NCBI GenBank assembly: GCA_002701385.1
Contig: NZVD01000095.1
Span: forward strand, 2,992 to 38,649
Direction: 5' to 3'
Source of the DNA: Rhodopirellula sp.
Lineage (GTDB): Bacteria; Planctomycetota; Planctomycetia; Pirellulales; Pirellulaceae
DNA length: 35,658 nt
Below are positions 1 through 35,658 of the stretch, one piece after another (the stretch's first letter is position 1; each line of letters opens with the position of its first letter). The translations under genes were made by a program, and so were the position numbers. Below the pieces are notes generated by a model. The model was not told the DNA's origin. It ran no database searches and saw nothing but the letters and a program-made list of their open reading frames with translations.

Positions 1-114
1 GCTTTACGTTGAAAATAAAAATGAAATGTCAGAAAACTTCCAAGTACTCATTATTGCCAATTGACTCGATCTAACAACTACGCTGGAGTCATACTCTGGG
101 GAGTAATCGGCCGA
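1..114. other. Short intergenic edge, no feature seen
   Basis: This stretch follows the stop codon of the glycosyltransferase. It is AT-rich and I find no hairpin with a T-run on the minus strand and no credible open frame. Another gene may begin outside the window. Confidence 0.4.
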
Positions 115-1644
115 TTATTCACTTGTCGTCCACGAATACAAGTTGACTTTGCCGGGAATTTGATAGTCTTTGAACCCGTCTTCCCCTTTGAGACTAATCA
201 GCAGTTCCCTGAGGGCAATATTTCGGCTCTTACCGCGGGCAACCAGCCAACCCTGAGGTGTCTGGGAAAGATGGCTAAGCAATTGTTGGAAGTCGACATA
301 ATTGGAATTTACGGCCTGGACCGTCAGGTTATCCGGAATGGTATAGATTCCCTGCAGCGGAAAACGGCAGTATTCGGCAATCGTCAAATTGGCGGTATGG
401 CGAGCACCAGCCTGTTCAGGAAGTCTCCGATCTTCCACAAGTCCACCGGCAAGCAGAATTGTCGCCGATCCTTCCGCTTCAGCATTCAATGTTGCGGCGA
501 CCAGATCCCATCGTTCCAATTTGGGATTAATCCTTAAATGCGATGCGTTGTGAATTACATCCGAGTCCAGCCAAAAGAACACCAATAGAGTCAAACCAAT
601 CAATGTCCAGTTAATAAGGCGAGGGATACATCGGCTTTGTTCTATGAAGGCTAAACAAAAAGCACCAAAGAGACTTAACGCGGGCAGACTAGTTACCAAA
701 TATCTTGGGAAGAACCAGTTGACCCAGTCCATTCGTGTGGTTGTCCAGGAAGCTAAATACGGCAGACTGGCAAGTATCAATGCTGTCAGTAAGAAAGGAC
801 TGTGAGGCGAACGGCGTCCTGCCTCGCCTTCCCTTAACAACACAGCTAACAGCAATGCTCCAGGAATCAAGAGCGTACTGATCACCGGTAGCGTGGTGAG
901 TAAAGCCTTAGGGGTGGCTGCGTCTGCGTGAATGAAGACGGCCCATTGGCTACGGTGATGGTAAATTTGCTGGAGCGTACTGAATTGGGAAGCCAAGAAT
1001 AATGCCAGTACAACGATCTGGATGGTAAATATCTTTCCACGATCACGCCAGCTTTGATTGCCAGCCAGAAGTGACGCTAAGGCCAGACTGCCAACGGCCG
1101 GGATGGCAATGTAATGTGTGTAAATACAGCATCCAGCTGTTAGTAACCAGAGCCCTTCAATACGCCAGTGAATCTGCTTGCCGTCTGATTGAATGCGAAG
1201 CGTCTGAACGCAAAGAAGCAGTAGAACAAGCAAGGTTAGTAAACTGTACGATCGAGCTTCTACAGCAAATAGGAGTTGTAAATGGCTAGCGGCAAACGTC
1301 ACCGTAGCAAAAAACGCTGCCCAGCTAGGTAATTGAAATCGACGGCAAATCCAATTCACTGCCAGTACCGACCCCCAAGCACAAATGACAGAGAAAACGC
1401 GGAGTGACGTTTCGGTGTGACCAGTGAGTGTCGTAAATAAATTCAGTAGATAGAAGTATAGAGGCGATTGATTTCCTGCCGCTGCACGTTCTGAAATGTC
1501 CCCGACTCGCCCACTGATACTCCAAGAAGTATGCAACTCGTCGATCCATAACGGCAACCCGACATAGGCAACCGAAATAGCTGTAATGATGGCAATTCCA
1601 ACTGCGGAAGAGAGTACGTAGGGTGTAGCGGATCGGGAACGCAT
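115..1644 (-). CDS. GT-C fold membrane glycosyltransferase (GT39/ArnT-like)
   Basis: A 509-residue integral membrane protein with a hydrophobic N-terminal segment, a loop containing the motif WIDELHTSW (about residues 33-41) and roughly ten further hydrophobic segments, ending in a soluble C-terminal tail of about 130 residues. The acidic DE pair in the first extracytoplasmic loop and the following segment (residues about 55-75, PLYFYLLNLF) are typical of GT-C transferases of the PMT/ArnT/GT83 type, which move a sugar from a polyprenyl-phosphate donor to an acceptor outside the membrane. The donor and acceptor cannot be told from sequence. It is the last gene of a minus-strand run and lies 60 bp after the phosphoesterase gene, so it may be co-transcribed or independent. 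The stop is TAA. I see no convincing terminator in the 114 bases downstream. Confidence 0.8.
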   Translation of the reverse strand: MRSRSATPYVLSSAVGIAIITAISVAYVGLPLWIDELHTSWSISGRVGDISERAAAGNQSPLYFYLLNLFTTLTGHTETSLRVFSVICAWGSVLAVNWICRRFQLPSWAAFFATVTFAASHLQLLFAVEARSYSLLTLLVLLLLCVQTLRIQSDGKQIHWRIEGLWLLTAGCCIYTHYIAIPAVGSLALASLLAGNQSWRDRGKIFTIQIVVLALFLASQFSTLQQIYHHRSQWAVFIHADAATPKALLTTLPVISTLLIPGALLLAVLLREGEAGRRSPHSPFLLTALILASLPYLASWTTTRMDWVNWFFPRYLVTSLPALSLFGAFCLAFIEQSRCIPRLINWTLIGLTLLVFFWLDSDVIHNASHLRINPKLERWDLVAATLNAEAEGSATILLAGGLVEDRRLPEQAGARHTANLTIAEYCRFPLQGIYTIPDNLTVQAVNSNYVDFQQLLSHLSQTPQGWLVARGKSRNIALRELLISLKGEDGFKDYQIPGKVNLYSWTTSE

Positions 1645-1704
1645 GTTTTCAATGGGTCAGTTTAATCACGAGGCCAACGTCGAAAGTATCAATGGGTTAA
1701 GTGG

Positions 1705-2487
1705 CTAGTGGTTGAGTCGTTGTCGTTCTTTTTGGGGCAGGACTTCCAGGCAGGTCGTCCACCTGCCGGTTTGAATCGTTTCAATGAATTCGTCCGGCAG
1801 GCCTTCCATCTGCATTTCACGACTGAGTCGGTCGTAATCATAAACGACTGGATGGAAGTTATGTTGAATGCCGTCTCGCGAGATGTCCAGAGTGGTAAAC
1901 CAAACATTGGTTGTACTATCATTCTCAGGCCTTCCAAGGACACCAACATTAACAAATTGCCCAAGGCTAGTGTTGGCATGCCATTTGATGCCAGTATGGG
2001 TACCTGCAATACAATCCACTTCCCGTTGATGGAAAAATATATCTAGAAAGTGTAATGGGGTGGTGGACTCCCACAGGAATTCATTGGTCTTCCTTGGACT
2101 GCCGTGGCACAGCAGGATTCTTTGCTCTTCTATCTCCAATACGTGTTCTTTTTCAAGACTCTGCAGGAATTTCTGATTGTCAGCGTTAGTGTTTTCCAGC
2201 GTGTAGTCGTAACTGATCTGGGCGAAGTAATTGTCTCGGGGATCAGTGTAACCGCATTGGCAATTGTCGAGTTGATTGCCGATGCTGTCATCATAGTTTC
2301 CCTGAATGCAATGCACCTGGTTTTCGTAGAGCAAGGGAAAACTGCGATTAGGGAACGGGCCAAAGGCACCGATGTCACCAAGGCAATAGTACTCATCGAC
2401 TCCGAGTGCTTTGGCCGCTTCTAGAGCCGCTTCTAAAGCCAGATAGTTGTTGTAAATTCCTCCAAACAACGCAAGCCGCACACTCAT
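1705..2487 (-). CDS. Divergent calcineurin-like metallophosphoesterase
   Basis: A protein of 260 residues if started at the ATG at 2487. That start is chosen because its ATG overlaps the TGA stop of the radical SAM gene as ATGA (2484-2487), a sign of translational coupling; a longer frame upstream lacks family similarity. Motifs in order are GDIGAFGP (GD at 37-38), GNYDD (63-67), LCHGSP and GTHTG, which match the metallophosphoesterase order GD, GNxD, H, GHTH. The first metal motif, normally D-x-H in a context like SDIHGN, is here GGIYNN (residues 9-14), so both the Asp and His are missing. The protein may bind one metal, use a different site, or have a binding role. Substrate unknown; coupling suggests it acts on the radical SAM product or a related intermediate. 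Confidence 0.8.
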   Translation of the reverse strand: MSVRLALFGGIYNNYLALEAALEAAKALGVDEYYCLGDIGAFGPFPNRSFPLLYENQVHCIQGNYDDSIGNQLDNCQCGYTDPRDNYFAQISYDYTLENTNADNQKFLQSLEKEHVLEIEEQRILLCHGSPRKTNEFLWESTTPLHFLDIFFHQREVDCIAGTHTGIKWHANTSLGQFVNVGVLGRPENDSTTNVWFTTLDISRDGIQHNFHPVVYDYDRLSREMQMEGLPDEFIETIQTGRWTTCLEVLPQKERQRLNH

Positions 2488-3395
2488 GCTGACGCTCCAC
2501 TCGGGCCAGAGCCAGTAGAGATATTTGAACAAATCGCTCCATACTGATAACAGGTAAAGCAGGCGCCGTGGCCTAGAGTGTAGGGTTTCTGGGCGGCGGT
2601 GGCTAGATCGTTGGATAGTAAGGCATCAGGAGATTCAATCAGAATGGGACAGACATGTACACCACGAGTGGTCACGATGCGGGAGTGTTCGCAAACAAGT
2701 TGTGACCGATCATAGTCTTGCAACATTTCTCCGGTGACACGCTGCTGATCGGTGTATCCGCCGGAGCGGTTTTGTTCAGCTCCCAGCTTGAGTGTGGGAA
2801 GCAATTTGATGCGAGGTTGACTGTATCCTTGTTGCTTCAACATCGAAAGAAACCCAGATAGCATCGACGAATCTTCGGAGTCCTTCCAGGTTCGAGTGGC
2901 CGTGATAATGGGGAGGAACCCGGTATGGACTAGTTTTTTGACTCCCCGTATCGCCCGAGCAAAGGTTCCTTCGCCGCGAATCGGGTCATTTGTCTCTGCA
3001 TCGAACCCGTCAATCGATACGCGGAATTCCAGACTGTAACGGCTTTTACTTTGGGCCTGTTGTAGGCGTTGCAGCCATTCATCCTTCAACACAGTGGCGT
3101 TGGTAAGCACAGTTGCCGGACCGATTTTCAACGTATCCTCAAGGATCTCAACCATTTCCGGATGTAAAAAAGGTTCACCGCCGGTGAAGTAGTAGCCTTT
3201 GACACCGAGCTGTCTGCTTTCTTCTAAAGACTTCTGGATTTCCGTTCGCGACAGAAAGCCGAAGCTGTTGTTGTGTGGGCTGCAAGAGATGAAGCAGTGA
3301 TTGCAGGTTAAATTGCATCGAGTTCCGGTTACCTGAAACCACAGTTCGTCTAGGTGAGAAAGAGTCACACGGGCTGTTGTTGATTCGGAAGTCAT
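2484..3395 (-). CDS. Radical SAM protein with Cys-rich C-terminus
   Basis: A 303-residue protein. C27, C31 and C34 form the CxxxCxxC motif that holds the SAM-cleaving 4Fe-4S cluster, followed by the GGEP motif at 72-75 that contacts the methionine amino group. The core has the usual partial TIM-barrel features, including the strand ending FRVSIDG. The last 65 or so residues carry more cysteines (CEHSR, HVCPI, CFTCYQYGAIC), resembling a SPASM or twitch-like domain that would bind auxiliary clusters. The family acts on peptides or small molecules; the substrate here is not recognisable. It sits 48 bp after the FAD oxidoreductase gene and overlaps the phosphoesterase gene by 4 bp, so the three are probably one functional unit. 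It does not look like the arsenosugar enzyme ArsS. Confidence 0.88.
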   Translation of the reverse strand: MTSESTTARVTLSHLDELWFQVTGTRCNLTCNHCFISCSPHNNSFGFLSRTEIQKSLEESRQLGVKGYYFTGGEPFLHPEMVEILEDTLKIGPATVLTNATVLKDEWLQRLQQAQSKSRYSLEFRVSIDGFDAETNDPIRGEGTFARAIRGVKKLVHTGFLPIITATRTWKDSEDSSMLSGFLSMLKQQGYSQPRIKLLPTLKLGAEQNRSGGYTDQQRVTGEMLQDYDRSQLVCEHSRIVTTRGVHVCPILIESPDALLSNDLATAAQKPYTLGHGACFTCYQYGAICSNISTGSGPSGASA

Positions 3396-3443
3396 GGAAC
3401 TAATCTGTGTTGCAGGTCGGAAGTGACCGAGTTGTGGTCGGGT

Positions 3444-4700
3444 TTAGCCATCCTGTGGTTTCTGAAATGTTGTATAAACATCTAGCGTCTCACGATCCCC
3501 TAAAATCTGAAACAACTGAACAATTTGTTGCAGTCCTGTTTGGAATAAGAAACCAGACATTCTCCCATAGCTCTTCATGCCCAGGACATAGAAATTCGGT
3601 TCGGGATTGATTAACAATTCACCGTCCCCCTGCTCCACTTTCAGGCAGTCGTGGCTACTTTGATTTAACAGGCTGGCAGCAAGCTTGATGGGACCTTCAG
3701 TAGCGTAGCATTGATGGATTTGTAATTCACGAAAGATGGATAGATCAGGACGGTAACCAGTCAAACCGATGACATGATCGAACGAGTGCCATTCACGCGT
3801 CAATTCGTCTTCCGCATCCGCTTGATAAATTCCTAACTCAATTTCGGCATTGTCTGAGGATCTGATTTGATCAATCGCAACATTTGTTAAGGTCTGAATT
3901 GCATTGCGATCGACAAGTTCCTTGAGTTGTGCAGCGATTTGGGAACGTAAAGGCAAAGGATCCTGCTCGATGGGGCTGATGGCATGCTCATTAGTTTGTC
4001 GCGTAATCCATGTCACCATAGCTTTTGCTTCGGTAAGCATCAGCAAGGCAGTTGCAGCAGAGTGACCTGATCCCACGACAGCCACTTGCTTGTCTCGAAA
4101 TTGAATTAAGTCTTCGGGGGATGGAATTGAATATGAAATCCCTTGTCCTACTTGCTGCTCGCCCGGTGCAGGAACACCACCTGCTCCGATAGGATTCGGG
4201 TTAGCGAGCACACCAGAAGTGTCGATGACAACGTCGGCTGTCAGAGCATGCTGCGTTCCCTGCTCATCCACAATAATGCGAAATGGATCCTGTTCACGAG
4301 TGGCCTCACCAGAGTCCTTGTCCAGATCCGTCTTTTGCTTCCAGGTGCGTGAGACACTTAAAACTTGGCAGTTAGTTCTAATATGCTTTTTCACCAAATC
4401 GGTTTGAGATAAGGGAATCAGATATTGTTGTAGCCATTGTCCACCGGTCGTGCATTGTTGGTTGGATGGGAATTGGTGATTCGGATCGTGACTTTCGATG
4501 GCAGCAATGCCTAGCGGAGAAGCATTCATCGAAAACGGCGAAAACATCTCTACGTGTTCCCATTGCTTTACATGAGAGCCTACGTCACCTGCTTCACATG
4601 CGATGACATCGTATCCCAGATAGCGTGCATAGAGAGCGGTTTCCAAACCCAGAGGGCCGGCGCCGATAATCAGGATGGTTGCAGGAGTGTCAATTGCCAT
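3444..4700 (-). CDS. FAD/NAD(P)-dependent oxidoreductase
   Basis: A 418-residue protein. The start is placed at the ATG at 4700, preceded by AGGT at good spacing; a longer frame begins with TTG at 4715 directly after the thiO stop. An N-terminal Rossmann motif GAGPLG (about residues 11-16) should bind FAD and a second one, VVGSGHSA in mid-protein, should bind NAD(P)H. This is the layout of flavin monooxygenases and thioredoxin-reductase-like enzymes. The C-terminal part includes the GLTGYRPD segment typical of the FAD domain closing loop. No redox-active CxxC is seen, which argues against a disulfide reductase and for an oxygenase or small-molecule oxidoreductase. It is in the run with thiO upstream (15 bp) and the radical SAM gene downstream. 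Substrate unknown. Confidence 0.82.
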   Translation of the reverse strand: MAIDTPATILIIGAGPLGLETALYARYLGYDVIACEAGDVGSHVKQWEHVEMFSPFSMNASPLGIAAIESHDPNHQFPSNQQCTTGGQWLQQYLIPLSQTDLVKKHIRTNCQVLSVSRTWKQKTDLDKDSGEATREQDPFRIIVDEQGTQHALTADVVIDTSGVLANPNPIGAGGVPAPGEQQVGQGISYSIPSPEDLIQFRDKQVAVVGSGHSAATALLMLTEAKAMVTWITRQTNEHAISPIEQDPLPLRSQIAAQLKELVDRNAIQTLTNVAIDQIRSSDNAEIELGIYQADAEDELTREWHSFDHVIGLTGYRPDLSIFRELQIHQCYATEGPIKLAASLLNQSSHDCLKVEQGDGELLINPEPNFYVLGMKSYGRMSGFLFQTGLQQIVQLFQILGDRETLDVYTTFQKPQDG

Positions 4701-4715
4701 AAAGACCTGTTTCAA

Positions 4716-5846
4716 TTATCGAATGAGACTGAAGTGTTGTAGAGCAGATGGCATTGGATTGCCTTCCAGTAAGTCGGCAATCCATACGGCTGTACCCGTG
4801 GACAGGTGTATTCCACTACGAAAGTGACCGGATGCCATAAATAGATTGTCGACTTGCGGGACCTTACCAATATAGGGAACGCCATCAAAACTTCCGGGAC
4901 GCAGGCCAGACCAACTCAGCGTGACCTCATACTCTTTAAGGGCCGGTACAACGGAGTAAGCAAAGTCTTCCAGTTGTTCCAGCATCTCAGTTGTCGTCCC
5001 TTTTTCAAAACCGACTTCCTCTTCGCAGGAACCGGCTAGGATTTTTCCATCTGCACGAGGGACCAGGTAGCGGGAGCCTTCATTGAGAATATGAGTGATT
5101 AGACCTGGAGGGGCATCGAATAGAAGCATCTGGCCGCGAATTGGTACGATGCCTGTGGGGATGTCAGAGACATGTTGCAAAATCTGAGAAGACCATGCAC
5201 CGGCCGCTAAACAGAAGCGGCTTCCTGTGATGGGGCCTTGAGAGGATTGTAGACCAGTAATTTGTTCACCGGTCGTGTCGAATCCATGAATCTCGCAGTC
5301 TGCAGTAAGCTGAACGTTTCTTAGCTCGCAGGCTCTAAGTAGGGCTTTCACATGTCTTGGGTTACGAAGAGTCAGTTCGTCTGGAAGGAGATAGGCAGCG
5401 CAGAATTGGCCTGGGTCAAGCGTTGGCTCCAATGCCAGAAGTGCATCTTGCTCAACAGCCTCTGCCTGAATGCCTTCCTGCCTGATTAGACTCATATACC
5501 CTGCCAGGGATGCGGCTTCGCCTTGTTTGCGCGCCAGATAGATTCCTCCACAGCGTCGAAATCCGGTGTCAATTCCTGTCTCACTTTGTAACCGTTCGGC
5601 CCACTCAGGGTGTAACTGATGGCTAATTCCTCGAAGCTTTTCGAGTGGATCGAGTGCAGTCTCGGGGTTTGCCGGTGGTAGAATCCCAGCGCCAGCCCAG
5701 GAAGCTTCTTTGCCAAATTCAGTACCTCGTTCGACCACGTGAACCTGTTGGCCACGACATGCCAGTTCATAGGCAATAGACAGTCCGATCACGCCACCCC
5801 CGATGATCACGATGGAATCGGAATTAGTTGCCGATAATCCGCTCAC
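4716..5846 (-). CDS. thiO: Glycine oxidase ThiO-like FAD amine oxidase
   Basis: A DAO-family flavoenzyme of 376 residues if started at the GTG at 5846. That codon overlaps the stop of the upstream gene as GTGA (5843-5846) and has GGAG eight bases before it, so it is a better start than the ATG at 5885, which would give a 43-bp overlap. The N-terminal FAD motif is IIGGGVIGLSIAYELA, followed by the EASWAGAGILPP segment characteristic of ThiO, and the C-terminal motif is GHFRSGIHLSTGTA. ThiO oxidises glycine to iminoglycine for the thiazole ring of thiamine in many bacteria. No other thi gene (thiS, thiG, thiC) is near, so the enzyme could instead oxidise an amine in the pathway of this cluster. 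Confidence 0.85.
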   Translation of the reverse strand: MSGLSATNSDSIVIIGGGVIGLSIAYELACRGQQVHVVERGTEFGKEASWAGAGILPPANPETALDPLEKLRGISHQLHPEWAERLQSETGIDTGFRRCGGIYLARKQGEAASLAGYMSLIRQEGIQAEAVEQDALLALEPTLDPGQFCAAYLLPDELTLRNPRHVKALLRACELRNVQLTADCEIHGFDTTGEQITGLQSSQGPITGSRFCLAAGAWSSQILQHVSDIPTGIVPIRGQMLLFDAPPGLITHILNEGSRYLVPRADGKILAGSCEEEVGFEKGTTTEMLEQLEDFAYSVVPALKEYEVTLSWSGLRPGSFDGVPYIGKVPQVDNLFMASGHFRSGIHLSTGTAVWIADLLEGNPMPSALQHFSLIR

Positions 5847-6508
5847 CCCAGATACTCCGTCTTTAACGCATCGATGTGTTGGCATAGCCTACTGGAAGAT
5901 TCGTCGTGGTAGTCTTGTATGGAATTCAGGTCGTCAATCGTATCGATGTCGATCCACGGCGGTAATAAGTCGTAGCTAACTCCAGCGGACTCTAGGGCCG
6001 CACAGGTTTGGCTTAGAACCTGATCACTGGACCAGTCAATATTCTGAAAGATGGGGGGGGGCGTGTCACAACAACCAACCAGATAATAACCTCCATCGAG
6101 TGCCGGTCCTAAAACACAATCGGTGTGTTCGAGTATCTGGAATGCTTTGTGCACGATTTCAATCGGGAGCGTTGGGCTATCGGTTCCAACTAATATCGTC
6201 TTTTCGGATTGGTGTTCTATGGCGTATTGGAAAAAGGCCTGCATCCGATTCCCGAGATCGCCTTCGACTTGGCTTGTGAGAGTCCAATCAGGTGGCAGAA
6301 TCAGTGCAAAGTCACCTAGGTTTTCGGATGGTGTGATAACGAGTGTTTGTGTTTCCGCACATCCAGTGAGACGCTCAAGTGTGGTTTTCACGAACGCTTC
6401 GTACAGATTCGCTGCAAAGTCGTCATTCGTATCCTCGGCCAGTCGCGTCTTTACCTTGCCCGGCTCCCAGTATTTAGCGAAGACGCCCAGATGAGTTTTG
6501 ATGGTCAT
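5843..6508 (-). CDS. TIGR04282/DUF2064 family transferase
   Basis: A 221-residue protein of the GT-A-like nucleotidyl/glycosyltransferase group. Diagnostic stretches are GVFAKYWEPGKVKTRLA near the N-terminus (nucleotide-binding loop with PGKVKTRL), LVGTDSPTLP in the middle and LGPALDGGYYLVG, all hallmarks of the DUF2064/CofC-like fold. The family is named for arsenosugar biosynthesis because of gene neighbourhoods in other genomes, but members are widespread and mostly untested. It starts 3 bp after the glutaredoxin gene and is GTGA-coupled to thiO. A run of nine C residues on the coding strand (6053-6061) encodes three prolines and is a possible slippage site. Confidence 0.85.
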   Translation of the reverse strand: MTIKTHLGVFAKYWEPGKVKTRLAEDTNDDFAANLYEAFVKTTLERLTGCAETQTLVITPSENLGDFALILPPDWTLTSQVEGDLGNRMQAFFQYAIEHQSEKTILVGTDSPTLPIEIVHKAFQILEHTDCVLGPALDGGYYLVGCCDTPPPIFQNIDWSSDQVLSQTCAALESAGVSYDLLPPWIDIDTIDDLNSIQDYHDESSSRLCQHIDALKTEYLG

Positions 6509-6511
6509 GGC

Positions 6512-6742
6512 TCACTTACCGATCAGTCGCAATAGCAGCACTTCATTGACCTTCCCACGAAACCGAACTTTCCCATCAATTTCTACAACGGGCACGCAGG
6601 TATCGAATTGTTGTTTCAATTCTGGGTGTTGATCCACATCGATTTCGTCGAGTGTGAACCCGTACATTTCGAGTAATTCCTTGGCTTCGTCGCATAACGG
6701 GCAGGAATTTCGAGTATATAAAACGGCGTGACGTGAGGACAT
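6512..6742 (-). CDS. Glutaredoxin-like thiol-disulfide protein
   Basis: A 76-residue protein if started at the ATG at 6742; an in-frame ATG at 6790 would add 16 residues with no family match, and neither start has a clear ribosome site. The motif TRNSCPLC (C14 and C17) is the redox CxxC, followed by the helix DEAKELL and later VPVVEIDG containing the cis-proline typical of the thioredoxin fold. The length and motif fit the short glutaredoxin family (DUF836-like) often found next to TIGR04282 genes or other oxidoreductases. It is first in the minus-strand run and could supply electrons or deliver thiol to the pathway enzymes downstream. Its partner cannot be named. Confidence 0.8.
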   Translation of the reverse strand: MSSRHAVLYTRNSCPLCDEAKELLEMYGFTLDEIDVDQHPELKQQFDTCVPVVEIDGKVRFRGKVNEVLLLRLIGK

Positions 6743-6937
6743 ATGACGATTTCGTGCGTTGTAATAGTAGAGAACGTGAATGACTGCCATGTTTTGCAGC
6801 GGGAATTTTCCTAATTGTGGCTTTCAGGGCTCAATTATGTCGACTCAATTCAAGGAATCAAACTATTCCCGTGCTAAACTGAGGCTTCACGGTTCATTCA
6901 GTATTCTTGAAACTTATTATCTCCGCCCCGAGCTATT
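6743..6937. promoter_or_regulatory. Divergent promoter region of the radical SAM cluster and the kinase operon
   Basis: About 195 bases separate the outward-facing first genes of two operons, so promoters for both must lie here. On the plus strand I see a weak extended -10 like TGcTAAACT at 6872-6880 and a TATTAT at 6915-6920, neither with a good -35. No riboswitch consensus, including the TPP element expected for thi genes, is visible. Confidence 0.35.
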
Positions 6938-8551
6938 ATGACTATCACCGCTCGACAATTTCTCGAACTCTTAAGACGCAGTAATTTACTGTCGGATCAA
7001 GAGTTAAAGAAAGGTTTAGAAGCTTGTAAAGTAGCCCATGGAGGAGAGATACCCAATAGCCCCCAACAACTTGCTGATTTTCTGGTGGATGAAAACTTTA
7101 TCACTACCTGGCATCGCGAGAAGCTACTTAATAGAAAATACAAAGGATTTTTCCTGGGTAAGTACAAACTTCTGGGGCATATCGGTGCTGGCGGGATGAG
7201 TAGTGTCTATCTGGCTGAACACACGTTAATGCGGAGATTGCGAGCGATCAAAGTTCTCCCGCGAAATCGTGTTGATGATTCGTCATATCTAGAACGCTTC
7301 CATCGGGAAGCACAGGCCACTGCAGCATTAGATCATCCCAATATTGTCCGAGCCTACGACGTAGATAATCAGGGGAAGACGCACTATTTGGTCATGGAAT
7401 ATGTGCCTGGTCGTGATTTGATGACCATTGTGAAAGATGATGGTCCGCTGGATTATGTGTCGGCGGCCAAATACATCTATCAATCTGCGTTAGGCCTGCA
7501 ACATGCTCATGATGCAGCGATGGTACACCGGGATGTGAAACCCGCCAATTTGCTGGTCGACGAATCAGATTCGATCAAAATCCTCGACATGGGACTGGCG
7601 TTAATGAATGAGGATCAGTCGGAGTTGGCTGGACTCACAGACAAGCACAATGAAAAAGTTCTGGGGACGGCGGATTATCTTGCGCCTGAACAAGCTTTAA
7701 ATAGCCACAACATAGATAGCCGTGCCGATATTTACGGCCTTGGCTGTACCTTGTACTACGTATTAGCCGGTCATCCACCATTTCCTGAAGGTACGCTGGC
7801 ACAACGGATTGCTCAGCATCAAACCAAGATGCCTCCGGATATTCGACTGGATCGCACGGACCTTCCGGAAACGTTAGGGAGCATTTGCTTTAAGATGCTT
7901 CAGAAGAACCCGGATCACCGTTATCAGTCGGCCAATGAAGTGGCATCGGACTTGGAATCCTGGTTGTCAACACAGGGAGTCGAACTCAACCAATCCAAGG
8001 CTGACGTTGTTCATCTACCTCAGAGAGTCGATATTAATCAGTCGACAGAAAGTGTTGCTCAAGCAATGCAGGCCGCGGTCGCGGTTGCTAACCAAGGAGC
8101 TATTGCGAGCGTTCAGTCTTCCGTACATCTCATTGGTGAATATTCGGCGGTGACAGGAAGCAGTCAGGTCGTATCGGATAGTCTGATCGGTGGCGGTAGT
8201 AGTCAGATTAGTCTGGGTGATGAAATTGGCGGTCAGGCATTCCAAAGCACATCAAGAACTTTATTGGATACTCAGATGAGCCGTGTGACGGCTAATGATG
8301 CCGGAATCTGGAAGACGGTGGGGATTATTCTAGGAGGTTTAGTCCTGCTGGCAATAATCATTGTGGCTGTCGAATTGCTTTCATCTAATGTTGAAGAGGC
8401 TATTGAAACTCATGATGAAGCCAATTCCGAGGAGAACTCCGTTTTGCTACATCTGGATTCTCTGGTGTCTGACGTTAATAATCATAGAAGAGGTTTCAAG
8501 TACGGTGGGGAATTTGATTCATTATTGCCCATTGTGGAACGAGAGAGTTAG
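6938..8551 (+). CDS. Membrane-anchored Ser/Thr protein kinase
   Basis: A 537-residue kinase. Residues 1-75 form a helical domain (LLRRSNLLSDQELKKGL and following) that is common in planctomycete kinases and is also present in the pseudokinase at 20093-23122. The catalytic domain runs from about 79 to 345: glycine loop GHIGAGGMSSVY, ATP-binding K105 in AIKVL, catalytic D199 in HRDVKPANLL, a DMG in place of DFG, and GTADYLAPEQ. All residues needed for activity are present. A single membrane segment lies at about 459-482, leaving a short acidic extracytoplasmic tail of about 55 residues. The next gene, encoding an exported cytochrome-like protein, begins 18 bp later, so the two are likely co-expressed. 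Target proteins are unknown. Confidence 0.93.
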   Translation: MTITARQFLELLRRSNLLSDQELKKGLEACKVAHGGEIPNSPQQLADFLVDENFITTWHREKLLNRKYKGFFLGKYKLLGHIGAGGMSSVYLAEHTLMRRLRAIKVLPRNRVDDSSYLERFHREAQATAALDHPNIVRAYDVDNQGKTHYLVMEYVPGRDLMTIVKDDGPLDYVSAAKYIYQSALGLQHAHDAAMVHRDVKPANLLVDESDSIKILDMGLALMNEDQSELAGLTDKHNEKVLGTADYLAPEQALNSHNIDSRADIYGLGCTLYYVLAGHPPFPEGTLAQRIAQHQTKMPPDIRLDRTDLPETLGSICFKMLQKNPDHRYQSANEVASDLESWLSTQGVELNQSKADVVHLPQRVDINQSTESVAQAMQAAVAVANQGAIASVQSSVHLIGEYSAVTGSSQVVSDSLIGGGSSQISLGDEIGGQAFQSTSRTLLDTQMSRVTANDAGIWKTVGIILGGLVLLAIIIVAVELLSSNVEEAIETHDEANSEENSVLLHLDSLVSDVNNHRRGFKYGGEFDSLLPIVERES

Positions 8552-8569
8552 AGAAGAGAGTTCGAGAAG

Positions 8570-10486
8570 ATGCAACGATTCGTAAATTCACCAAAATCAG
8601 CCGCCCTGATTGCCATCACTCTTTGTTTTTTGACCGCGTTACCAGCCTGGGGGCAGGTGACGATCACTCCAGCGATGCGAAAGGCCGAAAACGCTCTGCG
8701 CGTGAAGATCACTCGGGCAGGTAATTGGTTTGCTCAGGGGAAGATCGACGAGTCAGCCGACTTAGTGGAAGAAGTTCAAAAGGAATTTGAAGAACAGATG
8801 AAGGGAGCAGATCAACAACAGATCGCTCTCTACTCCAAAGTTTACAATATGTTGAAGAAGGCGCATGCGTTGCTTGAACTGGAGGGAATTGTACTGGCTG
8901 AATTGAAGGCTCCAATGGTCGCCAAGCCGATGCCGAAGCCTGTCGTTCCAGTCAAGCCAGGGGATGGCCCGGAAACGTTGACTGAAATGCCAGCTGGAAA
9001 GATTAGTTTCGTGAACCATGTGACACCGATTCTGATGGCTAAGTGTGGTAACTGCCACGTACGTCAGGCTCGGGGGATGTTCAGTATGGAATCTTACGAA
9101 ACCTTGATGAAAGGCCCGGATGCGGGAGTTGTCATCTTTCCCAAAGATCCGGCAGGAAGCCGAATTATCGAAGTCATCGAAGAAGGCGATATGCCTCGTG
9201 GGGGATTAAAGGTCACGGATCTTGAATTGGCTGTCTTGAAGAAGTGGATTGAGGAAGGGGCTGAATTTGATGCGGATGATCCTAAAGAGCTTCTGGTAGA
9301 TCTCAATCCTAATGCCAGCGTGGGAGATTTGCCTGTCGTTAAACCGATGAAGTCAACAGGGACTGAGACGGTTAGTTTCAAGAACGATATTGCTCCTATT
9401 TTGGTCGCCAATTGCGCTAGTTGTCATGGATTTGGAGATCGGCCATCAGGACGATTTGACTTGGCCTCATTCAGTGCGATGATGCGAGGTGGTGAAAACG
9501 GTCCACCGATACTTCCTGGGAATCCAGATGAGAGCTTTCTTGTCAAGAAACTGCTGGGAACAGGAGGTGGCCAACGGATGCCTCGGGGGCGAGATCCATT
9601 GGATGACGCTCAGATGGAGTTAATTACGACTTGGATTCAGGAAGGTGCGACTTTTGATGGGTTAGACTTTACGTCCAATATTAGACGAGTCGTTGCGATT
9701 GCAGTGGCTGAGAACAGCACGCATGATGAATTGGCAGCACAACGGACAGCCTTGGCGGCATCCAATTGGAATCTTGCCTTGCCAGGCATCAATCATGCGA
9801 CAGCCGACACAACTAATTTTCATCTGCTGGGCACACAGACGGAAGCTCAGTTGAAGGAGTTTGGCACGCAGGCAGAAGAGATAGCTAAAAAGGTTTCCCT
9901 TACCCTGAAACTACCCGCCGAAAAGCCGCTGCTTAAGGGCAAAATAACGCTCTTCTTCTTTAATGCCCGTTATGACTATGGTGAATTTGGCAAGATGATT
10001 GAAGAACGGTCGATTCCCCGAATCTGGAAAGGGCACTTTAACTACGACATTGTTGACGCCTATGGGACCGTACTTATTCCTCGCAGTGAAGACTATACAC
10101 TTAACGGTCTGGTGGCTGAACATATTGCCGGAATCTATGCCCGTAGTTTGGGCGATGTTCCATCCTGGTTTTCTAATGGACTCTCAAGAACTATTGCGGC
10201 CAAAGTGGTGAAAGACGATGCGCGGATCAATGCCTGGAAAGAATCTATCCAAACGGCGGCATCCCGAGTGGATAAGTCATCGGATATTGTAACCGGAAAG
10301 CTCGGTGGCGAAGATGGTGCCCTGCTCTCTTATAGCTATGTTCAATTTCTTATGAGCAATAACGCTCGCTGGAATAACCTCGTTTCGGCCGTTGGTAATG
10401 GAGCATCATTCAAAGATGCCTTTACTAAAGCCTATGGGGACTCACCCGAGAAAATCTCCGAAATCTGGTGGAAAACCGGATCTTAA
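8570..10486 (+). CDS. Exported protein: two CxxCH domains plus degenerate peptidase-like domain
   Basis: A 638-residue protein with a signal peptide ending about residue 29 (ALPAWG-Q). Two planctomycete cytochrome-type modules follow, with haem-binding motifs C159-GNC-H163 and C282-ASC-H286, each followed by a distal MPRG segment (MPRGG, MPRGR) offering a methionine ligand. This resembles the PSCyt1 family. The C-terminal third resembles the gluzincin peptidase-MA/DUF1570 fold, but where HExxH is expected the sequence is A516-EHI-A520, and the downstream W-x-x-E-G-L-A-E-like motif reads WFSNGLSRT, so it is very probably inactive as a peptidase. It is likely periplasmic or cell-surface and could be redox-active or structural. 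It is 18 bp after the kinase gene and 33 bp before the APH-fold gene. Confidence 0.85.
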   Translation: MQRFVNSPKSAALIAITLCFLTALPAWGQVTITPAMRKAENALRVKITRAGNWFAQGKIDESADLVEEVQKEFEEQMKGADQQQIALYSKVYNMLKKAHALLELEGIVLAELKAPMVAKPMPKPVVPVKPGDGPETLTEMPAGKISFVNHVTPILMAKCGNCHVRQARGMFSMESYETLMKGPDAGVVIFPKDPAGSRIIEVIEEGDMPRGGLKVTDLELAVLKKWIEEGAEFDADDPKELLVDLNPNASVGDLPVVKPMKSTGTETVSFKNDIAPILVANCASCHGFGDRPSGRFDLASFSAMMRGGENGPPILPGNPDESFLVKKLLGTGGGQRMPRGRDPLDDAQMELITTWIQEGATFDGLDFTSNIRRVVAIAVAENSTHDELAAQRTALAASNWNLALPGINHATADTTNFHLLGTQTEAQLKEFGTQAEEIAKKVSLTLKLPAEKPLLKGKITLFFFNARYDYGEFGKMIEERSIPRIWKGHFNYDIVDAYGTVLIPRSEDYTLNGLVAEHIAGIYARSLGDVPSWFSNGLSRTIAAKVVKDDARINAWKESIQTAASRVDKSSDIVTGKLGGEDGALLSYSYVQFLMSNNARWNNLVSAVGNGASFKDAFTKAYGDSPEKISEIWWKTGS

Positions 10487-10519
10487 AACCAACGCGTGAC
10501 CCTTTCAATTTAAGCACTC

Positions 10520-11575
10520 ATGGACATTCTCAGCGTTGAATCCACCCCTGAGTATTTGGTGGATCAGCAAGTTATCGCCCATTCAGACGAGGTTCTGGTC
10601 ACTCAATTGACGGGTGGAGTTTCCAATTACGTACTACTTGTGGAGTTTCTTGATACTCAACGACAAAACTGGGTTTTAAAACAGGCTCGCGATCGCCTTG
10701 CTGTGGAGCAGGAATGGCTTTGTAGTGTGGAACGAGTTATTCGAGAGATGGATACGTTGCAGATCTGCCATGATCTTATCGCTGCTTCCGGTGGTGCTCC
10801 CGATGGCCGTCAGGCTGTCGTGCCAGAGATACACTTTGAAGATCGAGACAATTACATTTATGCCATGACAGCAGCGGCGAAAGATTGCCGAGTGTGGAAA
10901 CAGGATTTACTCGGTGGCGTAGTCGATAGCGATGTGGCAAGATCCTGTGGTTGGCTACTTGGTGTGCTTCACAGCCAAAGTTGGGATTCTCAGGAAGTCC
11001 AGTCACAGATCGGTTCGACCGAGTTTTTTGATGACTTGAGACTGGATCCTTATTACCGCCAAATCGCCCGTGTTCACGCTGGTCTGAATTCGCCTATCGA
11101 AAAACTGTTACAAAGTAATTGGGATCACCGCCTTTGCCTCGTGCACGGTGATTACAGTCCTAAGAATATTCTGGTCGACAAACAGTCTGTTGTGCTGCTG
11201 GATTTTGAAGTGGGACATTACGGCGATCCGGCTTTTGATTTAGGGTTCTTTCTCACGCATTTGCATATTAAGACACTCATCGCTGGTACGCGATTTAATG
11301 AATATGCCAACCTGATCGATGTGTTTTGGGACGCGTATCAACAACAACTCCAGACGGTACTGTCGGAGGCTGACTTGCAGGCCCTGCAACAAAGGGCAGC
11401 CTTGAACTTAGGGGCTTGTTTGATTGCCAGGGTCGATGGGAAGAGTCCGGTGGAATACTTAACCGACTTGGAGCAACAGGCATGTGTACGGCAAGTCGGT
11501 TGGACGACGTTGGTCGAAGAAGCCGATGATCTGCAAAGAGTTCGGGAAATTATGAAGGCAACCATGCTGCGTTAG
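10520..11575 (+). CDS. APH-fold small-molecule kinase (phosphotransferase family)
   Basis: A 351-residue protein of the aminoglycoside phosphotransferase/choline kinase fold. A glycine-rich loop, LTGGVSNYVLLVEF, lies near residues 30-43. The catalytic loop is HGDYSPKNILV and the metal-binding segment is LLDFEVGHYGDPAFDLG, both near residues 210-240 and both complete. The family phosphorylates hydroxyl groups on small molecules such as choline, methylthioribose, fructosamine or sugars. The substrate cannot be read from sequence. The enolase-like gene starts only 8 bp later with its own AGGAG, so a kinase followed by a phosphate-eliminating enzyme is an attractive pairing. Antibiotic resistance is less likely in this setting. 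Confidence 0.85.
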   Translation: MDILSVESTPEYLVDQQVIAHSDEVLVTQLTGGVSNYVLLVEFLDTQRQNWVLKQARDRLAVEQEWLCSVERVIREMDTLQICHDLIAASGGAPDGRQAVVPEIHFEDRDNYIYAMTAAAKDCRVWKQDLLGGVVDSDVARSCGWLLGVLHSQSWDSQEVQSQIGSTEFFDDLRLDPYYRQIARVHAGLNSPIEKLLQSNWDHRLCLVHGDYSPKNILVDKQSVVLLDFEVGHYGDPAFDLGFFLTHLHIKTLIAGTRFNEYANLIDVFWDAYQQQLQTVLSEADLQALQQRAALNLGACLIARVDGKSPVEYLTDLEQQACVRQVGWTTLVEEADDLQRVREIMKATMLR

Positions 11576-11583
11576 GAGCGAGT

Positions 11584-12894
11584 ATGACAATTATCAAGAA
11601 AGTATGGGCTCGAGAGGTTCTCGATAGTCGTGGCCGGCCTACCGTGGAAGCGGAAATCCATACCGAAGATGGATGTACGGGTTTCGCGATTGCTCCGTCA
11701 GGAGCGTCCACTGGAAGTTCCGAAGTCTTGGAATTGCGTGATGGAGATCCTCAGCGGTATGACGGCCTAGGAGTACTTCAGGCCGTTAATAATATCAACA
11801 CGCACATTGCTCCAGTTTTGTGTGGTCTGGATAGTGCTGACCAGCGAACTTGCGACCAAGCTATCTTGAGCCTTGATCCTTCCGATCAAAAAACAAAGTT
11901 GGGTGGAAATGCCACAATTGCTGTGTCACTGGCCTTGGGGCATGCCGCTGCCGCCTCTAAAGGAATTCCTCTTTACGAACATCTACATCAGGTAATTACA
12001 CAGGGAGTGACAGCATTGGGGTTTGATAGCTCATTGTTCCCCCAGCCGATTGTGCCACTGCCCGAAACGAATATGATTTCCGGTGGATTACATGCTGGTG
12101 GTAATTTGGATTTTCAAGATGTGCTGGTCGCCCCGGTCGGCGCACCAGACTATCCAACTTGCTTGGAGTGGATTGTCCGTGTCTATAAACGGTTGGGGAA
12201 ATTGCTCACCGAGCGTGGATATGAAGGATATTTGGTTGGAGATGAGGGTGGCTACGGTCCTCGCTTGACCTCGAATCGCGATGCTGTCGCACTGGTGACT
12301 CAGGCAATTGAGGCGGCTGACTTAACGCCTGGGGTGGATATGGCGATTACATTAGATGTGGCTTCAACTCACTTCTACCGGGATGAAGGTTATCACCTGA
12401 AGGCCGAGCAAGGTAGGATCCTCTCGAGTAGTGAGATGATCGATACTCTGGAGTCCTGGGTGGATGAATTTCCAATTATCTCGATCGAAGATGGTCTGGC
12501 CGAAGATGATTGGGAAGGTTGGCAGGAGTTACAGGCTCGTCTCGGCGATAGAATTCTGCTGGTTGGCGATGATTTGTTTACCACGAATCCGGACCGTGTG
12601 CGAAAGGGTATTGAACTAAAGGCTGCGAATAGTGTTTTGGTGAAGGTGAACCAGATTGGTACTTTAACCGAGACGATTGAAACGATGGCTTTAGGACGGG
12701 AGGCCGGTTATAGCCTGGTAATCTCTGCACGCAGTGGCGAAACCGAGGACTCGACACTGTCAGATCTGGCAACAGCAGCATCCGGAGAACAGATCAAAGT
12801 TGGCTCGATTGCACGCAGTGAGCGACTTGCCAAGTACAATCGATTACTGCAAATTGCAGAACAGGTTTCCGAGTTTCAAAACTCCTGCGGGTAA
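11584..12894 (+). CDS. Divergent enolase family protein
   Basis: A 436-residue protein colinear with enolase. Retained residues (yeast numbering in brackets): the mobile loop SGASTG [S39], H170 [159], E221 in GDEGG [211], metal ligands D258 [246], E302 [295] and D329 [320], catalytic K354 [345], R383 [374] and K405 [396]. Two normally invariant positions differ: D179 replaces catalytic E168, and A382 replaces H373, so the usual SHRSGETED reads SARSGETED. The GGxHADN box reads GGLHAGGN. The metal site and general base survive, so it is probably an enzyme, but glycolytic activity may be reduced or altered and a canonical eno would be expected elsewhere. It is flanked by an APH-fold kinase (8 bp) and a cupin (5 bp). 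A strong AGGAG precedes the ATG. Confidence 0.88.
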   Translation: MTIIKKVWAREVLDSRGRPTVEAEIHTEDGCTGFAIAPSGASTGSSEVLELRDGDPQRYDGLGVLQAVNNINTHIAPVLCGLDSADQRTCDQAILSLDPSDQKTKLGGNATIAVSLALGHAAAASKGIPLYEHLHQVITQGVTALGFDSSLFPQPIVPLPETNMISGGLHAGGNLDFQDVLVAPVGAPDYPTCLEWIVRVYKRLGKLLTERGYEGYLVGDEGGYGPRLTSNRDAVALVTQAIEAADLTPGVDMAITLDVASTHFYRDEGYHLKAEQGRILSSSEMIDTLESWVDEFPIISIEDGLAEDDWEGWQELQARLGDRILLVGDDLFTTNPDRVRKGIELKAANSVLVKVNQIGTLTETIETMALGREAGYSLVISARSGETEDSTLSDLATAASGEQIKVGSIARSERLAKYNRLLQIAEQVSEFQNSCG

Positions 12895-12899
12895 CGACG

Positions 12900-13232
12900 A
12901 TGACGGATCAGTATTTTCTTTCCACAGCAGACTGCACCAGGAAGAACATTTTTCCCGGAGTGGACATCTATACGGCCGCTGGCGAACAAATGATGTTGTC
13001 ATTGGTGAAATTTGCACCAGGCGCCGTGGTTGAATTACATCAACATGACCATGAACAGTGTGGCATACTTATTTCCGGAGAGCTTACGTTTACAGTCGGA
13101 GATGAAACTCGCGTTTTGCAACCTGGGGAAATGTGGAGAATACCAGGGAATGTTCCTCACACTTGTTTTGCTGGAAAAGATGGAGTCACGGCCTTAGACA
13201 TCTTTACCCCGATTCGGGAAGATTATCTGTAA
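12900..13232 (+). CDS. Small single-domain cupin
   Basis: A 110-residue beta-barrel protein of the RmlC-like cupin fold. Cupin motif 1 includes ELHQHDHEQCGILISGEL (metal ligands H, H, E expected from the two histidines and the glutamate) and motif 2 is PGEMWRIPGNVPH with its histidine. A metal site is therefore complete. Such small cupins may be enzymes (dioxygenases, isomerases, lyases) or regulators that bind a small ligand. The gene follows the enolase-like gene after 5 bp and is likely the last of the operon. Its context suggests a role in handling the product of the kinase and enolase pair, which is inference. Confidence 0.85.
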   Translation: MTDQYFLSTADCTRKNIFPGVDIYTAAGEQMMLSLVKFAPGAVVELHQHDHEQCGILISGELTFTVGDETRVLQPGEMWRIPGNVPHTCFAGKDGVTALDIFTPIREDYL

Positions 13233-13273
13233 TAATTTCAATTTTCGTTGCTCGTTCTGGACGATGATACTCG

Positions 13274-13279
13274 TATAAT
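13274..13279 (+). promoter_or_regulatory. -10 element of the attenuated aro promoter
   Basis: A perfect TATAAT lies 37 bases before the leader-peptide ATG, giving a transcription start near 13285 and a short 5' leader. No convincing -35 is seen at 16-18 bp spacing; TTGCTC at 13248 is too far (20 bp). Position relative to the leader ORF makes it the likely promoter of the attenuator transcript. Confidence 0.55.
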
Positions 13280-13316
13280 GCAAAAACTTGCTTCAGTAAT
13301 CACGACAAGAAACCCT

Positions 13317-13397
13317 ATGAATCATCAGCAAACTTTTTATTGGTCATTTTTCTTTACTGGCCCGTGGCAACGCGGGGTTGGAAGGGATATGTCATAG
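13317..13397 (+). CDS. Aromatic-rich leader peptide of the DAHP synthase attenuator
   Basis: A 26-codon open frame (ATG 13317, TAG 13395-13397) whose residues 7-13 are FYWSFFF, with another Trp at 17, so seven of 26 residues are aromatic and all three aromatic amino acids are present. Two more facts make it a regulatory leader rather than chance: it lies just downstream of a TATAAT, and its 3' codons (20-24) form one arm of an antiterminator helix. The expected mechanism is ribosome-mediated attenuation, as for trpL and pheM: shortage of charged tRNA-Phe, tRNA-Tyr or tRNA-Trp stalls the ribosome at codons 7-13, exposing codons 20-24. The ribosome site (AAGAA) is weak. An in-frame ATG at 13278 overlaps the -10 element and is unlikely to be in the RNA. 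Confidence 0.82.
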   Translation: MNHQQTFYWSFFFTGPWQRGVGRDMS

Positions 13398-13440
13398 CGG
13401 TTTGTGAACCACTGAATCCAAAGAGAACTTTCCAACCTCG
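13373..13440 (+). promoter_or_regulatory. Antiterminator stem of the aromatic attenuator
   Basis: Bases 13373-13385 (CGGGGTTGGAAGG) pair with 13428-13440 (CTTTCCAACCTCG) over 13 positions, two of them G-U wobbles. The 3' arm overlaps the 5' arm of the terminator at 13434-13440, so the two structures exclude each other. The 5' arm lies inside the leader ORF at codons 19-23, where a ribosome reaching the stop codon would cover it but one stalled at codons 7-13 would not. A small hairpin at 13396-13413 (GGTT/AACC) fits within the antiterminator loop. Confidence 0.8.
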
Positions 13441-13464
13441 GCACTATCTGCCGGGGTTTTTTTT
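13434..13464 (+). terminator. Attenuator (intrinsic terminator) before DAHP synthase
   Basis: A stem of ten pairs (13434-13443 with 13449-13458, one G-U) around a five-base loop CTATC is followed by a run of eight T residues at 13457-13464. It sits between the leader peptide and the aroF start codon, 70 bases before the latter. When it forms, transcription should stop before the structural gene. Confidence 0.88.
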
Positions 13465-13533
13465 ATGTCATCGCCGGAAACAACTTCCTGCTTACACAGC
13501 CTCCTAATATCTAACCCTACAGGAAATTAAATC

Positions 13534-14547
13534 ATGATCGTCGTAATGAAAAACGGTGCCAGCCCAGAAGAAATTGCTGCGACAGTGGTAAGAATTAAAG
13601 CACTAGGACTCAAGGCTCATGTCATCGAAGGGACAGATCGGACCGTGGTCGCTGCGATTGGTGAAAAGCGAGAGGAAACCAAAGAGTCGCTCGAATCTGG
13701 TGAAGGCGTGGAAGAGGTAATGCCTATCTTGGCACCTTATAAAGTTGCCAGTCTGGAAGTGAAGCCGGAACCTACTGTGGTAACGGCAGGTAGCCTTTCT
13801 GTCGGTGGGAATCACGTTGGAGTTGTTGGTGGACCCTGTAGTGTTGAATCAGAAGAGCAACTCATGGAGTCGGCTCGAGCAGTCAAAGCTGCTGGTGCGA
13901 CTGCATTAAGGGGCGGGGCCTTTAAACCGCGAACAAGTCCTTACAGTTTTCAGGGAATGAAAGAAGAGGGCCTTAAATTGCTGGCGGCGGCTCGGGAAGA
14001 AACCGGCTTGGCTGTCGTGACCGAAGTGTTAGCTACTGATGACGTAGAGTTGGTGGCTAACTACGCAGATGTCCTGCAAATCGGCGCCCGCAATATGCAA
14101 AATTACCGACTCCTTGAAGCAGTCGGTAACACAGACAAGGCCGTGATGCTCAAACGAGGTGCATCAGCAACGATGGACGAATTCCTACTGGCAGCAGAAT
14201 ATATCCTGAACGAGGGAAATCCTAATGTAATGCTCTGTGAACGTGGGATTCGGACTTTTGAATCTCATACCAGATTTACACTTCCTTTAGCTTCGGTAAC
14301 TTACTTGCACCACAAGACACACCTGCCCGTGGTCATTGATCCAAGTCATGGTACAGGTCATGCTTACCTGGTGCCGGATATGGCGGTGGCGGCCGTTGCG
14401 GCTGGAGCAGATGGACTGATTATTGAAATGCACCCTAATCCGCCGGAGGCGATGAGTGATGGGTATCAGTCGCTCACACCTCAGCAATTTCAGGAAACCA
14501 TGGCCCGGTGCCAAACAATCGCTCAGGCTATTGGGAAGTCTATTTAG
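13534..14547 (+). CDS. aroF: 3-deoxy-7-phosphoheptulonate (DAHP) synthase, AroA-beta type
   Basis: A 337-residue type I-beta DAHP synthase. It condenses phosphoenolpyruvate with erythrose 4-phosphate, the first step of the shikimate pathway to Phe, Tyr and Trp. Residues 1-70 form an N-terminal ferredoxin-like regulatory domain as in the Thermotoga enzyme. The KDPG-type barrel carries [33 protein letters not shown] and [10 protein letters not shown], including the metal Cys and His and the phosphate-binding KPRTS loop. AGGA lies nine bases before the ATG. Expression is predicted to be controlled by the attenuator just upstream; feedback via the N-terminal domain is known for this class. Its stop overlaps that of the convergent DUF1501 gene by four bases. 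Confidence 0.96.
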
Positions 14548-15791
14548 ACGCCTTCGATGAGTGATCCGTTTTCAACGACTCGAATAGGGCGGCCTACGCT
14601 ACTCAGATTTTCATGAAATGCGTCGATGCCCAGTTTGTCGTAGATAGTTGTGAGTAAGTCAGGAACGGACGTTTTTCCGGAGAGGATATTTTCACCATTC
14701 ACGTCAGTTTCTCCGATCACCTGCCCTGCCGAGACGCCGCAGCCTGCTAGAGCAATGCTGTAGGCTCGGGGGTAGTGGTCCCGGCCTCCTCGGCCGTTGA
14801 TACGTGGAGTGCGGCCAAATTCGCCCATCCAAATAACCAGCGTTGAATCTAGTAATCCGCGTTCCTGTAGATCGGCCAGTAGCCGTGCATAGGGACGGTC
14901 GACTTCCTGGCAGAGCGTCGAAGTACGCTCGTAATTGTCGAAATGTGTATCCCAGTTGTTCGATGTGACCTGCACAAAAGTAACTCCGGATTCGACCAGA
15001 CGTCGAGCCATCAGGCAACCGGATGCGAAGTTGCCTTCACCATAAGATTCACGACTGGCCACTGTTTCCTGCTGCAAATCAAAAGCTTCCATCAGCGGGC
15101 TTGTAATCATGCGGGCAGCCTTCCCATAGACTTTCCGATTGGCCCGAGTCCACTGTTCCGCTCCTTCTCGAGTACTATCTTCTTCCAATTGATCTAGTAA
15201 TCCCAGCCGGCGACTAAAGCGATTTTTGGTTGTGGTGATTGTTGTATTCAAAGGAGGTTGATTGGGGTCGGTAATCGCAAATGGTTCATGGTCGACTCCC
15301 AGAAACCCCGCTCCAATCAGGTTTCGATTTGCACCAATTCTTACAAAGGCAGGTAAGTCGGATTCTGGATTGCCAATATGATGTGAAACATGAGAACCGA
15401 TTGTGGGATGTTTAATGCTGGCTGAAGGCAGGTATCCGGTTTGCGCCCAATAGGAGGCACGAGGGTGACTGCCTTCCGGGCCATGCATGCCCCGCAAGAG
15501 ACTGATCTGGCTCATGGCCTTGGCTGTTTCGGGCAGGCGATCACTGATTTGAACTCCGGGTATCGCTGTTTGAATCGCGCCGGCGTCACCAGCATTGCCT
15601 GAGTTGGGCTTCGGGTCCCAGGTGTCGAGTTGACTGGGGCCTCCTCCCATCCACAGCAGGATGCATGCGGTGGCATTGGATCTTAGCGTGGATGCCTGGG
15701 CAATAATATTTGCTTGCCATCCAGTTACGGCGGCCAAACCGAGTGTTGAACTGCGGAATAATTGACGTCGATTCAATGTGTGATGAGTCAT
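14544..15791 (-). CDS. DUF1501 family exported protein
   Basis: A 415-residue planctomycete DUF1501 protein, related to the alkaline-phosphatase/sulfatase fold. The N-terminus has a twin-arginine-like signal, [18 protein letters not shown], suggesting folded export by Tat. Family segments include [55 protein letters not shown] and the closing [16 protein letters not shown]. The [12 protein letters not shown] and GRDHYP parts hold the conserved acidic and His residues thought to be a metal site. Function is unproven; the family almost always occurs beside a DUF1549/DUF1553 gene, here 52 bp upstream, so a joint surface role, perhaps in degrading or binding polymers, is commonly inferred. Confidence 0.92.
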
Positions 15792-15843
15792 AGCAGAAAT
15801 TCCTCCATGCCGATGCCCCGTGGGTGAATACTGGATGGGATGT

Positions 15844-17424
15844 TTAATTACGGGTTTTGAATTCAGAGGTATTGATTAATGCCCAGAGGATATCTTCAAA
15901 TGCCTCGGCACGATTCCCCACTTGCTGGATGTACTTTAAGTTTGTGGCCAGTTCTTTTCGGTTGGGACGACGAGAAAGAGTCTTCAGGTATAACTCCTGG
16001 ACAGCCTGTCGGTCACTGCTTACTTCGTTCAGTAGATTCCCCAGCATCGTTCCGGGACGGGAGGTAATTTGACGTGAAAGGCCTGGGGCATTCATCAGTA
16101 GTAAGGCCTGTGGAATGGAACCAGAAACCTCTTCTCTTAGATTGTTGGGGTCATAGCCAAATGTTTGGCTGAATTGACGCCGCAGTAGATCTTCGGCACG
16201 CTCTGGTAATTCCGGGAATTGTAAGGAATTAAGGATGGCATCCATGAGTTGATCCGACCTGAGCGGCTGAATGGTATTTGCCTGAAACGGAAGTTGATCG
16301 TAAGACCTCCGATTGAGGCTGTCTAGTTGGTAGTGGCGTGTCGAGACGATGGTTGCGATCAACCATTTCATGTTATAGCCGGAGTCTGCAAACTTGCCTG
16401 CCAGGTAATCAAAAGCAGCCGGAGCGGTTGCTTCACGATCGGGCCCCATGTCATCGACAGGTTCATGAAATCCCTCTCCCACTAACTCGGCCCAGACCCG
16501 ATTGACCGTCGCTTTAGCAAACCAAGGATTGTCTTTCGCGGTGACCCAGCGAGCCAATGCCGAACGCCGGTCCTGATCGGTGGTTCCAAGAGGAAGACTC
16601 TCGTTGTTAATGAAAAACTTCGGTGCTACCTCGGGGCCCGGAGTGGCCGGATCTTCGAAGTTGGGCATGCGGTGTTCGAGTGTACCGATGAACCGATTAT
16701 TGTTCATACGTGGTTGGAATCGAAAACGATCCACGGCATAGACTAAAAACGTGCGTGGATCCATTTGGGGGCGTAACGCCACTCGCGGAAAGAAGGCGGC
16801 TAATTCATGGAACTGTTCCTGCTTCCAGCGGTCTGTCGGATGGTCATGACATTGAGCACATTGGATTTGAATGCCGAGGAAAATCCGTGATATCTCAGAC
16901 ACGGTATCTTCAGGACGCCCCTGCTGGGCAGCAATTAATGCCGTGCGTCCGTCTTCTCGAATGTCTCCCGCAGCGGTAATCAGGTCAGTGGTAACCTGGT
17001 CCCACGAAAGATTGTTATTTAATGCGTTTCGAAAGTATTGTTCAGCAGATGCAGCACCTAACAAAACCTGATCATTGCTACGTCGGTAGTAAATGACGTC
17101 TCTCCAAAATCTGCCCCAGTTAACACCAAAATCGGAATCTTGTAAAAGCAACTCCGCTACTTTTGTTCGTTTTTCAGGGTGGTTTTCTAAACCGAATACC
17201 AATACGTCATCAAGAGTTGGCGTTTTGCCGGTGATATCCAGAAACAAGCGTCGTAAATACGTTTCGTCGTTACAAACATCATTGGGAGACGGCTGCGTTT
17301 GCTCGTCAATTAAGCGATCTACTTCTGCGGCCACTTCGAGCACGGATTGAGCAAGTAGAGAATTGCCGATGAAGAAAATGGTACAGGTGAATATCAGCAA
17401 ATAACTGCAACTGTGGCGAATCAT
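15844..17424 (-). CDS. DUF1549/DUF1553 family exported protein
   Basis: A 526-residue protein when started at the ATG at 17424, which begins a signal peptide (MIRHSCSYLLIF, cleavage after LLAQ) and is preceded by AGAGG; the longer frame to 17589 would add 55 residues without signal character. The DUF1549 half includes LRRLFLDITGKTPT and the haem-like motif CAQCHDHP, and the DUF1553 half includes LARWVTAKDNPWFAKATVNRVWAEL, YNMKWLIATIVST and TLSRRPNRKEL. These are the normal family landmarks. The protein lacks an added PSCyt1 or LamG domain, so it is a short form. It pairs with the DUF1501 gene downstream. Its biochemical role is not established. Confidence 0.92.
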   Translation of the reverse strand: MIRHSCSYLLIFTCTIFFIGNSLLAQSVLEVAAEVDRLIDEQTQPSPNDVCNDETYLRRLFLDITGKTPTLDDVLVFGLENHPEKRTKVAELLLQDSDFGVNWGRFWRDVIYYRRSNDQVLLGAASAEQYFRNALNNNLSWDQVTTDLITAAGDIREDGRTALIAAQQGRPEDTVSEISRIFLGIQIQCAQCHDHPTDRWKQEQFHELAAFFPRVALRPQMDPRTFLVYAVDRFRFQPRMNNNRFIGTLEHRMPNFEDPATPGPEVAPKFFINNESLPLGTTDQDRRSALARWVTAKDNPWFAKATVNRVWAELVGEGFHEPVDDMGPDREATAPAAFDYLAGKFADSGYNMKWLIATIVSTRHYQLDSLNRRSYDQLPFQANTIQPLRSDQLMDAILNSLQFPELPERAEDLLRRQFSQTFGYDPNNLREEVSGSIPQALLLMNAPGLSRQITSRPGTMLGNLLNEVSSDRQAVQELYLKTLSRRPNRKELATNLKYIQQVGNRAEAFEDILWALINTSEFKTRN

Positions 17425-17607
17425 GGTCGGTCTGCCTCTTTTAACCCCTATACCTTTTTGTTTAACACATATTATCGACACGAGTTTCGACGAAATAACT
17501 AAATCTTCCCGATATAATAAGTGAGACCGCGAAACTTTCTTATCGACAATCGCGTTTAATGCTAGGTTTTGAGCCACGCAATGTTCCATAGTTTATCAAG
17601 GTGCCTC
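17425..17607. promoter_or_regulatory. Divergent promoter region with a plus-strand -10 and a short palindrome
   Basis: This region separates the outward-facing DUF1549 and EF-hand genes. On the plus strand TATAAT lies at 17513-17518 without a clear -35. An 11-base inverted repeat TTTCGACGAAA occurs at 17485-17495 and could be a small operator, but it is short enough to be chance. Confidence 0.4.
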
Positions 17608-18024
17608 ATGATGATTCGACTGTTATCAACTTTGCTACTGGCGTTGTTTGTGACGCAGGGGCTACAGGCTCAGCCTCCTACAAATATGCAACAACGTTTG
17701 GCTCGGTATCGTCAGCTATTACAACGATTCGACGTCAATAAGAATGGACAACTCGACCCTCAAGAACGTGCGGTGATCAGGCGTATTCAGGCACAACAAG
17801 CCGGCGACAATCCACAAACTCGTCCGCAGATGCAACGCCCTCAAAACCAAACAGCGGCTCAACCCAATGCCAATGGGCAACGTCGCGGGAACTTCCAGTT
17901 TCAATTCCGCAAACGTGAGAATAAACTGGATCGCACTCGATTGTTGAACCGTTTTGATACCAACGGAGATGGACAGTTAGGTGCAGATGAAAGAGCGAAG
18001 GCCATCGAGGCGTTAGCTAGATAG
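17608..18024 (+). CDS. Exported EF-hand-type calcium-binding protein
   Basis: A 138-residue protein if started at the ATG at 17608, which has AAGG six bases upstream and opens a clean signal peptide (MMIRLLSTLLLALFVTQGLQA); earlier ATGs at 17569 and 17581 lack a ribosome site. Two EF-hand loops are visible: FDVNKNGQLDPQE just after the signal and FDTNGDGQLGADE near the C-terminus, both with the acidic and Gly positions of a canonical Ca2+ loop. Between them is a Gln/Pro/Asn-rich low-complexity linker of about 60 residues. Such short EF-hand proteins are very common beside planctomycete DUF1501/DUF1549 genes and probably act at the surface. Confidence 0.85.
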   Translation: MMIRLLSTLLLALFVTQGLQAQPPTNMQQRLARYRQLLQRFDVNKNGQLDPQERAVIRRIQAQQAGDNPQTRPQMQRPQNQTAAQPNANGQRRGNFQFQFRKRENKLDRTRLLNRFDTNGDGQLGADERAKAIEALAR

Positions 18025-18027
18025 TTG

Positions 18028-20022
18028 TTACTTCATTTGGTCGATCAACAGACGGTGGATGGCAGCAGGGGCTGCCAGTGCTAATCGCTTGTCCGGCAAC
18101 GATTCGATTAACCGGATATCCACTTGGTCTTCTTCATCCGCGGCCAGTTGGGCCAGCGTCTTGACTAAAGTATCGCGTTTAGTCACTGGCATCTTGCTTA
18201 AGTCATAAATTCCAATTTGGTTTTCGCTAATGGCATGTTCAGCGGTCGTGATTTCCAAAACTCCATTGGCACGAGCAATATAGGTCAGGCCATTTGCTGT
18301 AAGGATTTGCTCCAGACATTCCTGTAGAGATTCGTTTTCAGTTGCTGCCTTAACCTGACTCTTAGGTGTCCAACCTGACTGCCAGATGTTCTTCCAGTTT
18401 GCCTGGAATTGTAAAGGTGAATTGGCATTAAGGTGGATCAGAACCTCCAATAACGGTGCGCCAGCGGCGAAATTCAATGTGTATTCCTGTTCATAGTGCT
18501 GCCAGGCGGCAAACTCAAATGACTCGGATGAATCTTCAGGAGTGCGCAAGTCACTCAGTAAATTCTGAACTCGATCCAGAGTCCGTTGGCTTCCGGACAC
18601 TGCGAGATGTTTGATCTGTTCATTTTCCGGATCGACTTCAGTAGTGGTAATCGCTACTTCGGCCGGAGCAAGAAGTTGGTTGACCATCGTGCTCAATTCT
18701 TCCACCGGTATTACTGGCAAATTATCGTTACTGGCTTTCCAGACGATCGTCTTTTGGCTGACATCGGTATGTGATTCAGCCAAGACCAGAACATGTCCTT
18801 CCTCCACTCGGTAGGCGAGTCCAAGGTCTGAGAGGACAGTGGTTAATATCTGTTCGATGGTTTGATTCTCAGAAGTGTGTTTTACTCCGGCCGCATGATT
18901 TAGCCGAGCAAGATGAAGAGACTCGAAATCAAATGTGAAGGGGATGTTTCCGAGCGTGCCTAGGAATTCAAGGAATTGGTTGAGTGGTATTGGGTTGGCA
19001 ACATCGATTTGAGAGACCGTAAATTTAAGTCCCGCTTCAACGTTGACCGCAACTGCCGCCTCTCGAGGTACACCTTTTGGTTTTGGCAATTTAGCAACGG
19101 GAGCTGCATTGTCGATCGTAAACGGACTGTTACTCAGAAAGGGAGCGACATCATCGATGACAGAGTCAAGGTTTTCCGCCTCTTCCGGATTGTCGTTGCC
19201 GTCCATCGGATTTCCTTCAGGTGTTAATCCTTCGGGCGCTACGGGCAATGGTTCTTCCCTCGGTTGTTCACCCGGATCTTCACTTGGACTTTCACCCGGA
19301 TCATCCAGCGGGTTATCAGCTGTTACAGCGTCATCCATGGGAGGGGCGGGATCTTCCGGCATAGGTTGATCTGAATCCTCAGGATTTTCATCGATTTGGG
19401 GATCGTCCATGTCATCAGGCATTTCCTGATTACCGGCTTGCCCCTCTTGTCTATCTGGTTCGGTGTTGTTGATTCCGTTCTCGATGGTGTCTGGGTTGTC
19501 GGGTAGATGTGTCGCGAGTTGAGATTCCTCTTGAGTTCCCCCCGAGAGTGCAAACAGGCATATGACGCCAATGACGATTAATGTAGATACGCAACTAAAG
19601 GCGACCAGCAGTTTCTTCCGGTTTTGAGACGTGGATGCATCACTCCAGTCAGTCAAATCAGCGTCGGCCAGATCTTCGTTCGTTGTGGCGGGATTTTGAC
19701 TAACTGCTTCCAATGAATCCTGTTCGTCGGTTTCATCGTGGTTACTAACAGTCTGTGAGATTTCAGGCGTTGTATAGCCAAAATCTTCCACGGTATCGCC
19801 GTGCTTGTCGTCAGTGGAAGACTGGACGGGGGTTGCTCGTTTCTGTTCGGTGTCTACATCTGCATTTGGATCAGATACTGGTGATTCGACGCTTGGCGGT
19901 ACGGAAGGGACTTGCACCATGCTGTTGCATTTGGGACAAGCAAAGATCTGCCCCAGCAAGTCAGGTCGACTGACAATGAGTTTTGATTTGCAGGTTACGC
20001 AGTGGATGGAAAAGGATTCCAT
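18028..20022 (-). CDS. Zinc-ribbon membrane protein with STN-like repeats
   Basis: A 664-residue protein started at the ATG at 20022, which follows AGGGA. Residues 8-34 form a zinc ribbon (C8, C11, C31, C34). A single membrane segment lies near 138-158, then a Pro/Asp/Glu-rich linker of about 130 residues, then an extracytoplasmic part with at least two repeats of the secretin/TonB short N-terminal (STN) type, each of the pattern leu-x-x-leu followed by an IEQILTTVLSDLGLAYR-like helix and a VLVL strand. STN modules usually bind partner proteins at the envelope. The gene ends 3 bp from the convergent EF-hand gene and follows the pseudokinase gene by 70 bp; both proteins share the layout cytoplasmic head, one membrane helix, STN-like exported tail. 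No enzyme activity is predicted. Confidence 0.72.
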   Translation of the reverse strand: MESFSIHCVTCKSKLIVSRPDLLGQIFACPKCNSMVQVPSVPPSVESPVSDPNADVDTEQKRATPVQSSTDDKHGDTVEDFGYTTPEISQTVSNHDETDEQDSLEAVSQNPATTNEDLADADLTDWSDASTSQNRKKLLVAFSCVSTLIVIGVICLFALSGGTQEESQLATHLPDNPDTIENGINNTEPDRQEGQAGNQEMPDDMDDPQIDENPEDSDQPMPEDPAPPMDDAVTADNPLDDPGESPSEDPGEQPREEPLPVAPEGLTPEGNPMDGNDNPEEAENLDSVIDDVAPFLSNSPFTIDNAAPVAKLPKPKGVPREAAVAVNVEAGLKFTVSQIDVANPIPLNQFLEFLGTLGNIPFTFDFESLHLARLNHAAGVKHTSENQTIEQILTTVLSDLGLAYRVEEGHVLVLAESHTDVSQKTIVWKASNDNLPVIPVEELSTMVNQLLAPAEVAITTTEVDPENEQIKHLAVSGSQRTLDRVQNLLSDLRTPEDSSESFEFAAWQHYEQEYTLNFAAGAPLLEVLIHLNANSPLQFQANWKNIWQSGWTPKSQVKAATENESLQECLEQILTANGLTYIARANGVLEITTAEHAISENQIGIYDLSKMPVTKRDTLVKTLAQLAADEEDQVDIRLIESLPDKRLALAAPAAIHRLLIDQMK

Positions 20023-20092
20023 AGCTTCCCTTTCACGACAATCAGGGGCACTCGACAATGGCGCCGGTCTGAGACGACGTTTGGCTTTCTGT

Positions 20093-23000
20093 TTATTCTA
20101 CGAAAACAGAAGGAAGTGTGTATTGTTTACTTTCGGCAGCCTTGCGTGTCGTCAATAGGATAATCTTGTTGCCTGCCTTGATTGGGTCATCGGTAATGAG
20201 CCAAACCAGTTTTTGATCTTTTTCGGTGGGAGACTGTACGGTTGTTACCGGGTTGGCTTTCATGACAATGCCGGTAAGGATTTCTTCCAGTGGTTTGTTT
20301 TCCATGACGAAATCCCGAATGGCCTGATTTCGAGTAATCCCCTCGTCCATCAGGTCGTTGCCATCAATCTTGATCACAAATTCAAATGGCAATCCGCGGT
20401 TGGAGTTTCTCACATCCATTTCGACGTCGGCAATTGCCAGATTGAGATCCTGTTGAGGGATATCCACGGACATTGGAGATTTTAAAACGTCCTCCAGCGT
20501 TTGAGGGGCTGCTGTGTTTGTTGGGTTTTGAGCAACGGAGACAGCACCAGGCTCGGACGCCAGACTAAGTTCACTGGCAAGGAGGATATTAGGAGCCGCT
20601 TCGAGTGGCATCGCAATGTTGAGAATAGGAGTTTGGCCTTCCACCTGGATTCGAGTTTGTGCGTGTAGAAATCGAATCATCCCGGGGAATCGAAATGAAA
20701 GTGCTCGCCAGTGTTTGGAAGGATTGATATCCACCATATAAGATTCGATTTTATTGGGGATTTCATTCATCCGATCCCGCATCTGTGTAATCAGGTCTCG
20801 TTTGTCAAGCGTGAGTCCGGCTGACATTCGTGCTTCAAGATAGAAGACTTCGTCGAAATGTACACTCAGTAAAATCGCTTCCAGTCCTTCTCCCAACAGC
20901 CACTGCAGTGGTTCGCGGACTTTAACAGGCTCTCCAAAGTAGAAGCGATTGCCATCACGGAACAGCGTTGTGAATAGAAAACTGGGGGCCATCAGGACAT
21001 TGATATGCCGGTCAGCATCAGACTGCTTTTGCAATTGCGCCATTGTGCGTCGTAATAACGGTGGCTTGCCTCCCCATTCCAGGATAGCTTCAATCGACTC
21101 GGTTACTCCAAAGACTAGAATCCCCGGTTGCTCAGGAATCAAAGCTTTGTATTCACCTACCGTGAATACCAAACCGTTTTCAGTTTTTTCTGAATCGGGG
21201 TCTCCGAGTAGACCGCTACGTGCTCCACGGTCGAGTGCTTCTTTTAGGTGTACCACAATAGTGGGAGCAGTGCCCTGCTCTTGCTCGTCGACAACCCAGC
21301 TGAGGATCAGTCGGTCGATTTGATCCAGCGAAACGCCAGTGACGGTATCAAATCCGGAAATGGCAGCCGCCACTTCAGGCCCCATGGCATCTAGCACCTG
21401 GACTCCACCATCCGCTGCGAGTAAATCCGCCATGCGAATGGAAATAAATAACTGAGCTCCGGGAGGTGTCCATGTGAGATCCATGGTGTCCCCATCGGTC
21501 GGAGATTGCCAGAGCGTTTCACCGTCGTCTTCAACCAGTAGCACGCCTTCTTCTGACTCATCCGGATTCGTGTTTTCAGTGTCCGCCCCACCTGTTTCCG
21601 GTGTTCGGTTTGTAATAACTTCTTCATCAGGGGTGGTGGTTTCCCCATCGGGATTTCTATCTGTTTGAACAATTTCTCCGTTTTGCTTGCCCTCATCTTC
21701 AGATTCAATGGGCGTGTTGTTGAGCATGACAAAGACCATGATGATTCCCAAGACGCCCGCTCCAAGTCCACCCCAGAGAATAGGATTGGCCCAGGGAGAT
21801 TTTCGTTTTCGGCGGTGACGTCGAGCAGAGGTTGGCTTCTTGGAGGTTGCCTGAGGCGTTTCCGACATTAAATCCGAAGGCTGCTTCTGTTTTTCGTTGG
21901 TCGATGTTTTGCCCACCGTGATGTCAACTGCAGTCGTGCCGCTTCCAGCGGATGATGGTGGCGATGGCTTGTCTGCTGCTGGCGGGAGAGGGCCAATGTT
22001 TAGGATTGCACTTTCAGTGGTTAGAGCGGCTTCGTACTCAATTAGGGTGTCTGAACCGATGGTACTCAACGTTTGTTGTTTGAGTTCTGCAGGGACGAGC
22101 AATGCCAACTTGTCAGCAACCTCCTGTGCTGATTGAAACCGAGTCCCCGGATTCTTGGCCATGAGATAGTTCAGGAACTGGCTGATGTTGTCGTTTACAC
22201 CAAACGGCGACAGGTCATCAATTGGGTCGTTGGCGTGACGATGAAGCTTTTCCTGAATGGAACCACCGGGGAAGGGAACCATTCCGGTGAGCATCTGAAA
22301 CAGAATGCTACCGAGGCTGTAAATGTCTGCCTGATTGCTGGGAAGTGATCCGGGAAGTTGGCACTCCGGAGCCATGTAGTCAGCTGCCATTAGCAGTCGG
22401 AGATTGGCTTCATCGACAGGCAAATTGAGTGGCCGTGGCAAGGCATCAAAATGATGAATTAACTTGACTTGATTGTTTGTGTCGAGCCAAATGCATTCGG
22501 GCGAGAGACGGCCGTAAACGAACTGCCGTTGATGTAGATGGGCCAGAGCGGAAGCCGTTTGCCAGGCGATATGACAGGCAGTCGAAGCATTCAGCCGGGA
22601 GGTTGACTTGAGCTTGTCGGCTAATGTGCTCCACGCACCTTCCCGCTCTACTCCGGGATCTTCCAAAACGACATATCGAAAGGAAACCTGATCAACTAAA
22701 TCAAAGACTCGCCAGACCAAATTGTCCTTGATAGCCCCAGCCGTTTTGACACGCTCTGCCAGTTGTGCCCAAACGCTCGGGTCTTTCAGAGTGTCTCCCG
22801 TTAGGAAATGTAGAATGACGGGGTGACCGGTATAGATATGATTAGCTTGAAACCAGCCTTTTAGCGAGCCTTCTGAGATTCTGTTGGAGACCCGATACCG
22901 ACCGAAATCGAAAGGGCCTTTTCGACCTTGTAGTAGCACTTTGGCTTGGTAGGGAGAAAGCTTACCAGTCTTAATCAGCCAGGCAGCAGTACTTTTGGCA

Positions 23001-23122
23001 CTGTCCAGTTCTGGATTTTCCGCCACCAGCTTGGCAAACTGCTGGCGCAAATCCAAACTGTCCCGTGATTCGAGGAGTCCGCTTTCTCGGAGGTTGAGCC
23101 AGAATTCAGATGTACTTATCAT
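20093..23122 (-). CDS. Membrane-anchored pseudokinase with large exported domain
   Basis: A 1009-residue protein. Residues 1-70 match the helical N-terminal domain of the kinase at 6938-8551. The kinase-like domain (about 72-335) keeps fold landmarks such as YMAPECQLPG, ADIYSLGSILFQMLTG and RFQSAQEV, but lacks catalytic residues: the ATP Lys is His (VILHFL), the HRDLKPEN loop reads YGRLSPEC (Y203, G204, R205), and DFG reads HHF. A membrane helix lies near 447-468. The exported 520 residues include a DUF-like beta region and end in a planctomycete C-terminal module with GITRNQAIRDFV and KLVWLITDDP. It probably senses or scaffolds rather than phosphorylates. It starts 7 bp after the threonine aldolase gene. 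Confidence 0.85.
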   Translation of the reverse strand: MISTSEFWLNLRESGLLESRDSLDLRQQFAKLVAENPELDSAKSTAAWLIKTGKLSPYQAKVLLQGRKGPFDFGRYRVSNRISEGSLKGWFQANHIYTGHPVILHFLTGDTLKDPSVWAQLAERVKTAGAIKDNLVWRVFDLVDQVSFRYVVLEDPGVEREGAWSTLADKLKSTSRLNASTACHIAWQTASALAHLHQRQFVYGRLSPECIWLDTNNQVKLIHHFDALPRPLNLPVDEANLRLLMAADYMAPECQLPGSLPSNQADIYSLGSILFQMLTGMVPFPGGSIQEKLHRHANDPIDDLSPFGVNDNISQFLNYLMAKNPGTRFQSAQEVADKLALLVPAELKQQTLSTIGSDTLIEYEAALTTESAILNIGPLPPAADKPSPPSSAGSGTTAVDITVGKTSTNEKQKQPSDLMSETPQATSKKPTSARRHRRKRKSPWANPILWGGLGAGVLGIIMVFVMLNNTPIESEDEGKQNGEIVQTDRNPDGETTTPDEEVITNRTPETGGADTENTNPDESEEGVLLVEDDGETLWQSPTDGDTMDLTWTPPGAQLFISIRMADLLAADGGVQVLDAMGPEVAAAISGFDTVTGVSLDQIDRLILSWVVDEQEQGTAPTIVVHLKEALDRGARSGLLGDPDSEKTENGLVFTVGEYKALIPEQPGILVFGVTESIEAILEWGGKPPLLRRTMAQLQKQSDADRHINVLMAPSFLFTTLFRDGNRFYFGEPVKVREPLQWLLGEGLEAILLSVHFDEVFYLEARMSAGLTLDKRDLITQMRDRMNEIPNKIESYMVDINPSKHWRALSFRFPGMIRFLHAQTRIQVEGQTPILNIAMPLEAAPNILLASELSLASEPGAVSVAQNPTNTAAPQTLEDVLKSPMSVDIPQQDLNLAIADVEMDVRNSNRGLPFEFVIKIDGNDLMDEGITRNQAIRDFVMENKPLEEILTGIVMKANPVTTVQSPTEKDQKLVWLITDDPIKAGNKIILLTTRKAAESKQYTLPSVFVE

Positions 23123-23129
23123 ATTTTTA

Positions 23130-24209
23130 TCAATACTGTGCCCCGGAACCCGTCAGGTTTCTTGAACCTGCTAATACTTCTTCTACCGTGTCTTTAATGA
23201 TTTCACAGGCTGTCTGTACCTGTGTTGAACTCACGTCTAAATGGGTGACTAATCTAATTCGTTGGGGGCCTAGTGCTAAACATCGGACACCTTGGGTATC
23301 AAGTTCACCTGCCAAAGCAGCAGCCGTACCAATTGTTTCATCGATATCCATCATGACAATATTGGTGTCAACCGGTCCTGGTAGTGACAGCCCTTCGGTA
23401 GCGTTGATCATGGTTGCCAGTTTTTGAGCGTTGTCATGATCGTCGCTCATTCGTTCAATATTGTTTTGCAATGCAAACAAAGCCCCAGCGGCGATGACCC
23501 CCGCCTGTCGCATGCCGCCTCCAAAGGCCTTGCGGTGCCGACGAGCAAAGTACATTTGTTCTTTGGTTCCGCAGAGAGCAGAACCGACCGGAGCTCCTAA
23601 ACCTTTGCTAAAGCAAATCGAGATTGTATCAAAATGGCTGGACCATTGTTTGGCAGAGATACCGGTGGCGGCGACCGCGTTGAACAGCCGGGCTCCATCG
23701 AGATGGGTTTTCAATCCGTTTTCATGGGCCCACTGGCAAATCTGCTCCACGTGTTCGTAAGGTTGCACTCGTCCACCGCCCCGATTGTGAGTGTTCTCCA
23801 AGCACAGCAATCGCGTAATGGCGAAGTGCTCGTTATCGGCTTTGACCGTACCGTGAAGCTGTTCCGGCCGCAGAATACCGTTTTCACCTTCCACGAGTGA
23901 CGGTGTCAGGCCGCTGAGTGAAGCATATGCACCCTGTTCATAATTGTAGATATGACAGCCGGATTCGCAGATGAACTCTTCCCCCGGTCGGCAGTGGACA
24001 CGTAATCCAATCTGATTTGTCATCGTTCCGGAAGGCATGAAAATAGCTGCTTCTTTTCCGGTCAGCTCGGCAATGAGATCCTGCAAGGCACCTACGGTGG
24101 GATCTACGTCAATGACATCGTCGTCAACTTCACAATTGGCGATGAAATCCCTCATGGCGGCCGAAGGTTTAGTGACAGTATCACTGCGGAGATCAATAGG
24201 TGTAGTCAT
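23130..24209 (-). CDS. ltaE: Low-specificity L-threonine aldolase
   Basis: A 359-residue PLP enzyme of the beta-eliminating lyase family. The start is at 24209, where GGAA lies seven bases upstream and the sequence begins MTTPIDLRSDTVTKPS, the normal family N-terminus; a longer frame adds 38 unrelated residues. Motifs are VGALQDLIAELTGKEAAIFMPSGTM near the N-terminus, HLDGARLFNA and SICFSKGLGAPVGS, where the Lys binds PLP. It splits threonine or allo-threonine into glycine and acetaldehyde. The pseudokinase gene follows after 7 bp, which suggests co-transcription, though a functional link is not evident. Glycine made here could feed ThiO in principle, but the genes are far apart. Confidence 0.93.
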   Translation of the reverse strand: MTTPIDLRSDTVTKPSAAMRDFIANCEVDDDVIDVDPTVGALQDLIAELTGKEAAIFMPSGTMTNQIGLRVHCRPGEEFICESGCHIYNYEQGAYASLSGLTPSLVEGENGILRPEQLHGTVKADNEHFAITRLLCLENTHNRGGGRVQPYEHVEQICQWAHENGLKTHLDGARLFNAVAATGISAKQWSSHFDTISICFSKGLGAPVGSALCGTKEQMYFARRHRKAFGGGMRQAGVIAAGALFALQNNIERMSDDHDNAQKLATMINATEGLSLPGPVDTNIVMMDIDETIGTAAALAGELDTQGVRCLALGPQRIRLVTHLDVSSTQVQTACEIIKDTVEEVLAGSRNLTGSGAQY

Positions 24210-24579
24210 AGTTGCGTTCCGTTGCCAATCCGCCGAGTCATCGTCCCTGAAGACGGATTCGGCTGGAAATTCATTCAATGCAATAGTAGGTCCAGCACCA
24301 TTTAGGTCAAGGCTGGGATCCAACTAGGAAAAAGAGCCTGATCGGGCTTCACATTCTATTATGAAGGGATGAATTGCCGGTGGGAATTACCTTGCTGCCG
24401 TTTAATTGTGATTATGCAGGATTTCAAATGAACTGAACCCTGAGTCGAGAGTAGAACTGTTCAATGGCATCAGGAGCGGTCATTTGCGGGGTTATCAAAA
24501 CAAGGTTATGTGACCACAATGAAGACTTACTCCGAAATCCAATTTTCAGTATTAGTTTTACGATGAAGATGCTTAGGCA
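24210..24579. other. 370-bp divergent intergenic region, ltaE/hisD
   Basis: Promoters for ltaE (minus) and hisDCB (plus) should be here. I see no consensus -10/-35 pair, no hairpin with a T-run, no histidine-rich leader peptide and no credible small gene on either strand. Confidence 0.45.
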
Positions 24580-25944
24580 ATGAACCAAAGCTTACTCTCA
24601 ATCCAACGTATAGATACTCGTCGCGATGATATTCGCGACGTGCTGGGAAGCTTACGCACTAAGTTGTCTCCTCAGGGAAACATTGTGAGCGAAGCCGGTC
24701 GCCAGCGTACGATTGCGGTTTTTGGCGAACCTCTTACACCGCAACAGGTAGTGGAACGTATTTGCAGTGAAGTTCAGGACGGTGGTTTAGAGGTTGTACT
24801 TAAGTACAACGAATTGCTCGATGGTGCACGTCTGACTCCTGATACGTTACGAGTTAGTGAGCAGGAACTTGAGGCAGCCCATCAGACAGCCGATCCGGAG
24901 TTCCTCGCGACCATTGGCCGCATCCGCGACAATATCATGGAATTCCAATCGGCGATTTTGCATAAGCAGGTTAGCCTGGAGCGACCGACAGGAGTAAAAC
25001 TGACACAACGCTATACGCCGATGAAACGAGCTGGCTTGTGCATCCCGGGAGGAGCGGCGGCCTATCCGTCGACCGTTCTCATGACCGCTGTTCCTGCGAT
25101 GGCTGCAGGTGTTGAAGATATCGCGATGATGGCGCCGCCCACAGACTTCGGATCCAATAACCCGGATCTGTTGGCCACGTGTTATGAGATTGGCGTTAAA
25201 GAAGTCTATCGCATGGGAGGGGCTCATGGAGTAGCTGCTTTGGCTTATGGACTGGAGAATCTCCAAGGAGTCGATATTATCGTTGGCCCCGGTAATTTGT
25301 TCGTTGCTTTAGCCAAAAAACTCGTCTACGGCCAGGTGGCGATCGATTCGATAGCAGGTCCTAGCGAAGTGGTCGTCATTGCAGATGAAACGACGCGTGC
25401 TGACTACACCGCGGCGGATTTATTGGCGCAGGCGGAGCATGCACCTGGAGCCAGCATTTTGGTGACTTGGAGTGAAGATGTGCTGGAGCAGACTGCGGCG
25501 GAATTAGAGCGACAGGTGGCAACGCTTAGCAGAGAGGATTTGACACGACAAAGCCTGGAGGATTTTGGCGCGTTGATCTTGGTAAAAGATCAGGACGAAG
25601 CAGTCGAAATTACGAATCTCATTTGCCCAGAGCACTTACACATCGCCATCGACAACCCGTATGAATTACAAGAACGGCTCACAACGGCCGGAGCCACCTT
25701 TATGGGGAATCACACTCCTGTGGCACTCGGGGATTATGTGGCCGGTCCCTCACATACGTTACCTACTGCCGGAACAGCCCGCTGGGCTTCTGGCTTAAGT
25801 TCGAACGACTTCCTGCGTTCGAGTAGCGTGCTGGAGTTTTCTCGAGACGGTATGCTGGACGTCGCTGTAGATGTTCAACGCATGGCCGACAAAGAAGGGT
25901 TAACCGCCCACCGAGCCAGTGTCGATATCCGCGTGCAGGGTTAA
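24580..25944 (+). CDS. hisD: Histidinol dehydrogenase
   Basis: A 454-residue enzyme that oxidises L-histidinol to histidine in two NAD+-dependent steps, the last reactions of the pathway. Clear family segments are IPGGAAAYPSTVLM, VYRMGGAHGVAALAYG, DIIVGPGN, AIDSIAGPSEVVVIAD, LLAQAEHAPGA (Gln and His zinc ligands), ICPEHLHI and GDYVAGPSHTLPTAGTARW (Asp and His). Length is a little above the usual 430, with a modest N-terminal extension. First of a hisD-hisC-hisB operon; hisC begins 14 bp later. No His-leader attenuator precedes it. The ribosome site is weak. Confidence 0.96.
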   Translation: MNQSLLSIQRIDTRRDDIRDVLGSLRTKLSPQGNIVSEAGRQRTIAVFGEPLTPQQVVERICSEVQDGGLEVVLKYNELLDGARLTPDTLRVSEQELEAAHQTADPEFLATIGRIRDNIMEFQSAILHKQVSLERPTGVKLTQRYTPMKRAGLCIPGGAAAYPSTVLMTAVPAMAAGVEDIAMMAPPTDFGSNNPDLLATCYEIGVKEVYRMGGAHGVAALAYGLENLQGVDIIVGPGNLFVALAKKLVYGQVAIDSIAGPSEVVVIADETTRADYTAADLLAQAEHAPGASILVTWSEDVLEQTAAELERQVATLSREDLTRQSLEDFGALILVKDQDEAVEITNLICPEHLHIAIDNPYELQERLTTAGATFMGNHTPVALGDYVAGPSHTLPTAGTARWASGLSSNDFLRSSSVLEFSRDGMLDVAVDVQRMADKEGLTAHRASVDIRVQG

Positions 25945-25958
25945 TTGGTAATAGAATT

Positions 25959-27002
25959 ATGACATTTGTACGAAACAATATTTCGCAATTGGCGGGCTAT
26001 GTACCTGGGGAGCAACCACAGGGTGGTAAGTTCATTAAACTGAACACAAATGAAAATCCCTATCCACCGTCCCTCAAAGTGGTTGAAGCAATTCAAGTCG
26101 CCGCTGAAAAGCTTGTGCGGTATCCCGATCCTGTTTCGACGGCATTCCGTTTGGCTGCCGGCGAAGCCTTGAATGTCGATCCTGATTGGATCATATGCGG
26201 TAACGGTAGTGATGATATTCTCACAGTTTTGACTCGTTCGTTTGTGGATCAGGGAGATCTGATTCGGTTGCCTAATCCCAGTTACATCCTCTATCGGACG
26301 TTGGCGGAAATTCAAGGCGCCCGATCTCAGGAAGTAGACTTCAATGACGACTGGACATTGCCAACGAGTTTTGGAGATCCCGATGAAGGACTCAAGTTAG
26401 TATTTCTTCCGAATCCAAATAGTCCGACCGGGACAGTGGTTAGCCAGGAGGAAATCTTGGCGTTGGCTGAACAGCTGCCCTGCCCGATTTTAATTGACGA
26501 AGCCTATGTGGATTTCGCTGAATTTAACTGTATCGAACTGGTTAAGCAAAACGAAAAGATCATGGTCTCTCGAACGCTCAGCAAGTCCTATGGACTGGCG
26601 GGCTTACGATTTGGGTTTTTGGTTGCTCAGCCTTCGATGATCGAGCAATTGCTCAAGGTTAAGGATTCTTATAACTGTGACGCACTGTCAATTGCCGGAG
26701 CAACGGCGGCCATTTCCGATCAGCAGTGGCTTAGAGAGAACGTCTCCAAAATCCGAGCAACTCGCGAGAGCCTGCAGTCACAATTGACACAATTGGGATT
26801 TGAGGTAATACCCTCACAAGCCAACTTTGTATGGTGCACGCATCCCGAAGCCGAAGTGAAACCTATTTATGAGTATCTCAAAGAGAACCGCATCCTAGTG
26901 CGGTACATGAGCTATCCTAACTGGAAGGAAGGCCTCCGCATCAGCGTAGGTACGGACGACCAAATTAGTGCTTGTATGAGTTTAATTCAAAGTAAGGTGT
27001 AA
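25959..27002 (+). CDS. hisC: Histidinol-phosphate aminotransferase
   Basis: A 347-residue class I/II PLP aminotransferase, converting imidazole-acetol phosphate and glutamate to histidinol phosphate. Motifs are NTNENPYPPS near the N-terminus, CGNGSDDIL, LPNPNSPTGT, IDEAYVDFAEF and SRTLSKSYGLAGLRFGF with PLP lysine K209. It may also serve phenylalanine or tyrosine transamination, as some HisC proteins do. The hisB start lies 3 bp past its stop, and the AAGGTG at the end of hisC acts as the hisB ribosome site. Confidence 0.96.
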   Translation: MTFVRNNISQLAGYVPGEQPQGGKFIKLNTNENPYPPSLKVVEAIQVAAEKLVRYPDPVSTAFRLAAGEALNVDPDWIICGNGSDDILTVLTRSFVDQGDLIRLPNPSYILYRTLAEIQGARSQEVDFNDDWTLPTSFGDPDEGLKLVFLPNPNSPTGTVVSQEEILALAEQLPCPILIDEAYVDFAEFNCIELVKQNEKIMVSRTLSKSYGLAGLRFGFLVAQPSMIEQLLKVKDSYNCDALSIAGATAAISDQQWLRENVSKIRATRESLQSQLTQLGFEVIPSQANFVWCTHPEAEVKPIYEYLKENRILVRYMSYPNWKEGLRISVGTDDQISACMSLIQSKV

Positions 27003-27005
27003 CTT

Positions 27006-27596
27006 ATGGCGCGTACGGCTGACATTGATCGTAAGACTGCCGAAACCGACATTCAACTTTCAATCAATCTTGATGGCTCTGGCCAATCGGACATTCAAAC
27101 CGGAGTTGGTTTCTTTGACCATATGCTGGAGTTGTTTGCCAAGCATGCCGTGATTGACTTGAAGGTTCGTGCCAATGGTGATTTGCACGTTGACCAGCAT
27201 CACACCGTTGAAGATACCGGAATTTGTTTAGGCCAGGCCGTGAAAGAAGCTTTGGGTGACAAGGTCGGGATTCGTCGCTATGGGCACTTTACTCTGCCCA
27301 TGGAAGAAACACTCGTCAACGTCGCGATTGATCTGAGTGGCCGCTATTACATGGTGTTTAACGCAGAATTTCCAAGTTCTAAAATCGGAGATTTCGATAG
27401 CGAATTGGTGGAAGACTTTTGGCAGGCTTTTGCCGCCAACGTGCTCGGAAACTATCACGTAAATATCCACTATGGCCGTAATAGCCATCACATCAGCGAA
27501 GGTATCTTCAAGTGCACGGCTCGTGCATTTCGAATGGCCATCGAAGCAGATCCTCGTATGGAAGGCGTCATTCCCTCGACCAAAGGGACACTATAG
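27006..27596 (+). CDS. hisB: Imidazoleglycerol-phosphate dehydratase
   Basis: A 196-residue monofunctional HisB that dehydrates imidazoleglycerol phosphate. The paired metal motifs are visible: [13 protein letters not shown] and [11 protein letters not shown] in the first half, then [13 protein letters not shown] in the second, supplying the His and Glu ligands of the dinuclear Mn site. There is no fused histidinol phosphatase, unlike E. coli HisB. It ends the three-gene his operon 19 bp before a strong terminator. Other his genes (A, F, G, H, I, E) are not in the window. Confidence 0.97.
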
Positions 27597-27615
27597 AAAC
27601 GAAAACAGAATATGA

Positions 27616-27652
27616 AAAAAGAGCTGGAGGATGATTGCCTCCAGCTCTTTTT
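27616..27652. terminator. Bidirectional intrinsic terminator between hisB and the PFK gene
   Basis: A perfect 15-pair stem (27616-27630 with 27638-27652) around the loop ATGATTG, GC-rich in the centre and with A-run and T-run flanks, so it can stop transcription from both convergent sides. Confidence 0.95.
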
Positions 27653-27677
27653 ATGCGCGTCGAAACGTGGGTCGTAC

Positions 27678-28985
27678 TTAGTCGATTTCCTGTTCCAGGT
27701 ATCGAGCCAGTTGATGGAAGTCACTATCTGTTTTGATGTAACGGACCACGGTGACTAGGTTTTCGGGGTCTACCAGTTCTTCGAAGGGAACGTATCTCAG
27801 GTCAAATTGATTTTTCACACTCACCATGACCCCATTCAATCCTTCTTCAACAAGGGCCCGAAACGCTCCTACCCCCAGTTGGCTTCCAAGCATGACATCG
27901 AAGGCGGTTGGCTGTGTACAGCGAGATTCGTAACCGAGTTGTAGTCCATTGATTTTACGAGTTTTGCCGGTCGCGGCTTCGTAGGCAGCACTTAACCGTT
28001 TTGTCAGGAGTTGACAGAGGTTGATTTGGGAGATCGCGATGTGTCCGTGATCATCTCTGGGAATGCCTTCGAGATAGCTGTAGGGAAGATATTCAGCCAG
28101 ACCTTCAGCGACGACGATCACACCGAATTCTTTGCCCAACTCTTCCCGTTTAATCATCGTGCGAACGGCTCGGTCCATGAGCTTGTCCATGTTCATGATT
28201 TTGCGGATTTTTTCTTCTCCGGTGACGGGATTGGTTATCGTCTCTTCGGCAGCATAATCGCCCTTCACATCCTCGACACTGATGGCCAGACAGGCTTCGC
28301 CTGAGATGGCGGCTCCGTATGCCAGCCATCCTGCACTTCGTCCCATAGCTTCGCACAGGAAGTAGGCGCGACCGGCTGCTGCGTCAAACATCAGATTGCG
28401 GATTTCGGTCGCCAGAAAATCGACAGCTGAGAAGAAACCAAACGTAAAGTCGATTCCCATGTAATCGTTATCGATTGTCTTCGGGAGATGGACGACAGGC
28501 AGTTTCTTGGCATCGTCGCTGAGTGTGTCCTGGAAGAGCTTGAACTTGTTAGCCGTTTTGAGCGTGTCATCGCCGCCAATGGAAATGAATGCATCCACGT
28601 CTAGCGAAAGCAAAGCGTCGTAAGTTCGCTTCATGGGAGCCGTTCGTTCGGGATCGTTCAGGTGTTCCCGATCCGAAATGACTTTCCCCGGGTTGGCCCG
28701 GGCTGTCCCGATAATGATTCCCGGAGTCGTACGAGCTCGCTCCAGACAATCTTCCCCCAGAATGACATAGTCTTTGCCTTCTTCCAGCGGCGTACTTCCG
28801 TCGTATTCCTGAAGGGACGAATATCCGTGTTTGATACCGATGACTTCTGTTCCGCCACGGGTAAAGGCAATCGCAGCGGCACCAATAACCGAATTCGCTG
28901 CCGGAGCAGGTCCACCTGAGAACAGAATGGCGACACGCTTGATGGGATTGTCAGAAGTCTTAGGTCTTGCCAGAGGATCGCTCAT
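27678..28985 (-). CDS. pfp: Pyrophosphate-dependent 6-phosphofructokinase
   Basis: A 435-residue PFK family protein. The residues that set phosphoryl donor are of the PPi type: GGDD (D139-D140) in place of the ATP-type GGDG, and K169 in PKTIDND in place of PGTIDND; D172 of TIDND is the catalytic base. Other landmarks are FSGGPAPAANSVI at the N-terminus, EAMGRSAGWLAYG and LGYESRCTQPTAFD. The enzyme interconverts fructose 6-phosphate and fructose 1,6-bisphosphate with PPi and is reversible. It is a single gene ending at the shared terminator. About 218 bases upstream have no other gene. Confidence 0.95.
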   Translation of the reverse strand: MSDPLARPKTSDNPIKRVAILFSGGPAPAANSVIGAAAIAFTRGGTEVIGIKHGYSSLQEYDGSTPLEEGKDYVILGEDCLERARTTPGIIIGTARANPGKVISDREHLNDPERTAPMKRTYDALLSLDVDAFISIGGDDTLKTANKFKLFQDTLSDDAKKLPVVHLPKTIDNDYMGIDFTFGFFSAVDFLATEIRNLMFDAAAGRAYFLCEAMGRSAGWLAYGAAISGEACLAISVEDVKGDYAAEETITNPVTGEEKIRKIMNMDKLMDRAVRTMIKREELGKEFGVIVVAEGLAEYLPYSYLEGIPRDDHGHIAISQINLCQLLTKRLSAAYEAATGKTRKINGLQLGYESRCTQPTAFDVMLGSQLGVGAFRALVEEGLNGVMVSVKNQFDLRYVPFEELVDPENLVTVVRYIKTDSDFHQLARYLEQEID

Positions 28986-29203
28986 GACGCTGTGGGCTCC
29001 AAATAGTTGAACGCATAGTTGGTTGTCAGCAAACCATCAGTTTAAGCTCGTGACCTAAAATCGAAAACCACCGCAGATGAAAAACCGTTCATTGGTATGG
29101 CGCATACAACCATTTGTTGTTCAGGCGTTTTACCCAAGGAAATCAGACGGATCATTATCCGTTCTGGGCAATGCAAGAGTCTAAGAGTTGGTCCGCAGAG
29201 TTC
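28986..29203. other. Intergenic region between accC and the PFK gene
   Basis: No gene is seen. A short inverted repeat CAACcatttGTTG lies near 29107-29119. The pfp promoter should be here but has no recognisable consensus. Confidence 0.35.
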
Positions 29204-30541
29204 TTAAAATGTGCGTTCGACAAACTTGGTGTCGATTGTCCCTGCAGCAAATTCAGGGTGCGTGAGCACTTTTTTATGGAAGGAAGCAGTCGTTTCTATC
29301 CCGCCAACCTGAAGTTCCTCAAGGCATCGGAGCATTGTGGCAATTGCTTCTTCCCGAGTAGGACGGTGTACCAACAGCTTACCAATCATGGAGTCATAAT
29401 AGGGTGGCACGGTGTATCCGGCATAGACGTGTGAATCCCAGCGAACTCCCAATCCACCTGGGATAACCAGATGTTCAATTTTTCCGGGGCACGGTTGGAA
29501 ATTCTTATCGGGGTTCTCTGCGTTGATTCGACACTCGATCGCGTGTCCTTCGCAGGTGATGTCGTCCTGAGTGAACGGGAGTTTCTCGCCTGCAGCCACG
29601 ATGATCTGGTTCTTAATTAGGTCGACGCCGGTGACTAATTCTGAAACCGGATGCTCCACCTGAATCCGAGCATTAACTTCAATGAAGTAAAAGTTGTGGT
29701 CTTTATCTACGATGAATTCAACAGTGCCTGCATTGTGGTAATTGGCTTCGCGAATCATGCGGACAGCCGCGTCACAAATTGCTGTACGAACTTCAGTGGG
29801 CAGATTGGTTGCCGGGGACTCTTCGATGAGTTTTTGATGGCGACGCTGAGTGGAGCAATCCCGTTCCCATAGGTGGACGACATTGCCATGTTGATCAGCA
29901 ATCACCTGAACTTCTACGTGACGTGGATTACCAACGTACTTTTCCAGATAGATCCCGGCATTGCCGAATGCGGCGGCTGCTTCCTGTTGGGCAGCTTGAA
30001 GTGCATTTTCCAAATCGTCTTCGGTTTCTGCTACACGCATCCCTTTTCCACCCCCACCGGCGGTCGCTTTGATTAGCACAGGGAATCCGATTTCAGCGGC
30101 TACTCGTTTGGCTTCTTTGACATCTTCGATCAGGCCGTCTGAACCAGGGACGACGGGGACGTCAGCAGCCCGAGCCATTTTTCGGGCAGTGTTTTTATCT
30201 CCGAGTTTTTCCATCGATTCAGGGAGTGGCCCGATAAAGTCGATTTCACAATTACGGCAGACATCATTGAAATGTGCATTTTCGGCCAGAAATCCATAGC
30301 CAGGATGGATGGCGTCGGCGTTACCAACTTCGGCCGCGCTAATGACGCGGTCGATCTTGAGATAGCTTTCATTGGAGCGGACTCCGCCTACGCAATAGGC
30401 TTCGTCGGCGAGATCAAGGTAAGCTGCTCCCCTGTCCCCTTCACTAAAGATGGCAATCGTTTCAATGCCTAACTCTTTACAGGCTCGAATGACTCGAAGT
30501 GCAATTTCGCCTCGGTTTGCGACAAGAATACGTTTGTACAT
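29204..30541 (-). CDS. accC: Biotin carboxylase subunit of acetyl-CoA carboxylase
   Basis: A 445-residue ATP-grasp enzyme that carboxylates biotin on AccB, the first step of fatty-acid synthesis. The N-terminal domain starts [25 protein letters not shown]. The ATP loop is [13 protein letters not shown], and the substrate segments are [30 protein letters not shown] and [18 protein letters not shown] with the catalytic Glu and Arg. Length is normal. It lies 57 bp after accB in the usual accBC order; the carboxyltransferase genes accA and accD are not in the window. Confidence 0.97.
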
Positions 30542-30598
30542 AGGTTGTGACGTCTGTTTTCTGAATGACGGAGTCTGTAAGTGTGAGTGAGCAGGAGC

Positions 30599-31066
30599 TT
30601 AGCCGCGTGTATCCACTTTGAACATTGGTTTTCCACAGTCCACGGGATCCTGATCATTAACCAAAATGGCAACAACTTTACCACTGACATCCGCAGAGAT
30701 TTCGTTGAAGACTTTCATCGCTTCCACGATACAAACAGTGGTATCACTGCTGATGCTGTCCCCGACTTTAATAAATGCCGGAGAATCGGGATTTGGCGAC
30801 CCGTAAAACGTGCCGACCATGGGGCTGTCGATGGTCACAATGTGATCACCTTCATCGTCAGCGGGTGCCTCATCAGCTGGAGCAGCAGGAGCGGCAGCGG
30901 CAGCAGGAGCTGGAGCGGCGGCAAGCGGTTGAACTACGCCTCCACGTGACAACCTGACTTTTTGACCGTCCTGTTCCAGATCGATTTCGGTTAAGTCATT
31001 TTCCTTCATAAAATCTACGTATTGAAGGAGACGTTCCATATCGAAGACGTTACTGGATTTCGCCAT
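30599..31066 (-). CDS. accB: Biotin carboxyl carrier protein of acetyl-CoA carboxylase
   Basis: A 155-residue AccB. Residues 1-42 are the N-terminal interaction region, 47-72 an Ala/Pro-rich flexible linker, and 78-155 the biotinyl domain with the thumb segment SPMVGTFYGSP and biotinylated K118 in VEAMKVFNEI. It carries biotin between the carboxylase and carboxyltransferase. A GAGGAAG lies upstream, though 14 bases from the ATG, longer than usual. The 179-base region before it holds inverted repeats that could be an operator. Confidence 0.96.
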   Translation of the reverse strand: MAKSSNVFDMERLLQYVDFMKENDLTEIDLEQDGQKVRLSRGGVVQPLAAAPAPAAAAAPAAPADEAPADDEGDHIVTIDSPMVGTFYGSPNPDSPAFIKVGDSISSDTTVCIVEAMKVFNEISADVSGKVVAILVNDQDPVDCGKPMFKVDTRG

Positions 31067-31090
31067 GGTACTAGTATTCTTCCTCTAATG

Positions 31091-31137
31091 AAGCAATTGA
31101 ATTCGCGATAATAAGCAATTCTAAGCATAATTGCTTA
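31091..31137. promoter_or_regulatory. Inverted repeat upstream of accB, possible operator
   Basis: A perfect 9-bp inverted repeat TAAGCAATT (31112-31120) and AATTGCTTA (31129-31137) with an 8-base spacer, plus a third copy of AAGCAATT at 31091-31098. On the minus strand a TATTAT that could be a -10 overlaps the repeat. No T-run follows, so it is not a terminator. A regulator of accBC is plausible but unproven. Confidence 0.5.
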
Positions 31138-31150
31138 AAACATCTAAGGG

Positions 31151-31173
31151 GTAACTGCTTTATTTGTAGTTAC
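31151..31173. repeat. Second small inverted repeat upstream of accB
   Basis: GTAACT at 31151-31156 and AGTTAC at 31168-31173, spacer 11, between the pepP-like gene and accB. Six pairs is weak and may be chance; it lies within 15 bases of the stronger repeat. Confidence 0.3.
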
Positions 31174-31245
31174 TATATCTCCCCTGTTTATCGGCTATTT
31201 TACGTATTGAACAAATGATTTTTCGTTGGCAATGATGAAATTATC

Positions 31246-32340
31246 TTAGAGTTCCACAATTGCATCTTCCAATTTTTTAGGGACGCTGGTTAAAACTTCG
31301 TGCCCGTCTTTAGTCACCAGAACATCATCTTCGATGCGAACCCCTCCCCATCCTGGGAGATAAATGCCGGGTTCTACAGTGACCACCATGCCCGGTTCAA
31401 GGGGAACATGTTGATTCGAGGCAAGTCTGGGGAATTCATGAATGAAAGTACCAATTCCATGTCCCAAGCTATGTCCAAAGTACTTTCCGTAGCCAGCGTT
31501 AGCGATGTGATTGCGTGCAGCAGCATCGACTTTGCTCATAATGGCACCTGGCTTTATCGCCTTAATCGCCTTGAGTTGGGCCTGAAGCACGGTGTTATAG
31601 ACCTTTTCAAATTTGGCCGTTAATTTTCCTGTGACAATCGTTCGCGTGATGTCGCTTAAGTAACGATCGTAATCGGCTCCCCAGTCAAATAAACAGAAGT
31701 TATCGTCCCCGATTCTTTGTTCGCCAGGCTGAGCGTGTGGCAGAGCAGCCTGAGGTCCGACCGCGACGATGGGGTCAAAACTGGTACCCCGACCTCCAAA
31801 TTGGCGAATTTGATGTTCCAAATTAAAGGCAATTTCTTTTTCGGTTTGCTCGGCGGTAAGTGACGCTTTGATGACTTCAAACGCCTTTTGGGCCGCTTTG
31901 ACGGCATTACGAATCGACTGAATCTCGCCTTTGTCTTTAATCTCCCGAAGCTTTTCAACGATGCTGGAAGTGGTTACTAAATTGATACTCGGCAAGGCTT
32001 CGGCCAGTGCTTCGGCCTGCCCCAGCGAGAGTGAATTTCCTTCCAGTGCGACGGATGGAACTTTGGCTTTGTTGATCAGTTTGCGACTGGCTTCTACCAT
32101 AGACTCCACAGAAGGACGAATCACAGAGTCGATATCCGGACAGTCACTTTGGATTTCAGAAATGTAGCGGAAATCACTGATGATGATGGTGTTCTTCGGA
32201 AGGACTAGCAGATAACTGGAGTCCCCGCTGAAGCCGGATAGGTAGGTGACGTTCAATTCGTCGGTCACCAACATCGCAGTGATTCCCTGTCGCTTAAGTT
32301 CGGCTCGAAGCTTTCGACGGCGTTGTGCAAATCGGCTCAT
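31246..32340 (-). CDS. M24B Xaa-Pro peptidase
   Basis: A 364-residue creatinase/pita-bread fold peptidase of the PepQ/PepP type, which removes residues before or after proline. The N-terminal third is the creatinase N domain. The C-terminal domain holds the dinuclear metal site: DWGADYDRYLSDITRT (two Asp), GHSLGHGIGTFIHE (His), VTVEPGIYLPGWGGVRIEDDV (two Glu). Length matches short cytosolic PepQ-like forms of about 360. AGGAG lies nine bases before the ATG. It is 63 bp after panD. In many bacteria a gene of this type sits before efp or accB, as here. Confidence 0.93.
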   Translation of the reverse strand: MSRFAQRRRKLRAELKRQGITAMLVTDELNVTYLSGFSGDSSYLLVLPKNTIIISDFRYISEIQSDCPDIDSVIRPSVESMVEASRKLINKAKVPSVALEGNSLSLGQAEALAEALPSINLVTTSSIVEKLREIKDKGEIQSIRNAVKAAQKAFEVIKASLTAEQTEKEIAFNLEHQIRQFGGRGTSFDPIVAVGPQAALPHAQPGEQRIGDDNFCLFDWGADYDRYLSDITRTIVTGKLTAKFEKVYNTVLQAQLKAIKAIKPGAIMSKVDAAARNHIANAGYGKYFGHSLGHGIGTFIHEFPRLASNQHVPLEPGMVVTVEPGIYLPGWGGVRIEDDVLVTKDGHEVLTSVPKKLEDAIVEL

Positions 32341-32403
32341 TTTCCATTGCTCCTTTTTAGTGTGCTGCCTAGCCCCCGAGGTAACTTCAGGGGATGATTG
32401 AGG

Positions 32404-32757
32404 TTAGCTCAATGGACGATTGTCCTGATCAACGTGGACGACGACCGGAGAATGATCCTGTTCGCCCTGACTGTCCTGATACTGAGCATAGCTACAAATA
32501 ATGACCATCTCTCCCGGCTTCATTAAATGGGCCGCGGCTCCATTGATGCAAATACGTCCAGAATTTCGTTCGGCTACGATCGCATACGTCGTTAGTCGAG
32601 TACCACTGGTAATGTTATAGATGTCGACCTGTTCGTGTTCACGAATGTCGGCTAATTCTAGCAATGCTTCATCGATCGAAACCGACCCTTCGTAATGAAG
32701 CTCGGCTTCAGTAACCGTTGCCCGATGAATTTTGCTTTTTAGTAGTGTGCGAATCAT
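32404..32757 (-). CDS. panD: Aspartate 1-decarboxylase
   Basis: A 117-residue proenzyme started at the ATG at 32757, the family start ([20 protein letters not shown]); a TTG ten codons upstream is unlikely. The self-cleavage site YEGS is present, with cleavage between G24 and S25 to form the pyruvoyl group, and K9, R54-equivalent and the NGAAAH segment are kept. It makes beta-alanine from aspartate for pantothenate and CoA. It is the first of panD-pepP-like-accBC in the minus direction, linking CoA supply with malonyl-CoA production. The ribosome site is weak. Confidence 0.94.
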
Positions 32758-32971
32758 GTAAGTCGAATCGTCTAAGTAGTTGGCCAACCCTGCTTTGGAT
32801 TTGGGAAGGAAGATTGAGGAGCCCGGATAATCTTAAACTTTGGCAAGCCGAGCCAGTTGTAGGCGACAAGCCCAACAATCAAACCTCTTCTGATTACCCC
32901 CCCATCTTATGAAACAATTTCAGATTTGTAGAGGAGGGGGATTTGAGTTTTGAGACTCGATTATCGGGTTG
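32758..32971. other. Intergenic region before panD
   Basis: It contains a run of seven C (32897-32903) and a G-rich run (32931-32940) that face each other over 27 bases. No T-run follows, so it is not a clear terminator. The panD promoter should be here. Confidence 0.35.
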
Positions 32972-35239
32972 CTACCCTCCCAACCCTGCAATCCAGAACG
33001 CTAGCCCGATGATTGCAAAACAGGTAAGTACCGAGACAACAAAACCAATCACGTCTGCCTTGGTTGGTTTCTGGAATTCCAGTTGGCTGTTGGGGAACAG
33101 TTTGACACGGTCAGCAGGTTGTTCACCCGCATAGACCGCTTCGAGCTTCGCTTGATCTGCTTCTGGGTCTGGCACCACACGTGTCTTCATTTTGGCATAG
33201 TATCGATCGAGTGCTTCTTTTGAATTACCAGCTCCCAGAGCGCTGGTAATGAAGCTGGCGACAATCATGACCAAGAACGGCATAATGATTTTAGGCACCA
33301 ATTCCAACGCATTACGATTGGCTTTGGACTGACCGGCGATATCGACTCCCAAAGGCAGGAAAAATGCCAGATTGAGTTTGAAGTTGCCTTCTCCACGCAT
33401 GGCGGTCCCCTGGGGGTATTGATACACCGTGGTAGTGGTATCTCCCTCGACCTTTACATCTGTTATTTCTGGTTTCACAGAAGCATCGACCGGTACTACT
33501 TTGTCCCAGAACATGCCCTGTCCTCCACTCCATAGCTTCTGGCTTCCATCTTTATTCGTTTCAAACTCACGAGGTGAGTTGACTCGAATCTTTGATTTCC
33601 CGACTTCTAATTCGACTAACTCGGTGCCCTCTTGATTTGGCACGGCAATGATTGTTCTTTCTTTGTTGATGAAACTTGGTTCCATCTTGGCATGATCCGA
33701 CTGTTGTGATTCAGGCAGAGTATTCTTCTTTTCTCGCCAAGCCTCTTGCTGAAGAGCCAAGTGCTTGCGGATCGAAGACTTACTAAGCACCTCCAACTTA
33801 GACACATGTCTCATGGGCTCGGTGTGAAGGAACGAATCATTCGTTCTCCAAGCGGGAATCAGGTTCGGGCCAAAGTAAGGAATCATGGTGAAGAACAAGA
33901 GACAGTAAGCGACGGTAATCCAAGCCGCCTTCGTGGAGGCTTTTCTCCAGTACATACCAACCCAAAAGGGTGCCGCAAATACGAGTGTGAACCAAAAGGT
34001 AATCGTCAGCTGTTGAATCATGTCAAATATTAGCAGTGAGAACATGATCGAGCCGCCTACAATAATCGTGCCGGTGATTTTCCCTGTGAGCAGACAATTC
34101 TTTTCCGAAGCAGTGGGGTTAATAAATGGTACGTACAGATTACGAACGACCAATCCGGAACCCACAATCATGTATGCATCCACACTACTCATTAAGGCGG
34201 CCAGTAGACAGGCGAGCATCAGGCCACGGAAGCCAGGTCCGAGTAGCTGCATTGAGGCATAGCCCCAGGCCTGATCCGGGTCTTTGATTAATTCTGCAAC
34301 GTCGGCGTAGAGCGTGGCGGCGATGAGTCCGGTGAGCACCCATCCCAACGTACAAAATCGTTTAAGGAAGTTACCTACAACCAATCCGATTCGCGCGTCG
34401 TTTTCAGTCTTGGCACTTCCACCACCTGTGGCAATGAAATGAGGCTGTACGACGATGCCAAATAAATTGGAAAAGACAATGGCGATCAGATAGGCAAGAG
34501 AGAAGTCAGCTCCGACTCCGCCCATTAAGTCAAAGAATGATTCAGGAAGCTGATCGTGCATGACGTGAAAGCTACCCTGCCCTTCGGGGTTTAATTGGCT
34601 ATCTCCAGTCAATGCATTTAGTCCCAGAGGAATCAGCATGCAGCTCAATGCAATGACGCAGATGCCCTGAATCAAGTCCGTGAAATAGGCCGCAGTGAGT
34701 CCTCCCAGCATGCCGTAGAGTAAGACGATGACCCCCACAGAGGGGACAAGTACGTACTGCAATTCAATCTGACTACCGAACAAGTTGACATGGTCAACGC
34801 CAATCATGGGAGCCGCGGTTTTGGCAATGGCCGAGAAAAACATCGAGCCATAAATCATGAAGAAGATGACCCCAAAGATGGCGTAAGCGCCGCCTAGTTT
34901 TTTACTCTCATAACGCTCGACATACCAGTCTCCTAAGGTCAGGTGACGCATGCGGCGATACCAAACTCCAGTAATCCAGTAAAACGGAGTGACAAACAGC
35001 CAGTACATCACTCCCCACATCCCGTTCATGCCCTTGGTAAATGTACCGCTACCCGTAATGATCGGGTCCTGAGGACCTGTACCGGCTCCAAACGCAGCAA
35101 ACGTCTGCATCAGCTTTCCAAAGCCTCTGCCTCCCATGAAGTAATCTTCCTGCTTCTTGTTGAGACGAGCACAGTAGAGTCCGATGGCAACCAGAACGAG
35201 GAAATAAACGGCAAGGACGATATAGTCAGCAGATGTCAT
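32972..35239 (-). CDS. Sodium:solute symporter (SSS family) with large soluble insert
   Basis: A 755-residue transporter, longer than the usual 450-600. The first about 465 residues show eleven or more hydrophobic segments and SSS features such as YFMGGRGFGKLMQTFAAFGAGTG, GGLTAAYFTDLIQG and ALMSSVDAYMIVGSGLV, the Ser/Asp-rich region of the Na+ site. Residues of about 466-622 are hydrophilic, then two more membrane segments follow (NLAFFLPLG..., IGFVVSVLTCFAIIGLAFWIAGL). The substrate cannot be read. The ComB-like gene ends 18 bp upstream in the same direction, and panD follows after 214 bp. Confidence 0.9.
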   Translation of the reverse strand: MTSADYIVLAVYFLVLVAIGLYCARLNKKQEDYFMGGRGFGKLMQTFAAFGAGTGPQDPIITGSGTFTKGMNGMWGVMYWLFVTPFYWITGVWYRRMRHLTLGDWYVERYESKKLGGAYAIFGVIFFMIYGSMFFSAIAKTAAPMIGVDHVNLFGSQIELQYVLVPSVGVIVLLYGMLGGLTAAYFTDLIQGICVIALSCMLIPLGLNALTGDSQLNPEGQGSFHVMHDQLPESFFDLMGGVGADFSLAYLIAIVFSNLFGIVVQPHFIATGGGSAKTENDARIGLVVGNFLKRFCTLGWVLTGLIAATLYADVAELIKDPDQAWGYASMQLLGPGFRGLMLACLLAALMSSVDAYMIVGSGLVVRNLYVPFINPTASEKNCLLTGKITGTIIVGGSIMFSLLIFDMIQQLTITFWFTLVFAAPFWVGMYWRKASTKAAWITVAYCLLFFTMIPYFGPNLIPAWRTNDSFLHTEPMRHVSKLEVLSKSSIRKHLALQQEAWREKKNTLPESQQSDHAKMEPSFINKERTIIAVPNQEGTELVELEVGKSKIRVNSPREFETNKDGSQKLWSGGQGMFWDKVVPVDASVKPEITDVKVEGDTTTTVYQYPQGTAMRGEGNFKLNLAFFLPLGVDIAGQSKANRNALELVPKIIMPFLVMIVASFITSALGAGNSKEALDRYYAKMKTRVVPDPEADQAKLEAVYAGEQPADRVKLFPNSQLEFQKPTKADVIGFVVSVLTCFAIIGLAFWIAGLGG

Positions 35240-35257
35240 AGCAGAGGATCCGGGAAG

Positions 35258-35658
35258 TTACAGCTGGAGAGTTTTGGTTTTGGGGGAAAGTATAGGGAGG
35301 ATTGTGTGAGTATCCAGAGTTGCACACAACTCAATATCGCTGACCATGCCTGCCTGTTGCAAGTTTTTCCCGCCTCGGCTTTGTAATAAAGTGTCAAAAA
35401 CGTACGCTTGTCCAGAGGCTGGCACGCATGGCTCCCATAACTGGCGGGCCAACAATGCCTGATCATTGAATTCGGACGCGTCGCGACTGGAGACAATTGC
35501 GCCTGCGAGAAGTGTGTCTTCCAGAGTGATCTCGCCATTGGTACCGGCACAAATAATGTTGAGTTTAGGCTCGTCGGCAATATGTCGAATCACAGCAGAT
35601 AGGTTGGCAAAGGCAGCGATGAGCGTCTTGTTAGACTTCAGACAGGCCATGATGGCTC
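35258..35658 (-). CDS. comB: ComB-like 2-phosphosulfolactate phosphatase, N-terminus cut by window edge
   Basis: The visible part is the C-terminal 133 or so residues; the frame stays open to the window edge, so the start lies outside. The most diagnostic segment is IICAGTNGEITLEDTLLAGAIV, which matches the ComB pattern of a Cys-Ala-Gly-Thr turn followed by LEDxxxAGA. Upstream NLSAVIRHI and downstream GGKNLQQAGMVSDIELCATLD also fit. ComB removes phosphate from 2-phosphosulfolactate in coenzyme M biosynthesis; bacterial members are common but often of uncertain role. It precedes the symporter gene by 18 bp, so the two may be co-transcribed. Confidence 0.72.
   Translation of the reverse strand, partial: AIMACLKSNKTLIAAFANLSAVIRHIADEPKLNIICAGTNGEITLEDTLLAGAIVSSRDASEFNDQALLARQLWEPCVPASGQAYVFDTLLQSRGGKNLQQAGMVSDIELCATLDTHTILPILSPKTKTLQL

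Follow-up and report, generated by a model that had tools for sequence, protein, structure and literature searches.

The short aromatic-rich open reading frame ahead of the DAHP synthase gene in the window (the whole stretch of 35,658 nt that was analysed) is, with a probability of roughly 0.9, the leader of a ribosome-mediated transcription attenuator of this shikimate entry enzyme. An original prediction made from the letters of the DNA had proposed such an attenuator, and it is supported as the best interpretation by conservation, by covariation and by the geometry of the arms. The locus combines three features of this class of regulators: a leader ORF with control codons, an intrinsic terminator, and an overlapping antiterminator whose 5' arm a ribosome on the stop codon could cover.

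Genes, leader and helices in the window

12900-13232: small upstream cupin-like gene, directly 5' of the attenuator
13274..13279, + strand: TATAAT, -10 element of a putative leader promoter, 37 nt to the leader ATG (direct reading)
13317..13397, + strand: leader ORF of 26 codons plus stop, MNHQQTFYWSFFFTGPWQRGVGRDMS; ATG at 13317-13319, stop TAG at 13395-13397
13335..13355, + strand: aromatic control codons 7-13, FYWSFFF (direct reading)
13365-13367, + strand: further Trp codon, codon 17 (direct reading)
13361-13366 / 13371-13376, + strand: arms of the 1:2 hairpin (folding)
13373..13385, + strand: antiterminator 5' arm (arm 2), inside leader codons 19-23 (folding, covariation, own-partner duplex test)
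13428..13440, + strand: antiterminator 3' arm (arm 3) (folding, covariation)
13434..13464, + strand: intrinsic terminator 3:4, with arms 13434-13443 / 13449-13458 and T run 13457-13464 (folding)
13534..14547, + strand: DAHP synthase gene, 337 aa, the putatively regulated gene (profile matches)

The leader elements named in the original prediction, that is the TATAAT, the frame of 26 codons, the FYWSFFF run at codons 7-13 and the Trp at codon 17, are all found by direct reading. A consensus scan of the + strand of the window returned no sigma-70 promoter, the TATAAT being without a good -35. The predicted identity of the downstream gene holds as well, since its product scores 378.1 bits against TIGR01361 (cut-off 267.75) and 480.3 against NF006421 (cut-off 335); we take this DAHP synthase to be of 'type I-beta'. 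A cupin-like gene stands at the equivalent position also in the relatives L002-L006.

Folding of a transcript ended at 13440 gives the expected antiterminator of 13 pairs (13373-13385 with 13428-13440), and the terminator folds with ten pairs followed by eight T residues (z -4.76; 0/200 shuffles fold as well). Because the arms of the two helices share positions 13434-13440, they are mutually exclusive, just as had been proposed. The helix between 13361-13366 and 13371-13376 fills out the set of 1:2, 2:3 and 3:4 pairings in the window. As a whole, the leader folds modestly better than shuffles (z -1.8; 13/200).

Conservation and covariation upstream of DAHP synthase

To define orthologues, 60 genomes were sampled (own, genus, family and order), with a DAHP synthase match in 59 and 49 close orthologues at an identity of 66% or more; 420 nt upstream were examined for all 49. 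In 44 of these 49 upstream regions, a short ORF rich in aromatic codons precedes a hairpin with a T run, and a covariance model (R1) adds one further leader (L022, about 420 nt upstream), which brings the total to 45/49. A strict automatic rule, demanding at least five aromatic residues in ten codons and a terminator no more than 150 nt from the stop, finds the arrangement in 41/49 compared to 2/49 on the reverse strand. The original prediction had made conservation of the leader frame in close relatives its own touchstone, and by both counts the frame is conserved there. Judged from these comparisons of sequence, the leader-terminator arrangement is beyond chance, and it is on this conservation that our case rests. 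No leader was found in the upstream region of the remaining four orthologues (L031, L037, L043, L049); at L031, a tRNA-His gene lies upstream instead (L031:489-563, - strand). Upstream of paralogous DAHP synthases (46-51% identity; 20 of 38 loci read and 19 kept, L066 being left out as taken on the wrong strand), none of the 19 regions reaches five aromatic residues in ten codons, and two reach four.

The leader starts of the 44 were chosen by eye, prior to promoter inspection. Phe, Tyr and Trp are all present in 37 of the 44 leaders and account for 15%, 7% and 5% of the residues, respectively, and in 19/44 exactly 33 nt separate the last aromatic codon of the run from the stop. At genus level, 48 of 157 codon changes are synonymous versus 18% expected, a moderate excess that is counted over overlapping species pairs. 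Alignment A1 comprises the 44 sequences (L022, L031, L037, L043 and L049 excluded), and model R1 comprises 38 of them (L012, L026, L027, L033, L034 and L040 excluded). Applied to the six withheld leaders, R1 matches L012, L026 and L034 well and L027 weakly (E 0.025); L033 and L040 give no match at E 0.1.

Covariation of both helices among close relatives, as envisaged in the original prediction, is borne out for terminator and antiterminator. The terminator is 91.4% paired, 82 cells are changed on both sides compared to 26.3 in shuffles, and 11 of its 12 pairs carry changes on both sides. For the antiterminator, 69.7% of the cells are paired and 43 are changed on both sides (23.4 in shuffles), with a covariation score of 0.208 versus 0.149 that is reached by 0/500 shuffles; it also surpasses each of the six slid versions in the share of paired cells, in the count of two-sided changes and in score. 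The number of antiterminator pairs changed on both sides (nine) is not above shuffles (117/500), and slide -1 gives ten. The 1:2 helix comes out weaker, with 71.4% of its cells paired and a covariation score of 0.192 compared to 0.129 in shuffles but neither the number of covarying pairs nor the pair types above shuffles in the 44 sequences. Besides, the own arm 2-arm 3 duplexes have a mean of -21.6 kcal/mol versus -17.7 kcal/mol for permuted partners (0/500 permutations as low), and in 39/44 leaders the own arm 3 outdoes the average foreign partner. Given this own-partner fit and the covariation of both helices in spite of their common arm, both seem to be kept by selection.

The spread of the leader was followed with the combination of aromatic ORF and terminator, using the reverse strand as control; the genome samples overlap in part, and their counts are not summed. 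Leaders were found at 21 of 25 loci in a class sample (reverse strand 0; three genomes already in the orthologue count), at 12/13 loci in family f87 with a threshold of at least four aromatics in ten codons (reverse strand 0) and at 14/29 loci in a phylum sample (reverse strand 0). Among the 80 best named relatives, 45 have a leader by the rule (reverse strand 1) and 35 have none by it, of which looser rules recover four, with two on the reverse strand; by title, 75 of the 80 are planctomycetes, three are 'bacterium', one is Ardenticatenaceae and one UBP4, which supports a planctomycete origin of the window. Single stretches gave 1/1 for f21, 1/2 for f88, 0/2 for f89 and 0/2 for f91, and in f88 a close DAHP synthase orthologue occurs in 2/21 genomes. 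In family f62, three of four loci carry the leader, and a hydrazine synthase domain in three of four f62 genomes marks them as anammox-type bacteria. Among three loci with Gemmatales or Gemmataceae in their titles, the rule accepts L185 and L193 and rejects L181; L185 folds into both alternative helices, and the antiterminator of L193 is not clear.

Promoter position and the near-absence of Shine-Dalgarno (SD) motifs indicate that the aromatic leader mRNA is probably leaderless outside the genus of the window. For 28 of the 36 leaders outside this genus, a TTG-type -35 and a NANNNT-type -10 place the +1 at the ATG or a few bases from it, on a background of 416/17,640 (2.4%) for the pattern at any upstream position, and SD-like tetramers stand before 1/36 leaders outside the genus and 0/8 within it. 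Five of the eight genus loci (L001, L002, L003, L005, L006) have a TATAAT 30-37 nt from the ATG, and L004, L007 and L008 have none at this distance. For one planctomycete species, the available text of PMC5397173 ties non-SD genes to leaderless mRNA and/or protein S1.

Leucine and isoleucine leaders at other entry enzymes

Two further genes, leuA (2-isopropylmalate synthase) and citramalate synthase, came to light through weaker model matches. Leu-rich leaders with terminators precede leuA at 22/29 loci in near relatives (reverse strand 0), and the window's own genome carries such a Leu leader, MHSCRLLLPSLLAVLLARP, at locus L215. In all 22 taken together, the own arm duplex beats permutations (0/1000). 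Leu-rich leader ORFs with terminators upstream of leuA were noted at L107, L109, L110, L113, L114, L116, L118, L120, L121 and L126. Ile-rich leaders with terminators were found before citramalate synthase at 11 of 16 usable loci in near relatives (reverse strand 0), the identity of the enzyme being given by the TIGR00977 scores of two proteins (666 and 574 bits; cut-off 450). These 16 were kept from 23 loci, seven having been dropped because the start motif was absent from the stretch, and include L108 and L123, which entered via model matches. The Ile-rich leaders at citramalate synthase were noted at L108, L112 and L123 and among loci L236-L256. Regarding cross-matches, Leu ORFs occur at 3/49 DAHP synthase and 3/16 citramalate synthase loci, Ile ORFs at 1/49 DAHP synthase and 0/29 leuA loci, and aromatic ORFs at 0/29 leuA and 0/16 citramalate synthase loci.

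At trpE, no Trp leader with terminator was found in 30 loci (reverse strand 1), and ilvB, with 3/30 versus two on the reverse strand, gives no sign of leaders; in each of these two sets four loci end at contig ends, and the slice may be off. With leaders at DAHP synthase, leuA and citramalate synthase and none at trpE or ilvB, control would sit on entry enzymes, and the aromatic, Leu and Ile leaders suggest a controlled set of such enzymes. In more distant groups, the leuA leader becomes rarer, at 9/30 loci (reverse strand 0), that is 3/3 in f21, 2/6 in f87, 4/18 in f88 and 0/3 in f62. Within f88, genus g164 has the Leu leader at 0/9 leuA loci compared to 4/9 in the rest of the family; this genus is also without a close orthologue of the leader-bearing DAHP synthase. 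A leaderless start was considered for the leuA leaders too and is not supported, with the promoter pattern in 5/22 and an SD-like tetramer in 9/22.

Taken broadly, Planctomycetes might hold a whole set of entry-enzyme attenuators, for aromatics at DAHP synthase in much of the phylum, for Leu at leuA in the class and for Ile at citramalate synthase in near relatives, with the aromatic leader mostly leaderless. We consider the chances of this wider reading to be evenly balanced, slightly less than at first, since leuA leaders do not in general show a leaderless start and do not extend over the whole phylum.

Proposed switch, alternatives and known systems

In the proposed switch, transcription would begin 5' of the leader ATG, and for most relatives beyond the genus directly on this codon or beside it; a ribosome would translate the aromatic run. 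If charged Phe-, Tyr- or Trp-tRNA were scarce, this ribosome would stall on the run and cover arm 1, leaving arm 2 in the last leader codons free to pair with arm 3 on its emergence; the 2:3 helix would then block the terminator and DAHP synthase would be transcribed. With ample aromatics, the ribosome would reach the stop codon and cover arm 2, and arms 3 and 4 would make the terminator. We infer leader translation, stalling, termination and read-through alike from the sequence. A shortage of any single aromatic would presumably be sensed, and the presence of all three in most leaders fits an enzyme that is common to three pathways.

Folding with the ribosome placed on the leader is consistent with this order of events. 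With a stalled ribosome and arm 4 absent, a 2:3 helix of at least four pairs is possible in 43/44 leaders, and with the ribosome at the stop the terminator is left in 43/44. When the switch is tested by folding at equilibrium, it does not come out in 35/44, as under a stalled ribosome the antiterminator wins in 9/44 and the terminator in most; partial transcripts without arm 4 were folded instead. Since the terminator is stronger at equilibrium, the decision would have to be kinetic and fall before RNA polymerase has left the leader, and for such a kinetic decision the design needs a ribosome that trails the polymerase closely. Ribosome-free RNA gives two outcomes: at full length, 43/44 leaders end in the terminator, but partial transcripts form 2:3 first in 33/44.

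Other explanations of the same arrangement have to be weighed against attenuation. The short ORF could serve translational coupling or re-initiation by feeding ribosomes to the DAHP synthase gene, in keeping with the available text of PMC4833913, which counts leader genes in Planctomycetes in a re-initiation context and finds that short leader genes often stand a fixed distance away from structural genes. However, the leader stop and the DAHP synthase start of the window are 136 nt apart with the terminator between them, and in 39/49 loci the enzyme gene has an SD-like tetramer of its own in front, which makes coupling very improbable. We also find it highly unlikely that the hairpin and T run constitutively end an upstream transcript or a small RNA, with the ORF being incidental: the cupin-like gene does end upstream at 13232, and chance alone would yield 0.3 terminator-like sites in this stretch, but the aromatic ORF is conserved alongside the terminator (41/49 under the strict rule versus 2/49 on the reverse strand), and arm 2 within the ORF covaries with the terminator arm.

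Competing helices alone would equally fit a riboswitch, a T-box or an RNA-binding protein that senses the amino acid or tRNA directly. Against this, Rfam gives no match at gathering score in the whole window, T-box and other riboregulators included, and for the leader alone all matches at E up to 10 lie under their gathering scores with no T-box among them; moreover, in-frame control codons match the pathway in three gene families, so that direct sensing is extremely improbable. An additional action of the terminated leader RNA or peptide in trans, like that of rnTrpL/peTrpL in S. meliloti, would find its parallel in the architecture of rnTrpL, a small leaderless mRNA ending at the attenuator (PMC7298713, as far as its available text goes); the leader peptides vary much outside the aromatic run, however, and we regard such an action as unlikely.

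If the ribosome-mediated attenuator works as drawn, ribosomes would have to bind right at the 5' terminus and be in place by the time about 150 nt have been made. Transcription and translation would consequently be coupled at these loci, also in the anammox-type family f62 and in MAGs titled Gemmataceae, lineages that feature elaborate internal membranes. The attenuator would thus be a sequence-level reason to expect tight coupling in the phylum and a natural reporter for testing it, and family f88, with leaders in some genera and none in g164, would allow a comparison of coupling with its loss. In this context, the finding touches on a debated point of planctomycete cell biology: according to the available text of PMC6212462, Gottshall 2014 claimed a physical separation of transcription and translation in Gemmata obscuriglobus, and the compartment view behind this claim is disputed (PMC6554331, likewise from its available text). 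Besides, aromatic, Leu and Ile leaders would enlarge planctomycete gene regulation, with a probable leaderless aromatic start across many families.

The trpL, pheL and pheM attenuators of enterobacteria combine the logic of 1:2, 2:3 and 3:4 helices with control codons and a U-run terminator. The leader of the window has this helix logic in common with them, as far as folding shows, and lies outside the corresponding Rfam families, as its scores of 17.1 bits for Trp_leader RF00513 (gathering 41) and 15.6 for Phe_leader RF01859 (gathering 55) are far below gathering. The nearest known case is the aroR-aroF attenuator of Corynebacterium glutamicum, reportedly described by Neshat et al. in 2014. 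According to the available text of the sources, an aromatic leader (Phe-Tyr-Phe) stands there before the DAHP synthase gene (PMC11802643; PMC4046766 as predicted aroF leader) and responds to Phe, not to Tyr (PMC11802643). An aromatic leader before DAHP synthase is common to both systems, and ribosome stalling, which raises transcription there, is proposed here as well, whereas aroR, compared here by description only, belongs to another phylum and has Phe-Tyr-Phe, with no Trp mentioned in that text. Given this precedent, an aromatic leader before DAHP synthase is not new as a design. Putative attenuators of unspecified kind, likewise ahead of DAHP synthase, are found in the available part of Merino's database for DAHP synthase-tyrA operons of Vibrio and Thermus (PMC1173090), which differ by phyla and by the tyrA gene organisation. 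For an RNA starting at the ATG of the leader ORF, the attenuation system trpL (rnTrpL/peTrpL) of Sinorhizobium meliloti is a precedent (PMC7298713, available text), different in its Trp operon, trpE(G), and its 14-residue peptide.

According to the available text of a 2010 survey, amino-acid leader peptides had previously been known only from Proteobacteria and Actinobacteria, to which Firmicutes were added (PMC2965389). The original prediction knew of no described case in Planctomycetes, and the accessible parts of the open literature agree, with no attenuator or aromatic, Leu or Ile leader described in this phylum in a search whose scope stops short of the Lopatovskaya 2010 survey. The kind of system is known, and what appears to be new is its widely conserved aromatic form in planctomycetes, which probably has a leaderless mRNA and is matched by counterparts for Leu and Ile.
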